Assembly (NCBI RefSeq): GCF_004124325.1
Contig: NZ_QBDT01000001.1
Coordinates: 6,200,001 to 6,264,000, forward strand
From: Streptomyces sp. L2
GTDB lineage: Bacteria > Actinomycetota > Actinomycetes > Streptomycetales > Streptomycetaceae
Reading direction: 5' to 3'
Length of the DNA stretch: 64,000 nt
Shown: in pieces, positions 1 through 64,000 of the stretch
Position numbering within the stretch: the stretch's first letter is position 1
Layout: the number at the start of each line of letters is the position of its first letter
Position numbers and translations under genes: made by a program
Notes under the pieces: generated by a model
What the model was told of the DNA's origin: nothing
The model's input: only the letters and a program-made list of their open reading frames with translations
The model's database searches: none

Positions 1-3637
<3,637 letters not shown>

Positions 3638-3641
<4 letters not shown>

Positions 3642-5182
3642 GCGGGCGCTCCCGGTGGGATGAAGGGCAGTCCTTGCGGCGCGCCCGACTCGATGAGCCG
3701 CCAGAGCGCGTCCGTGTCCGCGTGCTGTTCGATCAGGTCGCCGAGCCGGTCGAGCTGCTCCTCGCGCAGCGCGGCGAACGAGGTGTCCGGCGCGGGCGTG
3801 AAGCGGCGGCCCGCGGCGGCCGCCACCTCCCGCAGGAAGGCCCGGCGGAAGCCGTCCGACTCCAGCGAGCCGTGCCAGTGCGTGCCCCAGGTCTCGCCGA
3901 CCCGGCAGCCGTCCAAGAAGGGTGCACCGCCGGTCACTTCGGCGATCCCGTGGTGGATCTCGTAGCCCTCGACCCGCTCGCCGAGGGCCTCGCCGACCGG
4001 CCGGGTCAGGGTCTTCTCGCGGGCGAACCGGACCCGCACGGGCAGCACACCGAGCCCGGCGACCTCGCCCGCCCCGGACTCGACGTCGTCCTCGATGTGC
4101 TCGCCGAGCACCTGGAAGCCGCCGCAGATCCCGAGGACCGGACGCCCCTCGGCGGCCCGTCGGACCAGCGCGTCCGCGAGTCCCCGCTCGCGCAGCCACT
4201 CCAGCGCCCGCACGGTCCCGCGCGTGCCCGGGACCACCACCAGGTCGGCGTCGGCCAGTTCCTCGGGCCGGTCCACGAACCGGACGACGACGCCGGGTTC
4301 GGCGGCGAGGGCGTCGACGTCCGTGAAGTTGGACATCAGCGGGATCGCGCAGACGGCGACCCGGAGCACGTCCTCGCCGACCGGCGGGGCGACGTTCGAC
4401 TCCCGGACCGTGCCGCGCAGGGACACCCTCCCCCACGCTCGGCTTCGCTCGCGCGGGGGGACCCCCATCCCGTCCTCCTCGTCGATGCCGAGGCCGTGCC
4501 GGTACGGCAGCACGCCGTAGGTGTGCCGCCCGGTGAGCCCGTGCAGCATGTCCAGGCCCGGCTCCAGCAGGCTGACGTCGCCGCGGAACTTGTTCACCAG
4601 GAAACCGGCGACCAGGTCCTGGTCCTCGGGGGAGAGCAGGGCGACGGTGCCGAAGAAGGAGGCGAAGACGCCGCCCCGGTCGATGTCGCCGACGACGAGG
4701 ACGGGGAGCCGCGCGCCGCGCGCGATGCCCATGTTGACGATGTCGGTCCGCCGCAGATTGATCTCGGCCGGGCTGCCCGCCCCCTCACAGATCACCGCGT
4801 CATACGTGCCCCGCAACTCGGCCAGGCAGTCCAGCACGGTGCCGAGCAACTGCTGCTGTCTGCCCCCGTGGTAGCCGCGGGCGCTCAGCTCGCCGACCGG
4901 CTTGCCGAGCAGCACCACCTGGCTGCTGCGCTCCCCGCCGGGCTTCAGCAGGACGGGGTTCATCAGCGCGGTCGGCTCGACGCGGCACGCCTGGGCCTGC
5001 ATGGCCTGGGCCCGGCCGATCTCCGCTCCCTCGCGGGTCACGAACGAGTTGAGGGACATGTTCTGCCCCTTGAACGGCGCGACCTTCACGCCCTGGCGGA
5101 CCAGCCACCGGCAGATCCCGGCCGTCACGACGCTCTTGCCGGCGTCGGAGGTGGTGCCGGCGACGAGGAGACCCCCGCTCAC
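3638..5182 (-). CDS. cobQ: Cobyric acid synthase
   Basis: Glutamine-dependent amidotransferase (CobQ/CbiP) that amidates carboxylates of adenosylcobyrinic acid a,c-diamide. 514 residues. The N-terminal dethiobiotin-synthetase-like ATPase domain carries the P-loop GTTSDAGKS near residue 10. The C-terminal class I glutaminase domain has the nucleophile motif GICGGFQVLG and a later EIHHG histidine motif. The start is a GTG that overlaps the cobD stop (GTGA), with AAGGGA about 8 bases upstream. Oddity: residues about 239-252 (GVPPRERSRAWGR and neighbours) are encoded by a palindromic repeat element that also occurs at 17136-17179; other CobQ sequences I recall run directly from the GIDEEDG segment into VSLRGTV. 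The extra segment keeps frame and probably lies in a linker. Confidence 0.95.
4425..4468. repeat. Palindromic REP-like element inside cobQ
   Basis: A GC-rich imperfect hairpin reads CTCCCCCACGCTCGGCTTCG and continues CTCGCGCGGGGGGACCCCC on the plus strand. A near-identical copy lies at 17136-17179. Here it is within cobQ and in frame, adding about 14 codons. Elements of this appearance are dispersed in Streptomyces chromosomes; that this is the same family is from memory. Confidence 0.7.
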
Positions 5183-6123
5183 TTCCCACGTCCCTTCAGG
5201 AGGAGGCGCCCGGCGACGGTGACGCCGAGCGCGAGGAGGCCGACCCGGCGGGAGAGCCGTACGGCCCGGTCGACGTCGGTGACGCGGACGGCGCGTCCGG
5301 CGTCGCCGTTCAGCACGGGCCGGTGCTCGACCCGGCCGCCGTAGGAGAGGGTGCCGCCCAGCCGCACGCCGAGGGCGCCCGCGAACGAGGCTTCGACGGG
5401 CCCGGCGTTGGGGCTCGGATGCCGGCGCGCGTCCGCCCGCCAGGCGCGTGCGGCACCGCGCGGATCGGGTCCCGCGAGCGTGGCGAGTACGGCGGTCAGG
5501 CGCGCCCCCGGCCAGCCGGCGAGGTCGTCGAGGCGGGCGGAGGCCCAGCCGTAGCGGCGGAAGCGGGGGGACTTGTGACCGACCATCGCGTCCAGCGTGT
5601 TGACGGCCCGGAAGCCGAGCAGGCCCGGCACTCCGCCGACCGCACCCCACACCAGGGCGCCCACGACCGCGTCGGAGGTGTTCTCGGCGACCGACTCGAC
5701 CACCGCCCGCGCGATCCCGTCGGCGTCCAGGGCCTGCGGGTCCCGGCCGCACAGGTGCGGCAGCCGCGCGCGGGCCGCCGCCACGTCACCGGACTCCAGG
5801 GCGCGGCCGATCGTCCGCGCCTCCCGGGCGAGTGACGTGCCGCCGACCACCGCCCAGGTGGCGGCCGCGGTCAGGGCCACGGAGGCGGCGGGGGAGCGGC
5901 GTACGGCGCGTGTGGCGAGCGCCCCGAGGGCGACGGCGCCTCCGGCGCACACGGCGGTGTGCAGCGCGCCCCAGCCGCGGTGGTCGTGCCACAACGCGCT
6001 CTCCACGGCCGCGGCCGTCCGTCCGAACACGGCGACCGGGTGCCCGCGGCGCGGGTCGCCGAGGAGCAGGTCACCGAGGAGGCCGGCGGCGGCGCCGTAC
6101 GCGTATGTGCGATCGGCACCCAT
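5179..6123 (-). CDS. cobD: Cobinamide-phosphate synthase CobD/CbiB
   Basis: Membrane protein that attaches the aminopropanol arm to adenosylcobyric acid to give cobinamide (phosphate). 314 residues with several hydrophobic segments. The family opening LLGDPRRGHPVAVFGR follows a first membrane segment, and the conserved SVAENTSDAVVGALVWGAVGG lies in the middle, followed by AVNTLDAMVGHKSPRFRRYG. It is the first gene after the cobalamin riboswitch, and its stop overlaps the cobQ GTG start. The ATG at 6123 gives the usual family length. The order cobD-cobQ-cobN is a standard actinobacterial late-corrin operon. Confidence 0.95.
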   Translation of the reverse strand: MGADRTYAYGAAAGLLGDLLLGDPRRGHPVAVFGRTAAAVESALWHDHRGWGALHTAVCAGGAVALGALATRAVRRSPAASVALTAAATWAVVGGTSLAREARTIGRALESGDVAAARARLPHLCGRDPQALDADGIARAVVESVAENTSDAVVGALVWGAVGGVPGLLGFRAVNTLDAMVGHKSPRFRRYGWASARLDDLAGWPGARLTAVLATLAGPDPRGAARAWRADARRHPSPNAGPVEASFAGALGVRLGGTLSYGGRVEHRPVLNGDAGRAVRVTDVDRAVRLSRRVGLLALGVTVAGRLLLKGRGK

Positions 6124-6194
6124 CGGCTCAGCCGGCCGTGGGCACGGGGAAGCGCCGGTGAAGGGTCCTTCGGCAGCCGAGCATGGCGGTATGT

Positions 6195-6362
6195 CCTCAC
6201 TCAGGGTGTCCGCGCCCTGGGTTGACGAGACCGGCGGTGAGAGTTCCTGGCTCCCGGGGATCGCTACCCCGGTGACAGTGGCGGGACCGCGCCGGATTCA
6301 CACCGGCTTCCTCTGCTGCCGCCGTACATGGCCCGGGCAGTCCACCACGCCCCCGGAACGGC
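6195..6362 (-). ncRNA. Cobalamin riboswitch
   Basis: Read on the minus strand, the segment contains GGAAGCCGGTGTGAATCCGG, then CGGTCCCGCCACTGTCAC, then GAGCCAGGAACTC. These are the conserved core elements of the cobalamin (B12-box) class: GGTG-AATCC, GC-CCCGC-ACTGT and the AGTCAGGA-like strand. It lies 70-odd bases upstream of cobD and in the same direction. By family rule, adenosylcobalamin binding represses the downstream genes. The outer limits given are approximate. Confidence 0.93.
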
Positions 6363-6437
6363 CGTCAACTTGCCGTTGACCTGCGGGGGGAGAGTGTGCC
6401 GATCCCCACACCGGCGGCGTGTCTCCTCGGACATGCG

Positions 6438-6476
6438 AAAGGCCCCACCCCGGTGTGCACCGTGGGGTGGAGCCTT
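6438..6476 (-). terminator. Intrinsic terminator after the pit operon
   Basis: An inverted repeat pairs GGCTCCACCCC with GGGGTGGGGCC around GGTGCACACC and is followed on the minus strand by TTTC. It sits 24 bases past the stop of the 75-residue membrane protein gene and ahead of the riboswitch, separating the two minus-strand units. Confidence 0.75.
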
Positions 6477-6499
6477 CCAGACGGTCGGTCAGGACGTGG

Positions 6500-6727
6500 T
6501 CAGGACTTGCCGACGATCAGGTAGAGGCCGTACGCCACCGCCGCCGCGCAGGCCGCGAAGCAGACGTAGGCGCCGGTCACGGCGAGCGCGGCGGAGTTGC
6601 CCTCGGCCGCGGCCCGCTCGCGGCGGGCCAGGCCGGTGACGCCGAGGGTGAACAGGGTCACCAGGCCCACGGTGACCACGAGGCTGACGCCGAAGACGGA
6701 TCCGATGGCCGCCCAGTCGATCTTCAT
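6500..6727 (-). CDS. Small two-helix membrane protein downstream of Pit
   Basis: 75 residues. One hydrophobic helix lies at about residues 7-32 (GSVFGVSLVVTVGLVTLFTL) and a second at about 48-72, joined by a charged ARRERAAAEG loop. No enzymatic motif is visible. It begins 32 bases after the pit stop on the same strand and a terminator follows, so it is probably co-transcribed with the phosphate transporter. A role as a transporter accessory is inference from position only. I do not recognise a named family. Confidence 0.8.
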   Translation of the reverse strand: MKIDWAAIGSVFGVSLVVTVGLVTLFTLGVTGLARRERAAAEGNSAALAVTGAYVCFAACAAAVAYGLYLIVGKS

Positions 6728-6759
6728 GTCGTTTCCTTGGTTGTCCGGAGTGACCGGGG

Positions 6760-8028
6760 TCAGACCGCGGCGGCCGGCGGCACCGCGGGGGCGGCGGCCG
6801 GTGCGGAGGTCTCGACGGGGGCCGGGATGGTGGCCGTCAGGCCGGCGGGGACCGGGCCCACCGGGGGCGGGGTCACCATGGCGATGGCGGTGGTCACCAC
6901 GCCGGCCGGCTCCTCGGCGGCGTCGGCGTCGACGTCGTTGACGTTGGAGCTGTCGACGACCTCGCGGCGGGACCGCTTCCAGATCGCGGCGCTGGAGGCG
7001 ACCAGGAACACGGCGACGGCCCCGGTGCCCCAGTCCCCGAGATCCGTCACGGATTCGGCGAGCGCCCCGACCAGGGCGGCGGCCGGCAGGGTCAGCACCC
7101 AGGCGACGACCATGCGGGTCGCCGTGGACCAGCGGACCACACCGCCCTTGCGGCCGAGGCCCGCGCCCATCACCGAGCCGGAGACGACGTGCGTGGTGGA
7201 GAGGGAGAAGCCGAGGTGGGAGGAGGCCAGGATGGCCGTGGCCGCGCTGGTCTGGGCGGCGAAGCCCTGCTGCGGCTGCAGGTCGGTGAGGCCCTTGCCC
7301 ATGGTGCGGATGATGCGCCAGCCGCCGATGTAGGTGCCGAGCGCGATCGCCATGCCGGCGGACAGGATCACCCAGGTGGGAGGGTTGGAACCGGGGGCGA
7401 GGGCGCCGCCCGCGACGAGCGCGAGGGTGATGATGCCCATCGTCTTCTGCGCGTCGTTGGTGCCGTGGGCGAGGGAGACCAGGCCGGCGGAGGCGATCTG
7501 GCCGGCGCGGTAGCCCTTGCGGGTGGCCTCGCCGCCGGCGTTCTTGCCGACGTTGTAGGAGAGTCGGGTGGCGAGCATCGCCGCGATGCCGGCCACGACG
7601 GGCGCGGCGACCGCGGGGAGCAGCACCTTGGTGACGAGCACGTCACCGTGGACGGCGCCGAAGCCCGCGGAGGCGATGGTGGCGCCGACCAGGCCGCCCA
7701 TCAGGGCGTGGGAGGAGCTGGAGGGGAGACCCACCAGCCAGGTCACCAGGTTCCAGAGGATCGCGCCGACCAGGGCGGCGAAGATGACCTCGGGACGGAT
7801 GCCGTTCTCATCGACGAGCCCCTTGGAGATCGTGTTGGCAACCTCCACGGAGAGGGAAGCGCCTACAAGGTTCAGTGCGGCGGACATGCCGACCGCGACC
7901 TTGGGCTTGAGGGCACCGGTCGAGATGGTGGTGGCCATCGCGTTGGCGGTGTCGTGGAAACCGTTCGTGAAATCGAACGCAAGTGCGGTTACGACCACAA
8001 TCGCGAGGATCAGCGAGAAGCTTTCCAT
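6760..8028 (-). CDS. pit: Low-affinity inorganic phosphate transporter, Pit family
   Basis: PiT-family permease (PF01384) that moves metal-phosphate with protons across the membrane. 422 residues. The two family repeats are visible: DFTNGFHDTANAMATTI near residue 20 and SLAHGTNDAQKTMGIITLAL near 190. There are ten or more hydrophobic segments, and the C-terminal 60 residues form an Ala/Pro/Val-rich tail. A PHO box precedes the gene. In S. coelicolor this locus is, from memory, pitH2. The 75-residue membrane protein follows in the same operon. Confidence 0.94.
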   Translation of the reverse strand: MESFSLILAIVVVTALAFDFTNGFHDTANAMATTISTGALKPKVAVGMSAALNLVGASLSVEVANTISKGLVDENGIRPEVIFAALVGAILWNLVTWLVGLPSSSSHALMGGLVGATIASAGFGAVHGDVLVTKVLLPAVAAPVVAGIAAMLATRLSYNVGKNAGGEATRKGYRAGQIASAGLVSLAHGTNDAQKTMGIITLALVAGGALAPGSNPPTWVILSAGMAIALGTYIGGWRIIRTMGKGLTDLQPQQGFAAQTSAATAILASSHLGFSLSTTHVVSGSVMGAGLGRKGGVVRWSTATRMVVAWVLTLPAAALVGALAESVTDLGDWGTGAVAVFLVASSAAIWKRSRREVVDSSNVNDVDADAAEEPAGVVTTAIAMVTPPPVGPVPAGLTATIPAPVETSAPAAAPAVPPAAAV

Positions 8029-8077
8029 TTACCCAGGCAATCGTTCGAGCGTCATTGGCTCGTCGAACGTAGGCAAT

Positions 8078-8099
8078 CTGAGTGAACGGAAGGTGAACT
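8078..8099 (-). promoter_or_regulatory. PHO box (PhoP operator) upstream of pit
   Basis: On the minus strand two 11-base direct repeat units are adjacent: GTTCACCTTCC and GTTCACTCAGA. Streptomyces PhoP binds pairs of 11-base units that begin GTTCACC. The site ends about 50 bases before the pit ATG, a usual place for control of a phosphate gene. I see no convincing third unit. Confidence 0.8.
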
Positions 8100-8194
8100 G
8101 GGCCGGGACTCGCGATGTCGGTAACGGGGGGCCGTGCTTCCGCCTGCGATTCCGTGGTGCGCCGGTGTGCGCCCCGGTCCCGCGAGCCCCTCGG

Positions 8195-8974
8195 TCACCA
8201 CCCGCGCGCGAAGGTCCGCAGCCGGCTCGGCGAGCCGTTGAAGAGGTTCTGGTCGCCCGGCAGGCCGCCCTTGGTGTCGTACTGCCAGAAGGTCCAGTAC
8301 GCCCAGCCGGCGGGCAGTGCGCCAGGCCCCCGCGAGCCGTGCCGGGCGATCCACAGGGCGTGCGAGCGGGCGAAGGACGTGCTGCGCCCGGTGCACGTGT
8401 CCCACCAGTGGGTGGTGGTGTAGATCACCGGGCGGCGCCCGGTCTCCCGCTTGATCTCGTCGCTGAAGGACCAGATCCAGTCGACCATCTGCCCGTGGCT
8501 CAGCCCGTAGCACTCGTGCTTCGGGTCGTACGGGTTGTACTCGATGTCGAGCGCGGGCGGCAGGGTCTGCCCGTCCGCCTGCCAGTCGCCGCCGTTGCGC
8601 ACGAAGAAGGCGGCCTGCGCGGCGCCCGAGGACCGGTCGGGGCGCGCGAAGTGGTACGCGCCCCGGATCACGCCCGCGTCGCCGGCGCCGCCGTACTGCT
8701 CGGCGAAGTACGGATTGCGGTACGTCGTGGACTCGGTCGCCTTGATGTACACGAACCGGGATCCGTTGGCGCGGGCCTCGGGCCAGTCGACGTTGCGCTG
8801 GTGCGAGGAGACGTCGTGGCCCCGGGGCAGGCTCGCCACGGCGGCGGGCGGTCCCCCGGCCGGGACCGCGGTCGCCGTGGCGGCGGTGAGGAGGGTGAGC
8901 GCGGAGGTGGTCACCGCGAGCACGCCGAGACGGCGGCGGGGGCGGCGACGGGAAGGTGTGCGATGACGGGCCAT
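8195..8974 (-). CDS. Secreted GH25 lysozyme (1,4-beta-N-acetylmuramidase)
   Basis: Glycoside hydrolase family 25 enzyme that cleaves the MurNAc-GlcNAc bond of peptidoglycan. 259 residues. An Arg-rich N-region followed by LGVLAVTTSALTLLTAATATA is a signal peptide, with likely cleavage near residue 40. The mature domain starts with the family motif GHDVSSHQRNVDW and carries the DIEYNPY catalytic acidic pair; KATEST and AYHFARP are also typical. The ATG at 8974 has a GGGGGG ribosome site 5 bases upstream; an open frame continues further upstream, but it lacks a signal peptide there. It is divergent from the aldolase gene, with an inverted repeat between them. Confidence 0.93.
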   Translation of the reverse strand: MARHRTPSRRRPRRRLGVLAVTTSALTLLTAATATAVPAGGPPAAVASLPRGHDVSSHQRNVDWPEARANGSRFVYIKATESTTYRNPYFAEQYGGAGDAGVIRGAYHFARPDRSSGAAQAAFFVRNGGDWQADGQTLPPALDIEYNPYDPKHECYGLSHGQMVDWIWSFSDEIKRETGRRPVIYTTTHWWDTCTGRSTSFARSHALWIARHGSRGPGALPAGWAYWTFWQYDTKGGLPGDQNLFNGSPSRLRTFARGW

Positions 8975-9023
8975 GCGTCCCCCCAGCTGTGGCGGTGAAA
9001 CATCGTCCAGCGAGCAAGAGGGA

Positions 9024-9052
9024 TCATTGAATGCCGACTGATCATCCAATGA
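9024..9052. promoter_or_regulatory. Inverted repeat between divergent lysozyme and aldolase genes
   Basis: TCATTGAATG and CATCCAATGA form arms that match at 9 of 10 positions across a 9-base spacer. The repeat is 50 bases from the lysozyme start and 80 bases from the aldolase start, so it could be an operator for either. No regulator gene is adjacent. Confidence 0.45.
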
Positions 9053-9132
9053 ACGGATTTTCGCGGCGTTTCGTACGGGTCCACTCGTTCGGCGGTACGA
9101 CGATCGGACCGGCCGGCTGGGAGGATCACGGC

Positions 9133-9876
9133 ATGGCTGAACCGCTGCGGGACACGGGAGACGAAGAGACGCGGGCTTCGGAGGCGGGCACGCCGGAGGC
9201 CCGGGCTTCGGAGGGGGGCACGTCGGAGGCGCGGGAGTCGGAGGCGCGGGCCTGGGAGGCGGTGGTCGCGACGGCCCGGCGCAGCGTGGCCGACGGGCTC
9301 GTCGTCGGCACGTCCGGCAACGTCTCGGCACGTGTCGGGGACGTCGTGCTGGTCACCCCGTCCGGCGTGCCCTACGACCGGCTGACCCCGGACGACCTCA
9401 CCGGCGTGGACCTCGCGGGCCGGCAGGTGCGCGGCACGCTGGTGCCGACCAGCGAGCTGCCGATGCACCTGGCCGTCTACCGCACGACCGGCGCGCGGGC
9501 CGTCGTCCACACCCACGCCGTGCACGCCACGGCCGTCTCCACCCTCGTCACCGAACTGCCCCCGATCCACTACATGACCAGCGCCCTCGGCGGCCGCGTC
9601 CGCGTCGCCCCGTACGCCACCTACGGCACCGACGAACTCGCCGAGAACATGCTCCGCGCCCTCGACGACCGCTCCGGCTGCCTCCTGCGGAACCACGGCA
9701 CGATCACGTACGGCGCCACCCTCGACCAGGCATACGACCGCACCGCCCAGCTGGAGTGGATGTGCCGCCTGTGGCTGACCGCGTCCGGCGTGCCCGGCCT
9801 GACGCCTTCTCTGCTGACGGAGGCACAACTGGCCGAGACCGGGGAACGCCTGAAGGGATACGGCCAACGGAGGTAG
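9133..9876 (+). CDS. Class II aldolase/adducin-domain protein (fuculose-phosphate aldolase type)
   Basis: 247 residues. Residues 40-245 match the class II aldolase fold: GTSGNVSAR, TPSGVPYDRL, the zinc-binding HTHAVHATAVS pair of histidines, and LLRNHGTITYG. Members cleave sugar phosphates such as L-fuculose 1-phosphate or act on related substrates; the substrate here cannot be read from sequence. The N-terminal 35 residues are a low-complexity run of ASEAGTPEAR-like units, a probable disordered extension. The ATG at 9133 has GGGAGG about 8 bases upstream. The stop is 3 bases before a GTG start for the hydrolase gene, suggesting one transcript. Confidence 0.88.
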   Translation: MAEPLRDTGDEETRASEAGTPEARASEGGTSEARESEARAWEAVVATARRSVADGLVVGTSGNVSARVGDVVLVTPSGVPYDRLTPDDLTGVDLAGRQVRGTLVPTSELPMHLAVYRTTGARAVVHTHAVHATAVSTLVTELPPIHYMTSALGGRVRVAPYATYGTDELAENMLRALDDRSGCLLRNHGTITYGATLDQAYDRTAQLEWMCRLWLTASGVPGLTPSLLTEAQLAETGERLKGYGQRR

Positions 9877-9879
9877 CCC

Positions 9880-11259
9880 GTGCCCACACCACCCGCCCGC
9901 AGTCCCCTTCGCGCCCTGCTGTCGGCCCGCCCGGGGTCGTCACCCCGCCCGGGGGCCTCACCCGGCCCGGGGGCCTCACCCGGCCCCCGGCCGTCACCCC
10001 GTCCCGGGCCGTCAGCCCGCTCCGGGGCGTCAGTCCGCTCCGGGCCGTCACCCCGTCCCGGCGTTCCGCTGGCCGGTCGTGGGGTGCGCCGGGACACTGG
10101 AGCCGTGCGCACCGTCACAGCGACCGCCGCCCTCAGAGCCACCGCCGCCGCGTTCACCGGGATGCTCGCGGCCGGCGCGGCCTCCGTCGCCGTCGGCCGG
10201 CTCGCCAGCGATGCCGCCCTGAAGGCGCCCGCCGGCCGTCCCCTGCCGACCGAACCCCGGCTCACCGTGCACCGCACGGCCGCGGGACAGGTCACGCTCA
10301 CCCGTGACCTCGCCACCCTGCGACCCGGGACCTACGGCCTCGCCGGGAACGGCTCCCACGCCGTCGTCGGCGACGTCCTGCACTCCGCCGAACACACCGC
10401 CGACACCGTCGTCCGCCGGCTCCAGGGCGTCACGCACGGCACCCTCGCGCCCGGCGACTCCGTCTGGCTCACCCCCAACCTGCACGTCGGCAACCCCGGC
10501 ACCGCCCTCGGCCTCGACCACGCCGACATCGACGTGCCCGGCGAACTCGGCTCCCTGCCCGCCTGGTTCGTGCCCGGCGCCCGGGACACCTGGGTGATCG
10601 CCGTGCACGGCCTCGGCACCACCCGCGAACACGCCCTGAACGTCATGCGGTTCCTGCACGAACGCCGCCTGCCGGTCCTCGCCCTCGCCTACCGCGGCGA
10701 CCTCGGCGCCCCCCGTCCGCCGGACGGCCTCCACCACCTCGGCGAGACCGAGTGGCGCGACGTGGACGCCGCCATCCGCTACGCCGTCCGCTACGGCGCC
10801 CAGCGCGTCGTCCTCCTCGGCTGGTCCACCGGCGCCACCATGGCGCTGCGCGCCGCCGAGCGGTCCGCCGTACGGGACCGGGTGGCCGGGCTGGTCCTGG
10901 ACTCCCCGGTGCTCAGCTGGGAGGCCACGCTGCGCGCCCTCGCCCGGGCCCGGCACACCCCCGGGCCGCTGCTGCCGCTCGCGGTGCGGGCCGCCCAGGG
11001 CCGGGCCGGACTGCACGCCGACCGGACGCGCGGCCCCGACGCGGCCGACGGCCACGAGCGGCTCGCCGTGCCCACCCTGATCCTGCACGGCCCGGGGGAC
11101 GCGGTGGCCCCCTGGGAGTACTCGCGCCGGATGGCCGCACACCAGCCGCACCTGGTCGCGCTGCACACCGTTCCGCACGCCCCGCACGGCGCCATGTGGA
11201 ACCCCGACCCAGAGGGGTACGAGGAGCGCGTGCGCCGGTTCCTGACCCCGCTGATGTGA
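9880..11259 (+). CDS. Alpha/beta hydrolase with membrane-anchor N-terminus
   Basis: 459 residues from this GTG. The hydrolase domain (about residues 235-455) shows WVIAVHGLGTTREHAL (oxyanion loop), the nucleophile elbow GWSTGAT, and late acid and histidine candidates in HGPGDAVAPW and PHAPHGAMW. A hydrophobic segment (about residues 85-110) suggests secretion or anchoring. Start choice is uncertain. GTG 9880 has a perfect GGAGG at 6 bases and is coupled to the aldolase stop, but it makes residues 18-60 a six-residue repeat encoded by an 18-base minisatellite with many rare TCA codons. GTG 10105, giving VRTVTATAALRATAAAF, begins just before the hydrophobic segment and resembles the usual N-terminus but has a poor ribosome site. 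Confidence 0.85.
   Translation: MPTPPARSPLRALLSARPGSSPRPGASPGPGASPGPRPSPRPGPSARSGASVRSGPSPRPGVPLAGRGVRRDTGAVRTVTATAALRATAAAFTGMLAAGAASVAVGRLASDAALKAPAGRPLPTEPRLTVHRTAAGQVTLTRDLATLRPGTYGLAGNGSHAVVGDVLHSAEHTADTVVRRLQGVTHGTLAPGDSVWLTPNLHVGNPGTALGLDHADIDVPGELGSLPAWFVPGARDTWVIAVHGLGTTREHALNVMRFLHERRLPVLALAYRGDLGAPRPPDGLHHLGETEWRDVDAAIRYAVRYGAQRVVLLGWSTGATMALRAAERSAVRDRVAGLVLDSPVLSWEATLRALARARHTPGPLLPLAVRAAQGRAGLHADRTRGPDAADGHERLAVPTLILHGPGDAVAPWEYSRRMAAHQPHLVALHTVPHAPHGAMWNPDPEGYEERVRRFLTPLM
9933..10058. repeat. 18-bp tandem repeat, seven copies
   Basis: Seven consecutive 18-base units, for example GGGGGCCTCACCCGGCCC (two identical copies) and CGGGCCGTCACCCCGTCC. The period is a multiple of three, so the upstream hydrolase frame stays open and reads as GASPGP/GPSPRP-like hexapeptides. 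Whether it is translated depends on the hydrolase start. Confidence 0.9.
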
Positions 11260-11267
11260 GCCCCCGC

Positions 11268-11620
11268 CCCGCCTCCGGTCCGCTCCCGGCCCACCACCGG
11301 CCCGCCCCGACCCGGTCCGCTTCCGACCCACCACCGGCCCGCCCCGACCCGCTTCCGGCTCGTACCCGGCCCGCTTCCGGCTCGTGCCTGGGCCGCCCCG
11401 ACCCGCCCCCGGGCCGCCCCCGGCTCGTACCCGGCCCACCACCGGCCCGCCCCGACCGGGGCCGCTTCCGGCCCACCACCGGCCCGCCCCGACCCGCTTC
11501 CGGCCCGTACCCGGGCCGCCCCCCGGCCGCCCCGGGCCCGTACCCGGGCTGCCCCGGGCCCGTACCCGGGCTGCCCCGGGCCCGTACCCGGGCTGCCCCG
11601 GCCCGTACCCGGGCTGCCCC
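11268..11620. repeat. GC-rich minisatellite tract between two genes
   Basis: The gap after the hydrolase is filled by degenerate units resembling GGCCCACCACCGGCCCGCC followed by CCGACCCGCTTCC. It ends in four near-perfect 22-base units (GGGCCCGTACCCGGGCTGCC plus CC) at 11534-11620. No coding potential with normal codon use is seen. Each 22-base unit contains the palindrome CCCGGGCCCGTACCCGGG in part and could form hairpins. From 11621 to 11815 the gap holds only an 11-base direct repeat, GGCATTCCGTT, at 11680 and 11770. Confidence 0.85.
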
Positions 11621-11815
11621 GGGCCGTCTCCCGCCTCCGCGGCGCCCCCACCGGGTACGGGCGGGAAGCGCCGTTTCCCGGCATTCCGTTCAAGGTCGTA
11701 CGACTGGCCTGAACCCGCCGCCCGGACCGCCGTCGACCGGGCGCGCGGGCCTGTCCACCCGCCCCCCGCGGCATTCCGTTTGGGTTTTCGGACCGTCAGC
11801 AGGAAGACTGCAGCC

Positions 11816-13267
11816 GTGACGTCCCGTATCCCGCGCGACTCCAGGCTCCGACTCGTCCGACCGCGGCCCCTGGCCGCCGTCCCGAGAGCTGTGAACCAGC
11901 GGCGCCCGCGCCGCCCCGCACCCCGGCCCCCGGAGGGCACCCCCGCCCCGGCCGAACTGGCCAGAATGGCCCGCACCGGCCTGGCCGGCGCGGTCCGCGT
12001 CGCCTGCTGGGCCGACGCCGCCCTCGGCCCCGGCAGCGACGGCGCCACCGGAGACGGCAAGGCCACACTCTCCGAGGCCACCGCCGAACGCGCCGCCGCC
12101 CACCTCGACCTGAGCGTCGCTCAGGTCCGCACCGACTGGGACACCGCCCGCCTCGCCGGACTCGTCGAGGTGCACGGCGACAGCGCCCGCCCCGGCTGGC
12201 GGCTGCGCGCCTGGGACCGCGACGACAGCGCCGTGCTGCGCGGCTGGGTCGCCCTGTTCGACGCCTGGTCGCTGGCCAGCCCGGAACCCGACGGCCACGA
12301 GCCCGCCGCCGTCGCCGAGGTCGTCTCGGCCATGCCCCAGGTGCTCTCCTTCCTCCAGCTGTCCGCCGGCCCCGTCCCGGTCGCCCAGCTCCTCGACCTG
12401 CTCCAGCAGCGCGTCACCGAACTGCGCACCGAACGCTGCGAGGTCCCCTACGAGCCCGGACCGGCACCGGCCGGGTTCGCCCACCTCGCCGGCCCCGCAC
12501 CGACCGCCCTGCCCCCGGCGCCCGCGGAACCGGCCGTGCCGGCCGACACCCCGCTCGCCCCGCTGCTCGACTGGGCCCTGGGCGCGCTCGCCTCCGTCGG
12601 CGCGCTCACCTGCGACGGCGGCCAGGCCACCCTCACCCCGCTGGGCAACTGGGCGGTCTGGGTCAAGCTGGAGCAGATCTGCGTGGCCGCGCAGAGCCCG
12701 GCCGGCAACATCGAGCAGTCCGCCGAGGACATGCTGCGCGGCTGCGCCCAGCTCCGCCCCAACGCCGCCCGCGCCGAATACCGCGCCTGGCTCGCCGCCC
12801 GTCCCGTCGGCGGCGCCGTCGCCGAACTCGTGGACGCCGCCCGGGGCGACGACGCCCTGCTGCGCGGCCTCGCCTTCGAGGCGCTCCGCGTCGTCGGCGC
12901 CCCCGCCGAGCCCGACGTGCACGCCGTCGTCGACGAGCCGGCGCTGCGGCCGTACGCCCTGCTGTGGCTCGCCGAGCACGACGGGGCCGACCCGGAGGAC
13001 GCCCACGAGGTGCTGACCCGTGAGGAGGCCACCTGGCTGTGGGTGGACACCGCCGCGGCCGTCTCCGACCACGGCGAGGCGTCGATGCTGGTACGGCACC
13101 TGGAGTCCGCCGTGCAGCCCACCGTCCCGATGCTGCTGGACGAGGTGTGCGCCGTCGGGCACCCCCGCACCGTGCAGGTGCTGGTCGCCCTCGCCGCGGC
13201 CCACCCCGACCCGGCCCTCGCCAAGGCTGTCCGCCGAGCCGCCTTCCAGGTACACACGGGCGGCTGA
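11816..13267 (+). CDS. Conserved hypothetical protein, Ala-rich, helical
   Basis: 483 residues, soluble, without signal peptide or membrane segment. I do not recognise the family. An Arg/Pro-rich start (residues 1-45) is followed by a region with winged-helix-like character at about residues 80-140, where KATLSEATAERAAAHLDLSV leads into LAGLVEVHG. A Pro/Ala linker lies near residues 225-245. The C-terminal half is repeated helices (LLRGLAFEALRVVG, PTVPMLLDEVCAVGHPRTVQ) that look like HEAT-type repeats. GTG 11816 has AGGAAG 9 bases upstream; the frame stays open further back only through repeat DNA. It converges on the VOC-protein gene, with their ends 23 bases apart. Confidence 0.8.
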   Translation: MTSRIPRDSRLRLVRPRPLAAVPRAVNQRRPRRPAPRPPEGTPAPAELARMARTGLAGAVRVACWADAALGPGSDGATGDGKATLSEATAERAAAHLDLSVAQVRTDWDTARLAGLVEVHGDSARPGWRLRAWDRDDSAVLRGWVALFDAWSLASPEPDGHEPAAVAEVVSAMPQVLSFLQLSAGPVPVAQLLDLLQQRVTELRTERCEVPYEPGPAPAGFAHLAGPAPTALPPAPAEPAVPADTPLAPLLDWALGALASVGALTCDGGQATLTPLGNWAVWVKLEQICVAAQSPAGNIEQSAEDMLRGCAQLRPNAARAEYRAWLAARPVGGAVAELVDAARGDDALLRGLAFEALRVVGAPAEPDVHAVVDEPALRPYALLWLAEHDGADPEDAHEVLTREEATWLWVDTAAAVSDHGEASMLVRHLESAVQPTVPMLLDEVCAVGHPRTVQVLVALAAAHPDPALAKAVRRAAFQVHTGG

Positions 13268-13290
13268 GCGGCTGGCCGGGCGGCGCGCCG

Positions 13291-13704
13291 TCAGGTGGTG
13301 ATCTCCGGGCAGTACGTGCCAAAGCTCCAGATGTTGCCCTCGGCGTCGCGGGCCATGTAGTCCCGGGAGCCGTAGTCCTGGTCCGTCGGGGGCATCACGA
13401 TCTCCACGCCGTGCTCGACGGCCCGCTGGTGGTGGGCGTCGACGTCGTCCACGGCGATGTACACCCCCGTCGGGCCCGCGTCCTTCATCACCGTGTCGAA
13501 CAGCCCGCCGCGGCCCTTGGAGCCCAGCATCACCGCGCCGTTGCCCTGGGCCAGCTCGGCGTGCATCACCTTGCCGTCCTCCGTCTCGTACACCGACAGC
13601 TCCGTGAAGCCGAGGCCTTCCGTGAGCTGCCGGATCGCCGCCTTCGCGTCCGCGTACAGCACCGTCGGATAGATGCTGGGCCGTCCGCCGCCCGTGCCTG
13701 CCAT
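13291..13704 (-). CDS. VOC-family (glyoxalase/bleomycin-resistance fold) protein
   Basis: 137 residues, a single vicinal-oxygen-chelate domain. IYPTVLYADAKAAIRQLTEG is the first beta-alpha unit, GAVMLGS sits mid-domain, and RDYMARDAEGNIWSFGTY is the usual C-terminal signature of the PhnB-like branch. The function could be a metal-dependent enzyme or a ligand-binding/resistance protein; the sequence does not decide. ATG 13704 has GAGGGAG about 9 bases upstream. It is a single gene, transcribed away from the ABC-F gene. Confidence 0.9.
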   Translation of the reverse strand: MAGTGGGRPSIYPTVLYADAKAAIRQLTEGLGFTELSVYETEDGKVMHAELAQGNGAVMLGSKGRGGLFDTVMKDAGPTGVYIAVDDVDAHHQRAVEHGVEIVMPPTDQDYGSRDYMARDAEGNIWSFGTYCPEITT

Positions 13705-13874
13705 GCCGATCACTCCCTCGTGATTCCGGTCGTCCGATGCCCGCCATTCAGCATCGCAGCCACCACTGACAACGCCCCCGCCGAGCGCGCCGCGCCGCCC
13801 CGCCCCCCGAACGGACGACGCACCCGCGGCCACCCGCCACCGGGCGTGCCGGAAAACCGCTTGCCCGGCCCCGT

Positions 13875-13880
13875 TAGACT
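13875..13880 (+). promoter_or_regulatory. -10 box of a leaderless transcript
   Basis: TAGACT lies 6 bases before the ATG of the MAILLAH frame, so the predicted transcript would start at or next to that A. No good -35 hexamer is visible at 17-18 bases; the only TTGCCC lies too close. Leaderless transcripts are frequent in Streptomyces. Confidence 0.55.
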
Positions 13881-13886
13881 TGGCCC

Positions 13887-13910
13887 ATGGCCATTCTCCT
13901 CGCGCATTAG
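13887..13910 (+). CDS. Leader peptide MAILLAH upstream of ABC-F gene
   Basis: Seven codons and TAG encode MAILLAH. The ATG is placed where a leaderless message from the adjacent -10 box would begin, and the frame ends 58 bases before the ABC-F start. After the stop, GGCGG (13913-13917) can pair with either of two CCGCC strands (13930-13934 or 13937-13941), so alternative hairpins are possible. Upstream reading frames that sense ribosome inhibitors control several antibiotic-resistance ABC-F genes in other bacteria; that this one does so is inference. Confidence 0.5.
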   Translation: MAILLAH

Positions 13911-13968
13911 ACGGCGGGAACGTCCTCAGCCGCCCACCGCCAATCCCCGTACGCCCTGGAGTCTGTCC

Positions 13969-15567
13969 GTGATCTCCGCCTCCGGTATCGAGCTGCGCGC
14001 CGGTGCCCGCATCCTCATCGAGAACGCCACCTTCCGCGTCGCCAAGGGCGACCGCATCGGCCTGGTCGGCCGCAACGGCGCCGGCAAGACCACCCTCACC
14101 AAGTGCCTGGCCGGCGAGGGCATCCCGGCAGCCGGCCAGATCGCCCGCTCCGGCGAGGTCGGCTACCTGCCCCAGGACCCGCGCACCGGCGACCTGGACG
14201 TCCTCGCCCGCGACCGCATCCTCTCCGCGCGCGGCCTCGACGTACTGATCCGCAAGATGCGCGACAACGAGCAGCGCATCGCCAACGGCCAGGGCGCCAC
14301 CCGCGAGAAGGCCCTGCGGCAGTACGAGCGCCAGGAGACGGAGTTCCTCACCAAGGGCGGGTACGCCGCCGAGGCCGAGGCCGCCACCATCGCCGCCGCG
14401 CTGAACCTGCCCGACCGCGTGCTCGGCCAGCCCCTGCACACGCTCTCCGGAGGCCAGCGCCGCCGTATCGAGCTGGCCCGCATCCTGTTCTCCGACGCGG
14501 ACACCCTGCTGCTCGACGAGCCGACGAACCACCTCGACGCCGACTCGATCATCTGGCTGCGCGACTACCTGAAGACCTACCGCGGCGGCTTCATCGTGAT
14601 CTCCCACGACGTCGACCTGGTCGAGACGGTCGTCAACAAGGTGTTCTACCTGGACGCCAACCGCGCCCAGATCGACGTCTACAACATGGGCTGGAAGCTC
14701 TACCAGCAGCAGCGCGAGGCCGACGAGAAGCGCCGCAAGCGGGAGCGGGCCAACGCCGAGAAGAAGGCCGCCGCCCTGCACTCGCAGGCCGACAAGATGC
14801 GCGCCAAGGCCACCAAGACCGTCGCCGCGCAGAACATGGCCCGCCGCGCCGACAAGCTCCTGGCCGGCCTGGAGGCGGTCCGCCAGTCCGACAAGGTCGC
14901 CAAGCTCCGCTTCCCCGACCCGTCCCCCTGCGGCAAGACCCCGCTGATGGCCGAGGGCCTGTCGAAGTCGTACGGCTCCCTGGAGATCTTCACCGACGTC
15001 GACCTGGCCATCGACAAGGGCTCCCGGGTCGTCATCCTCGGCCTCAACGGCGCCGGCAAGACCACCCTGCTGCGCCTCCTCGGCGGTGTGGAGACGCCCG
15101 ACACCGGCGAGGTCGTCCCCGGTCACGGCCTCAAGCTCGGCTACTACGCGCAGGAGCACGAGACCCTCGACCCGGACCGCACGGTCCTGGAGAACATGCG
15201 CTCGGCCGCCCCCGACATGGACCTCGTCGAGGTCCGCAAGGTGCTCGGCTCCTTCCTGTTCTCCGGTGACGACGTCGACAAGCCGGCCGGGGTCCTCTCC
15301 GGCGGCGAGAAGACCCGCCTCGCCCTGGCGACCCTGGTCGTCTCCTCCGCCAACGTGCTGCTGCTGGACGAGCCGACGAACAACCTCGACCCGGCCAGCC
15401 GCGAGGAGATCCTCGGCGCACTGCGCACTTACAAGGGCGCCGTCGTCCTCGTCACCCACGACGAGGGCGCCGTGGAGGCACTCCAGCCCGAGCGGATCAT
15501 CCTGCTGCCGGACGGCGTCGAGGACCTGTGGGGCGCCGACTACGCGGACCTCGTCGCCCTCGCTTGA
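13969..15567 (+). CDS. ABC-F family ATPase (ribosome-associated)
   Basis: 532 residues with two ABC domains and no membrane segments, hence the ABC-F class that acts on ribosomes in translation or antibiotic protection. Domain 1 has Walker A GRNGAGKTT, signature LSGGQRRR and Walker B DTLLLDEPTNHLD. The inter-domain linker (about 240-320) is Lys/Arg-rich and coiled. Domain 2 has GLNGAGKTT, LSGGEKTR and VLLLDEPTNNLD. Both catalytic glutamates are present. GTG 13969 has GGAG 7 bases upstream and gives the usual ISASGIELRAG start. The open frame extends far upstream but only as non-coding DNA. From memory it corresponds to SCO1840. Specific drug or ribosome partner unknown. Confidence 0.93.
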   Translation: MISASGIELRAGARILIENATFRVAKGDRIGLVGRNGAGKTTLTKCLAGEGIPAAGQIARSGEVGYLPQDPRTGDLDVLARDRILSARGLDVLIRKMRDNEQRIANGQGATREKALRQYERQETEFLTKGGYAAEAEAATIAAALNLPDRVLGQPLHTLSGGQRRRIELARILFSDADTLLLDEPTNHLDADSIIWLRDYLKTYRGGFIVISHDVDLVETVVNKVFYLDANRAQIDVYNMGWKLYQQQREADEKRRKRERANAEKKAAALHSQADKMRAKATKTVAAQNMARRADKLLAGLEAVRQSDKVAKLRFPDPSPCGKTPLMAEGLSKSYGSLEIFTDVDLAIDKGSRVVILGLNGAGKTTLLRLLGGVETPDTGEVVPGHGLKLGYYAQEHETLDPDRTVLENMRSAAPDMDLVEVRKVLGSFLFSGDDVDKPAGVLSGGEKTRLALATLVVSSANVLLLDEPTNNLDPASREEILGALRTYKGAVVLVTHDEGAVEALQPERIILLPDGVEDLWGADYADLVALA

Positions 15568-15633
15568 TCGAATGCCTGATCCACTGGGTATGGATCATTC
15601 GGCCTAGCCGTGATCCATCATCTGTGTGAGATC
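15566..15633. promoter_or_regulatory. GATC-rich regulatory region upstream of gbn
   Basis: Five GATC tetramers lie at 15566, 15578, 15593, 15612 and 15630, with further ones at 15673 and 15860. TGATCCA and TGGATCA form a 7-7-7 inverted repeat at 15577-15597, and TGATCCA recurs at 15611. In GC-rich DNA this is a marked excess. Gbn of S. coelicolor is known to bind GATC-containing sites, so autoregulation is the natural reading. The rest of the 15634-15902 gap holds no gene that I can support. Confidence 0.6.
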
Positions 15634-15902
15634 TCCTCGTATCGAGGTGTGTCGTACACGTATTTCGCGGCCGATCCCTGCTGTGCCAAGGGGTCGGCCG
15701 CCGTGCTGCGCTGACCTGGCTCTTTGCGGAACCACTCGTTCGGCTGTACGGACGCCACCTCGCGGAATCCCGGATTCCGCATGTGGGGACGCGCTCCTGT
15801 CGTCACAACCTTGTCCCACGGACCTTGCCGAATGGGTGGCCATCCCGCCCCGGAGGGGTGATCATGAGGAGACCAGAGCGCACTTCCCATGAGGAGGCAC
15901 GG

Positions 15903-16124
15903 GTGGCCGAGACTCTGAAGAAGGGCAGCCGGGTGACCGGCGCCGCGCGCGACAAGCTCGCGGCAGACCTGAAGAAGAAGTACGACTCCGGTGCGAGCAT
16001 CCGGGCGCTGGCCGAAGAGACCGGCCGCTCGTATGGCTTCGTACACCGGATGCTCAGCGAGTCGGGCGTCACGCTCCGTGGGCGTGGCGGAGCGACCCGG
16101 GGCAAGAAGGCCGCTACGTCCTGA
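15903..16124 (+). CDS. gbn: GATC-binding nucleoid-associated protein Gbn
   Basis: 73 residues, basic, beginning VAETLKKGSRVTGAARDKLA. Residues about 17-60 form a helix-turn-helix (DSGASIRALAEETGRSYGFV), and the tail is RGRGGATRGKK. Length, sequence character and neighbours (ABC-F before, enoyl-CoA hydratase after) match SCO1839 of S. coelicolor, described as the actinobacterial nucleoid protein Gbn, which binds GATC sites and affects development. GTG 15903 has GAGGAGG 5 bases upstream. An in-frame ATG at 15864 with GGAGG 7 bases upstream would add 13 residues (MRRPERTSHEEAR); both starts have good ribosome sites, so two forms are possible. Confidence 0.88.
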   Translation: MAETLKKGSRVTGAARDKLAADLKKKYDSGASIRALAEETGRSYGFVHRMLSESGVTLRGRGGATRGKKAATS

Positions 16125-16262
16125 CTCCGGGCGGCCCATCGGCTTCGATGGTGGCCACCCGGTCGGCCGACTGAGCGGCCGGGTGGTTACTGTGCAGTCA
16201 CTTAGCATGCCGTGCGTGCAGTACGGCACCGCGTGGATGACCGCACCCATCGGAGGCGCCCC

Positions 16263-17066
16263 ATGGCTTCGCCCGACCAGGACCTCGCTCCTGTACTCGA
16301 CAAGGACGGCGTACGGCTCACCGTCGACGACGCGCTCGCGACGGTGACGCTGACCAATCCGGCCAAGCGCAACGCGCAGAGCCCCGCTTTGTGGCGGGCG
16401 CTGGCCGAGGCGGGCCGGCTGCTGCCGGGCACCGTCCGTGTCGTGGTGCTGCGCGGCGAGGGCCGTTCCTTCTCCGCCGGGCTGGACCGTCAGATGTTCA
16501 CCCCGGAGGGGATCGAGGGCGAGCCGTCCTTCATCGATCTCGCGCGCCGTGACGACGCCGGGCTCGACGCGACCATCGCCGAATTCCAAGAGGCGTTCAC
16601 CTGGTGGCGGCGCAACGACATCGTGTCTATCGCCGCCGTCCAGGGGCACGCCATCGGGGCCGGCTTCCAGCTCGCGCTGGCGTGCGATCTGCGGGTCGTC
16701 GCCGATGACGTGCAGTTCGCCATGCGCGAGACCAGCCTGGGCCTCGTCCCCGACCTGACCGGCACGCATCCGCTGGTCGGGCTGGTCGGGTATGCCCGCG
16801 CGCTGGAGATCTGCGTGACCGGGCGGTTCGTGCAGGCGGAGGAGGCGGTGGCGTCCGGGCTGGCGAACCTCGCGGTGCCGGCGGGGGAGCTGGAGGGGGC
16901 GGTGCGGGATCTTGCGGCGGCGGTGCTTGGCGCTCCGCGGGACGCTGTCGCTGAGACCAAGGCGTTGTTGCGGGGGGTTGCCGGCCGTTCCTACGACGAG
17001 CAGCGGGCTGCTGAGCGGGCTGCTCAGGGGCGGCGGTTGCGGGAGCTGGCCGGGCTCGGCGAATGA
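16263..17066 (+). CDS. Enoyl-CoA hydratase/isomerase family protein
   Basis: 267 residues of the crotonase fold. LTNPAKRNAQSPALW is the early substrate-loop motif, the first oxyanion-hole strand is GEGRSFSAGLD, and the second is AVQGHAIGAGFQLALACDLRV, followed by ETSLGLVPDLTG. The glutamate equivalent to catalytic Glu144 of rat hydratase appears replaced in GFQLALA, while the ETSLGL glutamate (Glu164 position) is present. Hydratase, isomerase or another crotonase activity cannot be told apart. ATG 16263 has GGAGG 6 bases upstream. Downstream is a REP-like element and the Asp23 cluster. Confidence 0.92.
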   Translation: MASPDQDLAPVLDKDGVRLTVDDALATVTLTNPAKRNAQSPALWRALAEAGRLLPGTVRVVVLRGEGRSFSAGLDRQMFTPEGIEGEPSFIDLARRDDAGLDATIAEFQEAFTWWRRNDIVSIAAVQGHAIGAGFQLALACDLRVVADDVQFAMRETSLGLVPDLTGTHPLVGLVGYARALEICVTGRFVQAEEAVASGLANLAVPAGELEGAVRDLAAAVLGAPRDAVAETKALLRGVAGRSYDEQRAAERAAQGRRLRELAGLGE

Positions 17067-17135
17067 ACCCAGGGCTGGCCGGCCTCGGCCAGTGAACCGG
17101 CGCTGAACCGGCACCCGGCGTTGTTCGCTGTGCCC

Positions 17136-17179
17136 ACCCTCCCCCACCCTCGGCTTCGCTCGGGCGGGGGACCCCCGTC
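17136..17179. repeat. Palindromic REP-like element, intergenic copy
   Basis: CTCCCCCACCCTCGGCTTCG followed by CTCGGGCGGGGGACCCCC is the second copy of the element inside cobQ. It can fold as a strong hairpin with a CTTCG loop and lies 70 bases after the enoyl-CoA hydratase stop, where it may act as a transcription terminator. Confidence 0.7.
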
Positions 17180-17281
17180 GCCCTGCGGAACGCCTGCCCA
17201 CAGAGAGGGCGTTCGTGGGGCGGGTGGGGGGATTTTTGCTTACGGTGGCCGGGGGGCGATGAGCCGAAGGGACGTGCGGCG

Positions 17282-17755
17282 ATGAGTGACATGACGACGA
17301 ACCCGGACGGTGGCGGCGAAGCCGGGGTGTCCACCCGCAAGGCGCCACGGCGCGGCGGCGGCGACCCCGGGCTCCGGGGGCGTACCACCATCGCCGACGG
17401 CGTCGTGGAGAAGATCGCCGGCCTGGCCGCCCGGGATGTCGTCGGCGTCCATGCCCTGGGCAGCGGACTGGCGCGGACCTTCGGGGCCGTACGGGACCGG
17501 GTGCCGGGCGGGTCGAAGTCGGTGACCCGGGGTGTGAAGGCCGAGGTCGGCGAGGTGCAGACCGCGCTCGACCTGGAGATCGTCGTGGACTACGGCGTGT
17601 CGATCGCCGACGTCGCCCGCGCCGTCCGGGAGAACGTGATCGCCGCCGTGGAGCGGATGACCGGACTTGAGGTCGTCGAGGTCAACATCGCGGTGAGCGA
17701 CGTCAAACTCCCGGACGAAGAGGACGAGGAACCGGAGCCGCCCCGCATCCAGTGA
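17282..17755 (+). CDS. Asp23/Gls24 family envelope stress protein
   Basis: 157 residues. The Asp23 domain (about residues 33-145) is seen in GRTTIADGVVEKIAGLAARD, VDYGVSIADVARAVRENVIA and GLEVVEVNIAVSDVKL; the C-terminal tail is acidic. Asp23 proteins in Gram-positive bacteria form an abundant layer at the membrane, bound by AmaP, and respond to cell-wall or alkaline stress. This is the first gene of a tight five-gene unit ending in AmaP. The ATG at 17282 follows a second GATG-rich stretch and gives the natural family N-terminus. Confidence 0.92.
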   Translation: MSDMTTNPDGGGEAGVSTRKAPRRGGGDPGLRGRTTIADGVVEKIAGLAARDVVGVHALGSGLARTFGAVRDRVPGGSKSVTRGVKAEVGEVQTALDLEIVVDYGVSIADVARAVRENVIAAVERMTGLEVVEVNIAVSDVKLPDEEDEEPEPPRIQ

Positions 17756-17819
17756 ACGGGGCGTCCGCCCCCGGAAAAGGCCCTGACCACGCACGCCTGA
17801 CCCATTCGAGGAGCGCCGC

Positions 17820-18014
17820 ATGAGTACCGCCGTGATCGGCATGTTCGCCGGGATGGCACTGGGCTTCGCCGGCTGGTTCGGGGGCTTCGGGGCCTTCCTG
17901 GTGGTGGCGGCGCTCGGCGCCGTCGGATTCGTGGCGGGCCGGTTCCTGGAGGGCGAGCTGGAACTCGGCGAGTTCTTCCGCATGCGTGACGACCGGCGCG
18001 ACCGGCGGCGGTGA
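17820..18014 (+). CDS. Small membrane protein in Asp23 cluster
   Basis: 64 residues. A glycine-rich double hydrophobic hairpin (GMFAGMALGFAGWFGGFGAF, then VAALGAVGFVAGRFLEG) is followed by a charged tail FFRMRDDRRDRRR. It resembles the DUF2273-type small proteins of Asp23 operons. ATG 17820 has GAGGAG 6-7 bases upstream. Its stop overlaps the next GTG start by 4 bases. Confidence 0.85.
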   Translation: MSTAVIGMFAGMALGFAGWFGGFGAFLVVAALGAVGFVAGRFLEGELELGEFFRMRDDRRDRRR

Positions 18015-18394
18015 CACCGGTGAGCGCCGGGACGTCCGCGGCACGCAGCGCCGCGGACCGTGTGGCACCGGGAGAGCGCGGCGCGACCCGGATCGCCGAC
18101 CGGGTCGTGGCCAAGATCGCCGGCCAGGCCGCCCGTGAGGCGCTGGCACCGCTCCCGGCGGACGCCACCGGGCCGTACGCCAACGTCGTCGTCCGCCACG
18201 ACACCGCGCGCGTCCGGGTCCACCTCGAACTCGGCTATCCCTGTGACATCGGTGCCTGCTGCGCCGCCGTGCGCCGCCGGGTCGTCGAACGGGTGCGGGA
18301 GCTGGTGCGGATGGACGTGCCGGAGGTGGCCGTCCAGGTGGAGCGGCTGCACCTGGTGCCCGCGCCGGACGCGGACCGGGGGAGGGCGCGATGA
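18011..18394 (+). CDS. Second Asp23/Gls24 family protein
   Basis: 127 residues. It contains TRIADRVVAKIAGQAAREAL, a central beta region (VVVRHDTARVRVHLELGYPC) and RVRELVRMDVPEVAVQVERL, a compact Asp23 domain less acidic than the first copy. The GTG start overlaps the preceding stop (GTGA), and its own end overlaps the next ATG. It probably forms mixed assemblies with the 157-residue paralogue; that is inference. Confidence 0.87.
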   Translation: MTPVSAGTSAARSAADRVAPGERGATRIADRVVAKIAGQAAREALAPLPADATGPYANVVVRHDTARVRVHLELGYPCDIGACCAAVRRRVVERVRELVRMDVPEVAVQVERLHLVPAPDADRGRAR

Positions 18395-19020
18395 GCGAGC
18401 CCCCCGGACCCGGGACGGACGTTCCCGGGCCCACCGACCTGGAGAAGGCGCCCGGCACCCCGGAACCGGCGCTGCGCGGCAGCGGCCGGTTCTGGTCGGC
18501 GCGGCGGGTGCCCGCCGGGATCGTCGCCCTGGCCGTCCTGGTCGTGGCCGGTGTCTTCCTGTACGACATCGCCGCCGTGCGCGCCCACCGGCCGGCGATG
18601 CGCTGGCGCCGCGCCCTCGCCCGGCAGCTCGCCGAGCGGCCCCTGGACGACACCTGGGTGCTGGTCGGCGCCGGTGTCGCCGCCGCGCTCGGCCTGTGGC
18701 TGGTCGGCCTCGCGGTGACTCCGGGACTGCGGGACCTGCTGCCGATGCGCCGCCCGCACCCCGACGTCCGGGCCGCCCTCCGGCGCGACGCGGCCGCCCT
18801 GGTGCTGCGCGACCGGGCCCTGGAGGTCCCCGGCGTCCGCGCCGTGCGGGTCCGGATGGGGCGCGGGAAGGCCGACGTGCGGGCCGTCTCGCACTTCCGC
18901 GACCTGGACGACGTACACGCCGATCTGGACACCTCGCTCGCCGACGCCGCACGGGCCCTCGGCCTGGACCGGCCACCGGCGCTGTCCGTGCGCGTCGCAC
19001 GGCCCGGACGGAAGGGGTGA
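18391..19020 (+). CDS. DUF6286-type membrane protein in Asp23 cluster
   Basis: 209 residues. Two membrane helices lie at about residues 44-64 (GIVALAVLVVAGVFLYDIAA) and 90-112 (LVGAGVAAALGLWLVGLAVT). The soluble C-terminal domain, with RDAAALVLRDRALEVPGVRA and VSHFRDLDDVHADLD, resembles an Asp23-like fold. Arrangement and neighbours match proteins annotated DUF6286 in Streptomyces Asp23 operons. ATG 18391 overlaps the previous stop; the next start is 5 bases after its stop. Confidence 0.85.
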   Translation: MSEPPGPGTDVPGPTDLEKAPGTPEPALRGSGRFWSARRVPAGIVALAVLVVAGVFLYDIAAVRAHRPAMRWRRALARQLAERPLDDTWVLVGAGVAAALGLWLVGLAVTPGLRDLLPMRRPHPDVRAALRRDAAALVLRDRALEVPGVRAVRVRMGRGKADVRAVSHFRDLDDVHADLDTSLADAARALGLDRPPALSVRVARPGRKG

Positions 19021-19024
19021 GACC

Positions 19025-19609
19025 GTGCGCAGGGGCACCGTCAACCGTGTGCTGACCGGGATCACGGGCCTGCTGCTCCTCGTGGTGGGCGGGTCCGTGC
19101 TGGCCGTCGGCCTGGGCGCGTCCGTGCCGTCCTGGTGGCCGTACACCGGCTCGCACGACGTGCTGCTGACCCGGGCCGAATGCACCCGCTGGCGGGACGC
19201 CGGCTGGTGGTGGCCGGCCGTCCTCGGAGGGCTGGCCGTCCTCGTCCTGCTGGCCCTGTGGTGGCTGACCGCGCTGCTGCGCCGGCGCCGGCAGGGCGAG
19301 ATCACCGTCGACACCGGCGACGGCGACGCCGCCCGGCTGCGGACCAGGGCGCTGGAGTCGGCCCTGGCCGCCGAGGCCGGCCGGCAGGACGGCGTGGCCC
19401 ACGCCGAGGTCCTGCTGACCCGCGGCCGCCGGGGCGCACCCGCGGTCAGGGCCGGACTCCGGCTGGACCCCGACGCGGCCCCGGCCACCGCGCTGACGGA
19501 CTTCACGACCGGAGCCCTGGCGCACGCCCGCACGTCGGCGGGCCTGCCCGCCCTCCCGGCGGAGGTGCGCCTCAGCGGTGTCAGACACCGCCCGGAGCGG
19601 GTCAGTTGA
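19025..19609 (+). CDS. amaP: Alkaline shock response membrane anchor protein AmaP
   Basis: 194 residues. Helix 1 is at about 9-33 (VLTGITGLLLLVVGGSVLAV) and helix 2 at about 62-83 (WWPAVLGGLAVLVLLALWWL), followed by a cytoplasmic domain with a beta strand, QGEITVDTGDGDAARLRTRA, typical of AmaP. AmaP tethers Asp23 to the membrane in staphylococci. Start GTG 19025. It closes the cluster and converges on the SDR gene 24 bases away. Confidence 0.85.
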   Translation: MRRGTVNRVLTGITGLLLLVVGGSVLAVGLGASVPSWWPYTGSHDVLLTRAECTRWRDAGWWWPAVLGGLAVLVLLALWWLTALLRRRRQGEITVDTGDGDAARLRTRALESALAAEAGRQDGVAHAEVLLTRGRRGAPAVRAGLRLDPDAAPATALTDFTTGALAHARTSAGLPALPAEVRLSGVRHRPERVS

Positions 19610-19633
19610 GCCAGGACACGTACCGTCAGGTGC

Positions 19634-20389
19634 TCAGAACCCGTGCCGCATGCCGCCGTCCACGGGCAGCATGATCCCGGTCAGGTAGGAGGCCGCGGGG
19701 GAGAGCAGGAACGCCGCGGTACGGCCGAACTCCTCGGGCGTGCCGTAGCGGCGCAGCGGGATCCGGGACTCGTTGGCGGCCCGGGTGGCCTCCGGGTCCG
19801 CGGACAGCCCGTCCAGCTCGCGCACGCGGTCCGTGTCGATGCGGGACGGCAGCAGCCCGACCACACGGATGCCGCGCGGCCCCAGCTCGTCGGCGATCGA
19901 CTTCGCGAACCCGGCGAGACCGGGCCGCAGTCCGTTGGACACGGTCAGCGCGGGGATCGGCTCGTGCACCGACGCGGACAGCACGAACCCGATGACACCG
20001 CCCGCCTCCAGCTCGTCCGCGGCCTTGCGGGCGAGCCGGACCGCGCCGAGGAACACGGACTCGAAGGCGTCGCGCCACTGCTCGTCGGTGTTGTCGGCGA
20101 CGAAGCCGGGCGGCGGGCCGCCGACGCTGATGAGCACGCCGTGGAAGCCGCCGAAGTGCTCCCGCGCGGCCGCGACGAGCCGCTCGGGCGCCCCCGCGTC
20201 GGAGTTGTCGACGGCCACGCCCACCGCGTCCGGCCCGAGTTCGGCGGCGGCGTCGGCGACCCGCTTCTCGTCCCGGCCGGTGATCACCACCTTCGCCCCG
20301 TCGGCGACCAGCTCCCGCGCGGCGGCGTTGCCCAGCCCCCGGGTGGCACCCGTGACGACGTACACCCGGTCCTTCAGTCCAAGATCCAT
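19634..20389 (-). CDS. Short-chain dehydrogenase/reductase with non-canonical active site
   Basis: 251 residues. The Rossmann cofactor motif TGATRGLG and later SVGG are present, and the C-terminus SYLTGIMLPVDGGM is FabG-like. The catalytic YxxxK is not visible where expected: the segment after the serine strand (VLSASVHEP) reads ALTVSNGLRPGLAGFA in place of YxxSKAAL. It may use another residue or act as a non-catalytic binding protein. The ATG is 5 bases downstream of the GH15 stop, so the two are one operon. Confidence 0.88.
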   Translation of the reverse strand: MDLGLKDRVYVVTGATRGLGNAAARELVADGAKVVITGRDEKRVADAAAELGPDAVGVAVDNSDAGAPERLVAAAREHFGGFHGVLISVGGPPPGFVADNTDEQWRDAFESVFLGAVRLARKAADELEAGGVIGFVLSASVHEPIPALTVSNGLRPGLAGFAKSIADELGPRGIRVVGLLPSRIDTDRVRELDGLSADPEATRAANESRIPLRRYGTPEEFGRTAAFLLSPAASYLTGIMLPVDGGMRHGF

Positions 20390-20394
20390 GGCCC

Positions 20395-22227
20395 CTATCC
20401 TGCCTTCCCGTCCCCGCCGCCGAACAGGGCGAGCGAGGTGTTCACCAGGGCGATGTGGCTGAACGCCTGCGGGAAGTTGCCCACCTGGCACCCGCCCACC
20501 GGGTCGTACTCCTCGGCCAGCAGCCCGACGTCGTTGACGAGCCCGGCGAGCCGGTCGAACAGCTCGCGCGCCTCCTCCGTACGGCCCGTCAGGTGCAGGG
20601 CGTCGGCGAGCCAGAACGAGCAGGCGAGGAAGGCGCCCTCGCCGGTCCTCGGCAGGCCGTCTACGACCGGGCCGTCGGGGTCCGTGTCGTAGCGGCGCAG
20701 GAAGCCGCCGTGGCCGAGGTCGGCGCGGATCGCGTCGACCGTGCCGGCGACGCGCGGGTCGTCGGGCGGCAGGAAGCCGACGCGGGGGATCAGCAGCAGC
20801 GCGGCGTCCAGTCCGGCCGAGCCGTAGTACTGGGTGAAGGTGTTGCGTGCGGCGTCGTAGCCCTTCTCGCACACCTCGCGGTGCACCTCGTCGCGCAGCG
20901 TGCGCCAGCCCTCCAGGTCACCCCGCAGGTCCGGGTAGCGTTCCAGGGTGCGTACGGCGCGGTCGGCGGCCACCCACACCATCACCTTGGAGTGCACGAA
21001 GTGACGCCGGCCGCCGCGCACCTCCCACAGCCCCTCGTCCGGCTGCCGCCACGCCTTCTCCAGGAACCCCAGGAGCGCGCGCTGCAGGGACCACATGTGC
21101 GGCTTGGTGGGCAGTCCGGAGGCGCGGGCCAGCCACAGGGAGTCCATCACCTCGCCGTACACGTCGAGCTGGAGCTGGTCGACGGCGCCGTTGCCGGTCC
21201 GCACCGGCGTCGAGCCCGCGAACCCGGTCAGCCAGGGCAACTCGGTCTCCGGGAGCCGTCGTTCGCCCGCCACGCCGTACATGATCTGCAGGTCCGCCGG
21301 GTCGCCCGCGACGGCGCGGAGCAGCCAGTCGCGCCATGCCTCGGCCTCGTCCTGGTAGCCGGCGGCCAGCAGGGCGTTGAGGGTCAGGGTGGAGTCGCGC
21401 AGCCAGCAGTAGCGGTAGTCCCAGTTGCGCACGCCGCCCGGCTTCTCCGGCAGCGAGGTGGTGGGGGCGGCGACGATCCCGCCGGTCGGGGCGTAGGTGA
21501 GGGCCTTCAGGGTGATCAGGGAGCGCACGACGGCGTCCCGGTACGGCCCGTCGTAGCGGCAGCGCGCGGCCCAGCGCCGCCAGTCCGTGACGCTGGTGCG
21601 CACCGCCTCGTACGGGTCGATGAGCGGGGGCCGGGGCTCGTGCGAGGGATGCCAGGTGAGCACGAACGCCACCTGTTCGCCGGGTTCGACGGTGAACTCC
21701 GAGTGCGTGCCGAAGTCCTCGCCCCAGGTGCGCACGGCCGGTTCGGACCGCAGCCACACGGAGTCCGGTCCGGCGACGGCGACCCGGTGGCCGTCGGAGC
21801 GGCGCATCCAGGGGACGACCGAGCCGTAGTCGAAGCGCAGCCGCAGCGTGCTGACGACGGTGACGCGCCCGCTGACCCCCTCCACGACGCGTACGACGTC
21901 GGGGGCCCGCTCCCGCTGGGGCATCAGGTCGGTGACGCGCACCGTGCCCTCGCCGGTCTCCCACTCGGTGTCGAGGACCAGCGTGTCGCTCCGGTAGGCG
22001 CGGCGGGTGCAGGTGTCCGCCCCCTTGGGGGCGATCCGCCAGTGGCCGTTGTTCTCGTCGCCCAGGATCCTGGCGAAGCACGCGGCGGAGTCGAACCGGG
22101 GCAGGCACAGCCAGTCGATCGAGCCGTCCCTGCCGACCAGGGCCGCGGTCTGTTCGTCACCGATGAGGGCGTAGTCCTCGATACGCGCGTTCACGGGGTG
22201 CGGCTTCCCGGAGTGGGAGGGGGCCAA
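20395..22227 (-). CDS. GH15 family glycoside hydrolase (trehalase/glucoamylase type)
   Basis: 610 residues. An N-terminal beta-sandwich domain of the trehalase-like type (residues 1-220; YALIGDEQTAALVGRDGSID) precedes an (alpha/alpha)6 barrel. The barrel has GGVRNWDYRYCWLRDSTLTL, FVHSKVMVWVAADRAV and the C-terminal LLAEEYDPVGGCQVGNFPQA with the conserved glutamates of GH15. Mycobacterial members with this architecture hydrolyse trehalose, so trehalose is a reasonable but unproven substrate. No signal peptide, hence cytoplasmic. The upstream DNA contains three GGACGATCA-like boxes. Confidence 0.92.
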   Translation of the reverse strand: MAPSHSGKPHPVNARIEDYALIGDEQTAALVGRDGSIDWLCLPRFDSAACFARILGDENNGHWRIAPKGADTCTRRAYRSDTLVLDTEWETGEGTVRVTDLMPQRERAPDVVRVVEGVSGRVTVVSTLRLRFDYGSVVPWMRRSDGHRVAVAGPDSVWLRSEPAVRTWGEDFGTHSEFTVEPGEQVAFVLTWHPSHEPRPPLIDPYEAVRTSVTDWRRWAARCRYDGPYRDAVVRSLITLKALTYAPTGGIVAAPTTSLPEKPGGVRNWDYRYCWLRDSTLTLNALLAAGYQDEAEAWRDWLLRAVAGDPADLQIMYGVAGERRLPETELPWLTGFAGSTPVRTGNGAVDQLQLDVYGEVMDSLWLARASGLPTKPHMWSLQRALLGFLEKAWRQPDEGLWEVRGGRRHFVHSKVMVWVAADRAVRTLERYPDLRGDLEGWRTLRDEVHREVCEKGYDAARNTFTQYYGSAGLDAALLLIPRVGFLPPDDPRVAGTVDAIRADLGHGGFLRRYDTDPDGPVVDGLPRTGEGAFLACSFWLADALHLTGRTEEARELFDRLAGLVNDVGLLAEEYDPVGGCQVGNFPQAFSHIALVNTSLALFGGGDGKAG

Positions 22228-22249
22228 TCAGGTGGTGGGCCGGGGGAGT

Positions 22250-22412
22250 GACGGGGACCGGACGATCATCCGGGGGGACCCGGCACCGGCCCGGGGAGTG
22301 ACGGTCGGGGACGATCACTCCGGGGGACGCTGGACACGGGACGCCGGGCCGGGGGGTGCCGGGTTCGGGACGATCAGCCCGGGGCGCCGGACGCCGGGCC
22401 GGGGGGTGCCGG
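22250..22412. repeat. Imperfect direct repeats upstream of the GH15 gene
   Basis: GGACGCCGGGCCGGGGGGTG occurs at about 22339 and again at about 22388, and ACGATCA followed by a CCGGGG-like stretch occurs three times (GATC at 22264, 22313, 22372). The repeats run into the 3' end of the adjacent small gene, where they encode its Pro/Gly/Ala tail. Confidence 0.6.
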
Positions 22413-22676
22413 CGCGGAGACCGTCGCCCCCGGTCCCGAGAAGACCACGCCCGGGCCGGACGGCGCCCGGTTGAGCACCCACAGGCCGATCAGGACCGCC
22501 ACGGCGAAGACGACCGCGACGAGGACGGCGAGGACGAGACGGCGGCGGCGTTCGCGGCGCAGCCATTCCCCGCGGGCCGTGCGGTAGGCGTCGGGGGCGG
22601 CGTGCACCCCGCCGGCCAGCGCGGCGAGCGCGTCCGCGAGGTCCCGCTCGGTGCGGTCAGGGCCGGTGTCGTTCAT
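22374..22676 (-). CDS. Small single-pass membrane protein downstream of sigma factor
   Basis: 100 residues. A short soluble N-domain (residues 1-45; TERDLADALAALAGGVHAAP) leads to RRERRRR and one membrane helix (LVLAVLVAVVFAVAVLIGLW), then a Pro/Gly/Ala tail. The layout is like a minimal anti-sigma factor, but I see no zinc HxxxCxxC motif, so the regulatory role is inference from position. Its ATG overlaps the sigma factor stop by 4 bases. Confidence 0.75.
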   Translation of the reverse strand: MNDTGPDRTERDLADALAALAGGVHAAPDAYRTARGEWLRRERRRRLVLAVLVAVVFAVAVLIGLWVLNRAPSGPGVVFSGPGATVSAPAPPGPASGAPG

Positions 22677-23239
22677 CGCCGGGCCTCCATCGCCTGGGTC
22701 AGGGCGGCGATGCCGCGTGAGGTGTGGGTCTTGACCGAGCCGCAGGAGATGCCCATCGCCGCGGCGATCTCGCTCTCCTTCAGGCCGAGCCAGTGCCGCA
22801 GCACCAGCGCCTCGCGCTGCCGGGCGGGCAGCTGCTGCAGCGCGCCGATCAGTACGCGCTGGTCGTCGTGGAGCAGCGCGGTGCTCTCGGCGGAGGCCAC
22901 CGGCTCGGGCACCGGCTGCTCCTCGTGCCGGCGGGCCACCTGGAGGTGGCGTATCCGCATCCGGGTCAGATTGCAGACGGTGGAGCGCAGATAGGCCTCG
23001 GCGGCCTCGGTGTCCCTGAGGCGCCGCCACTTGCGGTAGATCTGGTAGTACGCCTCGGCGACCACGTTCTCCGGGTCGTCGGCGCCGAGCAGCACGGCGA
23101 GCCGCAGCATCGAGGTGTAGTGCCGCTCGAACAGCCGGGCGACCCCGGCCTCGCGCTCCACGTCGGCCGGGTCGGCGGCCGCGGGGGCCAGGGATGCCGG
23201 CGCGGGCGTGCCGGCGCCGGGTCTCAGGTGCTGTCTCAC
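22673..23239 (-). CDS. ECF-type (SigE-like) RNA polymerase sigma factor
   Basis: 188 residues. Region 2 is visible as FERHYTSMLRLAVLLGADDP followed by VAEAYYQIYRKW and RSTVCNLTRMRIRHLQVARR. Region 4 is LQQLPARQREALVLRHWLGL followed by IAAAMGISCGSVKTHTSRGI, a helix-turn-helix for the -35 element. The GTG start overlaps the symporter stop (GTGA), giving a Pro/Ala-rich 30-residue leader. The stop overlaps the next small membrane protein gene, so three genes are translationally coupled. The role of a sigma factor inside a transporter operon is not evident. Confidence 0.9.
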   Translation of the reverse strand: MRQHLRPGAGTPAPASLAPAAADPADVEREAGVARLFERHYTSMLRLAVLLGADDPENVVAEAYYQIYRKWRRLRDTEAAEAYLRSTVCNLTRMRIRHLQVARRHEEQPVPEPVASAESTALLHDDQRVLIGALQQLPARQREALVLRHWLGLKESEIAAAMGISCGSVKTHTSRGIAALTQAMEARR

Positions 23240-24777
23240 GGGTTGTTCGCTCCCGTCTCGGGGCGCCGCCGGACGGTCAGGCGCGCGGGCAGGTCGGTCA
23301 GATCGGCGCCGCGCGGGACGCCCAGCCGGGCCAGAACCGGGGTCGTGGCCACGGCGACGAGCAGGTTGAGCGCCAGGGCGAGGAGACCCGCGTAGACGGC
23401 GGGCGCCCCGCTGCCCAGCGGAACGATCGGCGAGAAGCCCTGCCGGACCACCAGGAACGTGCCGGCCAGCATGCCCGCGCCCCAGCCGGCCAGCAGCGCC
23501 CGCGGATGCAGCCACCGGGTGTAGAGGCCGACCGCCACCGCCGGGAAGATCTGCAGGATCCACACCCCGCCGAGCAGTTGCAGGTTGATCGCGTCCTGGT
23601 CGCGGAGCCCGAACACGAACGCCACCGCGCCCACCTTCGCGGTCAGCGACACCGTCTTGGCGATGCGCACCTGCCGTTTGGGCGTGGCCGTCGGGTGCAC
23701 GTACTCGACGTAGACGTTGCGGACGAAGCTGGTGGCGGCCGCGATCGACATCACCGCGGCCGGCACCAGCGCGCCGACCGTGATCGCACCGAACACCAGC
23801 CCGGCCAGCGGCCCGGGCATCAGCCGGTCCACCAGCATCGGTACGGCCGCCTCCGCGTTGCCCTTGGGCGCCCGCACCCCGGCGGCGAGGGCCGCGATGC
23901 CGAGGAAGCCGAACATCGCGAGCAGCCCGATCCAGGCGGGCAGGGCCACGGTCGTCCGGCGCAGGGTCCGCGGGCCGTCCGCGGCGAAGCCGACGGTCAG
24001 CACGTGCGGGTACATCAGCAGGGCGAGCGCGGAGCCGAGCGCGAGCGTGGCGTACGCCGGCTGCTGTGCGGGGGTGAGCAGCAGCGCGGGCCCGCCCAGC
24101 CGGCGCGCCGCCCCGTCGAACACGCCGCCCGGGCCGTGGAAGCGCTCCAGGACCAGCCAGGTCACGGCCGTGAGGGAGACGAAGACGGCCACGGCCTTCA
24201 GCGCCGAGATGACGGTAGGCGCCCGCAGCCCGTGCCGGTACGTGGCCACCGCGAGCCCCGCGAACAGCGCCACCATCACCAGGTCCCCGGTCGCGCCCCG
24301 CGGGTACACGCCCCCGGCCGCGAGCACGGCCCGGATGCCGAGCAGTTGCAGCGCCAGGTACGGCATCGTCGCCAGGATGCCGGTCAGCGCGACGACCAGG
24401 GCGAGGGGCGGGGAGCCGTACCGGCCGCGCACGAAGTCGGCGACGGTGATGTAGCCGTGCCGGCGGGCCACCGTCCACAGCCGGCCCAGCAGCACGAAGG
24501 CGAGCGGGCACATGATCACCGTGTACGGCACGGCGAAGAAGGCGGGCGCGCCGTTGCCGTAGGCCAGGCCGGGGATGGCGGTGAAGGTGTAGGCGGTGAA
24601 CATCGTGCCGCCCAGCAGCAGCCAGATCCAGCCCGTGCCCAGGCTGCGGTCGGCCAGCGCCCAGCCCTCCAAAGACGGCAGCCGGTCGCTGGGGCGTAGC
24701 CGGCGCGCGGTCACGGCGAGCAGCGACGCCCCGCCGATCACGGCGAGGAAGGTCGCCGCGGTGGCGCCATCGGCCAT
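23236..24777 (-). CDS. Sodium:solute symporter family (SSF) permease
   Basis: 513 residues with about 13 hydrophobic helices. The order and spacing match the SSF/SSS fold: SLGTGWIWLLLGGTMFTAYT (helix 1-2 substrate region), RHGYITVADFVRGRYGSPPL (the family R-x-x-T-x-x-D-F loop), and AITVGALVPAAVMSIAAATS with the SIAAATSFVRNVY stretch common to pantothenate/carboxylate symporters. The substrate is unknown. First gene of a coupled three-gene unit with a sigma factor. Confidence 0.9.
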   Translation of the reverse strand: MADGATAATFLAVIGGASLLAVTARRLRPSDRLPSLEGWALADRSLGTGWIWLLLGGTMFTAYTFTAIPGLAYGNGAPAFFAVPYTVIMCPLAFVLLGRLWTVARRHGYITVADFVRGRYGSPPLALVVALTGILATMPYLALQLLGIRAVLAAGGVYPRGATGDLVMVALFAGLAVATYRHGLRAPTVISALKAVAVFVSLTAVTWLVLERFHGPGGVFDGAARRLGGPALLLTPAQQPAYATLALGSALALLMYPHVLTVGFAADGPRTLRRTTVALPAWIGLLAMFGFLGIAALAAGVRAPKGNAEAAVPMLVDRLMPGPLAGLVFGAITVGALVPAAVMSIAAATSFVRNVYVEYVHPTATPKRQVRIAKTVSLTAKVGAVAFVFGLRDQDAINLQLLGGVWILQIFPAVAVGLYTRWLHPRALLAGWGAGMLAGTFLVVRQGFSPIVPLGSGAPAVYAGLLALALNLLVAVATTPVLARLGVPRGADLTDLPARLTVRRRPETGANNP

Positions 24778-24808
24778 GGGTCACCGTCCCTGGTTGTGCC
24801 CTCCCCGG

Positions 24809-24899
24809 AGAGTTGCGCGGGGGCCGCGTCCGGAGGACAGGAAGCCGGCGGGTGCTCGCGGCGCGCGCCACGGCCCGGCCCCCGGCGGGGCGCAACTCT
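24809..24899. other. Gap with inverted repeat upstream of the symporter
   Basis: The 431-base gap 24778-25208 holds no supportable gene. AGAGTTGCGC at 24809 and its complement GCGCAACTCT at 24890 form a perfect 10-base inverted repeat across 71 bases, just before the symporter start and possibly regulatory. The rest of the gap is the 40-base tandem repeat listed next. Confidence 0.4.
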
Positions 24900-25062
24900 T
24901 CCACAGACCGGCGGCCGGGGGGAGGGGAGCGCAGGTCACGGCACGGTGGGGTCGCCGGTGGCTACGGTGTGTCGTGGGCGCGGGGACGGGCTCTGGCGGC
25001 TCTGGCGCGGTCGGCGAGCTTATGCCGGGCGGGCTGACTGACGGGTGGCTGGGCGGCGGTCA

Positions 25063-25189
25063 GACCGTGGCTTGTTCGCGCGTGGCCCGTCCAACTAGTG
25101 GCGACCGTGGCTTGTTCGCGCGTGGCCCGTCCAACTAGTGGCGACCGTGGCTTGTTCGCGCGTGGCCCGTCCAACTAGTGGCGACCGTG
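25063..25189. repeat. Perfect 40-bp tandem repeat, 3.2 copies
   Basis: Units at 25063-25102, 25103-25142 and 25143-25182 are identical (GACCGTGGCTTGTTCGCGCG, then TGGCCCGTCCAACTAGTGGC), followed by a 7-base partial. They start 20 bases past the SURF1 stop, in the 3' untranslated part of that gene. No spacers, so not a CRISPR array. The identity of copies indicates recent expansion. Confidence 0.95.
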
Positions 25190-25208
25190 TCCCGTCCGAT
25201 CGTGCCCG

Positions 25209-26042
25209 TCAGACCGTGGCCTTGTCCGTCTCCGCCGGCCCTGCCGGCCCCGGCGTCTCCGCCGTGTCCTCGGGCGTCTTCTGGGCCGCCTTCTCCTCGC
25301 GGTCGCGGATCTCGCGGCGCAGCAGGAACCACCAGCCGACCGGTACCGCCGCGGCGAACAGCCACCACTGGAGCATGTACGCGTAGTTCAGCGGGGCGTC
25401 CTCGCTGCCGGGGTCGGAGATCTGCTCCGGGGAGCCGCCCTTGGGCTCCGGCGCGATCTGCTCGACGTAGCCGCCCAGCACGCGTGCGTGCAGCCGCCGG
25501 GCTTCCTCCGCGCTGTTGATCAGCATGATCTGCCGGTCGGGGAGGCCCTGGACGTTCTTGATGCCGCTCGCCGCGGTCGTCTCGTCCGCCATCAGCCGGC
25601 CCTTGATCGTGGTCCGCCCGGCGGGCGGCGCGGGGATCTTCGGGAACGCGGTCTGCGCGCCGTTCGCGGGGATCCAGCCCCGGTTGACCAGCAGCACCTT
25701 GCCGTCGTCGAGGACGAACGGGGTCAGGACGTGGAAGCCGACCTGGTCGTCGGAGTTGGTGCGGCGCCGGACCACCTGTTCGTGGGCGGTGTCGAAGGTG
25801 CCCGTCGCGGTGACCGTCCGGTACTTCTCGGTGCGGGTCACGGCGTGGCCGGGGGAGGACAGCTCCTCGACCGGGACCGGCTTGGCGTGCAGCGCCGAGG
25901 AGACCAGGTTGTTGCGTGCGGTGCGCTCGTCGTACCGGTGCCCCTGCCAGAAGCCGAGCCTGATCATCGTCGGGATCAGCGCGATCGCGACGAGGGTGAG
26001 GATCACCCACTGGCGGCTCAGCAGGAAGCGGTAACGGTGCAC
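25209..26042 (-). CDS. SURF1 family cytochrome oxidase assembly protein
   Basis: 277 residues. SURF1 proteins assist heme A insertion into the aa3 cytochrome c oxidase. The topology is classical: an N-terminal membrane helix (WVILTLVAIALIPTMIRLGF) followed by WQGHRYDER, a large extracytoplasmic domain with VLLVNRGWIP, and a C-terminal helix (YMLQWWLFAAAVPVGWWFLL). The tail is charged and Ala/Glu-rich. GTG 26042 begins VHRYRFLLSRQW directly before helix 1 and is the natural start, although an open frame runs further upstream. Confidence 0.92.
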   Translation of the reverse strand: MHRYRFLLSRQWVILTLVAIALIPTMIRLGFWQGHRYDERTARNNLVSSALHAKPVPVEELSSPGHAVTRTEKYRTVTATGTFDTAHEQVVRRRTNSDDQVGFHVLTPFVLDDGKVLLVNRGWIPANGAQTAFPKIPAPPAGRTTIKGRLMADETTAASGIKNVQGLPDRQIMLINSAEEARRLHARVLGGYVEQIAPEPKGGSPEQISDPGSEDAPLNYAYMLQWWLFAAAVPVGWWFLLRREIRDREEKAAQKTPEDTAETPGPAGPAETDKATV

Positions 26043-26091
26043 CCCACGACGGTACCTCCGGGTCGTGGGGCGCATGCGCGCGGGTACCGGG

Positions 26092-26325
26092 TCACACCCG
26101 GTCCACGACCCCCGTCTTCCCGTCGGCCCGGGCGCAGTGCGCGCCGCAGTACCAGGTGCCGTCGGCCTCCACGCCCTGGCCGATGATCTGCACCCGGCAG
26201 TGCTCGCAGATGGGGGCCATGCGGTGGATCGCACAGGAGAAGCAGTCGAAGACGTGCACCGCGCCCTGCGCGTGCACCTCGAACGTCATTCCGTAGTCAT
26301 TGCCGCAAACTTCGCATTTCGCCAT
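26092..26325 (-). CDS. Small zinc-ribbon protein
   Basis: 77 residues with eight cysteines in pairs: CEVCGND, CFSCAIH, CEHCRVQ and CGAHCAR, plus histidines. This suggests two zinc-ribbon knuckles. It is conserved in actinobacteria to my knowledge, but without a known function. Located between SURF1 and the exonuclease on the same strand. ATG 26325 gives MAKCEVCGNDYG; the next upstream gene ends 115 bases away. Confidence 0.85.
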   Translation of the reverse strand: MAKCEVCGNDYGMTFEVHAQGAVHVFDCFSCAIHRMAPICEHCRVQIIGQGVEADGTWYCGAHCARADGKTGVVDRV

Positions 26326-26440
26326 GCGCCACAGGGTGAGCCGTCACCGGTGCCCGGGCGAGCGGGCGCCGGGCGAGTCGCGCGGCAATCACCCATCCGT
26401 ACGGTCGACCGCCTTCGCCCTGTCAGCCGTGCCGGCGCTG

Positions 26441-27433
26441 TCAGCCGTCGGCGGGCTCGACGTCCCTCAGGAGCTGCCCGAAAGCCGCCTCGTCCACGAT
26501 CGGGGTGCCGTACTGCCGCGCCTTGACGGTCTTCGAGGTGCCCGCCCCGGGGTCGTTGGTGACCAGCAGGCTGGTCAGCCGGGACAGGCTCGTCGCCACG
26601 TGCAGCCCGGCCTCGACGGCCCGGTCCTCCAGCAGCTCCCGGTCGACGGAGGTGTCGCCGGAGAATGCCACCCGCATGCCCTGTTTGAGTCGTTTGCCCT
26701 CTTCGTAGCGGCCCGGGTTGGGGTGCGGGCAGGCCGGGCGCTTTCGGGACGGCCGCCAACTGCCCGGCCGGTAGCCGCCGTAGCCCCCGCTCGCCTGGTG
26801 GCCGATCCGGGGCGTGTCCGACCACTCCGTCAGCGGCCGGCACTCCAGCAGCGGCAGCCGTACGCCGCTCGCCGCCGCGCTGCGCAGGCTGGGCCGGAAC
26901 GCCTCCGCGAGCACCCGCGCGTCGTCCAGCGCGTGGTGCGCCCGCTGCTGGACGACCCCGAAGTACGCCGCCAGCGACTCCAGCTTGTGGTTGGGCAGCG
27001 GCAGCCCCAGCTCCTTGGAGAGCGCGATGGTGCACAGCCGCTGCCGCACCGGCGCCTGGCGCTTCGCGCGCGCGTACTCCCGCGCGATCATCTGCCAGTC
27101 GAAGACCGCGTTGTGCGCGACGAGGACCCGGCCGTCGAGCCGGGCGGAGAACTCCTCGGCGATGTCCGGGAACAGCGGCGCCCCTTCGAGCGCCTCACTC
27201 GTCAGACCGTGTATCCACACGGGTCCCGGATCGCGCTCCGGGTTGACCAGCGTGTACCAGTGGTCCTCCACCTCGCCGCGCGCGTCCAGCCGGTAGACGG
27301 CCGCCGAGATGATCCGGTCGTCCCGGGCCAGGCCGGTGGTCTCCACGTCAACGACCGCGTATCCCTGGGGATACGCGGCCGGCCACTGGGTGGGGGAGGA
27401 CACTGCGGTCGCACGGTCGTCGAGCATGGTCAC
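26441..27433 (-). CDS. DEDDh 3'-5' exonuclease with C-terminal BRCT domain
   Basis: 330 residues. The exonuclease domain (about 22-190) has ExoI VVDVETTGL, ExoII VAHNAVFDW and ExoIII HHALDDARV, the DnaQ/epsilon family acidic set with histidine. After a linker, a BRCT domain (about 245-325) reads KQGMRVAFSGDTSVDRELLE and later TSLLVTNDPGAGTSKTVKAR. The pairing suggests DNA repair or replication processing rather than the Pol III core. Start may be GTG 27433 or ATG 27427 (MLDDRATAV). Confidence 0.92.
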   Translation of the reverse strand: MTMLDDRATAVSSPTQWPAAYPQGYAVVDVETTGLARDDRIISAAVYRLDARGEVEDHWYTLVNPERDPGPVWIHGLTSEALEGAPLFPDIAEEFSARLDGRVLVAHNAVFDWQMIAREYARAKRQAPVRQRLCTIALSKELGLPLPNHKLESLAAYFGVVQQRAHHALDDARVLAEAFRPSLRSAAASGVRLPLLECRPLTEWSDTPRIGHQASGGYGGYRPGSWRPSRKRPACPHPNPGRYEEGKRLKQGMRVAFSGDTSVDRELLEDRAVEAGLHVATSLSRLTSLLVTNDPGAGTSKTVKARQYGTPIVDEAAFGQLLRDVEPADG

Positions 27434-27673
27434 TGAGGATACGGGCCACGACTGACAGCCCCGCCCCCCAGGTACCGGCTGGGCATGAACTGTCGTACAC
27501 GTGGACGCCTTTCACGGGCGTACACGCGCGTGTGTGCGGTCACCGCCGGCGCCGTGCGCGGCTCCGCGTGTGTGCGGTCCACCTCCGGCTCCACCCCCGC
27601 TCCGCGCGTGTGGGCAGGCGCCCGCCAGGCAGGCGCCCGCCGGGCACCACGCGCGTGGGCTCGGGCCCGCCGG

Positions 27674-28300
27674 TCAGCCTCCGTCCCCCGCGAGCAGCCC
27701 CCGCACCAGGGCCCGTACCGACGTCATGAACAGCCGGTCCGCCGCCGGCGGGCGGGACAGTGCACGGGCCAGGGCCGGGTCGTCCCCGGCTGCCTCGGCA
27801 CGCCACAGCTCCTCGCCGCCGGGATGCTGCGCCGGGGCGCGCTCCCGGTTCCGCTCGACCAGCACATGGCCGACGACCTGGAACTGCACGGCCCGCACGA
27901 ACTCGGCCGCCCGCCCGCCGCGCAGCCCCGCCGCGTGCGCCTCGCGCACCAGGGCCTGCTGGGCCGGCAGGAACATGCGGTCGGTCAGCCCGCGTTCGTG
28001 CACCAGCGCCACCAGGTGCGGGTGGTCGCGCAACTGCCGGCGCAGCGCCCGCGCGACGGAGACGACCCGCTGCTCCGGCGTACGCCCGCGCGGACGGATT
28101 TCACCGAGGTCGGCCACCGTGCGCTCCACCAGGGCGTCGAGCAGCGCCTCGCGGCCCCCGACGTGCCAGTAGATCGACGTGACGGCGGTGCCCAGCCCGG
28201 CGGCCAGCCCGCGCATGGTGAGGGCGCCCGGACCCTGCCGCTTCACCAGCTCCGCGGCGGCCGCCAGCACCTCCTCGCGGGACAGCGCGCCTCTCGCCAT
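27674..28300 (-). CDS. TetR family transcriptional regulator
   Basis: 208 residues. N-terminal helix-turn-helix: LSREEVLAAAAELVKRQGPG, then LTMRGLAAGLGTAVTSIYWH, then VGGREALLDALVERTV. The C-terminal ligand domain (TetR_C-like, residues 80-205) is unrelated to named members that I recognise. ATG 28300 has GGGGG 6 bases upstream; another ATG lies 6 bases before it. It is divergent from the ADC-fold gene, with a perfect 7-3-7 palindrome between the two starts, so it very likely represses the catabolic cluster and itself. Confidence 0.9.
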   Translation of the reverse strand: MARGALSREEVLAAAAELVKRQGPGALTMRGLAAGLGTAVTSIYWHVGGREALLDALVERTVADLGEIRPRGRTPEQRVVSVARALRRQLRDHPHLVALVHERGLTDRMFLPAQQALVREAHAAGLRGGRAAEFVRAVQFQVVGHVLVERNRERAPAQHPGGEELWRAEAAGDDPALARALSRPPAADRLFMTSVRALVRGLLAGDGG

Positions 28301-28354
28301 GTTCATCCCCCTCGCACCTTTTCGTGCGGCCGTATTTACCCGGCACGGACTCTG

Positions 28355-28371
28355 CTGTAACTGTGTTACAG
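28355..28371. promoter_or_regulatory. Probable TetR operator
   Basis: CTGTAACTGTGTTACAG is a perfect inverted repeat (CTGTAAC-TGT-GTTACAG) in the divergent region, 55 bases from the TetR start and 58 bases from the ADC-fold gene start. Size and symmetry fit TetR dimers. Confidence 0.7.
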
Positions 28372-28428
28372 GTGACGGTTCGTCAGCTACCGGCGGGCGG
28401 GGCCCCCGGGAGAAGGGCGGTACGGCGT

Positions 28429-29250
28429 ATGGCACGCGTACGGTACGGCGCACGGACCGAGCGGGAGAGAGCCGCCACCCGCACCGCGAGCGCACGGCTC
28501 CCCGACATCTGGTCCACCGGTGTGGTGGCCGTCTGGGAGACCGACCCGGACGCGGTCGCAGCGGTGCTCCCACCCCCGCTCAAGCCCACCGCGCGCCCCC
28601 TCGCGCGCGTGAACATCAGCAAGGTCGACCTGCCCGGATACCCGCTGGGCGCGGGCTCCTTCGCGGTCGCCGCCGCCCACGGCGCGGTCGACGGCTGGTA
28701 CCCGCTGGTCATGCCGATGACCCACGAGCGCGCCCTCACCGGTGGCCGCGAGGTCTTCGGCGAGCCCAAGAAACTGGGCGAGGTGACGCTCGACCGCGAC
28801 GCGTCCGGCCTGCGCGCCGCGCTGGGCCGCCACGGCATCGACTTCGTGGAGGTGTGCGGCACCGTCGACGGCGACCTGCCCCTGCCGGAGCCGTCCCGCA
28901 AGACCGACTTCTACTTCAAGTTCCTGCCCGCCGTCGACGGGTCCGGCTTCGACGGCGACCCCTTGCTGGTGCACTGCGTCCGCCACGAGAGGACACGTCG
29001 GCTGCGACGGGTCACCGGCGAGGTCGTGCTGCGCGAGTCCCCCTACGACCCCGTGGCCGACCTCCCGGTGCTGCGCCTGCTGGACCTCACCCTCGGCGAG
29101 AAGACCAGCGACCAGAGCGGCCGGGTCGTCGAACGCGCCGACGCGCGTGCCCTGCTGCCGTACGTCCACCAGCGCTACGACGACCCTCTTCAGATCCTCG
29201 ACGCGCCCCCGGAGCAGGCCTCCGAGGCACCGTCGGAAGGGAGTCACTGA
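28429..29250 (+). CDS. Acetoacetate decarboxylase-fold protein
   Basis: 273 residues. ADC-family features: PPLKPTARPLARVNIS, and the lysine pair in REVFGEPKKLGEVTL, where the second lysine corresponds to the Schiff-base lysine of acetoacetate decarboxylase, then KTDFYFKFLP. Actinobacterial members often sit in catabolic operons with SDR and amidohydrolase genes and may be hydratases, aldolases or decarboxylases of ring-cleavage products. ATG 28429 begins MARVRYGART. The stop overlaps the SDR ATG by 1 base (TGATG). Confidence 0.86.
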   Translation: MARVRYGARTERERAATRTASARLPDIWSTGVVAVWETDPDAVAAVLPPPLKPTARPLARVNISKVDLPGYPLGAGSFAVAAAHGAVDGWYPLVMPMTHERALTGGREVFGEPKKLGEVTLDRDASGLRAALGRHGIDFVEVCGTVDGDLPLPEPSRKTDFYFKFLPAVDGSGFDGDPLLVHCVRHERTRRLRRVTGEVVLRESPYDPVADLPVLRLLDLTLGEKTSDQSGRVVERADARALLPYVHQRYDDPLQILDAPPEQASEAPSEGSH

Positions 29251-30134
29251 TGGACCTCCGCGCGGGACAGGTGGCCGTCGTCACCGGAGCGGCGAGCGGC
29301 ATCGGCCTCGCCATGGCCCGGCGGTTCGCCGCCGAGGGACTGAAGGTCGTCCTCGCCGACGTCGAGGAGACCGCCCTGGACAAGGCCGCCGCCGACCTGC
29401 GGGCGACGGGCGCCGACGTGCACGCGCGCGTGGTCGACGTCGGCGTGCGCGAACAGGTCGTCGCTCTCGCCGAGTCGGCGTACGACACCTACGGCGCCGT
29501 GCACCTGCTGTGCAACAACGCCGGGGTCGGCTCCGGCGCCGAGGGCCGCATGTGGGAGCACGAGCCGAACGACTGGCAGTGGGCCTTCAACGTCAACGTG
29601 TGGGGCGTCTTCCACGGCGTCCAGGCGTTCGTGCCACGGATGATCAAGTCGGGTCAACCCGGTCATGTCGTCAACACGTCCTCCGGTGACGGCGGCATCG
29701 CCCCGCTGCCCACCGCCTCCGTCTATGCCGTCACCAAGGCCGCCGTCGTCACCCTGACCGAGTCGCTCTACGCCCACCTCAGGGCGGAGCACGCGCGCGT
29801 GGGCGCCTCCGTGCTCTTCCCGGGCCCGCACATGCTGCGCACCGGCCTGTGGGAGTCGCACCGCAACCGGCCCGCCCGCTACGCCAAGCAGCGGCCCCGC
29901 AGAACCCCGTACCGCAGCCTCGGCCAGTGGGAGGCCGCCATGCGCGAGGCCGGCCAGGAGGTCCGCTTCACGCCCGTCGAGGACGTCGCCGACCTGGTCG
30001 TGTCCGGCGTCCGCGCCGACCGCTTCTGGCTGCTGCCCGAGAGCGAGCACAGCGACGCCCAGATCCGCGCGCGGGCCCGGTCGATGCTGGACCGCGCGAA
30101 CCCGTCGTACCTCGAAGGCTTCATTCTCGACTGA
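29250..30134 (+). CDS. Short-chain dehydrogenase/reductase
   Basis: 294 residues. Complete SDR signature: VVTGAASGIGLAMARRF, LLCNNAGVGSG, a serine strand VVNTSSGDGG and the active site SVYAVTKAAV (YxxxK). The C-terminal 60 residues are longer than in FabG-type members and contain LRTGLWESHRNRPARYAKQR. Substrate unknown; context suggests oxidation of a hydroxy intermediate in the cluster. Translation is coupled to the ADC-fold gene. The stop codon lies inside a 9-base tandem repeat. Confidence 0.92.
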   Translation: MDLRAGQVAVVTGAASGIGLAMARRFAAEGLKVVLADVEETALDKAAADLRATGADVHARVVDVGVREQVVALAESAYDTYGAVHLLCNNAGVGSGAEGRMWEHEPNDWQWAFNVNVWGVFHGVQAFVPRMIKSGQPGHVVNTSSGDGGIAPLPTASVYAVTKAAVVTLTESLYAHLRAEHARVGASVLFPGPHMLRTGLWESHRNRPARYAKQRPRRTPYRSLGQWEAAMREAGQEVRFTPVEDVADLVVSGVRADRFWLLPESEHSDAQIRARARSMLDRANPSYLEGFILD

Positions 30135-30191
30135 CTCGACTGACTCGACTGACTCGACTGACTCGACTGACTCGACCGACTCGACCGACTT
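30126..30191. repeat. 9-bp tandem repeat spanning the SDR stop codon
   Basis: CTGACTCGA is repeated five times from about 30131, followed by CCGACTCGA and CCGACTTGA. The first unit supplies the TGA stop of the SDR; the tract fills most of the gap before the amidohydrolase. In another frame it would code for an endless short repeat, which is not a gene. Confidence 0.9.
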
Positions 30192-30219
30192 GACCCAGTT
30201 GACCGACCGGGAGGCTGCC

Positions 30220-31518
30220 ATGGCCGGCCAGGACCCGTACCTGATCATCTCCTCCGACTGTCACGCCGGGCTGCCCACCGAGCGGTACCGGCCCTACCTG
30301 GAGTCCCGCTTCCACCGGGACTTCGACGATTTCCTCGCCGGCCGCGACCGGCGGCGCGAGGAGATGACCCGGCTCGGCATCCGCAACGAGGCGTTCGCGG
30401 ACAAGTGGTTCCAGGACAACGAGGAGGGCCTGCGCGGCGGCTGGGACAGCGCGCAGCGCCTGAAGGAGCTGGACGGCGACGGGGTGGCCGCCGAGGTCGT
30501 CTTCCCCGACGCCGACGCGGTGGACAGCCGGACGGCGGCTCCCTTCGGCGTGGGCCTCGGCCTGTCCGGCGACCACGACCCCGAACTGGGCATGGCCGGC
30601 GCCCGCGCCCACAACCGCTGGCTCGCGGAGTTCGTCTCCGAGCACCCCGAGCGGCACTGCGGAGTCGCCCTGCTGCCCGTCACCGCCGAGACCGGCGCCG
30701 TCGTCGCCGAGATCCACCGGGCCCGGGAGTCCGGCCTCGGCGCGCTGATGATCCCGGCCATGTGGGCCGGCAAGGAGCCGTACCACGACCGCCGTTACGA
30801 CCCCGTGTGGGCGGCGGCCGCCGAGTGCCAGATGCCCGTGCTCACCCACTCCGGCGCGGCCCCGAGGGACGAGTACGGCGACCACCTCGGCATCTACGTC
30901 AGCGAGGTGACCTGGTGGCCCGCCCGCCCCCTGTGGTTCCTGCTCTGGTCCGGCGTGTTCGAACGCCACCCCGGGCTGCGGTTCGGGGTCGCCGAGTCGG
31001 GCTGCTGGTGGCTGCCGAACCTGCTGTGGTTCATGGACCGCCTCTACCTCGGCGCGCACGGCGGCAAGAAGCTCTCCCCGTTCCAGGAGCTGAAACGCGC
31101 GCCCCACGAGTACCTGGACCGGCAGGTGTTCGTGTGCGCCACCAACACCAAGCGGCGCGAACTCGCCCAGCGCTACGAGATCGGCGTCGACAACATCCTG
31201 TGGGGCAGCGACTTCCCGCACCCGGAGGGCACCTGGCCCGACACGCGCGCGTGGCTGCGCCGCACCTTCCACGACATTCCGGTCGCCGAGACCCGCCGCA
31301 TGCTGGGCCTGGCCGCGGCCGAGGCGTTCGGCTTCGACGTCGGCAGGCTGACCCCGCTGGCCCACCGCATCGGCCCGACCCCCGCCGACCTCGGCCAGAG
31401 CGCCGACCAGACGGCCGTGGAAGACTCCTGGGCCCGCTCCCGCGAGGTGGGCCGGCACTGGCTCACCGGCCACGACTTCCCCGTGCTGGGGCCCGCGCCC
31501 ACGGAGGCGGACCGGTGA
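30220..31518 (+). CDS. Amidohydrolase 2 family protein, copy 1
   Basis: 432 residues. TIM-barrel metal-dependent hydrolase or decarboxylase (PF04909 type). The N-terminal metal motif is IISSDCHAGLP, HSGAAPRDEYG is a mid-barrel histidine, and ILWGSDFPHPEGTWPD carries the late aspartate. Family members include ACMSD and gamma-resorcylate decarboxylase. ATG 30220 has GGGAGG 5 bases upstream; the alternative TTG 30190 lies inside the repeat. It overlaps the second amidohydrolase gene by 4 bases, so the two may form a heteromer. Confidence 0.88.
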   Translation: MAGQDPYLIISSDCHAGLPTERYRPYLESRFHRDFDDFLAGRDRRREEMTRLGIRNEAFADKWFQDNEEGLRGGWDSAQRLKELDGDGVAAEVVFPDADAVDSRTAAPFGVGLGLSGDHDPELGMAGARAHNRWLAEFVSEHPERHCGVALLPVTAETGAVVAEIHRARESGLGALMIPAMWAGKEPYHDRRYDPVWAAAAECQMPVLTHSGAAPRDEYGDHLGIYVSEVTWWPARPLWFLLWSGVFERHPGLRFGVAESGCWWLPNLLWFMDRLYLGAHGGKKLSPFQELKRAPHEYLDRQVFVCATNTKRRELAQRYEIGVDNILWGSDFPHPEGTWPDTRAWLRRTFHDIPVAETRRMLGLAAAEAFGFDVGRLTPLAHRIGPTPADLGQSADQTAVEDSWARSREVGRHWLTGHDFPVLGPAPTEADR

Positions 31519-32807
31519 GCACCGACGACCGGAACGGCGACGACCGACACGCCCCCGACCGGCACGGCGACGACCGACCCATCGACGAGCGGTACACCGT
31601 CATCTCCGCCGACTGCCACGCCGGCGCCGACCTCCTCGACTACCAGCCCTACCTGGAGCGCCGCTTCCACGACGACTTCGACGCCTGGGCGGCCACGTAC
31701 GTCAACCCCTACGAGAACCTGCTCGCCGACTCCGCCGACCGGAACTGGGACTCCGGGCGGCGGCTGGCGGAGCTGGAGGCGGACGGGATCGTCGCCGAGG
31801 TCGTCTTCCCGAACACCATCCCGCCGTTCTTCCCGTCCGGCTCGCTCATGGCCCCCGCCCCCACCGCCGGGGAGTTCGAGCGGCGCTGGGCGGGCCTGCG
31901 CGCCCACAACCGCTGGCTCGCGGACTTCTGCGCCGCCGCGCCGGGCCGTCGGGCGGGCGTCTTCCAGATCCTCCTGAACGACGTCGAGGAGGCCGTCGCG
32001 GAGATCCGCCGGTGCGTGGCGGCCGGCCTGACGGGCGGTCTGCTGCTGCCCGGCACCCCGCCCGGCTCCGGCCTCCCCGAACTCCACGCGCGCGTGTACG
32101 ACCCGATCTGGGCGGTCTGCGCCGAGCTGGGCGTCCCCGTCAACCACCACGCCGGGTCCGCCTCCCCGCCGCTCGGCGACGAACCGGCCGCCCGCGCGGT
32201 CTTCATGGTCGAGACGACCTGGTTCTCCCACCGCGCCCTGTGGCACCTCGTCTTCGGCGGCGCCTTCCGCCGTCACCCCGGCCTGCGGCTCGTCCTCACC
32301 GAGCAGGGCTCCGGCTGGATCCCCGGGGTGCTCGACATGCTGGACTACTACCACGAGCGGCTGGTCGCCTCCGCCTCCCGGGCCGACACCGCGGAGGCCA
32401 AGTTCGGCGTCGGGCTGGCCGACGGCATGGGCGGCCCGCCCTCCCGGGTGTGGCGGGACAACTGCTTCGTCGGCGCCAGCTTCATGCGCCCGCACGAGGT
32501 CCCGCTGCGCGACCGCATCGGCGTCGACAAGATCATGTGGGGCAGCGACTACCCGCACGACGAGGGCACCCACCCCTACACCCGCGAAGCCCTCCGCTTC
32601 TCCTGCGCGGGCGTCCCGCGCGCGGAGCTGGCGGCCATGCTCGGCGGCAACGCGGCCCGCGTCTACGGCTTCGACCTCGCCTTCCTCGACGCCGTCGCGG
32701 CCAAGGCCGGCCCCACGGTCGCCGAGATCGCCGAGCCGCTCGACGAACCGCCCCCCGGCGCGACCAGCCCGGTCTTCGCCCGAGGAGCGTCGGTACGCGT
32801 CTGGTGA
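31515..32807 (+). CDS. Amidohydrolase 2 family protein, copy 2
   Basis: 430 residues, a paralogue of the preceding gene: VISADCHAGADLLDYQPYLE, NHHAGSASPPLG, ETTWFSHRALWHLVFGGAFR, MWGSDYPHDEGTHPY. The first 25 residues are a hydrophilic Asp/Arg/His run (TDDRNGDDRHAPDRHGDDR), probably disordered. GTG 31515 overlaps the previous stop. Two different but adjacent members suggest sequential or hetero-oligomeric action on a related substrate; the reaction is not deducible. Confidence 0.88.
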   Translation: MSTDDRNGDDRHAPDRHGDDRPIDERYTVISADCHAGADLLDYQPYLERRFHDDFDAWAATYVNPYENLLADSADRNWDSGRRLAELEADGIVAEVVFPNTIPPFFPSGSLMAPAPTAGEFERRWAGLRAHNRWLADFCAAAPGRRAGVFQILLNDVEEAVAEIRRCVAAGLTGGLLLPGTPPGSGLPELHARVYDPIWAVCAELGVPVNHHAGSASPPLGDEPAARAVFMVETTWFSHRALWHLVFGGAFRRHPGLRLVLTEQGSGWIPGVLDMLDYYHERLVASASRADTAEAKFGVGLADGMGGPPSRVWRDNCFVGASFMRPHEVPLRDRIGVDKIMWGSDYPHDEGTHPYTREALRFSCAGVPRAELAAMLGGNAARVYGFDLAFLDAVAAKAGPTVAEIAEPLDEPPPGATSPVFARGASVRVW

Positions 32808-32831
32808 CACGCGGGGTGCCATCCTCCGTCT

Positions 32832-33542
32832 GTGACCGAACCGACCCACGAGGAGAACCACGGGGGCGCGCTCGCCGCCCGGCTGAACTGGCTGCGGGCC
32901 GCCGTGCTCGGCGCGAACGACGGCATCGTCTCCACCGCGGGCATCGTCGTCGGCGTGGCCGGGGCCACCGACGACCGCGCCGCCCTGCTCACCGCCGGCC
33001 TCGCCGGACTGCTCGCCGGGTCGATGTCCATGGCGGCCGGCGAATACGTCTCCGTGTCCACGCAGCGCGACTCCGAGATGGCCGCGCTGGCCGTGGAACG
33101 CCGGGAGCTGAGGGAACAGCCGGACGCCGAACTGCGGGAACTCACCGAACTGCTCCGCGCGCGCGGCCTGTCCCGGGAGGTGGCCCGCGAGGCCGCTGAG
33201 CAGCTCACCGCGCGGGACGCGCTGCGCGCCCACGCCAGCGTGGAGCTGGGCATCGACCCCGACGAGCTGACCAACCCCTGGCACGCCGCCTGGGCGAGCT
33301 TCGTGGCCTTCACTGTGGGCGCCCTGCTGCCCCTGCTGGCCATCGTCCTGCCGTCCGCCCACTGGCGGCTGCTCGTCACCGTGCTCTCCGTGCTCGCCGC
33401 GCTCGTCATCACCGGCTGGAGCAGCGCCCGGCTCGGCGCGGCGGCCCCGGGCCGGGCGGTCCTGCGCAACGTCCTGGGCGGCGCGCTCGCCATGGCCGTC
33501 ACCTACGTCGCCGGCAGCCTGCTGGGAGCGGCCGGGGTGTAG
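32832..33542 (+). CDS. VIT1/CCC1 family iron/manganese transporter
   Basis: 236 residues. The family signature LRAAVLGANDGIVSTAGIVV is at the first membrane helix, and GSMSMAAGEYVSVSTQRDSE precedes the cytoplasmic metal-binding helical region, which is rich in glutamate. Three more helices follow (FVAFTVGALLPLLAIVLPS, VLSVLAALVI, VLGGALAMAVTYVAGSLLG). Exports or sequesters ferrous iron or manganese in known members. Start GTG 32832. It is 24 bases after the amidohydrolase stop but need not belong to the same pathway. Confidence 0.93.
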   Translation: MTEPTHEENHGGALAARLNWLRAAVLGANDGIVSTAGIVVGVAGATDDRAALLTAGLAGLLAGSMSMAAGEYVSVSTQRDSEMAALAVERRELREQPDAELRELTELLRARGLSREVAREAAEQLTARDALRAHASVELGIDPDELTNPWHAAWASFVAFTVGALLPLLAIVLPSAHWRLLVTVLSVLAALVITGWSSARLGAAAPGRAVLRNVLGGALAMAVTYVAGSLLGAAGV

Positions 33543-33667
33543 TCCCGCAGGTCCGGGGGCGCCCCGCGCGTCGCGGCCCCGGCCCGGCGCGGCGTACGGT
33601 GAGGTGCGCCCGACCACCCCCAGGGCACACCGCACCACTTCGCACGAGCACGAGAAGGACCCTCGCC

Positions 33668-34732
33668 ATGCGCGCCACCACCATCCACGCCCCGTACGAC
33701 ATGCGCGTGGAGGACGTCCCCGACCCGGTGGTGCAACTGCCCACCGACGCCGTCGTGCGCGTGCTGCGCGCCTGCGTCTGCGGCAGCGACCTGTGGGCCT
33801 ACCGCGGCGAGGCGGCCCGGCAGCCGGGGCAGCGCATCGGCCACGAGTTCCTCGGGATCGTCGAGGAGACCGGCTCGGAGGTGGGCACCATCCGCACCGG
33901 AGACCTGGTCGTCGCGCCCTTCATGTGGTCCGACGGCGTCTGCGACTACTGCCGCGAGGGCCTGACGACGTCCTGCGAGCACGGCGGCTTCTGGGGCTCC
34001 GTCGGCTACGACGGCGGCCAGGGCGAGGCGGTGCGCGTGCCGTTCGCCGACGGCACCCTCGTCCGGCTGCCCAAGGAGGCCGCCTCCGACGACCATCTGC
34101 TGTCCGCGCTGCTGACCCTCTCCGACGTCCTGGGCACGGGCCACCACGCGGCGCTCGGCGCGGGCGTCCGCCCCGGCGCCACGGTCGCCGTCGTCGGGGA
34201 CGGCGCCGTCGGCCTGTGCGCCGTGCTGGCCGCCAAGAGGCTGGGCGCCGAGCGGATCATCGCCCTGGGCCGGCACGCGGTGCGGACCGACATCGCGCGC
34301 CGCTTCGGTGCCACCGACGTGGTCGCCGAGCGCGGGGAGGCGGCCGTCGAGGCCGTGCGCGCCCTGACCCGCGGCCAGGGCGCGCACGCGGTCGTCGAGG
34401 CGGTCGGCACCGAGCAGTCGATGCGGACGGCCGTCGAGATCACGCGCGACGGCGGCGCGATCGGCTTCGTCGGCGTCCCGCACGGCAGCGGCACCGGCCT
34501 GGACCTCGGCGTGATGTTCGACCGGAACATCGCCCTGCGCGGCGGCGTCGCCCCCGTCCGCACCTACATCCCCGAGCTGCTGCCCGACGTCCTGTCCGGC
34601 ACGATCGACCCCTCCCCGGTGTTCGACATGACCGTCGGCATCGAGGACGTGCCCGAGGGCTACAAAGCCATGGACGAGCGGACGGCGCTCAAGGTGCTGG
34701 TGACGAACGGCACGCATCCCACCCGGGGTTGA
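33668..34732 (+). CDS. Zinc-dependent alcohol dehydrogenase family protein
   Basis: 354 residues of the medium-chain dehydrogenase family. Catalytic zinc ligands appear in RACVCGSDLWAYRG and GHEFLGIVEE; the structural zinc loop is reduced to CDYCREGLTTSCEHG. The cofactor-binding motif is VAVVGDGAVGLCAVLAAK. Similar Streptomyces proteins are called IMP or sorbitol-type dehydrogenases without proven substrates. ATG 33668 begins MRATTIHAPYD. The stop is followed by the end of the convergent CoA-transferase gene. Confidence 0.92.
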   Translation: MRATTIHAPYDMRVEDVPDPVVQLPTDAVVRVLRACVCGSDLWAYRGEAARQPGQRIGHEFLGIVEETGSEVGTIRTGDLVVAPFMWSDGVCDYCREGLTTSCEHGGFWGSVGYDGGQGEAVRVPFADGTLVRLPKEAASDDHLLSALLTLSDVLGTGHHAALGAGVRPGATVAVVGDGAVGLCAVLAAKRLGAERIIALGRHAVRTDIARRFGATDVVAERGEAAVEAVRALTRGQGAHAVVEAVGTEQSMRTAVEITRDGGAIGFVGVPHGSGTGLDLGVMFDRNIALRGGVAPVRTYIPELLPDVLSGTIDPSPVFDMTVGIEDVPEGYKAMDERTALKVLVTNGTHPTRG

Positions 34733-34747
34733 GCCACTGGGCGTACT

Positions 34748-34763
34748 GAATCAACGTTGATTC
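34748..34763. promoter_or_regulatory. 16-bp perfect palindrome at the end of the CoA-transferase gene
   Basis: GAATCAACGTTGATTC is a perfect palindrome overlapping the CoA-transferase stop codon. Its half-site ATCAA/TTGAT is the same as in the palindromes upstream of that gene, so one regulator could bind both ends. Confidence 0.5.
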
Positions 34764-36133
34764 CAGCGGGCGGGGTCCGAGCCCCACGGCACCGGCGGGC
34801 GCGCCCAGTCCGTGGGCCCGCCGGCGAAGGACACGGGCGGCAGGGCATGCCGCAGCTCGCCCAGGGGGCCGGCCGTCTCCGTCACCCAGGCGTCCGGACC
34901 CTCGTACGAGGTGCCCGGGACGGGATCCGGCCGGAGTCCGCCCGTCAGCCACTGCGCGGTGCGGGCCAGAGCCAGCCGGACCGTCCGGCCCCCGCCGTCG
35001 TACGACCGCTCGGTCAGCGCCCGCAGTACGGCCGCCGCCAGCAGGTATCCGGTGCCGTGGTCCAGCGCCTGGGCGGGCAGGGCGCCGGGCCGGCCGTCCG
35101 TACCCTCGATGGCGGCGATGCCCGTCGCGACCTGCACGAGGCTGTCGAAGCCGCGCCGCCCGGCCCACGGCCCGTGCGCGCCCCACGCCGACACCTGCGC
35201 GACGACCAGTCCCGGCCGCCGCTCGGCCAGCGCCTCCGGGGAGAGGCCGAAACGGTCCAGGGCGCCCGGCCGGTACCCGGTGACCACGACGTCCGCCGAG
35301 GCCAGCAGCTCCTCGAAGGCCGCCCGGTCGGTGTCCAGATCGAGCAGCGCCGAGCGCTTGCCGAAGCCCGTGTCCGCGTGCTGGTCGGCGAGTTCGGGCA
35401 GCCGCGGAGCGTCCAGGCGGAGCACGTCGGCGCCCAGCAGGGCCAGCGTGCGGGTGGCGACCGGGCCGGCGAGGACGCGGGTCAGGTCCAGGACCCGCAG
35501 CCCGGCGGCCGGCAGCAGGGGAGAGGCGGGAGGGACTGTGGCCGGGAGCGTACGCGCGCGTGCCGGGGCCGTCCGTTCCCGCTCGACCAGCGGCCGTGCG
35601 GCCACGGCAGCGGCCTGCGCGTGCCCGGGCCACTCCTGTGGGGTGCGCAGGGCCACGGCGAGCCCGCCGGCGCCGTACACCGACTCCTCCACCTCCAGCG
35701 CGGGCAGTTCGCCGATCCGGCCGGCCACGTCCTCCACCGAGGCGTCCTCCGCCAGGCCCAGCGCACCGAGCAACCGGGCCCGGTGGTGGGGGTAGTTGGC
35801 GTGGGTGCGGACCCAGCCGTCGGCGGCCGGCCAGAACCGGGACAGCGGCGCGAAGGAGACCGGCGTCCGCCCGTCGATCCGCACCAGCCGCTCACTGTGG
35901 AAGGCGGCGGCGACCGCCCCGTCGTCGACGCGCACCTCCGGCACCTCGGCGAGCCCGGCCCGGCGAGCCCCCAGCTCGGCGGCGGCCAGCGCGCACGCCC
36001 CGACGCAGGCGCGGGCCAGTTCCCGGACGGGAAGGCGGGCGGCGAGGGCGCCCTCCCGCGGCACGGTGGTGACCCGCGCGAGAAGGGCAGGGTCACCACC
36101 GAGAGCGGACCATGCGCTCGTGATTCCAGTCAT
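34751..36133 (-). CDS. Class III CoA-transferase (CaiB/BaiF family)
   Basis: 460 residues. Family segments: GLRVLDLTRVLAGPVATRTL followed by LLGADVLRLDAP, FGKRSALLDLDTDRAAFEEL, ADVVVTGYRPGALDRFGLSP and WGAHGPWAGRRGFDSLVQVA, where the aspartate after GF is the usual catalytic residue. An N-terminal 200-residue region resembles a second, degenerate transferase domain, as in fused members. ATG 36133 (MTGITSAWSALGG) is preferred over upstream in-frame ATG and TTG codons inside the palindromic promoter. Convergent with the zinc dehydrogenase; divergent from moaA. Confidence 0.9.
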   Translation of the reverse strand: MTGITSAWSALGGDPALLARVTTVPREGALAARLPVRELARACVGACALAAAELGARRAGLAEVPEVRVDDGAVAAAFHSERLVRIDGRTPVSFAPLSRFWPAADGWVRTHANYPHHRARLLGALGLAEDASVEDVAGRIGELPALEVEESVYGAGGLAVALRTPQEWPGHAQAAAVAARPLVERERTAPARARTLPATVPPASPLLPAAGLRVLDLTRVLAGPVATRTLALLGADVLRLDAPRLPELADQHADTGFGKRSALLDLDTDRAAFEELLASADVVVTGYRPGALDRFGLSPEALAERRPGLVVAQVSAWGAHGPWAGRRGFDSLVQVATGIAAIEGTDGRPGALPAQALDHGTGYLLAAAVLRALTERSYDGGGRTVRLALARTAQWLTGGLRPDPVPGTSYEGPDAWVTETAGPLGELRHALPPVSFAGGPTDWARPPVPWGSDPARWNQR

Positions 36134-36150
36134 GACTTCACTATGCATGA

Positions 36151-36179
36151 TTGATGCAATCAACATTGATTGAATCAAT
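36151..36179. promoter_or_regulatory. Paired TTGAT/ATCAA palindromes between CoA-transferase and moaA
   Basis: TTGATGCAATCAA (36151-36163) and ATTGATTGAATCAAT (36165-36179) are adjacent palindromes in an AT-rich island, unusual for this genome. They lie just upstream of the CoA-transferase start and are a strong candidate operator. Confidence 0.65.
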
Positions 36180-36335
36180 ATGAGGTCTCGCGTCGTAGGG
36201 TCCTACGACGAGCCCGTCCCCCACCTCGTCGGATCGGGCCGCTCTCGATGTCACTGGTCTCACGTAGGCTCACAGGTGACGGAGACCACCTGCGTGGCGG
36301 AAAATGGAGTGATCCGGAAGAGGGAGGGGGCCGAC

Positions 36336-37325
36336 GTGCTCATCGACACCTACGGCCGAGTGGCCACCGACCTGCGGGTCTCACTGACCGACCGGTGCAA
36401 CCTGCGCTGCACGTACTGCATGCCCGAAGAGGGCCTGCAGTGGCTGGCCAAGCCCGACCTGCTCACGGACGACGAGATCGTCCGCCTCATCGACATCGCG
36501 GTCCGCCTGCTCGGTGTCGAGGAGGTTCGCTTCACCGGCGGCGAGCCCCTGCTCCGCCCCGGCCTCGTCGGCATCGTCGAGCGCGTCGCGGCCCTCGCCC
36601 CGCGCCCCCAGATGTCCCTCACCACCAACGGCATCGGCCTGCGCCGCACCGCGACCGCCCTGAAGGCGGCGGGCCTGGACCGGGTCAACGTCTCCCTGGA
36701 CACCCTCCGCCCGGACGTCTTCAAGGCCCTCACCCGTCGCGACCGCCACAAGGACGTCCTCGAAGGACTCCAGGCCGCCCGCGAGGCCGGCCTCACCCCG
36801 GTCAAGGTCAACACCGTCCTGATGCCCGGCCTGAACGAGGACGAGGCCCCCGACCTGCTGGCCTGGGCCCTGGAGCACGACTACGAACTGCGCTTCATCG
36901 AGCAGATGCCCCTGGACGCCCAGCACGGCTGGAAGCGCGAGGGCATGGTCACCGCCGGCGACATCCTCGCCTCCCTGCGCACCCGCTTCGACCTCACCCC
37001 CGAGGGCGCGGACGAGCGCGGCTCCGCCCCGGCGGAGCGCTGGCTGGTCGACGGCGGCCCGTACCGGGTGGGCGTGATCGCCTCGGTCACCCGCCCGTTC
37101 TGCGCGGCCTGCGACCGCACCCGCCTCACGGCCGACGGCCAGGTCCGCACCTGTCTGTTCGCGACCGAGGAGACCGACCTGCGCGCGGCCCTGCGCTCCG
37201 ACGCCCCGGACGAGGAGATCGCCCGCATCTGGCGCCTGGCGATGTGGGGCAAGAAGGCCGGCGCCGGCCTCGACGACCCGTCCTTCGTCCAGCCGGACCG
37301 CCCGATGTCGGCGATCGGCGGCTAG
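36336..37325 (+). CDS. moaA: GTP 3',8-cyclase MoaA
   Basis: Radical SAM enzyme that, with MoaC, converts GTP to cyclic pyranopterin monophosphate in molybdenum cofactor synthesis. 329 residues, the usual length. The N-terminal cluster motif CNLRCTYC binds a [4Fe-4S] and SAM; the C-terminal cluster motif CAACDRTRLTADGQVRTC binds GTP; the C-terminus ends in the conserved Gly-Gly (SAIGG). GTG 36336 has GGAGGGGG 5-6 bases upstream. The frame is open back to 36180, but that extension contains no family sequence. Confidence 0.95.
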   Translation: MLIDTYGRVATDLRVSLTDRCNLRCTYCMPEEGLQWLAKPDLLTDDEIVRLIDIAVRLLGVEEVRFTGGEPLLRPGLVGIVERVAALAPRPQMSLTTNGIGLRRTATALKAAGLDRVNVSLDTLRPDVFKALTRRDRHKDVLEGLQAAREAGLTPVKVNTVLMPGLNEDEAPDLLAWALEHDYELRFIEQMPLDAQHGWKREGMVTAGDILASLRTRFDLTPEGADERGSAPAERWLVDGGPYRVGVIASVTRPFCAACDRTRLTADGQVRTCLFATEETDLRAALRSDAPDEEIARIWRLAMWGKKAGAGLDDPSFVQPDRPMSAIGG

Positions 37326-37332
37326 CGGCCAG

Positions 37333-37367
37333 GGTCTGATCCGCGGTCCGATCCGCGGTCTGATCCG
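37333..37367. repeat. 12-bp direct repeat with GATC after moaA
   Basis: GGTCTGATCCGC, GGTCCGATCCGC and GGTCTGATCCGA are three adjacent 12-base units. Each holds a GATC, so the sites are spaced 12 bases apart. They fill the gap between the convergent moaA and 72-residue gene. Confidence 0.8.
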
Positions 37368-37392
37368 AGAGGGGGCCCACCAGCCGAAAGGC

Positions 37393-37611
37393 CTACGAGC
37401 CCTCGCGCTCCTGCCACTCCTCGAACCGGACCACGTCCTTCAGGAACCCCCGCACCCCCAGGAACTGCGAGAGGTGCTCGCGGTGCTCCTCGCAGGCGAG
37501 CCACGTCTTGCGCCGCTCCGGCGTGTGGATCTTCGGGTTGTTCCACGCCAGCACCCACACGGCGGCGCTGCGGCAGCCCTTGGCGGAGCAGATGGGGGTC
37601 TCGTCACTCAC
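37393..37611 (-). CDS. Small conserved Cys/His protein
   Basis: 72 residues beginning GTG (VSDETPICSAKGCRSAAVWV). Cysteines at 8, 13 and in WLACEEHREHLSQFL, with histidines, suggest metal binding. Seen in many Streptomyces near moaA or small integral proteins to my recollection, function unknown. The GTG 37611 start follows an open frame that extends 8 codons further upstream. Confidence 0.78.
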   Translation of the reverse strand: MSDETPICSAKGCRSAAVWVLAWNNPKIHTPERRKTWLACEEHREHLSQFLGVRGFLKDVVRFEEWQEREGS

Positions 37612-37805
37612 TGGTGTACTGGCTTTCCGTCTCACCGAGCCCCGTACACAAGGCGACGCCGAGCAGCCACGGGGGGAGCTGCCCGGCGTCGGTCCGTCGC
37701 TCCGACGGGGGATGCGGAGCGCGTACGCAGTATGTCACGGGTGACCCGTCGCCCGGCACTGGAACTGCATGATTGATCTGAGCTTTTCTTGAGCTTGACG
37801 GGGGA

Positions 37806-38198
37806 TCACGTTCCGCTTTCCCGGCCCGGCGCGTCCTCCTGCGCGGCCTGCGCCGGCTCCTCCTCCGTGCGCGGCGCCGTGATCATCGGCTTGAACGGCA
37901 CGGTGACGAAGGTCGACGGCAGCGACGGCGGCCGCTCCCGCCCCGCGTTCGCGATGACCACCGCGATGTACGGCAGGACCGCGCCCAGCACCAGGGCCAC
38001 GATCGCGACGTACCGCTCCACGTTCCACAGCGTCGCCGCGAGGATCACCGCGACGGTCCGGACCGACATCGAGATGACGTAGCGCCGCTGCCGGCCCCGG
38101 ATGTCCTCGGCCAGCCCGGTCCGGGCACCGGTGATCCGGAACACCCCGGGACCGCCGTCGCGCTGCTTCCGCGTCACTGTTCCACCATCCGCCCGCAT
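37806..38198 (-). CDS. DUF3099 domain membrane protein
   Basis: 130 residues. The DUF3099 core is FRITGARTGLAEDIRGRQRR followed by YVISMSVRTVAVILAATLW, with two membrane helices (the second at VAIVALVLGAVLPYIAVVIA) and a Pro/Glu-rich cytoplasmic tail. Function unknown. ATG 38198 gives MRADGGTVTRKQRDGG; an in-frame ACG/GTG region upstream lacks family sequence. Confidence 0.85.
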   Translation of the reverse strand: MRADGGTVTRKQRDGGPGVFRITGARTGLAEDIRGRQRRYVISMSVRTVAVILAATLWNVERYVAIVALVLGAVLPYIAVVIANAGRERPPSLPSTFVTVPFKPMITAPRTEEEPAQAAQEDAPGRESGT

Positions 38199-38420
38199 CG
38201 GACTCTCCCCCCGGCCCGCACCGTCACCCGCTCCGGCGGGGACCCGGCTCGGACACCTTCCACGGTACGCCGCGGCCGGTCCGCCGACGAGACCGGGTCG
38301 CCCCCCGCCTGCGGGAACGCCGGGCCCGCTCCCGCATCCGGGGGAACCCGACGTGCGCCGTCCGATGGGCGCACCCAGACTGGCCGTAATGCTCACGTCG
38401 AGCCGTACGAGGAGGCAGCC

Positions 38421-38708
38421 ATGGGCTGGTTGTGGGCGATCATCGTGGGATTCGTGCTGGGCATCATCGCCAAGGCGGTCATCCCCGGCAAGCAGCACAG
38501 CCCCCTCTGGCTGACCACCATCTGCGGCATCCTCGGCGCCATCGTCGGCAACGCCGTCGCCCGCGCCGCCGGTGTGGAGGCGACCCCGGGAATCGACTGG
38601 AGCCGGCACATCTTCCAGCTGGTCGCGGCGATCATCATCGTGGGCGTGGTCGACATGCTCTACATGGCCACCCTGGGCAAGCACAAGCGGCAACGGCAGC
38701 GGGCCTGA
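38421..38708 (+). CDS. GlsB/YeaQ/YmgE family stress response membrane protein
   Basis: 95 residues, three hydrophobic helices with glycine-rich faces: WLWAIIVGFVLGIIAKAVIP (family motif GxxAKxxxPG), TICGILGAIVGNAVA and IFQLVAAIIIVGVVDMLYMA. Members (transglycosylase-associated protein) are stress-induced small integral membrane proteins of unknown mechanism. ATG 38421 has GAGGAGG upstream. A bidirectional terminator follows. Confidence 0.9.
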   Translation: MGWLWAIIVGFVLGIIAKAVIPGKQHSPLWLTTICGILGAIVGNAVARAAGVEATPGIDWSRHIFQLVAAIIIVGVVDMLYMATLGKHKRQRQRA

Positions 38709-38726
38709 GGAACGGCCGGACACGGC

Positions 38727-38760
38727 GAAGGGCGGCTCCCCGCGCGGGAAGCCGCCCTTC
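38727..38760. terminator. Bidirectional terminator between glsB-like gene and tyrS
   Basis: GAAGGGCGGC and GCCGCCCTTC pair at the outside and TCCC/GGGA inside, with a CGCGC loop. The hairpin lies between two convergent stops (38708 and 38785). Confidence 0.85.
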
Positions 38761-38784
38761 ACTGTAATTGCGTGTGCTTGTGGC

Positions 38785-40053
38785 TCAGGCGGAGCCGACC
38801 TCGACCGCCGCCAGGTTCTTCTTGCCGCGCCGCAGCACCAGCCACCGCCCGTGCAGGAGGTCCTCCTTCGCCGGGACGGCGTCCTCGGCGGCGACCTTCA
38901 CGTTGTTCACGTAGGCACCGCCCTCCTTGACCGTCCGCCGCGCGGCGGACTTGCTGGCCACCAGGCCGACCTCGGCGAACAGGTCCACCACCGGGGCCGG
39001 CTCGGCGACCCGGATGTGCGGCACCTCGGCCAGCGCGGCGGCCAGCGTCCGCTCGTCCAGCTCCGCGAGCTCGCCCTGGCCGAAGAGGGCCCTGGACGCG
39101 GCGATCACGGCGGCCGTCTGGTCGGCGCCGTGCACCAGCGTGGTCAGCTCCTCGGCGAGGGCCCGCTGCGCGGCCCGCGCCTGCGGACGCTCCTGGGTCT
39201 GGCGCTCCAGCTCCTCGATCTCCTCGCGGGACTTGAAGCTGAAGATGCGCAGGAACTTCGAGACGTCACGGTCGTCCGCGTTCACCCAGAACTGGTAGAA
39301 CGCGTACGGCGTCGTCATCTCGGGGTCCAGCCAGACAGTGCCGGACTCCGTCTTGCCGAACTTCGTGCCGTCCGCCTTCGTGATCAGCGGCGTGCCCAGT
39401 GCGTGCACCACGGCGCCCGGGTCGACCCGGTGGATCAGGTCGGTGCCGGACGTCAGGTTGCCCCACTGGTCGCTGCCGCCGGTTTGCAGCGTGCAGCCGT
39501 GACGCCGGTACAGCTCCAGAAAGTCCATCCCCTGCAGGATCTGGTAGCTGAACTCCGTGTAGCTGATGCCCGCGTCGGAGTTGAGCCGACGGGAGACGGC
39601 CTCCTTGGCGATCATCTTGTTGACGCGGAAGTGCTTGCCCATGTCGCGCAGGAACTCGATGGCCGACATGCCCTGGGTCCAGTCGAGGTTGTTGACCATG
39701 ATCGCCGCGTTCGGACCCTCGAAATCGAGCAGCGGCTGGATCTGCGCACGCAGGCGCTCCACCCAGCCGGCGACGACCTCAGGAGAGTTCAGCGTGCGCT
39801 CGGCCGTCGGTTTGGGGTCGCCGATCAGGCCCGTGGCACCCCCGACCAGGCCCAGCGGGCGGTTGCCCGCCTGCTGGATCCGGCGCATCGTGAGAATCTG
39901 CACGAGATTCCCCAGGTGCAGGCTGGGCGCGGTCGGATCGAACCCGCAATAGAACGTGACAGGGCCGTCCGCGAACGCCTTGCGCAATGCGTCCTCGTCC
40001 GTGGAGAGGGCCAGGAGCCCGCGCCACTTCAGCTCGTCGACGATGTCCGTCAC
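38785..40053 (-). CDS. tyrS: Tyrosyl-tRNA synthetase
   Basis: 422 residues, class I synthetase charging tRNA-Tyr. The HIGH-equivalent is HLGN in [20 protein letters not shown], the KMSKS-equivalent is KFGKT, and the tyrosine pocket segment is [20 protein letters not shown] followed by GSDQWGN. A C-terminal S4-type RNA-binding domain begins near residue 350 ([19 protein letters not shown]). I looked for a T-box leader upstream and see none. Confidence 0.96.
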
Positions 40054-40109
40054 GGTTCTCGTGTCTCCTCGGTGATCTTCGGGCAGTCGGGTGACAGCCG
40101 ACTACGAGG

Positions 40110-41504
40110 TTATACGCCCTGGCTGACAGAGCTCATGTTGAAATCGGGGATCCGCAGCGCGGGCATCGCGGCCCGCGTGAACCAGTCGCTCCACTCGCGC
40201 GGCAGCGTCTTCTCCGTCCGCCCCGCCTCCGTGGCCCGGCCCAGCAGGTCCACCGGCGACTCGTTGAACCGGAAATTGTTCACCTGCCCGGTCACCTCGC
40301 CGTTCTCCACGAGGTAGACGCCGTCCCTGGTCAGCCCGGTCAGCAGCAGCGTCGCCGGGTCGACCTCGCGGATGTACCACAGGCAGGTCAGCAGCAGCCC
40401 GCGCTCGGTACCGGCGACCATCTCCTGGAGCGAGCGGTCCGTCCCGCCGTCCAGGATCAGGTTCCCCGGCGCCGGGGCGACCGGCAGCCCGGTCAGCGCG
40501 GCACTGTGCCGGCTGGTCGTCAGATGCCGGAGCACGCCCTCGTCGATCCACTTGGTGGCGCGTACGGGCAGCCCGTTGTCGAACACCGACTGGTCGCCGT
40601 CGGAGGAGTGGGCGACCGCGAACGACGGGCACTCCAGACCGGGCTCGTCCGGGTCGCTGCGCAGGGTCAGCGGCAGCTCGGAGAGCCGGTCGCCCACGCG
40701 CGTGCCCCCGCCGGGCTTGGAGAACACCGTGCGACCCTCGGCCGCGTCCCGGCCCGAAGCCGACCACATCTGGTAGATCAGCAGGTCCGCCACCGCGGTC
40801 GGCGGCAGCAGCGTCTCGTAGCGGCCCGCGGGCAGCTCCAGGCGCCGCTCGGCCCACCCCAGGCGTACGGCCAGCTCGGCGTCCATCACTCCCGGGTCGA
40901 CGTCCTTGAAGTCCCGCGTGGAGCTGCCGGCCCACGCCGATCGCGTCCGGTCCGGGGACTTGGCGTTCATCTCCAGCGTGCCGGTCGGCTGGTCGTGCCG
41001 CAGCCGCAGGCCCGTCGACGTGCCCACGTACGTCGACACCAGCTCGTGGTTGGCGAAGCCGTACAGCTCCCGGCCGCCCGCACGCGCGCGTGCGAACGCC
41101 TCGCCGAGGGCCGGGGCGAAGTCCGCGAACACGGCGGACGAGGTCTCGGCGGGCACGTCCGCGAAGTCCGGCGACTCGGGCACCCCCGACACCAGCGGCC
41201 GCGCGTCCTCGGCCGCTCCGGCCCCGCGCGCGGCGGCCTCCGCGGCGCGTACCAGCGGCTCCAGCTCCTCCGCGGTCACCGCGGACCGGGACACCACACC
41301 GGAGGCGGTGCCCTCCTTCCCGTCCACGGTGGCGATCACGGTGAGCGTACGGCCGCGCGTCACGCCGTTCGTCGTCAGCGCGTTGCCCGCCCAGCGCAGG
41401 TTGGCGGTCGACTCCTCGTCGGCGATGACGACACAGCCGTCGGCGGTGGACAGCTCCAGGGCCCGCTCGACGATCTCGTGCGGCTTGCTGCTGCTGGCGC
41501 TCAT
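40110..41504 (-). CDS. tldE: TldE/PmbA family metalloprotease subunit
   Basis: 464 residues. It contains NLRWAGNALTTNGVTRGRTL, NAKSPDRTRSAWAGSSTRDF and a C-terminal FRFNESPVDLLGRATEAGRT, matching the TldE/PmbA partner, which lacks the zinc motif. With TldD it forms a heterodimeric protease that trims unfolded or ribosomally made peptides. ATG 41504 overlaps the TldD stop (ATGA). Last gene of the pair. Confidence 0.92.
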   Translation of the reverse strand: MSASSSKPHEIVERALELSTADGCVVIADEESTANLRWAGNALTTNGVTRGRTLTVIATVDGKEGTASGVVSRSAVTAEELEPLVRAAEAAARGAGAAEDARPLVSGVPESPDFADVPAETSSAVFADFAPALGEAFARARAGGRELYGFANHELVSTYVGTSTGLRLRHDQPTGTLEMNAKSPDRTRSAWAGSSTRDFKDVDPGVMDAELAVRLGWAERRLELPAGRYETLLPPTAVADLLIYQMWSASGRDAAEGRTVFSKPGGGTRVGDRLSELPLTLRSDPDEPGLECPSFAVAHSSDGDQSVFDNGLPVRATKWIDEGVLRHLTTSRHSAALTGLPVAPAPGNLILDGGTDRSLQEMVAGTERGLLLTCLWYIREVDPATLLLTGLTRDGVYLVENGEVTGQVNNFRFNESPVDLLGRATEAGRTEKTLPREWSDWFTRAAMPALRIPDFNMSSVSQGV

Positions 41505-43024
41505 CGACCGGCCTCCTGCGTGGTGTTCAAGATGTTGACGCCCTTGAAGAGGGCGGAGGGGCACCCGTGCGACACCGCCGCGACCTGCCCCGGCTGGGCC
41601 TTGCCGCAGTTGAAGGCGCCGCCCAGGACGTACGTCTGCGGACCGCCGACGGCGGCCATCGAACCCCAGAAGTCGGTGGTCGTGGCCTGGTAGGCGACGT
41701 CCTTCAGCTGACCGGTGATCCGGCCGTTCTCGATCCGGAAGAAGCGCTGCCCGGTGAACTGGAAGTTGTACCGCTGCATGTCGATCGACCAGGACCGGTC
41801 CCCGACCACGTAGATGCCCCGGTCGACACCCCCGATGAGGTCCTCCGTGGACAGCCCCGCCGGATCCGGCGCCAGCGAGACGTTGGCCATGCGCTGCACA
41901 GGCACGTGCCCGGGGGAGTCGGCGTACGCGCACCCGTTGGACCGCTCGAAACCGGTCAGCCTCGCGATCCGGCGGTCCAGCTGGTAGCCCACCAGCGTGC
42001 CGTCCTTCACCAGGTCCCAGGACTGCGCCTCGACGCCCTCGTCGTCGTAGCCGACGGTCGCCAGGCCGTGCTCGGCGGTCCGGTCACCGGTCACGTTCAT
42101 CAGCTCGGAGCCGTACTTGAGCTTGCCCAGCTGGTCGAAGGTGGCGAAGGACGTGCCGGCGTAGGCGGCCTCGTAGCCGAGGGCCCGGTCCAGTTCGGTG
42201 GCGTGCCCGATGGACTCGTGGATCGTCAGCCACAGGTTGGACGGGTCGACGACCAGGTCGTACAGCCCCGGCTCCACGCTCGGCGCCCGCATCTTCTCCG
42301 CCAGCAGCTCCGGGATCCGCTCCAGCTCGGCGTCCCAGTCCCAGCCGGTGCCGGTCAGGTACTCCCAGCCGCGGCCGACGGGCGGCGCGATCGTGCGCAT
42401 CGAGTCGAACTCCCCGCTCGACTCGTCCACCGACACCGCCGTCAGCTGCGGGTGCAGCCGCACCCGCTGCTGCGTCGTCACGGTCCCGGCCGTGTCGGCG
42501 TAGAACTTGTTCTCGTGCACGGTGAGCAGCGAGGCGTCCACGTGGTTCACGCCGTTCGCCGCGAGCAGCCGTGCGCTCCAGTCGGCCAGCAGCGCGGCCT
42601 TCTCCTCGTCCGGCACGGAGAACGGGTCGATCTCGTACGACGAGATCCACGTCCGTTCGGCGTGCACCGGCTCGCCGGCCAGCTCCACCCTCTCGTCCGA
42701 CCCGGCCGCCCTGATCACCTGGGCGGACAGCTTCGCCATCGCCACCGCCTGCGAGGCGACCTTCGCCGCGGCGGCGAGGCTCAGGTCCACACCGGACGCG
42801 AAACCCCACGTCCCGCCGTGCACGACCCGCACCGCGTACCCCAGGTCGGTGGTGTCCGACGACCCGGCCGGCTTGGCGTCCCTGAGCCGCCAGGACGCGC
42901 TGCGCACCCGCTCGAACCGGAAGTCGGCGTGCTCCGCCCCGAGCGCACGCGCGCGTGCCAGCGCGGCGTCGGCCAGGGACCGTAGCGGAAGCGCCGTGAA
43001 GGCTTCGTCGATCGTATGAGGCAC
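41501..43024 (-). CDS. tldD: TldD family zinc metalloprotease
   Basis: 507 residues. The zinc motif HESIGHATELD (HExxxH) is present near residue 260, with the TldD C-terminal SMAAVGGPQTYVLGGAFNCG and KAQPGQVAAVSHGCPSALFK. The catalytic partner of TldE; the two are coupled by a 4-base overlap. The pair is known in microcin B17 maturation and CcdA degradation in E. coli; in Streptomyces the substrate is not established. Confidence 0.94.
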   Translation of the reverse strand: MPHTIDEAFTALPLRSLADAALARARALGAEHADFRFERVRSASWRLRDAKPAGSSDTTDLGYAVRVVHGGTWGFASGVDLSLAAAAKVASQAVAMAKLSAQVIRAAGSDERVELAGEPVHAERTWISSYEIDPFSVPDEEKAALLADWSARLLAANGVNHVDASLLTVHENKFYADTAGTVTTQQRVRLHPQLTAVSVDESSGEFDSMRTIAPPVGRGWEYLTGTGWDWDAELERIPELLAEKMRAPSVEPGLYDLVVDPSNLWLTIHESIGHATELDRALGYEAAYAGTSFATFDQLGKLKYGSELMNVTGDRTAEHGLATVGYDDEGVEAQSWDLVKDGTLVGYQLDRRIARLTGFERSNGCAYADSPGHVPVQRMANVSLAPDPAGLSTEDLIGGVDRGIYVVGDRSWSIDMQRYNFQFTGQRFFRIENGRITGQLKDVAYQATTTDFWGSMAAVGGPQTYVLGGAFNCGKAQPGQVAAVSHGCPSALFKGVNILNTTQEAGR

Positions 43025-43194
43025 CGAGGTCTCCCTGCTGTCGTGTCCTGTCGGGTCCGATCATGTCGCGGGACCGGCCCGGCGGACCACAGGTTTGGGT
43101 GTGCCACCGGCTCTTTCTGTAGGGACCCGACAGTGACGCCCGCGAGCCACTGTCGGTGCCCGCTTGCCCTCCGCGGCGGCGCTACCGATAGGTT

Positions 43195-43219
43195 TTCGAT
43201 GAAGCCGCCTGCCATCGAA
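43195..43219. promoter_or_regulatory. Inverted repeat in fabG promoter region
   Basis: TTCGATG and CATCGAA form a perfect 7-base inverted repeat with an 11-base spacer just after a possible -10 box TAGGTT (43189-43194; TTGCCC lies 19 bases before it). A third half-like site, ATCGAAAGG, lies at the fabG ribosome site. Operator or mRNA leader hairpin; cannot say which. Confidence 0.4.
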
Positions 43220-43273
43220 GGTGTCCGGGCGGGTTGTCGGACCGCTTCAAGCCGCTATCGAAAGGGTGATCCG

Positions 43274-43978
43274 TTGAGCCGCTCGGTTCTCGTCACCGGA
43301 GGAAACCGGGGCATCGGCCTCGCCATCGCCCGCGCGTTCGCCGACGCCGGCGACAAGGTCGCGATCACCTACCGCTCGGGCGAGCCGCCGGCCGGCTTCC
43401 TGGCGGTCAGGTGCGACATCACCGACCCGGAGCAGGTGGAGCAGGCCTACAAGGAGATCGAGGACCAGCACGGCCCGGTCGAGGTCCTCGTCGCCAACGC
43501 CGGCGTCACCAAGGACCAGCTGCTGATGCGCATGTCCGAGGAGGACTTCACCTCGGTCATCGACACCAACCTCACCGGCACCTTCCGGGTCGTCAAGCGC
43601 GCCAACCGCGGCATGCTGCGCGCCAAGAAGGGCCGGGTCGTCCTGATCTCCTCCGTCGTCGGCCTGCTCGGCTCGGCGGGGCAGGCGAACTACGCCGCCT
43701 CCAAGGCCGCCCTGGTCGGCTTCGCGCGCTCCCTCGCCCGTGAGCTGGGCTCGCGCAACATCACCTTCAACGTCGTCGCGCCCGGTTTCGTCGACACCGA
43801 CATGACCAAGGCGCTCAGCGAGAAGCAGCGTGAGGGCATCGTGGCCCAGGTGCCGCTGGGCCGGTACGCGCAGCCGGAGGAGATCGCCGCCGCGGTGCGG
43901 TTCCTCGCCTCGGACGACGCCTCGTACATCACTGGAGCCGTCATTCCCGTTGACGGCGGACTGGGAATGGGTCACTGA
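43274..43978 (+). CDS. fabG: 3-oxoacyl-ACP reductase FabG
   Basis: 234 residues, type II fatty acid synthase NADPH-dependent ketoreductase. Rossmann motif LVTGGNRGIGLAIARAFADA, NAGVTKDQLLMRMSEEDF, catalytic SSVVGLLGSAGQANYAASKA, and ITGAVIPVDGGLGMGH at the end. The start is TTG 43274 (read as Met; MSRSVLVTGG) with AAGGG upstream, as in the S. coelicolor homologue that I remember. The gap to inhA is 5 bases, so the two are one operon. Confidence 0.94.
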   Translation: MSRSVLVTGGNRGIGLAIARAFADAGDKVAITYRSGEPPAGFLAVRCDITDPEQVEQAYKEIEDQHGPVEVLVANAGVTKDQLLMRMSEEDFTSVIDTNLTGTFRVVKRANRGMLRAKKGRVVLISSVVGLLGSAGQANYAASKAALVGFARSLARELGSRNITFNVVAPGFVDTDMTKALSEKQREGIVAQVPLGRYAQPEEIAAAVRFLASDDASYITGAVIPVDGGLGMGH

Positions 43979-43983
43979 TCACC

Positions 43984-44751
43984 ATGAGCGGAATTCTCGA
44001 GGGCAAGCGCATCCTGGTCACGGGTGTGCTGATGGAGTCCTCCATCGCCTTCCACGTCGCCAAGCTGGCCCAGGAGCAGGGCGCCGAGATCATCCTGACC
44101 GCGTTTCCGCGGCCGACCCTGACCGAGCGCATCGCCAAGAAGCTGCCGAAGCCCGCCAAGGTCATCGAGCTGGACGTGACGAACGAGGAGCACCTCGGGC
44201 GGCTGGCCGACGTCGTCGGCGAGGAGCTGGGCGGCCTGGACGGCATCGTCCACTCCATCGGCTTCGCCCCCCAGGACGCGCTCGGCGGCAACTTCCTGAA
44301 CACGCCGTTCGAGTCGGTCTCCACCGCCATGCACGTCTCGGCGTTCTCCCTGAAGTCGCTGACCACGGCGTGCCTCCCGCTGATGCAGAACGGCGGCTCG
44401 GTCGTCGGCCTCACCTTCGACGCCCAGTACGCCTGGCCGCAGTACGACTGGATGGGCCCGGCCAAGGCCGCCCTGGAGGCCACCAGCCGCTACATGGCCC
44501 GTGACCTCGGCAAGCAGAACATCCGCTGCAACCTCATCTCGGCCGGCCCGATCGGCTCCATGGCCGCCAAGTCCATCCCGGGCTTCAGCGACCTGGCCGC
44601 CGTGTGGGACACCCGCTCCCCGCTGGAGTGGGACCTGAAGGACCCCGAGCCGGCCGGCCGCGGTGTCGTCGCCCTGCTCAGCGACTGGTTCCCGAAGACC
44701 ACCGGCGAGATCATCCACGTCGACGGCGGTCTGCACGCCATCGGCGCCTGA
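43984..44751 (+). CDS. fabI: Enoyl-ACP reductase, InhA/FabI type
   Basis: 255 residues, NADH-dependent enoyl-ACP reductase. It shows the InhA-type N-terminus GKRILVTGVLMESSIAFHVA, the SIGFAPQDALGGNF loop and the Tyr-x6-Lys active site in YDWMGPAKAALEATSRYMAR, and it ends in IIHVDGGLHAIGA. It completes the elongation cycle with the adjacent FabG. A terminator follows. Confidence 0.95.
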   Translation: MSGILEGKRILVTGVLMESSIAFHVAKLAQEQGAEIILTAFPRPTLTERIAKKLPKPAKVIELDVTNEEHLGRLADVVGEELGGLDGIVHSIGFAPQDALGGNFLNTPFESVSTAMHVSAFSLKSLTTACLPLMQNGGSVVGLTFDAQYAWPQYDWMGPAKAALEATSRYMARDLGKQNIRCNLISAGPIGSMAAKSIPGFSDLAAVWDTRSPLEWDLKDPEPAGRGVVALLSDWFPKTTGEIIHVDGGLHAIGA

Positions 44752-44770
44752 GCGCCACCCCCACTCCACG

Positions 44771-44805
44771 GCGGAGGCCCACACCCCCTTGGTGTGGGCC
44801 TCTGC
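44771..44805 (+). terminator. Terminator after fabG-fabI
   Basis: GGAGGCCCACACC and GGTGTGGGCCTC pair around a CCCTT loop, 20 bases past the stop, followed by TGCCCGTT. Confidence 0.85.
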
Positions 44806-44923
44806 CCGTTCCGGGCGTCACCCGAACGGCTCACCGGCCAGGCGCGTCACGCCCCCGAGGCCGCACGCTGGAACCGCGTTCACCTCGCGCAATCCCTCGC
44901 AGCCCGGCCGAGGAGGTCCCCTT

Positions 44924-45274
44924 GTGCGCCTGTCCCGCAGCCTGGCCCCGGTGACCCTGGCCGCAGCCCTCCTGCTGTCCCCGCCGCACGGCGCGGCCTC
45001 CCACGCGCGCGCGAGCGACGGAAAGCCGCACGTGCCGGACCTCTTCGGCTCCTCCTGCCGTACGACCGTGCACGGCTCCCACGTGGTCGCCTACTGCCAC
45101 AACCCCTATGTCGACACCGACCGCGTGAGCCTGCACATCGAGTGCGCCCGCTGGTGGGACATCGACACCGACGGCGCCGCTGTGGACGCCGGACCCGCCA
45201 TGACCGTACGGCTGACCGGGCGCTGCTGGGCTGACGTCGGCTCGGCGTGGGTCAGCCACCAGAAGGTGACCTGA
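44924..45274 (+). CDS. Small secreted cysteine-containing protein
   Basis: 116 residues. A signal peptide (VRLSRSLAPVTLAAALLLSP then HGAASHARA) is followed by a mature domain of about 85 residues with four cysteines (SSCRTTVHG, AYCHNPY, HIECARWWD, GRCWADVG), enough for two disulfides. I do not recognise it. GTG 44924 has AGGAGG 7 bases upstream; the frame stays open upstream without signal character. Single gene. Confidence 0.8.
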   Translation: MRLSRSLAPVTLAAALLLSPPHGAASHARASDGKPHVPDLFGSSCRTTVHGSHVVAYCHNPYVDTDRVSLHIECARWWDIDTDGAAVDAGPAMTVRLTGRCWADVGSAWVSHQKVT

Positions 45275-45320
45275 ACCGGCCGGACGGCCACCGGAAGGCC
45301 GGCTCGGACCGGACGGAGGG

Positions 45321-45998
45321 TCAGCCGAACCGGTCCGGACGGCACAGGAACGGGTAGCTCGCCGCCTCCGTGGCCGCCGACTGAGCGTCGCCCGCGCGGA
45401 TCGCGTCCACCAGCCGGCCGTGGTCCATGTGCGCGCGCGGGCTCATGTCCGCGCCGACGTCCGCGCGCAGCCAGTCCCGTAGGACCTCGCCCAGGTCGGC
45501 GTACATCGCCATCATGACGTCGTTGTGGGAGGCGGCCACCACGGCCAGGTGGAACGTCGCGTCGGCCGCCACGAAGACCTCCGCCTCGCCCGTCTCCCAC
45601 GCCTCCTCACGCCGGACGAGCAGCGCGTCCAGCTGCTTGAGGTCCTTCTCGGTGCGCCGCTCGGCGGCCATCTTCGCCGCCGCGGACTCCAGCGTGGAGC
45701 GCAGTTCGGCGATGTGCCGCGGGTCGGCACCGGCGAACCGGCGGTGCATCACGCCGGCCAGCTCGCTCGTCGCCACGACGTAGGTGCCGGAGCCCTGGCG
45801 GATGTCCAGCAGGCCGTTGTGCGCGAGCGCGCGGACGGCCTCGCGGACCGTGTTGCGGGCGACGCCGAGCTGCTCGACCAGCTCCGGCTCGGTCGGGATG
45901 CGCGAGCCGACCGGCCACTCGCCGGACGCGATCTGATTGCGCAGTTCGGCGATGACCTGCTCGGACAGCGCTGAACGGCGCGGGTGGCTCAGAGGCAT
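45321..45998 (-). CDS. FadR/GntR family transcriptional regulator
   Basis: 225 residues. The winged helix-turn-helix LSEQVIAELRNQIASGEWPV, then SRIPTEPELVEQLGVARNTV and REAVRALAHNGLLDIRQGSG, is followed by an FCD effector domain (LRSTLESAAAKMAAERR, AADATFHLAVVAASHND). Divergent from the CynX/NimT-type transporter, with ATCAT repeats between the starts. It probably represses that gene in response to a carboxylate or other small ligand, which is the usual role. Confidence 0.92.
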   Translation of the reverse strand: MPLSHPRRSALSEQVIAELRNQIASGEWPVGSRIPTEPELVEQLGVARNTVREAVRALAHNGLLDIRQGSGTYVVATSELAGVMHRRFAGADPRHIAELRSTLESAAAKMAAERRTEKDLKQLDALLVRREEAWETGEAEVFVAADATFHLAVVAASHNDVMMAMYADLGEVLRDWLRADVGADMSPRAHMDHGRLVDAIRAGDAQSAATEAASYPFLCRPDRFG

Positions 45999-46052
45999 GG
46001 CACACCTTCGCACGACGGGCCCGGGAGCCGCCGTCCCGGGAATGGACAACCA

Positions 46053-46073
46053 ATCATCCCATGATTCTATGAT
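46053..46073. promoter_or_regulatory. ATCAT/ATGAT repeat operator
   Basis: ATCATCCCATGAT is a 5-3-5 palindrome, and a further ATGAT follows after TCT, giving three half-sites spaced 8 bases apart. It lies 55 bases from the regulator start and overlaps the start of the transporter transcript. This fits a GntR-type dimer site. Confidence 0.65.
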
Positions 46074-46080
46074 GGGTCGC

Positions 46081-47481
46081 ATGGCTAGTGAGGAAACCCG
46101 GACCACGGACAGCAGGACGGACCCCGGGCCGGACACCCGGCCGGACGGCAGGACGGTCCGGTCGGGCGGCAGGACGGTCCGGTCGGGCGGCAGGACGGTC
46201 CGGACGGACAGTCCCACGGACCCGCGCGATCCGGCCGCGGCACCGGGCCGCCCGCGCGCGTGGGCGGCCCGTCTGGTCGTCGTCGGCATCGTGCTGTCCG
46301 CGCTGAACCTACGCCCCGCCATCACCAGCCTCGGCGCGCTCCTGGAGGAGGTCCGCGACGGGCTCGGCATGAGCGGCAGCGTGGCCGGCGTGCTCACCTC
46401 CGTGCCGCCGCTCTGCTTCGCCGTCTTCGGCGTCATGGCCCCCCGCCTCGCCCGCCGCTTCGGCCTCGCCGCCGTGGTCTGCGCGGGCATGGCCGCCATC
46501 ACCGCCGGCCTGCTGATACGGCCGTACACGGGGAACACGGCCGGATTCCTGGCCGGCAGCGCGCTCGCCCTGATGGGCATAGCCGTCAGCAACGTGCTGA
46601 TGCCGGTCATCGTCAAGCGCTGGTTTCCGGACCGGGTCGGCTCCATGACCGGCCTGTACTCGATGGCCCTCGCCCTCGGCACCTCCCTCGCCGCCGCGGT
46701 CACCGTGCCGATGACCGACGCGCTGGGCGGCAGCTGGCAGTCCGGGCTCACCGTATGGGCGGTGATCGCGGCCGTCGCCGTACTGCCGTGGCTCCCGCTG
46801 GTACGGGACCGGGGCGCCACCCCCGCCGGCCCAGCACCCCAGGCGGACGCCGAGCCGGACGCCGAAGCCGGTCCCGAGCCGGCGCCCGCGCTGCGGATCA
46901 CCCGGAGCCGCACCGCCTGGGCGCTCGCCGTGTTCTTCGGACTCCAGGCCACCGCCGCCTACATCACGATGGGCTGGATGGCGCAGATCTTCCGGGACGC
47001 CGGTGTCCCCGCCGGTACGGCGGGCCTGCTGCTCGCGGTCACCATGGTCATGGGAGTGCCCCTCGCCTTCGTCATACCGCGGCTCGCCACCCGCCTGCCC
47101 CACCAGGGGCCGATCGTCCTGGCCCTCGGCGTCTGCGGCCTCGCCGGATACGCCGGCCTGTACCTGGCGCCGGCCGCCGGCGCCTGGGCCTGGGCCCTGC
47201 TCCTCGGCGTCTCCAACTGTGCCTTCCCGCTGGCGCTGACGATGGTCGGCATGCGGGCCCGGACCGGCGCGGGCGTCGCCCAGCTGTCCGCGTTCGCGCA
47301 GAGCACCGGCTACCTGATCTCCATCCCCGGCCCCCTCCTGGTGGGCGTCCTCTACCAGCAGAGCGGTGGCTGGGGCGTGCCGATCGCCCTGATGGCGGCG
47401 CTGATGCTGCCCCAGATGGCGGTGGGCTTCCTCGCGGGCCGCGACCGCACGGTCGAGGACGAGGCGGCGGCCGCGCGCTGA
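46081..47481 (+). CDS. CynX/NimT family MFS transporter
   Basis: 466 residues, major facilitator with twelve helices from about residue 65 on. CynX/NimT markers: VVVGIVLSALNLRPAITSLG, GALLEEVRDGLGMSGSVAGV, VMPVIVKRWFPDRVG-like segment and LGVSNCAFPLALTMVGMRAR. The N-terminal 60 residues are cytoplasmic and include a tandem GRTVRSG repeat. ATG 46081 (MASEETRTTD) or ATG 46072 nine bases earlier. Divergent from a FadR-type gene and followed by a 38-residue protein. Confidence 0.9.
   Translation: MASEETRTTDSRTDPGPDTRPDGRTVRSGGRTVRSGGRTVRTDSPTDPRDPAAAPGRPRAWAARLVVVGIVLSALNLRPAITSLGALLEEVRDGLGMSGSVAGVLTSVPPLCFAVFGVMAPRLARRFGLAAVVCAGMAAITAGLLIRPYTGNTAGFLAGSALALMGIAVSNVLMPVIVKRWFPDRVGSMTGLYSMALALGTSLAAAVTVPMTDALGGSWQSGLTVWAVIAAVAVLPWLPLVRDRGATPAGPAPQADAEPDAEAGPEPAPALRITRSRTAWALAVFFGLQATAAYITMGWMAQIFRDAGVPAGTAGLLLAVTMVMGVPLAFVIPRLATRLPHQGPIVLALGVCGLAGYAGLYLAPAAGAWAWALLLGVSNCAFPLALTMVGMRARTGAGVAQLSAFAQSTGYLISIPGPLLVGVLYQQSGGWGVPIALMAALMLPQMAVGFLAGRDRTVEDEAAAAR
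46147..46204. repeat. 21-bp tandem repeat in transporter N-terminus
   Basis: GGCAGGACGGTCCGGTCGGG plus C occurs at 46147 and 46168, with a third copy diverging near its end. In frame, it encodes GRTVRSG-like units in the cytoplasmic tail, so copy changes would not disturb the membrane domain. Confidence 0.85.
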
Positions 47482-47556
47482 CGGCCTCACCGGACCGGGC
47501 GACACGCGGCGGACCCCGGCGGGCCAGGCCCGGGCGAGAGGTGGGAGACTGGCCGC

Positions 47557-47673
47557 ATGCCAGTGCTCGATCCACACCCGCAGAACAGCCAGAAGAAGCT
47601 GCTGCTCGTCTTCGGCACGTTCTTCGCGATCTTCGCCGTCATCGCCGTCATCGCGACCCTCGCCTCCCCCTGA
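47557..47673 (+). CDS. SGM_5486-type transporter-associated small protein
   Basis: 38 residues (MPVLDPHPQNSQKKLLLVFG and one membrane helix to IATLASP). It matches in size, sequence and place the SGM_5486 family, tiny single-pass proteins found next to CynX/NimT transporters in Streptomyces. ATG 47557 has GGGAG upstream. Its 3' end is followed by a terminator. Confidence 0.75.
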   Translation: MPVLDPHPQNSQKKLLLVFGTFFAIFAVIAVIATLASP

Positions 47674-47702
47674 CCGGCCCCTGAGCGCCCTCCTGACCGG
47701 CC

Positions 47703-47724
47703 ATGGTGGGGCTGGCCCCACCAT
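47703..47724 (+). terminator. Terminator after the transporter unit
   Basis: ATGGTGGGGC and GCCCCACCAT pair around TG, 30 bases after the small protein stop. Confidence 0.75.
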
Positions 47725-47854
47725 CCCCTAGGGGGTGAGGGTCAGGGTCAAGTGGGTGGATCTCCGGATGGGTTGGCGACCCCGGATTCCGTAGCTTCGA
47801 AGTGTGACCACGGCAGACGGCCACACGGACCACTCGAAGACCACGGAGGCGACC

Positions 47855-48061
47855 ATGCCGGCCCGTACGCACACCCGGCCCCACCCGGCGACCACGGGCG
47901 GCGTCGACACCCGGCTGCGCTGGTGGGCCCTCGCCCTGCCCGCGCTCGCCTTCATCGCGCTCCTCGCGCTGATACTGAACCCCGCGGACGCGCACGCGGC
48001 GAGCGGCGACCCGGTGATCGCCCACCTCTTCGAGCGCGTGCAGCTGCTGCTCACGCGCTGA
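47855..48061 (+). CDS. Small membrane protein, function unknown
   Basis: 68 residues: a basic His/Thr/Pro start (PARTHTRPHPATTGG), one helix (WWALALPALAFIALLALILN) and a short tail AHLFERVQLLLTR. ATG 47855 has GGAGG 5 bases upstream. An in-frame GTG at 47804, 6 bases after a possible -10 box TAGCTT, would start a leaderless 85-residue form. No family recognised. Confidence 0.7.
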   Translation: MPARTHTRPHPATTGGVDTRLRWWALALPALAFIALLALILNPADAHAASGDPVIAHLFERVQLLLTR

Positions 48062-48139
48062 CGCGACGCCTCCGTGCGCGGTGAATCCCCATGTCAACTC
48101 CCTGCGCCGCATGGCCTGTTTCATGCGAAGCTGGGTTCC

Positions 48140-48658
48140 ATGAGCGTCGCAGAACCCCGCAGGATCGTCCTTTTCCGGCATGCGAAAGCCGACTGGCCCG
48201 AGGTGTCCGACCATGAGCGCCCGCTCGCCGAGCGAGGCCGCATGGACGCCGCGGTCGCCGGACGCAAGCTGACCGACACCGGCATCACCTTCGACCTGGC
48301 CCTGTGCTCCACCGCGACCCGGACCCGCGAGACCTGGAAGCTCGCCGTCCACGAACTCACCCACCGGCCGAAGACCGTCTACGAGGAGCGGGTCTACGAG
48401 GCCTCGCCGGGCGAGCTGATCGCCGTGCTCAACGAGATCCCCGACGACGTGCGGTCGGCCGTCCTGATCGGCCACAACCCGGGCGTGCACGGCCTGGCCG
48501 AGATCCTCGCCGGCACGGCCGAGGGCGACGCCCGCGAGCGGATGAACCGCCGCGGCTTCCCCGCCGCCGGCTTCGCGCTGCTGACCTTCGACGGCACCTG
48601 GAAGGGCCTCGAACCGGGCACGGCCACCCTCGCGGACTACTGGGCGCCCTCCGAGTGA
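48140..48658 (+). CDS. SixA-like histidine phosphatase
   Basis: 172 residues. Histidine-phosphatase motif IVLFRHAKADWPE near the start (RHA, nucleophilic His), CSTATRTRETW (second Arg) and a late IGHNPGVHGL (second His). SixA removes phosphate from histidine of a phosphotransfer protein in E. coli; the actinobacterial substrate is unknown. ATG 48140 gives MSVAEPRRIVLFRHA. Confidence 0.9.
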   Translation: MSVAEPRRIVLFRHAKADWPEVSDHERPLAERGRMDAAVAGRKLTDTGITFDLALCSTATRTRETWKLAVHELTHRPKTVYEERVYEASPGELIAVLNEIPDDVRSAVLIGHNPGVHGLAEILAGTAEGDARERMNRRGFPAAGFALLTFDGTWKGLEPGTATLADYWAPSE

Positions 48659-48672
48659 GGCGACCCGGCCGC

Positions 48673-48719
48673 TACGGCCGAGGGCCCGGTACCGACCAGG
48701 TACCGGGCCCTCGGCCGTA
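48673..48719. terminator. Strong bidirectional terminator
   Basis: A perfect 21-base hairpin (TACGGCCGAGGGCCCGGTAC plus C against its complement) with a GACCA loop, between convergent sixA-like and serB genes. Confidence 0.93.
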
Positions 48720-48735
48720 CGTGGTCGCGGGAGGC

Positions 48736-49956
48736 TCAGCCCTCGCTGTGCGTGTCGGCCGCCTCGACCTCCTCGCGGGTGATCCCCAGCAGATACAGGA
48801 CCGTGTCGAGGAAGGGGACGTTCACCGCCGTGTGCGCCGCCTGGCGGACCACCGGCTTGGCGTTGAAGGCGACGCCCAGGCCGGCCGCGTTCAGCATGTC
48901 GAGGTCGTTGGCGCCGTCGCCGATCGCCACGGTCTGCGACAGCGGGACCCCGGCCTCCGCCGCGAACCGGCGCAGCAGCCGCGCCTTGCCCGCCCGGTCC
49001 ACGATCTCCCCGGTGACCCGGCCGGTCAGCCGGCCGTCGACGATCTCCAGCTTGTTGGCCTGCGCGAAGTCCAGACCCAGACGCTCCTTCAGGTCGTCCG
49101 TGACCTGGGTGAAACCACCGGAGACGACCCCCACTTGGAAGCCGAGGCGCTTCAGGGTGCGGATCAGCGTACGGGCGCCCGGCGTCAGCCGGACCTCGCT
49201 GCGCACCTTGTCCACCACCGAGGCGTCCAGCCCCCGCAGCAGCGCCACGCGCGCGTGCAGCGACTGCTCGAAGTCCAGCTCACCGCGCATCGCCGCCGCC
49301 GTCACCTCGGCGACCTTGTCCTCGCAGCCCGCGTGCGCGGCGAACAGCTCGATGACCTCGTCCTGGATGAGCGTGGAGTCCACGTCCATGACCACCAGCC
49401 GCTGGGCACGCCGGTGCAGGCCGGCCGCGACGACCGCGACATCGACACCCAGTGCCGCCGCCTCCGACACCAGGGCCGTGCGCAGCGGTTCCGTCTCCAC
49501 GCCGGAAACGGCGAACTCCACGGCGGTCACCGGGTACTTGGCGAGCCGGAAGATACGGTCGATGTTGCCGCCGGCCTTCGCGATCCTGGCCGCTATGGCC
49601 GCCGTCGACTCGGCGGTCAGCGGATGTCCGAGGACGGTCACCAGGGAGCGGCCGAGACCACGGGGACGGTTGTCGCCGTGCCCGGAGATGATCTCCGCCT
49701 CCATCTTCATCGACTCGGCCCAGCTGTGTACGGTGGCCCTGAGGTCGCCCTCCAGACCGGCCGGCGGCTGCGTGACCAGCGCGCACAGCACCAGGCGGCC
49801 CCGGGTGACGACCTGCTCGATGTCGACGACGTCGACCAGGTAGGCGGCGAGGGTGTCGAAGAGGCCGGCCGTGATGCCCGGCCGGTCCTTGCCGAAGATC
49901 TTGACGAGGAGAGTGGGTTCCTCGGAGGTCTGCGAAGCGGTCTGCGAAGCGCTCAT
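48736..49956 (-). CDS. serB: Phosphoserine phosphatase SerB
   Basis: 406 residues. Catalyses the last step of serine synthesis. The N-terminal region has ACT-type domains (LLVKIFGKDRPGITAGLFDT, then VLGHPLTAESTAAIAARIAK), and the HAD phosphatase domain from about 180 has motif I VVMDVDSTLIQDEVIELFA, motif II VVSGGFTQVTDDL and motif IV AIGDGANDLDMLNAAGLGVA. Actinobacterial SerB enzymes share this length. ATG 49956. Upstream is repeat-rich DNA. Confidence 0.95.
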   Translation of the reverse strand: MSASQTASQTSEEPTLLVKIFGKDRPGITAGLFDTLAAYLVDVVDIEQVVTRGRLVLCALVTQPPAGLEGDLRATVHSWAESMKMEAEIISGHGDNRPRGLGRSLVTVLGHPLTAESTAAIAARIAKAGGNIDRIFRLAKYPVTAVEFAVSGVETEPLRTALVSEAAALGVDVAVVAAGLHRRAQRLVVMDVDSTLIQDEVIELFAAHAGCEDKVAEVTAAAMRGELDFEQSLHARVALLRGLDASVVDKVRSEVRLTPGARTLIRTLKRLGFQVGVVSGGFTQVTDDLKERLGLDFAQANKLEIVDGRLTGRVTGEIVDRAGKARLLRRFAAEAGVPLSQTVAIGDGANDLDMLNAAGLGVAFNAKPVVRQAAHTAVNVPFLDTVLYLLGITREEVEAADTHSEG

Positions 49957-50049
49957 GGTGTCACCACCGTATCCGGCACCCCGTGCCGCGCGCCCACACG
50001 GTCCGCCTGCCGGACACAGGAACAACAGGCACCCACCCCGACTCTCCCA

Positions 50050-50470
50050 CGCCGGCCCCGACCCTCCACCGCCCGGAAGCGCCCCGGCCCAGCCTCGCCT
50101 CCACCGCCCAGGCACGGTCGCCTTCCGCCCCGCCCACCGCCCGGCTGCGACCCCGCTCCGCCCCGCTCGCAGCTCCAGGGCACGGCCTCCTTTCCGCCAA
50201 CGGTTGCATCGCCCGGATGCGGCCCCGTTCCGCCGATGGTTTCGCCGCCCGGGCACGGCTCCTGCCACCACCCTTCACCGCCCGCTATTGCCCCGCTCGA
50301 CCTCGGCCGTACCGACTTGCACGGTTGCGTTCCGCCCCGGTTGCATCGCCCGGACGCGGCCCCGTTCCGCCGACGGTTGCAGCGCCCGGGTACAGCCCCT
50401 TCCGCCCCCTCCACCGCCCGCATGCCGGGGCCCCGCCGCGCCCCCGCCCCGCCACCCGGAAACGGCCGCA
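50050..50470. repeat. Degenerate GC-rich repeats in the serB-streptophobe gap
   Basis: The 49957-50491 gap has no gene with normal codon use. Two diverged copies of a segment with CGCCCGGATGCGGCCCCGTT and CCGCCGATGG occur near 50205 and 50340, with GCCGCCCGGGCACGG-like units between. It resembles the 11268-11620 tract in base composition. Confidence 0.65.
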
Positions 50471-50491
50471 CTCAGCCCGGCGCCAGGTGAC

Positions 50492-52372
50492 TCAGTGGCC
50501 GCGTCCCTTCGGTGTGTCCGGTGGTGCGGGCGGGGGTGGTGGGGGAGGGGGTGGTGGCCAGGTGCCGGGGGACCTCCGTGGGCGACGGCCGCGGTCGGTC
50601 TCGGGACCCCGCCGGGGTGGGCGTAGCGGCGATGGGGCCGGGCCGAGCGGACCGGCGACGGTGGGAGCGCCGGACAGGTCGTCACCGGGCGGCGCCGATC
50701 GCGGGCCGGGCCGCGCGTCCTCCGGCTCCTCCCTCAGCCCCTCCGGCCGACGGAGGTACGGATTGGTGCCGGGGTCGGGCGGCCGGTACGGCGAACTCGG
50801 TCGGTACGGGCCGTCCCCGGCGTGCTCGACCGGGCCCCGCGTGGCCCCGTCCGCCGCCTTGTCCGCCGCCTTCTCGACGGCCCCTGCCCCGGCCTCCGTT
50901 GCCAGGGCCGCCGCCCGTGTCCCCGCGACCCCGCACGCCCGGGCCAGGGCCGCCCCCGCGGCCCCCGCCCCCGCACCCCACGCCGCCCCCAGCAGCAGCG
51001 CCGTCCCGAGGTGTCCGTGGAGGTCGATGCCGGCCCCGAACGCGTCGAGGCCCAGCACGGACAGCGAGGCGTTCGCCGTCACGTCGGTCAGCAGGGTGAG
51101 GAGCGGCAGCGCGAGTGCCGTCGCGAGCGCCAGCCGTACCGCGCACTGCCTCACGAAGCGCGCCCCACCGGGGGGACTCCCGGCGCGCGGCCCGCCCGGC
51201 ACCGGGGTCCGTACCGCCGTCAGCACCCCCGCCAGCAGCATCAGCAGAGCCGCCGCCACCGCCAGCAGCCAGACGCGCCCGTCCAGATCCGCCAGCCGGC
51301 CCAGGGTCACGGGCCGGTCGGAGCGGGGGGTCAGGAACTGGTCCAAGGGGTGGGGGAGCACGGTCGCGAGGGCACCGGTCGCCCTGCCGGTCCACGGGAC
51401 GAACAGACCCAGCGAGACCCCGAGCCAGACTCCGTTCGGGGCGCCCAGGAGGGCCGCGCCGGCGATCCGCCGGGGGTGGTCGTCGCCGAGCGCGGCGTAC
51501 GCGGCCGCCGCGATCCCCGCCACCACGGCCACGAGCTGCACGGTGACCAGCGCCGAGACCGCGGGCCGTACCACCCGGTGCACCACGCTCCAGCCGCGCG
51601 GCAGGGGCGTTCGGCGTGCGGCGAGCAGCGCGATCAGCAGAACCCCGGCGGACCAGGCGAAACCGCCGAGCAGGGTGGCCGCGGTGTCCACGGTGAACCC
51701 GACCGCCGCCTTGGCGTGGATGAGGTCGCCGATCCGGTCCGGCAGCAGTCCCCCGATGTCCCCGAGGCCGCCGAGTCCCGGAATGCTGATCCCGCCGCCC
51801 TTGCCGCCCCCGGCGCCGGGCAGCCTGCCGAGGCCGAGGGCCGCGCCGTCGAGGGTGATGACGTCGTGGCCGGCCCAGGCGAGACCGCCCAGCATCCCCA
51901 CGAAGAGCGCGACCACCGTGCCCGCGCGCGCGAGGAGTTCGGCGGGGGCGATCACAACTCCGGCCGTGCGCAGGGACCGTAGGAAGAACCACGACAGCAG
52001 CAGCGCGCCCGCCAGGCTCACCCCGAGTGGCGTGATCTCGACGGCGGTGTGGGCCTGGGCGCCTTTCAGTCCAAAGGCGGACACATCGCCCGACGGGGAG
52101 ACGGAACCACCTGCCCCCAGCACCACAACGGCCGCCGTCATGGGGCCCAGTGAGCCGGCCGAGTCCGCCCGCAGCAGGTGCAGACCGAGCGCGGCCGTCC
52201 CTCCCATGCCGATCAACGCCCAGCTCACGGCGGCGATCGCGGACATCAGGATGTCCGCCCAGGGCAGCCCGGCACCGGGCCCCGCGGCACCGGGCACCCC
52301 GGAACCGCTACCGCGCGGCCCGTTCGCGCGACGGGCGACGGGAACGTGACGCCAGGACCTGGCAGCGCTCAT
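50492..52372 (-). CDS. Streptophobe family membrane protein
   Basis: 626 residues with roughly ten hydrophobic segments and an unusually hydrophobic central region, such as SIPGLGGLGDIGGLLPDRIG between helices. The C-terminal 110 residues are Pro/Arg-rich and end in a polyproline stretch. Sequence character and position next to an FHA-ABC gene fit the actinobacterial streptophobe family. Function unknown. ATG 52372 gives MSAARSWRHVPVARR; the frame continues upstream without recognisable sequence. Confidence 0.8.
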   Translation of the reverse strand: MSAARSWRHVPVARRANGPRGSGSGVPGAAGPGAGLPWADILMSAIAAVSWALIGMGGTAALGLHLLRADSAGSLGPMTAAVVVLGAGGSVSPSGDVSAFGLKGAQAHTAVEITPLGVSLAGALLLSWFFLRSLRTAGVVIAPAELLARAGTVVALFVGMLGGLAWAGHDVITLDGAALGLGRLPGAGGGKGGGISIPGLGGLGDIGGLLPDRIGDLIHAKAAVGFTVDTAATLLGGFAWSAGVLLIALLAARRTPLPRGWSVVHRVVRPAVSALVTVQLVAVVAGIAAAAYAALGDDHPRRIAGAALLGAPNGVWLGVSLGLFVPWTGRATGALATVLPHPLDQFLTPRSDRPVTLGRLADLDGRVWLLAVAAALLMLLAGVLTAVRTPVPGGPRAGSPPGGARFVRQCAVRLALATALALPLLTLLTDVTANASLSVLGLDAFGAGIDLHGHLGTALLLGAAWGAGAGAAGAALARACGVAGTRAAALATEAGAGAVEKAADKAADGATRGPVEHAGDGPYRPSSPYRPPDPGTNPYLRRPEGLREEPEDARPGPRSAPPGDDLSGAPTVAGPLGPAPSPLRPPRRGPETDRGRRPRRSPGTWPPPPPPPPPPAPPDTPKGRGH

Positions 52373-52562
52373 GGCAGACCCCCCGATCCACAGCGCGGCA
52401 CCGGCGCCGCGCTTGTCCCCCTCGCGGGGGAATACCACTCTCCGGCCGGGTTTCAACCCCGTCAACGGCGCGCATCGAAGCGTGCGCCGGGGTTCTTCAC
52501 AAGGCCCGGCTTTCGGTCATGGGCCGGAGCCTGAAATAGTTCCCCACGATGTTCGACATCCC

Positions 52563-52568
52563 TAGACT
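52563..52568 (+). promoter_or_regulatory. Possible promoter of the FHA-ABC gene
   Basis: TAGACT with TTCCCC 17 bases before it (52540-52545), 45 bases upstream of the GTG start. The -35 match is weak. Confidence 0.35.
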
Positions 52569-52613
52569 CCCTGCGATGGGGGAAACTCGGGGGACAACTC
52601 AGTGGGGCATGGA

Positions 52614-55193
52614 GTGCCGGAACTCGTACTGGAATCAAACGGACGGACCTGGACGCTCGATGCGTCCAGGCCCTACACCCTCGGCCGCGATCCGCAGGGT
52701 GACATCGTCTTCGACGACGCCAGGGTGTCCTGGCGCCACGCCACGGTCAGCTTCAACGGCCGCAGTTGGGTCGTCGAGGACCACGGCAGCACCAACGGAA
52801 CGTTCGTGGGGGGCCAGCGGATCCACCAGCTGGAGGTCGGCCCCGGAACGGCCGTGTACCTCGGCAACGCGACCGACGGGCCGTGCCTGAACCTGTCCGG
52901 TGCCGCCGCGCCCGCGCAGGCGCAGCCGCAGGCGGCGCCGTACGCGGCCCAGGGCGCGGGCGCCGGCTGGTCCCAGACGCCGCAACAGGCCCCGCAGCAG
53001 CCCGCGGCACAGCAGCCGGCGGCACCGCAACAGGCCCCGCAGGCCGGATGGCAGCAGCCGCAGCAGCCCCAGCAGCCGGCGGCGTTCCCGCAGCAGCAGG
53101 GCGGCCCGGCCGAGCAGTTCGCGCAGAAGACGCCCGGTGGTGGCGCGGGGGCGCCGCCGGTCTACGGCGACCGCAGCCCGACGACCTTCCACCAGTTCTC
53201 CGTCGGCCGCGTGATGCGCATCGGCCGTGCCCTGGAGAACGAGCTGGTCGTCTCCGACCTGCAGGTCTCCCGGCACCACGCCGAGTTCCACTCGACGCCC
53301 GACGGCCGCTTCGAGATCCGCGACCTCGGCTCGCACAACGGCACGTACGTCAACGGCCAGCCGATCGCCAAGGGCGGTACGGCGCTCCTCGGCCCGACCG
53401 ACATCGTCGGCGTCGGCCACTCCACCTTCCGCATCGTCGGCGACCGGCTCGAGGAGTTCGTCGACACCGGTGAGGTCTCCTTCTCGGCCCGCCACCTGAC
53501 CGTCACGGTCGACGGCGGCAAGCAGATCCTCAAGGACGTCTCCTTCGGCGTCCCGGAGAAGTCGCTGATCGCGGTCATCGGCCCCTCCGGCTCCGGCAAG
53601 TCGACGCTCCTCAAGGCGCTCACCGGCTACCGGCCCGCCAACCAGGGCGAGGTGCTGTACGACAACCGCAACCTGTACAAGCAGTTCGCCGAGCTGCGCC
53701 AGCGCATCGGTCTGGTCCCGCAGGACGACATCCTGCACAAGGAGCTGACCGTCAAGAAGGCCCTGAAGTACGCGGCCAAGCTGCGCTTCCCGGCCGACAC
53801 CACGGCGCAGGAACGCGACGCCCGCATCGAAGAGGTGCTGCGCGAGCTGAAGCTCGACATCCACAAGGACAAGAAGGTCACCTCCCTCTCCGGTGGCCAG
53901 CGCAAGCGTGTGTCGGTGGCCCTGGAGCTGCTCACCAAGCCGTCGCTGATCTTCCTGGACGAGCCCACCTCGGGCCTCGACCCGGGCATGGACCGCGACG
54001 TCATGCAGCTGCTGCGCGGTCTCGCCGACGACGGCCGTACGGTCCTCGTGGTCACCCACTCGGTGGCCGAGCTGGCGATCTGCGACAAGCTGCTGGTGAT
54101 GGCCCCGGGCGGCTCGGTCGCCTACTTCGGTCCGCCGGAGGAGGCGCTGAACTTCTTCGGCTACGACACCTGGGCCGACGTCTTCTCCGCCTTCGAGAAC
54201 TACCGCGACTACGACTGGGCGGGCCGCTGGAAGGGCTCGCAGCACTACCAGATGTACGCAGCGGACATCGACGCCGTGGCCCCGCAGTCCGTACACATGC
54301 CTCCGCCGCAGGCCATCAAGCCGCCCAAGCCGCAGGCGTGGGGCTCCCAGTTGATGACATTGATCCGGCGCTATGTGTCCGTCATCGTGTCCGACAAGGG
54401 CTTCCTCGCCCTGACGGTGATCCTGCCGGCCGTACTGGGTGCGGTCAGCCTGTTGATCGATCATGACAAGGGCCTGCTGGTCAACCCGGTCAACCCCAGG
54501 ACGGGCGCCCACATCCCGAACGGCACGGCGACCACGGTCCTGCTGATCCTCGCGGTCGGCGCGTGCTTCGCGGGCGCCGCCAACTCCGTTCGTGAGCTGA
54601 TCAAGGAACGGGTGATCTACGAGCGGGAACGGGCGACCGGCCTGTCCCGGTCCGCGTACCTGATGTCCAAGGTCGTCGTCCTCGGTGCCGTCACCGTGCT
54701 GCAGGGCCTGATGGTCGGCCTGATCGGCTTCTCCAGCCGCGAGGTGCCCGGCAAGGGCCTCGTCCTGGGCAGCTCGACGCTGTTCGAGCTGTGCCTGCCG
54801 ATCATGGCGCTCGGCTTCACGTCGATGATGTTCGGCCTGGTGATCTCCTCGCTGGTGAAGACGGCCGAGAAGACCATGCCGCTGCTGGTCATGTTCGCGA
54901 TCATCCAGGTCGTGTTCACCGGCTGCCTCTTCACCCTGCACGGCACGCTCGGCGTCAACGAGTTCTCGTACCTGATGCCGTCCCGCTGGGCGGTGGCCGC
55001 GGCCGGCTCCACGCTGGACTTCAACAACATCGCCCCGAACACCGACGACCCGACCAGCACGGACCCGCTGTGGGACCACCAGGCCTCGGCCTGGGGCCTG
55101 GACATGGTGGCGCTGATCGCGCTCGGTGTGGTCTGCGGCTTCTTCGTGGCCCGCTTCCTGCGTCGGCACGAGCCCGAGGTCATGCGCAAGTAG
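52614..55193 (+). CDS. FHA-domain ABC exporter (Rv1747-like)
   Basis: 859 residues. FHA domain 1 (residues 1-95; YTLGRDPQGDIVFDDARVSW) and FHA domain 2 (about 175-260; GRALENELVVSDLQVSRHHA) bind phosphothreonine; the linker is Gln/Pro/Ala-rich. The ABC domain (about 275-495) has Walker A GPSGSGKST, signature LSGGQRKR and LIFLDEPTSGLDP. A six-helix ABCG-type membrane domain follows (VIVSDKGFLALTVILPAVLG). M. tuberculosis Rv1747 has this architecture, is phosphorylated by PknF, and exports glycolipids. Start: GTG 52614 (VPELVLESNGRTWTL) rather than GTG 52602. Divergent from the streptophobe gene. Confidence 0.9.
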   Translation: MPELVLESNGRTWTLDASRPYTLGRDPQGDIVFDDARVSWRHATVSFNGRSWVVEDHGSTNGTFVGGQRIHQLEVGPGTAVYLGNATDGPCLNLSGAAAPAQAQPQAAPYAAQGAGAGWSQTPQQAPQQPAAQQPAAPQQAPQAGWQQPQQPQQPAAFPQQQGGPAEQFAQKTPGGGAGAPPVYGDRSPTTFHQFSVGRVMRIGRALENELVVSDLQVSRHHAEFHSTPDGRFEIRDLGSHNGTYVNGQPIAKGGTALLGPTDIVGVGHSTFRIVGDRLEEFVDTGEVSFSARHLTVTVDGGKQILKDVSFGVPEKSLIAVIGPSGSGKSTLLKALTGYRPANQGEVLYDNRNLYKQFAELRQRIGLVPQDDILHKELTVKKALKYAAKLRFPADTTAQERDARIEEVLRELKLDIHKDKKVTSLSGGQRKRVSVALELLTKPSLIFLDEPTSGLDPGMDRDVMQLLRGLADDGRTVLVVTHSVAELAICDKLLVMAPGGSVAYFGPPEEALNFFGYDTWADVFSAFENYRDYDWAGRWKGSQHYQMYAADIDAVAPQSVHMPPPQAIKPPKPQAWGSQLMTLIRRYVSVIVSDKGFLALTVILPAVLGAVSLLIDHDKGLLVNPVNPRTGAHIPNGTATTVLLILAVGACFAGAANSVRELIKERVIYERERATGLSRSAYLMSKVVVLGAVTVLQGLMVGLIGFSSREVPGKGLVLGSSTLFELCLPIMALGFTSMMFGLVISSLVKTAEKTMPLLVMFAIIQVVFTGCLFTLHGTLGVNEFSYLMPSRWAVAAAGSTLDFNNIAPNTDDPTSTDPLWDHQASAWGLDMVALIALGVVCGFFVARFLRRHEPEVMRK

Positions 55194-55222
55194 GCGACCG
55201 CCCCTCTGGGCGTGCGGACAGG

Positions 55223-55261
55223 CCGAAGGGCGGCACCCGGTCACCGGGTGCCGCCCTTCGG
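55223..55261. terminator. Bidirectional terminator
   Basis: Perfect 18-base hairpin (CCGAAGGGCGGCACCCGG, TCA loop), between convergent FHA-ABC and transglycosylase genes. Confidence 0.93.
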
Positions 55262-55287
55262 CGTGCGTTCAGAGGTCCGCGCCAGCC

Positions 55288-56064
55288 TCAGTACGCGCTG
55301 TTGACGTTGTCGATCGAGCCGTACCGGTGCGCCGCGTAGTTGGCGGCGGCGGTGATGTTGGCGACCGGGTCGTAGATGTTCCACGAGGTGCCCGCGACGT
55401 GGTACGCCGCGAAGGTCGGCGGGATGACCTGCAGCAGACCCTTCGAGGGGATGCCGTTGATCGCGTTGACGTCCCAGTTGTTGATGGCCATGGGGTTGCC
55501 CGAGGACTCCCGCATGATGTTGCGGTGCAGGCCGCTGTAGCTGCCCGGGATGCCCTTGGCGTGCATGATGTCCAGCGAGTGCCGGATCCAGCCGTCCAGG
55601 TTGTTCGCGTACGTCTTCGCGGCGACCGTCTCCATCTGCGGGCGCTGCGCGGACCGGTTCGCGGCCTGCTTGGCGGCGCGCTCCTGCGCGGCCTTCTTCG
55701 CGGCGGCCCGCTTGGCGGCGGCCGCGTCGGCCGCCTTCTTCTTCGCGGCGGCCTCGGCGTCGGCCTTCTTCTTGGCGGCGGCCTGGTCGGCGGCCTTCTT
55801 CTTCGCCGCGAAGGTGTCGAGCTTGACCTTGTCGCTCGTGAGCTGGTCGGTGACCGTGCCCTTGACGTCCTTCAGGTCCTTGACCTGGCCGTAGGCGACC
55901 TGCGAAGCCGCCGTCGGCTCGCCGGTGGCCACCGTGTCGGCGCTGCTCGGCACGGCCGAGAAGGCGAGGGCGGCGGCGCCGAGCGTGCTCACACCGGCGA
56001 TGGCGATCTTGTGCTGCCTGGTCAGCGTGCGACTGAGACGGCGATCGAGGATGTTCTTGGGCAT
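55288..56064 (-). CDS. Secreted SLT-domain lytic transglycosylase
   Basis: 258 residues. Basic start, hydrophobic stretch (KIAIAGVSTLGAAALAFSAV) and signal cleavage near residue 42. An Ala/Lys-rich coiled region (AAKKKADAEAAAKKKAADAA, residues 85-140) precedes the C-terminal SLT domain, which contains NIMRESSGNPMAIN (catalytic glutamate), GLLQVIPPTFAAYH and ITAAANYAAHRYG. Cleaves peptidoglycan glycan strands. It has a long structured leader. Confidence 0.92.
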   Translation of the reverse strand: MPKNILDRRLSRTLTRQHKIAIAGVSTLGAAALAFSAVPSSADTVATGEPTAASQVAYGQVKDLKDVKGTVTDQLTSDKVKLDTFAAKKKAADQAAAKKKADAEAAAKKKAADAAAAKRAAAKKAAQERAAKQAANRSAQRPQMETVAAKTYANNLDGWIRHSLDIMHAKGIPGSYSGLHRNIMRESSGNPMAINNWDVNAINGIPSKGLLQVIPPTFAAYHVAGTSWNIYDPVANITAAANYAAHRYGSIDNVNSAY

Positions 56065-56089
56065 GGCTGATGGACCTCTTCGAGTAGCG

Positions 56090-56172
56090 CGGAGGTCGCT
56101 CCTGCGTCCGCCGGGGGAATCGGCTCCTCCCACACGAACGCCGCGGGGGTGAACCCACGGCGCTGAGCGACG
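56090..56172 (-). ncRNA. Structured 5' leader of the transglycosylase gene
   Basis: From the predicted transcription start to the ribosome site there are about 110 bases. GTCGCTC near the start pairs with GAGCGAC near 56094, enclosing a CGCCG/CGGCG stem capped by GGGTTCACCC. It looks like a compact, closed RNA element. Cyclic di-AMP (ydaO) leaders precede cell-wall hydrolase genes in Streptomyces, but I cannot find the ydaO core on this strand. Confidence 0.45.
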
Positions 56173-56178
56173 GGAGCA

Positions 56179-56208
56179 ATTCTTAGCGGCCGCAAAATGC
56201 CCAGGCAA
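56179..56208 (-). promoter_or_regulatory. Sigma-HrdB-like promoter of the transglycosylase gene
   Basis: On the minus strand, TTGCCT is followed 17 bases later by TAAGAAT. This is a good principal sigma factor promoter and predicts transcription from about 56172. Confidence 0.7.
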
Positions 56209-56251
56209 AGGTGTGACGTACGAAGCCCGATAGTGGATCAGGGATAGGCAA

Positions 56252-56281
56252 AACGGGACAGACTGGACCGTCTGTCCCGTT
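56252..56281 (-). terminator. Terminator after queA-like gene
   Basis: AACGGGACAGAC and GTCTGTCCCGTT pair around a 6-base loop and are followed on the minus strand by TTTG. Confidence 0.85.
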
Positions 56282-56363
56282 CATGCGGGAGGGGTTGTCT
56301 CCTATGCCCGGTCGTACGTGATGTGCGCCCTATGCGCGGGCTCACATCGACCACGTAACAGTC

Positions 56364-57449
56364 TCACCCGGAGTTGCCCCCGCAACGCTCTGCGTGAGGG
56401 GCCTCCTCCGGGAGGATGAGATGCACGTCGCCGAACTCGTGCCACAGATAGAGCCCGCGCAGCGCCTCCTCGTAACTCCGGTCGACCGCCGCGCGCCCCG
56501 CCACCGCCCGCAGCATCAGCAGATGCGAGGCCTCCGGCTCGTGCAGCCCGGTCAGCAGCCCGTCGACCACGCGTACCCCGCGCTCCGGGGTGACAACCAG
56601 ATCCGTCCACCCCGCGGCCGCCCGCACCAGCCCGTCCGGGCCCACCGCCGACTCCACGGCCCGCACGGCCGTCGTACCGACCGCCACCACCCGGCGCCCC
56701 GACGCCCGCGCCGCGTTGATCAGCCGCGCCGACGCCTCGGGCACCGAGAACCGCTCCGGGTACGGCGGCTCGTGCGCCTCCGCCGACGCCACCCCCGTGT
56801 GCAGCGTGACCGGCGCGAACTGCACCCCCCGGCTCACCAGCTCCGCCACCAGCCGCGCCGTGAACGGCCGCGCCGCACTCGGCATCTCCGCACTCCCCGA
56901 CCCGTCCGGCGCGGGCAGCGCGAACACCGTTTGGTACACCGACAGCGGCTGATCCCGGTCCGTATAGGAGTAGCGGATCGGCCGCCCGTGCTCCCGCAGC
57001 ACCCGCAGCACCTCCGCCCCCGACACACTCGCCCGCCACAGCCGGTCCCCACGCGGGCTCAGCGGCTCCTCCAGCATCAGCCGCGCCCCGCCGGGCAACG
57101 CCACCACGGTCCCCGCGCGCGAGCCCGCACGCACGCGCGTGGTGCCCCGCCCGTCCGGCTCGCGCAGCTCGACCGCCCACCGGCCGTCGTCCCCGCGCGT
57201 GGAGAAGTGCACCACCACGCGCGCGGGCCCGGCCTGCCCGTCCACGGCCGCCGCCAGCGTCACCGAGGTGTTCACCACCAGCAGGTCCCCGGCCCGCAGC
57301 AGCCCCGGCAGCTCCGCGAACACGTGGTGCGTCACCTCGGTACCGCGCGACACCAGCAGCCGTACGGCATCCCGGTCCAGCCCCGGACCGCGCTGCTCGG
57401 CCGGCACCCGCGCGGACAGCTCCTCCGGCACCTTCACCGCCGTACTCAT
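56364..57449 (-). CDS. queA: QueA-family S-adenosylmethionine:tRNA ribosyltransferase-isomerase
   Basis: 361 residues. It shows the QueA fold pattern: DLLVVNTSVTLAAAV, FAPVTLHTGVASAEAHEPPYPERF (active-site loop), VVAVGTTAVRAVES and GLLTGLHEPEASHLLMLRAVAGR. QueA builds epoxyqueuosine on tRNA. The remaining queuosine pathway genes are not in this window, and many actinobacterial copies are divergent, so the cellular role is less sure. ATG 57449 overlaps the SDR stop. Confidence 0.85.
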   Translation of the reverse strand: MSTAVKVPEELSARVPAEQRGPGLDRDAVRLLVSRGTEVTHHVFAELPGLLRAGDLLVVNTSVTLAAAVDGQAGPARVVVHFSTRGDDGRWAVELREPDGRGTTRVRAGSRAGTVVALPGGARLMLEEPLSPRGDRLWRASVSGAEVLRVLREHGRPIRYSYTDRDQPLSVYQTVFALPAPDGSGSAEMPSAARPFTARLVAELVSRGVQFAPVTLHTGVASAEAHEPPYPERFSVPEASARLINAARASGRRVVAVGTTAVRAVESAVGPDGLVRAAAGWTDLVVTPERGVRVVDGLLTGLHEPEASHLLMLRAVAGRAAVDRSYEEALRGLYLWHEFGDVHLILPEEAPHAERCGGNSG

Positions 57450-58144
57450 CGCCCCTCCACCAGAGCCGGCGCCGCGTACCGCCCGCTCGCCGGCCGCTCG
57501 TCCAGCAGCCGCAGGAACGCCGGTACGACACCGGAGGGCGCCGGACGCGGATCGTCGTCGTCCGGTACGGCGGCCGCGTACAGATCGGTCGCCATGTCCC
57601 CGGGGTCCACCGCCCACACCCGTAGCCCCGGCTCCTCGGCGCCCAGCACCGCCGCCAGCTGGTCCAGCGCCGCCTTGGAGGCGCCGTAGCCGCCCCACGT
57701 CTCGTACGCCTCCGCCGCCGCGTCCGAGCTGACCGTGACGACCGCGCCCGCAGGTGACTCCCGCAGCAGCGGCAGTGCCTCCTGGACCAGGCCCAGCGCC
57801 GCCACCACGTTCACCTCCAGCGCCCGCCGCAGCCCCGCCACCGGCAGCTCCGCCAGCCGCACCAGCGGCTCGGAGCCCAGCGCGCTCGCGTTGTTCACCA
57901 GCAGGTCGACCCCGCCCAGCCCCCGCGCGGCCGCCACCAGCGCCGACCGGTGCCCGGCGTCCGTGACGTCCCCGGCCAGCGCCTCCACGCGCCCGCCGCC
58001 CTGCCCGGCGACCGCCTCCGCCGCCTCCTTGAGGGCGTCGGCGCCCCGGGCGTCGAGCACCAGGTCCCAGCCGCGCGCGGCCAGCCCCTCGGCGAGCGCC
58101 CGCCCCAGCCCCTTCGAGGCCCCCGTGATGATCGCTACCGGCAT
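57446..58144 (-). CDS. Short-chain dehydrogenase/reductase
   Basis: 232 residues. IITGASKGLGRALAEGLAAR, LLVNNASALG, a serine strand VVTVSSDAAAE and the active site WGGYGASKAALDQLAA are complete. The short C-terminus is typical of simple SDRs. Translationally coupled to the queA-like gene (ATGA). Substrate unknown. Confidence 0.9.
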   Translation of the reverse strand: MPVAIITGASKGLGRALAEGLAARGWDLVLDARGADALKEAAEAVAGQGGGRVEALAGDVTDAGHRSALVAAARGLGGVDLLVNNASALGSEPLVRLAELPVAGLRRALEVNVVAALGLVQEALPLLRESPAGAVVTVSSDAAAEAYETWGGYGASKAALDQLAAVLGAEEPGLRVWAVDPGDMATDLYAAAVPDDDDPRPAPSGVVPAFLRLLDERPASGRYAAPALVEGR

Positions 58145-58373
58145 GACAACCGTCCCCTCGTCGCTCCCCGCCCCCGTCGGGCGGGTGATCTCAACGTAGG
58201 AACGGCGGCCCCCGCACCGCCTCGGACGCGGGCCGCAAACCGGAGGGTCCCTTCGACGTACGCCGCCCGCCCGGGGCCGGGCGACCTACCCCCACGGCCC
58301 TAGGCCCTGAGGACCAGCCCCGCCGTCCCCCTGTCCGATCCGGTCTGTCATACCCCGCCGGTACCGTGAGGTC

Positions 58374-59519
58374 ATGAGTCAAGGCCCCCGGTCCGGCCTC
58401 GCCGCGGTCAGCGCCGCGCTGCTGGCCATGAGCAGGCACCTGGAGGTGCGCGACGTCCTGAAGACGATCGTCGCCTCCGCCCGCGAGCTGCTCGACGCGC
58501 AGTACGCCGCGCTGGGCGTCCCGGACGACCACGGAGGCTTCGCCCAGTTCGTCGTCGACGGCGTCAGCGACGCCCAGTGGAAGGCCATCGGCCCGCTGCC
58601 CCGGCGGCACGGCATCCTCGCCGCGATGCTGGACGAGGCCCGGCCGCAGCGCCTCGCCGACGTACGCAAGGACGCCCGCTTCGAGGGCTGGCCCTCCGCC
58701 CACCCCGACCTCGTCGACTTCCTGGGCCTGCCCATCCGCGACGGCGACGAGGTCATCGGCGCACTCTTCCTCGCGAACAAGAACTGTCCAAAGCCCGAGG
58801 GCAGCTGCGGCTTCACCGCCGACGACGAGGAACTCCTCTCCATCCTCGCCCAGCACGCCGCCATCGCCCTCACCAACGCCCGTCTCTACGAACGCAGCCG
58901 CGAACTGACCATCGCCGAGGAACGCTCCCGCCTCGCCCACGAGCTGCACGACGCCGTCAGCCAGAAGCTCTTCTCCCTGCGCCTGACCGCCCAGGCCGCC
59001 GCCGCGCTGGTCGACCGCGACCCCGCCCGCGCCAAGGGCGAGCTGCACCAGGTCGCCGCGCTCGCCGCCGAGGCCACCGAAGAGCTGCGTGCCGCCGTCG
59101 TCGAGCTGCGCCCCGCCGCCCTCGACGAGGACGGCCTGATCGCCACCCTGCGCACCCAGACCCAGGTCCTCGACCGCGCCCACACCGCGCGCGTGACCTT
59201 CTCCACCACCGGCTTCCGCGCCCTGCCCGCCGCCCAGGAGGAGGCCCTGCTGCGCGTCGCCCAGGAAGCCCTGCACAACGCCCTGCGGCACGCAGGCGCC
59301 GACCAGGTCCACGTCAGCGTGGACCGGCGCGGCGGCGGAGCCGTCCTGCGGGTCACCGACGACGGCGGCGGCTTCGAACCGAAGACGGTCCGGCGCGCCG
59401 GACGCCACCTCGGCCTGGTCTCCATGCGGGACCGCGCGAGCGGGGTCGGCGGCAGGCTCACCGTGGAATCGGCGCCCGGCAAGGGCACCACGATCGAGAT
59501 GGAGGTCCCCGGTGGCTGA
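58374..59519 (+). CDS. GAF-domain histidine kinase (HisKA_3 type)
   Basis: 381 residues, no membrane helix. GAF domain about residues 20-170 ([20 protein letters not shown] to [20 protein letters not shown]). Dimerisation and phosphoacceptor helix [20 protein letters not shown] (His after ELxD pattern), and a C-terminal ATPase with [20 protein letters not shown] (N box) and [13 protein letters not shown] (G1). The GAF domain could bind a small ligand or heme; not decidable. The GTG of the response regulator overlaps its last codons. Confidence 0.93.
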
Positions 59520-60153
59520 GGCGATCAGGGTGCTCCTCGTCGACGACCACCAGGTCGTCCGCCGGGGACTGCGCACCTTCCTGGAGGTACAGGACGACAT
59601 CGAGGTCGTCGGCGAGGCCGCCGACGGCGCCGAAGGGGTCGAGCGCGCCGAGGAACTCCGGCCCGACGTCGTCCTCATGGACGTCAAGATGCCGGGCATG
59701 GACGGGATCGAGGCTCTGCGCCGGCTCCGCGAGCTCGACAACCCCGCGCGCGTGCTGATCGTCACCAGCTTCACCGAGCAGCGCACGGTCGTCCCCGCCC
59801 TGCGGGCCGGCGCCGCCGGGTACGTGTACAAGGACGTGGACCCCGACGCCCTGGCCGGCGCCATCCGCTCCGTGCACGCCGGGCACATCCTGCTCCAGCC
59901 GGAGGTCGCGGGCGCCCTGCTCTCCCAGGAGGAGAACAACTCCGGTCAGGGACGGGGGAGTTCCCTCACCGACCGGGAGCGTGAGGTGCTCGGGCTGATA
60001 GCCGACGGGCGCTCCAACCGGGAGATCGCCCGCGCGCTCGTGCTGTCCGAGAAGACGGTCAAGACGCACGTGTCGAACATCCTGATGAAGCTCGACCTGG
60101 CGGACCGCACCCAGGCGGCGCTTTGGGCCGTACGTCACGGTGTGACGGGCTGA
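59512..60153 (+). CDS. LuxR-family (NarL-type) response regulator
   Basis: 213 residues. Receiver domain with acidic pocket VDDH, phosphoacceptor aspartate in [13 protein letters not shown], and TSF/K in [10 protein letters not shown] and YVYKDVD. C-terminal [23 protein letters not shown] followed by [20 protein letters not shown]. Pairs with the adjacent kinase (8-base overlap). The chaplin gene follows about 115 bases later, on the same strand. Confidence 0.94.
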
Positions 60154-60268
60154 GATTCATACCGTCGTGGGAATGTCACCCGGATGGCGCATCCTCCGGC
60201 GATCTCCGCCGTTCTCCAGTGCGTGCCGCGGCGCACCTGCCGCGGTGAACACCTAGGAGGGGCTGAAA

Positions 60269-60514
60269 GTGAAGAACCTGAAGAAGGCGGCGGCCGTGAC
60301 GCTGGTGGCGGGGGGCCTGATGGCCGCTGGCGCGGGGATGGCGTCCGCCGCGGACGGCGCCTGGGCCGACGGCGCGGCCCAGGGCTCTCCCGGTGTCGCC
60401 TCCGGCAACCTCGTCCAGGTCCCGGTGCACGTCCCGGTGAACGCGGTGGGCAACAGCGTGAGCGTCATCGGCGCGCTGAACCCCGCGTTCGGCAACCTGG
60501 GCCTCAACCACTGA
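60269..60514 (+). CDS. chpE: Short chaplin ChpE
   Basis: 81 residues. Signal peptide MKNLKKAAAVTLVAGGLMAA then GAGMASA; mature chaplin domain GSPGVASGNLVQVPVHVPVN followed by GNSVSVIGALNPAFGNLGLN. It has a single chaplin domain and no cysteine, which among short chaplins is the ChpE pattern (SCO1800 in S. coelicolor). Chaplins form amyloid-like surface films that let aerial hyphae leave water. The ribosome site AGGAGG is close upstream. Confidence 0.93.
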   Translation: MKNLKKAAAVTLVAGGLMAAGAGMASAADGAWADGAAQGSPGVASGNLVQVPVHVPVNAVGNSVSVIGALNPAFGNLGLNH

Positions 60515-60525
60515 CACATGCTGCC

Positions 60526-60563
60526 GGCCGCAGGCTTCCCACCCCACGGCGAGGCCTGCGGCC
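60526..60563 (+). terminator. Terminator after chpE
   Basis: GGCCGCAGGC and GCCTGCGGCC form a perfect 10-base stem with an 18-base loop beginning 12 bases after the stop. Confidence 0.65.
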
Positions 60564-60579
60564 GTCTTCGCCTGCGGGC

Positions 60580-60622
60580 GCGCGGTGGCTTGTCGCGCAG
60601 TTCCCCGCGCCCCTGACGGGGC
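60580..60622. repeat. Streptomyces dispersed repeat
   Basis: GCGGTGGCTTGTCGCGCAGT, then TCCCCGCGCCCCTGACGGGG. I recognise this as an intergenic sequence found many times in Streptomyces genomes; only one copy is in the window. Confidence 0.55.
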
Positions 60623-60737
60623 ACGTACGTATCTACCCAGCTGCGGGCATGCGTGCCGCAAGGGCGGCACGGGTGGGCGCAGCGGTACCCGGCGAGCGCC
60701 GGTGAGCGGACCCACCCCCGACCGGGCACAGGGACGC

Positions 60738-61532
60738 TCAGCGAAGGCCCCGCTCCCGTTCCTCCACAACGGAGTTGTACGCCGCCACCTGCGCCCGCCG
60801 AGCGGTCCGCTCCACCGGCCGCAACGCCTCCGCCCGAGCGGCCATCTCCGCGGAGCTGACCGCACCCCCGTGCCCATTTCCGTACGCCAGGGACACCAGC
60901 AGCCCCACCCGCTGAGCCAGCTCCAACACCCGCACCGCACGCGGCGGATACCCGGGCGCCAGCACCTCCTCCCCCCGCCCCCGCTCGGCCCGCGCCCGAT
61001 ACGCGTCGATCGCCGCCTCAGCCACCGGCCCCGACCCGGCGACATCCAGCTTCGACAGCACCTCGGTCGCCTCCCGCAGGGCCTCCGCCAGCTCCCGCTC
61101 CGCCTCGCCCAGCGACGGCACGTCCGCGGGCGGCGCCTCCCGCACCGGCAGGCAGTGCCACACCACCTCGACATGAACATCACCCTCGGGCCCGGCCTCG
61201 TACACCTCAGGCACCAGCCCGAACGCGGCCCCGAAGCAGACCACCGCCTCCTCCGCCTCCAGCGCCCGCGCATTGAACGGCGGCGGCCCGCTCAACCCCA
61301 GCGGATGCCCCGGCGCCGGCAACGCGACCCGCAGCCCCGTCGCCCCCAGCGCCCGCAGCCGGCCCAGCGCCAGCGACAGCCCGACCTGGGCGGACTCACC
61401 CGGCAGCCCCTCCACCCGGTGCACCGCGTCCTCACCCACAATGGCGAGCACGGCGTCATCCGGAGAGACAAGTCCGGCCAAAAGGGCGTTTCCCCAAGCG
61501 GCAAGGCGTCCTGAACGCGGTTCCGAGAGCAT
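60738..61532 (-). CDS. Conserved hypothetical protein
   Basis: 264 residues, soluble, acidic. The N-terminal part (LLAGLVSPDDAVLAIVGEDA, then LSLALGRLRALGATGLRVAL) and the C-terminal helical part (EALREATEVLSKLDVAG) show no known catalytic motif. Conserved in actinobacteria to my recollection. Single gene, divergent from the ABC ATPase gene. Confidence 0.82.
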   Translation of the reverse strand: MLSEPRSGRLAAWGNALLAGLVSPDDAVLAIVGEDAVHRVEGLPGESAQVGLSLALGRLRALGATGLRVALPAPGHPLGLSGPPPFNARALEAEEAVVCFGAAFGLVPEVYEAGPEGDVHVEVVWHCLPVREAPPADVPSLGEAERELAEALREATEVLSKLDVAGSGPVAEAAIDAYRARAERGRGEEVLAPGYPPRAVRVLELAQRVGLLVSLAYGNGHGGAVSSAEMAARAEALRPVERTARRAQVAAYNSVVEERERGLR

Positions 61533-61682
61533 GCCCCCACCCTAAGGACCGGACCGATGGATGGGAGCCGCGCACGCGTGGCGTAGATTTCATATGGGCT
61601 GCGCCCACCGGCGCGGCGGACCGAGCCACAGGCGTACGCGACAGCCGAGACCGGCCACACTGCAAGGGGAGACAACGCGCTC

Positions 61683-62474
<792 letters not shown>

Positions 62475-62528
62475 CGCCCGCGCCCACGCGCCCTGTCGGC
62501 CGTCAACCCGCGGACCTACCATGGCCGT

Positions 62529-62960
62529 GTGAACGGCATCGAGGCATGGGTGTGGTGGCTCGTCGGCGCGGCGGCGCTCGGCATCCCCCTCGTGGTCACC
62601 GCGATGCCCGAGTTCGGCATGCTCGCCGCCGGTGCCGTCGCCGCCGCGATCGCCGCGGGTCTCGGCTTCGACGCCGTGATCCAGGTGCTGACCTTCGTCG
62701 TCGTCTCGGTCGCCCTCATCGCCGTCGTCCGGCCCATCGCCGTACGGCACGGCGCGCAGCGCCCCCAACTCGCCACCGGAGTGGACGCGTTGAAGGGCAG
62801 ACAGGCCGTCGTACTGGAACGCGTCGACGGCTCGGGCGGCCGTATCAAACTCGCCGGGGAAGTCTGGTCGGCCCGCGCCCTCGACACCGGCCGCGCCTAC
62901 GACGTCGGCCAGGAAGTGGACGTCGTGGACATCGAGGGGGCCACCGCGATCGTCATCTGA
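62529..62960 (+). CDS. NfeD family protein
   Basis: 143 residues. Three membrane helices in the first 75 residues (WWLVGAAALGIPLVVTAMP, VAAAIAAGLGF, VLTFVVVSVALIAVV) and a C-terminal OB-fold (LKGRQAVVLERVDGSGGRIK then VDIEGATAIVI). NfeD proteins work with SPFH/stomatin partners in membrane organisation or proteolysis. The SPFH gene follows. Confidence 0.93.
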   Translation: MNGIEAWVWWLVGAAALGIPLVVTAMPEFGMLAAGAVAAAIAAGLGFDAVIQVLTFVVVSVALIAVVRPIAVRHGAQRPQLATGVDALKGRQAVVLERVDGSGGRIKLAGEVWSARALDTGRAYDVGQEVDVVDIEGATAIVI

Positions 62961-62996
62961 GTCATCCGGAGCCATCCGGAGTCATCCGAGTCATCT
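62952..62996. repeat. 10-bp tandem repeat after nfeD
   Basis: GTCATCCGGA, GCCATCCGGA and GTCATCCGA(G) follow the nfeD stop directly, then TCATC. Two AAGATCT copies (63046, 63064) lie between this and the SPFH start; the second overlaps TAAGAT, a possible -10. Confidence 0.7.
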
Positions 62997-63110
62997 CGCC
63001 CATCTGACCCACGAGTTGCACGACGGTCTGTCAGACTCGACCAGCAAGATCTTCAACAGCCATAAGATCTGCCGAAGGCGCCGAAGCGGAGAAGGGTACG
63101 GGGAGCGACG

Positions 63111-64000
63111 ATGGAACCGGTCATCATCGTCTTGATCATCCTGGTGGTGTTGGTCTTCATCGCCCTGATCAAGACCATCCAAGTCATCCCACAGGCGAGC
63201 GCCGCCATCGTCGAGCGCTTCGGCCGCTACACGCGGACGCTGAACGCGGGCCTGAACATCGTGGTCCCGTTCATCGACACCATCCGCAACCGCATCGACC
63301 TGCGCGAACAGGTCGTACCGTTCCCGCCCCAGCCGGTGATCACCCAGGACAACCTGGTCGTCAACATCGACACCGTCATCTACTACCAGGTGACCGACGC
63401 CCGGGCCGCCACCTACGAGGTCGCCAGCTACATCCAGGCCATCGAGCAGCTCACCGTCACCACGCTCCGCAACATCATCGGCGGCATGGACCTCGAACGC
63501 ACCCTGACCTCCCGCGAGGAGATCAACGCGGCCCTGCGGGGCGTCCTCGACGAGGCCACCGGCAAGTGGGGCATCCGCGTCAACCGCGTGGAACTGAAGG
63601 CCATCGAACCCCCGACCTCCATCCAGGACTCGATGGAGAAGCAGATGCGCGCCGACCGTGACAAGCGCGCCGCCATCCTCACCGCGGAGGGCACCCGCCA
63701 GGCCGCCATCCTCACCGCCGAGGGCGAGAAGCAGTCCCAGATCCTGCGCGCCGAGGGTGAGGCCAAGGCAGCGGCCCTGCGCGCCGAGGGTGAAGCCCAG
63801 GCCGTCCGCACGGTGTTCGAGGCGATCCACGCCGGCGACCCCGACCAGAAGCTGCTGTCCTACCAATACCTCCAGATGCTCCCCAAGATCGCCGAGGGCG
63901 ACGCCAACAAGCTCTGGATCGTCCCCAGCGAAATCGGCGACGCCCTCAAGGGCCTTTCCGGAGCCATGGGCAACTTCGGCCCCCTGGGCGGCGGCCAGGG
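63111..64000 (+). CDS. SPFH/band 7 (stomatin) protein, 3' end cut by window
   Basis: 296 codons visible. One N-terminal membrane helix (VIIVLIILVVLVFIALIKTI), band 7 domain (AAIVERFGRYTRTLNAGLNI), then coiled-coil repeats with AEGTRQAAILTAEGEKQSQI and AEGEAKAAALRAEG, typical of stomatins that oligomerise in lipid microdomains. ATG 63111 has GGGGAG 5 bases upstream. The Gly-rich tail continues past the window. Confidence 0.93.
   Translation, partial: MEPVIIVLIILVVLVFIALIKTIQVIPQASAAIVERFGRYTRTLNAGLNIVVPFIDTIRNRIDLREQVVPFPPQPVITQDNLVVNIDTVIYYQVTDARAATYEVASYIQAIEQLTVTTLRNIIGGMDLERTLTSREEINAALRGVLDEATGKWGIRVNRVELKAIEPPTSIQDSMEKQMRADRDKRAAILTAEGTRQAAILTAEGEKQSQILRAEGEAKAAALRAEGEAQAVRTVFEAIHAGDPDQKLLSYQYLQMLPKIAEGDANKLWIVPSEIGDALKGLSGAMGNFGPLGGGQ

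Follow-up and report, generated by a model that had tools for sequence, protein, structure and literature searches.

A gene for an ABC-F protein in the genome of Streptomyces sp. L2 is preceded by a conserved mini-frame of seven codons, putatively leaderless, whose RNA is predicted to pair with the Shine-Dalgarno sequence and start codon of the gene. We consider it probable that the gene is controlled by translation attenuation through this leaderless upstream frame, with ribosome occupancy as the driving quantity; this reading draws on comparison of related leaders and on modelled RNA folds. The leader was analysed within a stretch of 64,000 nucleotides (the window), to which all coordinates refer, and all features described are on the forward strand.

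The leader region examined spans positions 13875-13971. The -10 box TAGACT (13875..13880) is followed after 6 nt by an ATG at 13887, which opens the mini-frame ATGGCCATTCTCCTCGCGCATTAG (13887..13910), translated as MAILLAH and a stop, and 58 nt separate this stop from the GTG of the ABC-F gene at 13969. Sequence and translation confirmed this layout, which had been proposed in an earlier note on this DNA. The mini-frame begins with AUGG (13887..13890) and contains, in codons 4-5, CTCC (13896..13899), the complement of the ABC-F Shine-Dalgarno GGAG (13958..13961), which lies 7 nt upstream of the GTG and is nearly invariant in the alignment. CCGU (13967..13970), the predicted partner of AUGG, overlaps the ABC-F start codon. 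Directly past the mini-frame stop, GGCGG (13913..13917) can face CCGCC at either 13930..13934 or 13937..13941, both of which are present as the note had stated. Simple scans detected no sigma-70-type promoter in the stretch and no terminator-like site (hairpin with a U run) in 13700-14050, and the fold of 13887-13990 was no better than that of shuffles (z 0.50). A search of the leader for known RNA families returned only a chance-level match to sR53 (E 0.44). The stretch is unremarkable in such scans and rises above chance because of its conservation.

To examine this conservation, loci of the same family (f1) were collected as the best 80 of 593 candidates, comprising 77 from Streptomyces/Streptantibioticus and three from Kitasatospora. 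A frame of 7-10 codons, positioned 6-7 nt past a -10 box, was found in all 77 Streptomyces/Streptantibioticus loci among these best 80, one of them (L041) having been missed by the first parse and recovered in later analyses of the same loci. The three Kitasatospora loci carry other mini-frames: one has MAVSPGH and two have MAECHTHV, whose end lies 14 nt short of the start used. Among further f1 loci, in which four genomes are present twice, the frame was found in 44 of 45, the remaining one (L205) not being parsed. The frame is hence not broken in the close relatives parsed, an outcome that the note had named as one that would speak against its proposal. After exclusion of duplicates and of leaders with >95 nt between frame and gene, 101 distinct leaders remained; all 101 have ATG, 100 have a TAG stop and 94 have seven codons. 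No such frame arose when the sequences upstream of eight f1 loci were dinucleotide-shuffled. The genome has six other ABC-F loci, and the five of them that could be parsed, with gene starts guessed by script, showed no leaderless mini-frame upstream.

The promoter region is likewise conserved. The -10 hexamer is TAGACT in 67 of the 101 leaders, TAGAAT in 29, TAAACT in four and TACAGT in one. Upstream of it lies a conserved block, GAAAAC-CGC-TTGCCC (13852..13866), in which GAAAAC occupies the -35 position relative to TAGACT with a 17-nt spacer. A logo of the 101 promoters showed the A run at 82-98% per position and TTGC at 93-99%, and GAAAA-N4-TTGC has a single match in the 8.07 Mb genome at <=1 mismatch. 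The distance from the -10 box to the ATG, for which the search pattern permitted 5-8 nt, is 6 nt in 54 leaders and 7 nt in 47, and the sequence of this gap varies. At WblC-activated promoters of S. coelicolor, the majority of starts lie 7-8 bp past the -10 element according to PMC7157823. Since the ATG lies 6-7 nt past the -10 box, initiation on the ATG is the natural inference from such starts, suggesting that the A of this codon, or a base right beside it, is the first one transcribed. The WblC/WhiB7 promoter pattern (GAAAWY, 3 bp, TKGMNN, 16-19 bp, TANNNT) was also considered, and its box and -35 elements match in the sequence, whereas its spacing does not. Since the spacer from TTGCCC to TAGACT is 8 nt, not 16-19, and no other TANNNT was found 6-21 nt beyond the TTGCCC block, we did not call it a WblC promoter.

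We compared the 94 seven-codon frames codon by codon. Codon 2 encodes Ala in 91 frames, codon 4 Leu in 90 and codon 5 Leu in 88, and the residue ahead of TAG is His or Asp in all 94. Codon 4 is CTC in 90 of the 94 frames, and the ABC-F gene itself uses 38 CTG versus 30 CTC; CTCC (frame nt 10-13), complementary to the Shine-Dalgarno, is nearly invariant. Codon 3 encodes eleven amino acids, yet 84 of the 94 frames have T as its third base; codon 6 varies in its second base and keeps a third-base G in 91. Changes at codons 2 and 5 are thus mostly silent, whereas at codons 3 and 6 the amino acid changes and the third base is mostly kept. Across the 33 distinct seven-codon frames, differences from the consensus numbered 32 synonymous versus 49 non-synonymous, counted over related sequences and not as independent events. 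Cys codons occur at codon 3 only, in three of the 94 frames, and MAILLAH contains no Cys. These comparisons show a clear constraint on the RNA and a partial, weak one on the peptide in the window's gene. Conservation of the peptide through synonymous changes, which the note had looked to for support, gives a mixed picture for this gene, being seen mostly at codons 2 and 5, and is found in the paralogue described below.

Folding of the leaders pointed to pairing between the mini-frame and the ABC-F translation start. Only two helices appeared in the RNAalifold consensus of 47 leaders: CUCC:GGAG, which covers the Shine-Dalgarno, and AUGG:CCGU, which covers the start of the ABC-F. Each of their pairs is kept in 44-46 of the 47 sequences; no covariation was seen in these pairs because they hardly vary in the window's gene. 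In the 101 leaders, the Shine-Dalgarno was predicted to be paired to the frame with a mean probability of 0.93, versus 0.34 with shuffled frames, and the pairs between frame and ribosome-binding site (RBS) numbered 12.3 versus 5.2, higher than with shuffled frames in 98 of the 101.

We also modelled the effect of a ribosome at the 5' end by masking the first 16 nt. The predicted cost of opening the RBS across the 101 leaders was 11.1 kcal/mol for the free leader and 7.7 kcal/mol with shuffled frames. Masking reduced it to 6.1 kcal/mol, with a drop of >2 in 96 of the 101 leaders, and a control mask gave 10.5 kcal/mol, with such a drop in 14. The probability that the Shine-Dalgarno is unpaired rose from 0.02 in the free leader to 0.17 with the 5'-end ribosome (control mask, 0.11), increasing by >0.1 in 58 leaders and decreasing in two. 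Accessibility of the RBS over -14..+3 hardly shifted (0.48 to 0.51 across 13 families), and among the three release measures the opening cost separates cases better than this accessibility or the unpaired probability. That the leader fold hides the downstream RBS is a prediction here and is unclear in some other families.

An inner hairpin is predicted past the mini-frame stop, with a mean of -13.9 versus -10.4 for shuffles and z < -1 in 68 of the 101 leaders; its arm sequences, including the GGCGG arm, vary among relatives. For the window's own leader (L081), the predicted fold takes the second CCGCC (13937..13941) as the 3' arm. The two CCGCC copies are alternative arms of this hairpin, and the inner helix is compatible with the pairing of the frame to the Shine-Dalgarno. 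A choice between the CCGCC copies as the main switch was considered and set aside: both arms exist, and the comparative evidence favours frame:Shine-Dalgarno pairing. The proposal of two exclusive hairpins stands in part, in that the leader RNA can take exclusive states in the modelled folds, with the strongest switch element being the frame paired to the Shine-Dalgarno and start codon.

A second ABC-F, 62% identical, is present in some genomes (38 of 293 genomes of the order at E <= 1e-250). The paralogue set comprised 36 genomes, namely 30 loci from these 38 genomes, eight of which gave no locus, and six others; 34 were parsed, one (L311) was read by eye and one (L288) was not located. A putatively leaderless frame, mostly MSTPRIS or MSTPRVS, was found in 35 of the 36 genomes and lies 53-83 nt upstream in the 34 parsed. 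Among the 27 distinct paralogue frames, 41 differences are synonymous and 15 non-synonymous, indicating from the codon pattern that peptide-level selection is clear in the paralogue.

The helix formed by the paralogue frame with ATCCGGAGCGT covaries, with compensatory changes at two of the ten frame:Shine-Dalgarno pairs. Pair 15-76 is AU in 18 leaders, GC in seven, CG in one, GU in one and unpaired in five, and pair 16-75 is AU in 22, GC in six, GU in three and unpaired in one; two of the ten pairs often fail, with 5 + 23 cells unpaired, the 23 falling at pair 17-74. In the 15-pair structure, which was read from these same sequences and counted with two of the 34 leaders outside the alignment by a length filter, 15 cells changed on both sides, versus 5.0 in shuffles, none of 500 reaching 15, and 0-4 in slid controls. 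The pairs with double changes numbered three, a number matched by 84 of the 500 shuffles. Pairing was kept in 89.4% of cells, compared with 34-53% when the structure was slid. When the Shine-Dalgarno pieces were permuted among 28 distinct paralogue leaders, the observed 245 paired cells (mean of the permutations 235.3, sd 1.9) were reached in none of 5,000 permutations, and RNAalifold recovered the frame:Shine-Dalgarno helix unprompted. Placing a ribosome at the 5' end brought the predicted opening cost down from 11.8 to 4.3 kcal/mol, a decrease that exceeded 2 in 32 of 34 leaders; the control mask gave 11.7 kcal/mol and such a decrease in one of 34.

Similar frames were found beyond f1. The strict pattern detected a putatively leaderless mini-frame 30-140 nt upstream in 41 of the 128 loci that lie outside f1, whereas shuffles predicted 0.1. 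These 41 loci belong to 12 families; the list of -10 hexamers was drawn up after the first hits had been seen, ten loci with no parsed start or too short a sequence were left out, and the f35 frame (VDP, three codons, 8-nt spacing) is marginal. The other 87 of the 128 loci carry no such frame. The peptides are unrelated (MRTPD, MMPVAD, VPSVRTP, VLRCEP and others), and in family f3 the ABC-F itself has TAAAAT 8 nt ahead of its GTG in nine of 13 loci. The pairing of frames with their own RBS was stronger than with RBSs taken from other families (-14.5 versus -10.9 kcal/mol, sd 0.6; 0 of 50,000 permutations), an advantage that persisted without the loci that had suggested the idea and without f1; the three families sampled only after the idea arose gave 0.17 alone in this test. 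The frames formed more RBS pairs than shuffled frames did, both by locus (38 of 46) and by family (12 of 13; 7.6 versus 4.1 pairs; p 0.00024). In several families, among them f1, other segments of the same upstream region matched or exceeded the frame in pairing with the RBS (mean fraction 0.36). Masking lowered the opening cost by >2 in 15 of 39 loci outside f1, mainly in f2, f9, f11, f19, f22 and f30, versus three of 39 with the control mask. By families outside f1, the comparison of free and masked leaders gave p 0.10 and that with the control p 0.046, and the free cost exceeded the shuffled-frame cost in 23 of the 39 loci. The modelled pairing evidence outside f1 is thus mixed.

The ABC-F gene itself (13969..15567) encodes 532 aa from its GTG start and scored 389.6 bits against NCBIfam NF000355, above the cut-off of 380. 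Its two ABC_tran stretches joined by an ABC_tran_Xtn linker form the expected tandem arrangement, and PoxtA is its best sequence match among solved structures. The assignment to the ribosome-protection type was thus upheld at the level of sequence. It is a core protein of the class, with matches in 90 of 98 sampled genomes at E <= 1e-150 and in 303 of 314 at E <= 1e-218. In a six-frame search with NF000355 (E <= 1e-100), another ABC-F of this genome was listed and the window's gene was absent.

Downstream of the gene lie a small HTH_58 protein (15864..16124; Pfam PF19575) and a gene of the enoyl-CoA hydratase/isomerase family (16278..17066; PF00378), a neighbourhood shared with the locus of family f6, which we take to be mycobacterial. 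One f6 genome carries a 65% identical ABC-F flanked by an enoyl-CoA hydratase gene and a small HTH_58 gene, and a thioredoxin gene follows. Only 12 nt separate the hydratase from the ABC-F start in the f6 locus that was mapped (L272), and no mini-frame was found in the three f6 loci. This gene order is presumably that of Rv1472-Rv1473-Rv1473A (hydratase, ABC-F, HTH_58) in M. tuberculosis. Read through the f6 homologue and the neighbourhood, the window's ABC-F probably belongs to the Rv1473/OcrA family; it differs from the mapped f6 relative, which adjoins the hydratase and has no mini-frame. Rv1473 is said to be controlled by WhiB7. Knock-down of OcrA sensitises M. tuberculosis to linezolid, according to PMC9159947, and resistance conferred on the ribosome is reported only for this probable relative (PMC9159947, PMC12633451).

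We propose the following mechanism. Transcription would start on the A that opens the mini-frame, or right next to it. As long as the leader is free, roughly the first 16 nt of this frame are predicted to fold back on the ABC-F Shine-Dalgarno and start, helped by the inner hairpin, so that the ABC-F would be poorly translated. A 70S ribosome initiating on the 5'-terminal AUG is predicted to cover those nucleotides and open the helix. Normal ribosomes would pass the seven codons fast and leave, whereas ribosomes detained on the start codon or soon after it, as by drugs of the peptidyl transferase centre, may leave the ABC-F start accessible; the protein made from it could then rescue the detained ribosomes as feedback. 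Early stalling is plausible, given that toeprinting placed stalling at the start codons of are5scL1 and tiaAL, according to PMC12421871. With so few codons, a ribosome at any position of the frame would overlie CUCC or nearby nucleotides. The sensed quantity may mainly be ribosome occupancy of the frame, with peptide identity providing a fine adjustment, more strongly so in the paralogue. The built-in sensor suggested by the note accordingly keeps its conserved, probably leaderless frame, its exclusive RNA states and its ribosome-protection-type ABC-F, with the switch moved from the GGCGG choice to frame:Shine-Dalgarno pairing. More tentatively, and at somewhat less than an even chance, such leaderless mini-frames may be class-wide, remade many times with unrelated peptides, the frame RNA serving as an antisense lid on the RBS of a core actinobacterial ABC-F. 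The device would then gauge how long the 70S ribosome dwells on the 5'-terminal AUG, in initiation and early elongation, and would not be a drug-specific arrest peptide.

Nascent-peptide stalling with a given drug or at termination is known from MsrDL and ErmCL, and a nascent MAxLLx[HD] might likewise arrest its ribosome, with the fold merely reading out the stall. The conserved Ala and Leu codons (91, 90 and 88 of 94), the invariable final His or Asp, and the retention of MSTPR[IVM]S in the paralogue through silent changes (41 versus 15) all fit such peptide-specific arrest. We regard it as unlikely, however, since 49 of the 81 codon differences in the window's gene are non-synonymous and families that keep the architecture have unrelated peptides. 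Transcription attenuation in the leader, intrinsic or through Rho as for lmrC, are5sc and tiaA, appears quite unlikely. Reports or proposals of it exist for ARE-ABC-F genes, some of them from Streptomyces, and the region past the mini-frame stop is C-rich and apparently untranslated, but the scan for terminators in 13700-14050 gave none and the conserved pairing extends to the Shine-Dalgarno and start codon, which that mechanism does not need. The two layers can coexist, by analogy with cplR.

Simple coupling, in which ribosomes that end the mini-frame reinitiate at the ABC-F start and nothing is sensed, would fit much of the same sequence data, as the ABC-F start has its own Shine-Dalgarno 58 nt downstream. 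This distance is generally long for direct reinitiation, however, and the conserved antisense relation would be left unexplained, making this explanation very unlikely. It is also conceivable that a conserved promoter happens to start at an ATG and that the frame arises by chance without function: leaderless genes are common in Streptomyces, according to a review, and the promoter block is itself strongly conserved. The fixed length and stop of the frame, the separate frames in the paralogue and 12 other families, and the compensatory pairing speak against this, and we consider it highly improbable. Translation attenuation driven by ribosome occupancy is the reading we prefer.

If true, this arrangement would be a very compact sensor, in which a leaderless frame doubles as the antisense strand of an RBS, and leaderless initiation would acquire a regulatory function. 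Factors of this ABC-F type are linked to ribosome protection from oxazolidinones and phenicols, and the proposal is relevant to the way in which a core gene for ribosome protection could be induced in Actinobacteria.

In the erm and cat attenuators (ermC, cat-86), a leader frame precedes an RBS hidden in the leader fold, and a stalled ribosome frees the RBS. The window's mini-frame differs in being putatively leaderless, only seven codons long and itself antisense to the Shine-Dalgarno. In cplR of Clostridioides difficile, the Shine-Dalgarno is sequestered in a stem and becomes free once a ribosome stalls on the three codons of the uORF (MRI); reporters show translation attenuation, which acts together with transcription attenuation, according to PMC10201436. 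An ABC-F gene, a very short uORF and a Shine-Dalgarno hidden in the repressed leader are common to both systems; the stem of cplR is a terminator stem, whereas the window's leader, in which no terminator was found, has a putatively leaderless frame whose RNA is the antisense strand. Mycobacterial attenuators with leaderless polycysteine uORFs (Canestrari 2020), as described in PMC9031893 and PMC13236596, share the short leaderless frame, downstream control through ribosome speed and an actinobacterial host. They answer cysteine through Cys codons, whereas the window's frame has no Cys run and its target is an ABC-F. The Streptomyces ABC-F genes lmrC, are5sc (MLV) and tiaA (MVGDDDISG) also follow short frames and are induced by ribosome-bound drugs, according to PMC8546547 and PMC12421871. 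They differ in their described terminator/anti-terminator folds, leaders of 194-232 nt (tiaA, are5sc), frames with ribosome-binding sites, peptides and subfamily (ARE5). A search of the open-licence literature found no published report of this leader, of leaderless frames ahead of ABC-F genes or of such a frame as the antisense strand. Translation attenuation of an ABC-F gene is already known from cplR, and leaderless uORF attenuators from cysteine genes; the new part is the putatively leaderless frame that is itself the antisense strand.

The promoter block ahead of the mini-frame, a predicted leaderless seven-codon frame (MAILLAH), reads GAAAA-N4-TTGC-N10-TAGAMT (window 13852-13880) and is conserved among the 101 distinct Streptomyces leaders of this type of ABC-F gene. 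A search allowing at most one mismatch found a single occurrence in the 8.07 Mb genome; the sequence at the -35 position of the window's block is GAAAAC. The ABC-F gene has its intergenic region in common with a divergent minus-strand gene of the glyoxalase family (PF00903; 13291-13704).

Whatever the amino acid encoded, the third base was T at codon 3 (13893-13895) in 84 of the 94 seven-codon frames and at codon 7 (13905-13907) in 87 of the 94. By contrast, the window's ABC-F gene contains 24 ATC and no ATT codons for Ile, and seven CAC and no CAT codons for His. The T-ending codons 3 and 7 may represent slow codons or an RNA constraint.

In 9 of the 13 loci of genome family f3 (L143-L150 and L156), TAAAAT lies 8 nt before the ABC-F GTG, and from this spacing the ABC-F gene itself appears leaderless. 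The mini-frame is therefore absent from these loci, and control would differ there.

The ABC-F paralogue (loci L274-L284 and L286-L315), 62% identical to the window's ABC-F, is sporadic in Streptomyces and was also seen in f3 and f19 genomes. It has its own conserved frame, MSTPR[IV]S, likewise predicted to be leaderless, the peptide of which is more conserved than that of the mini-frame.
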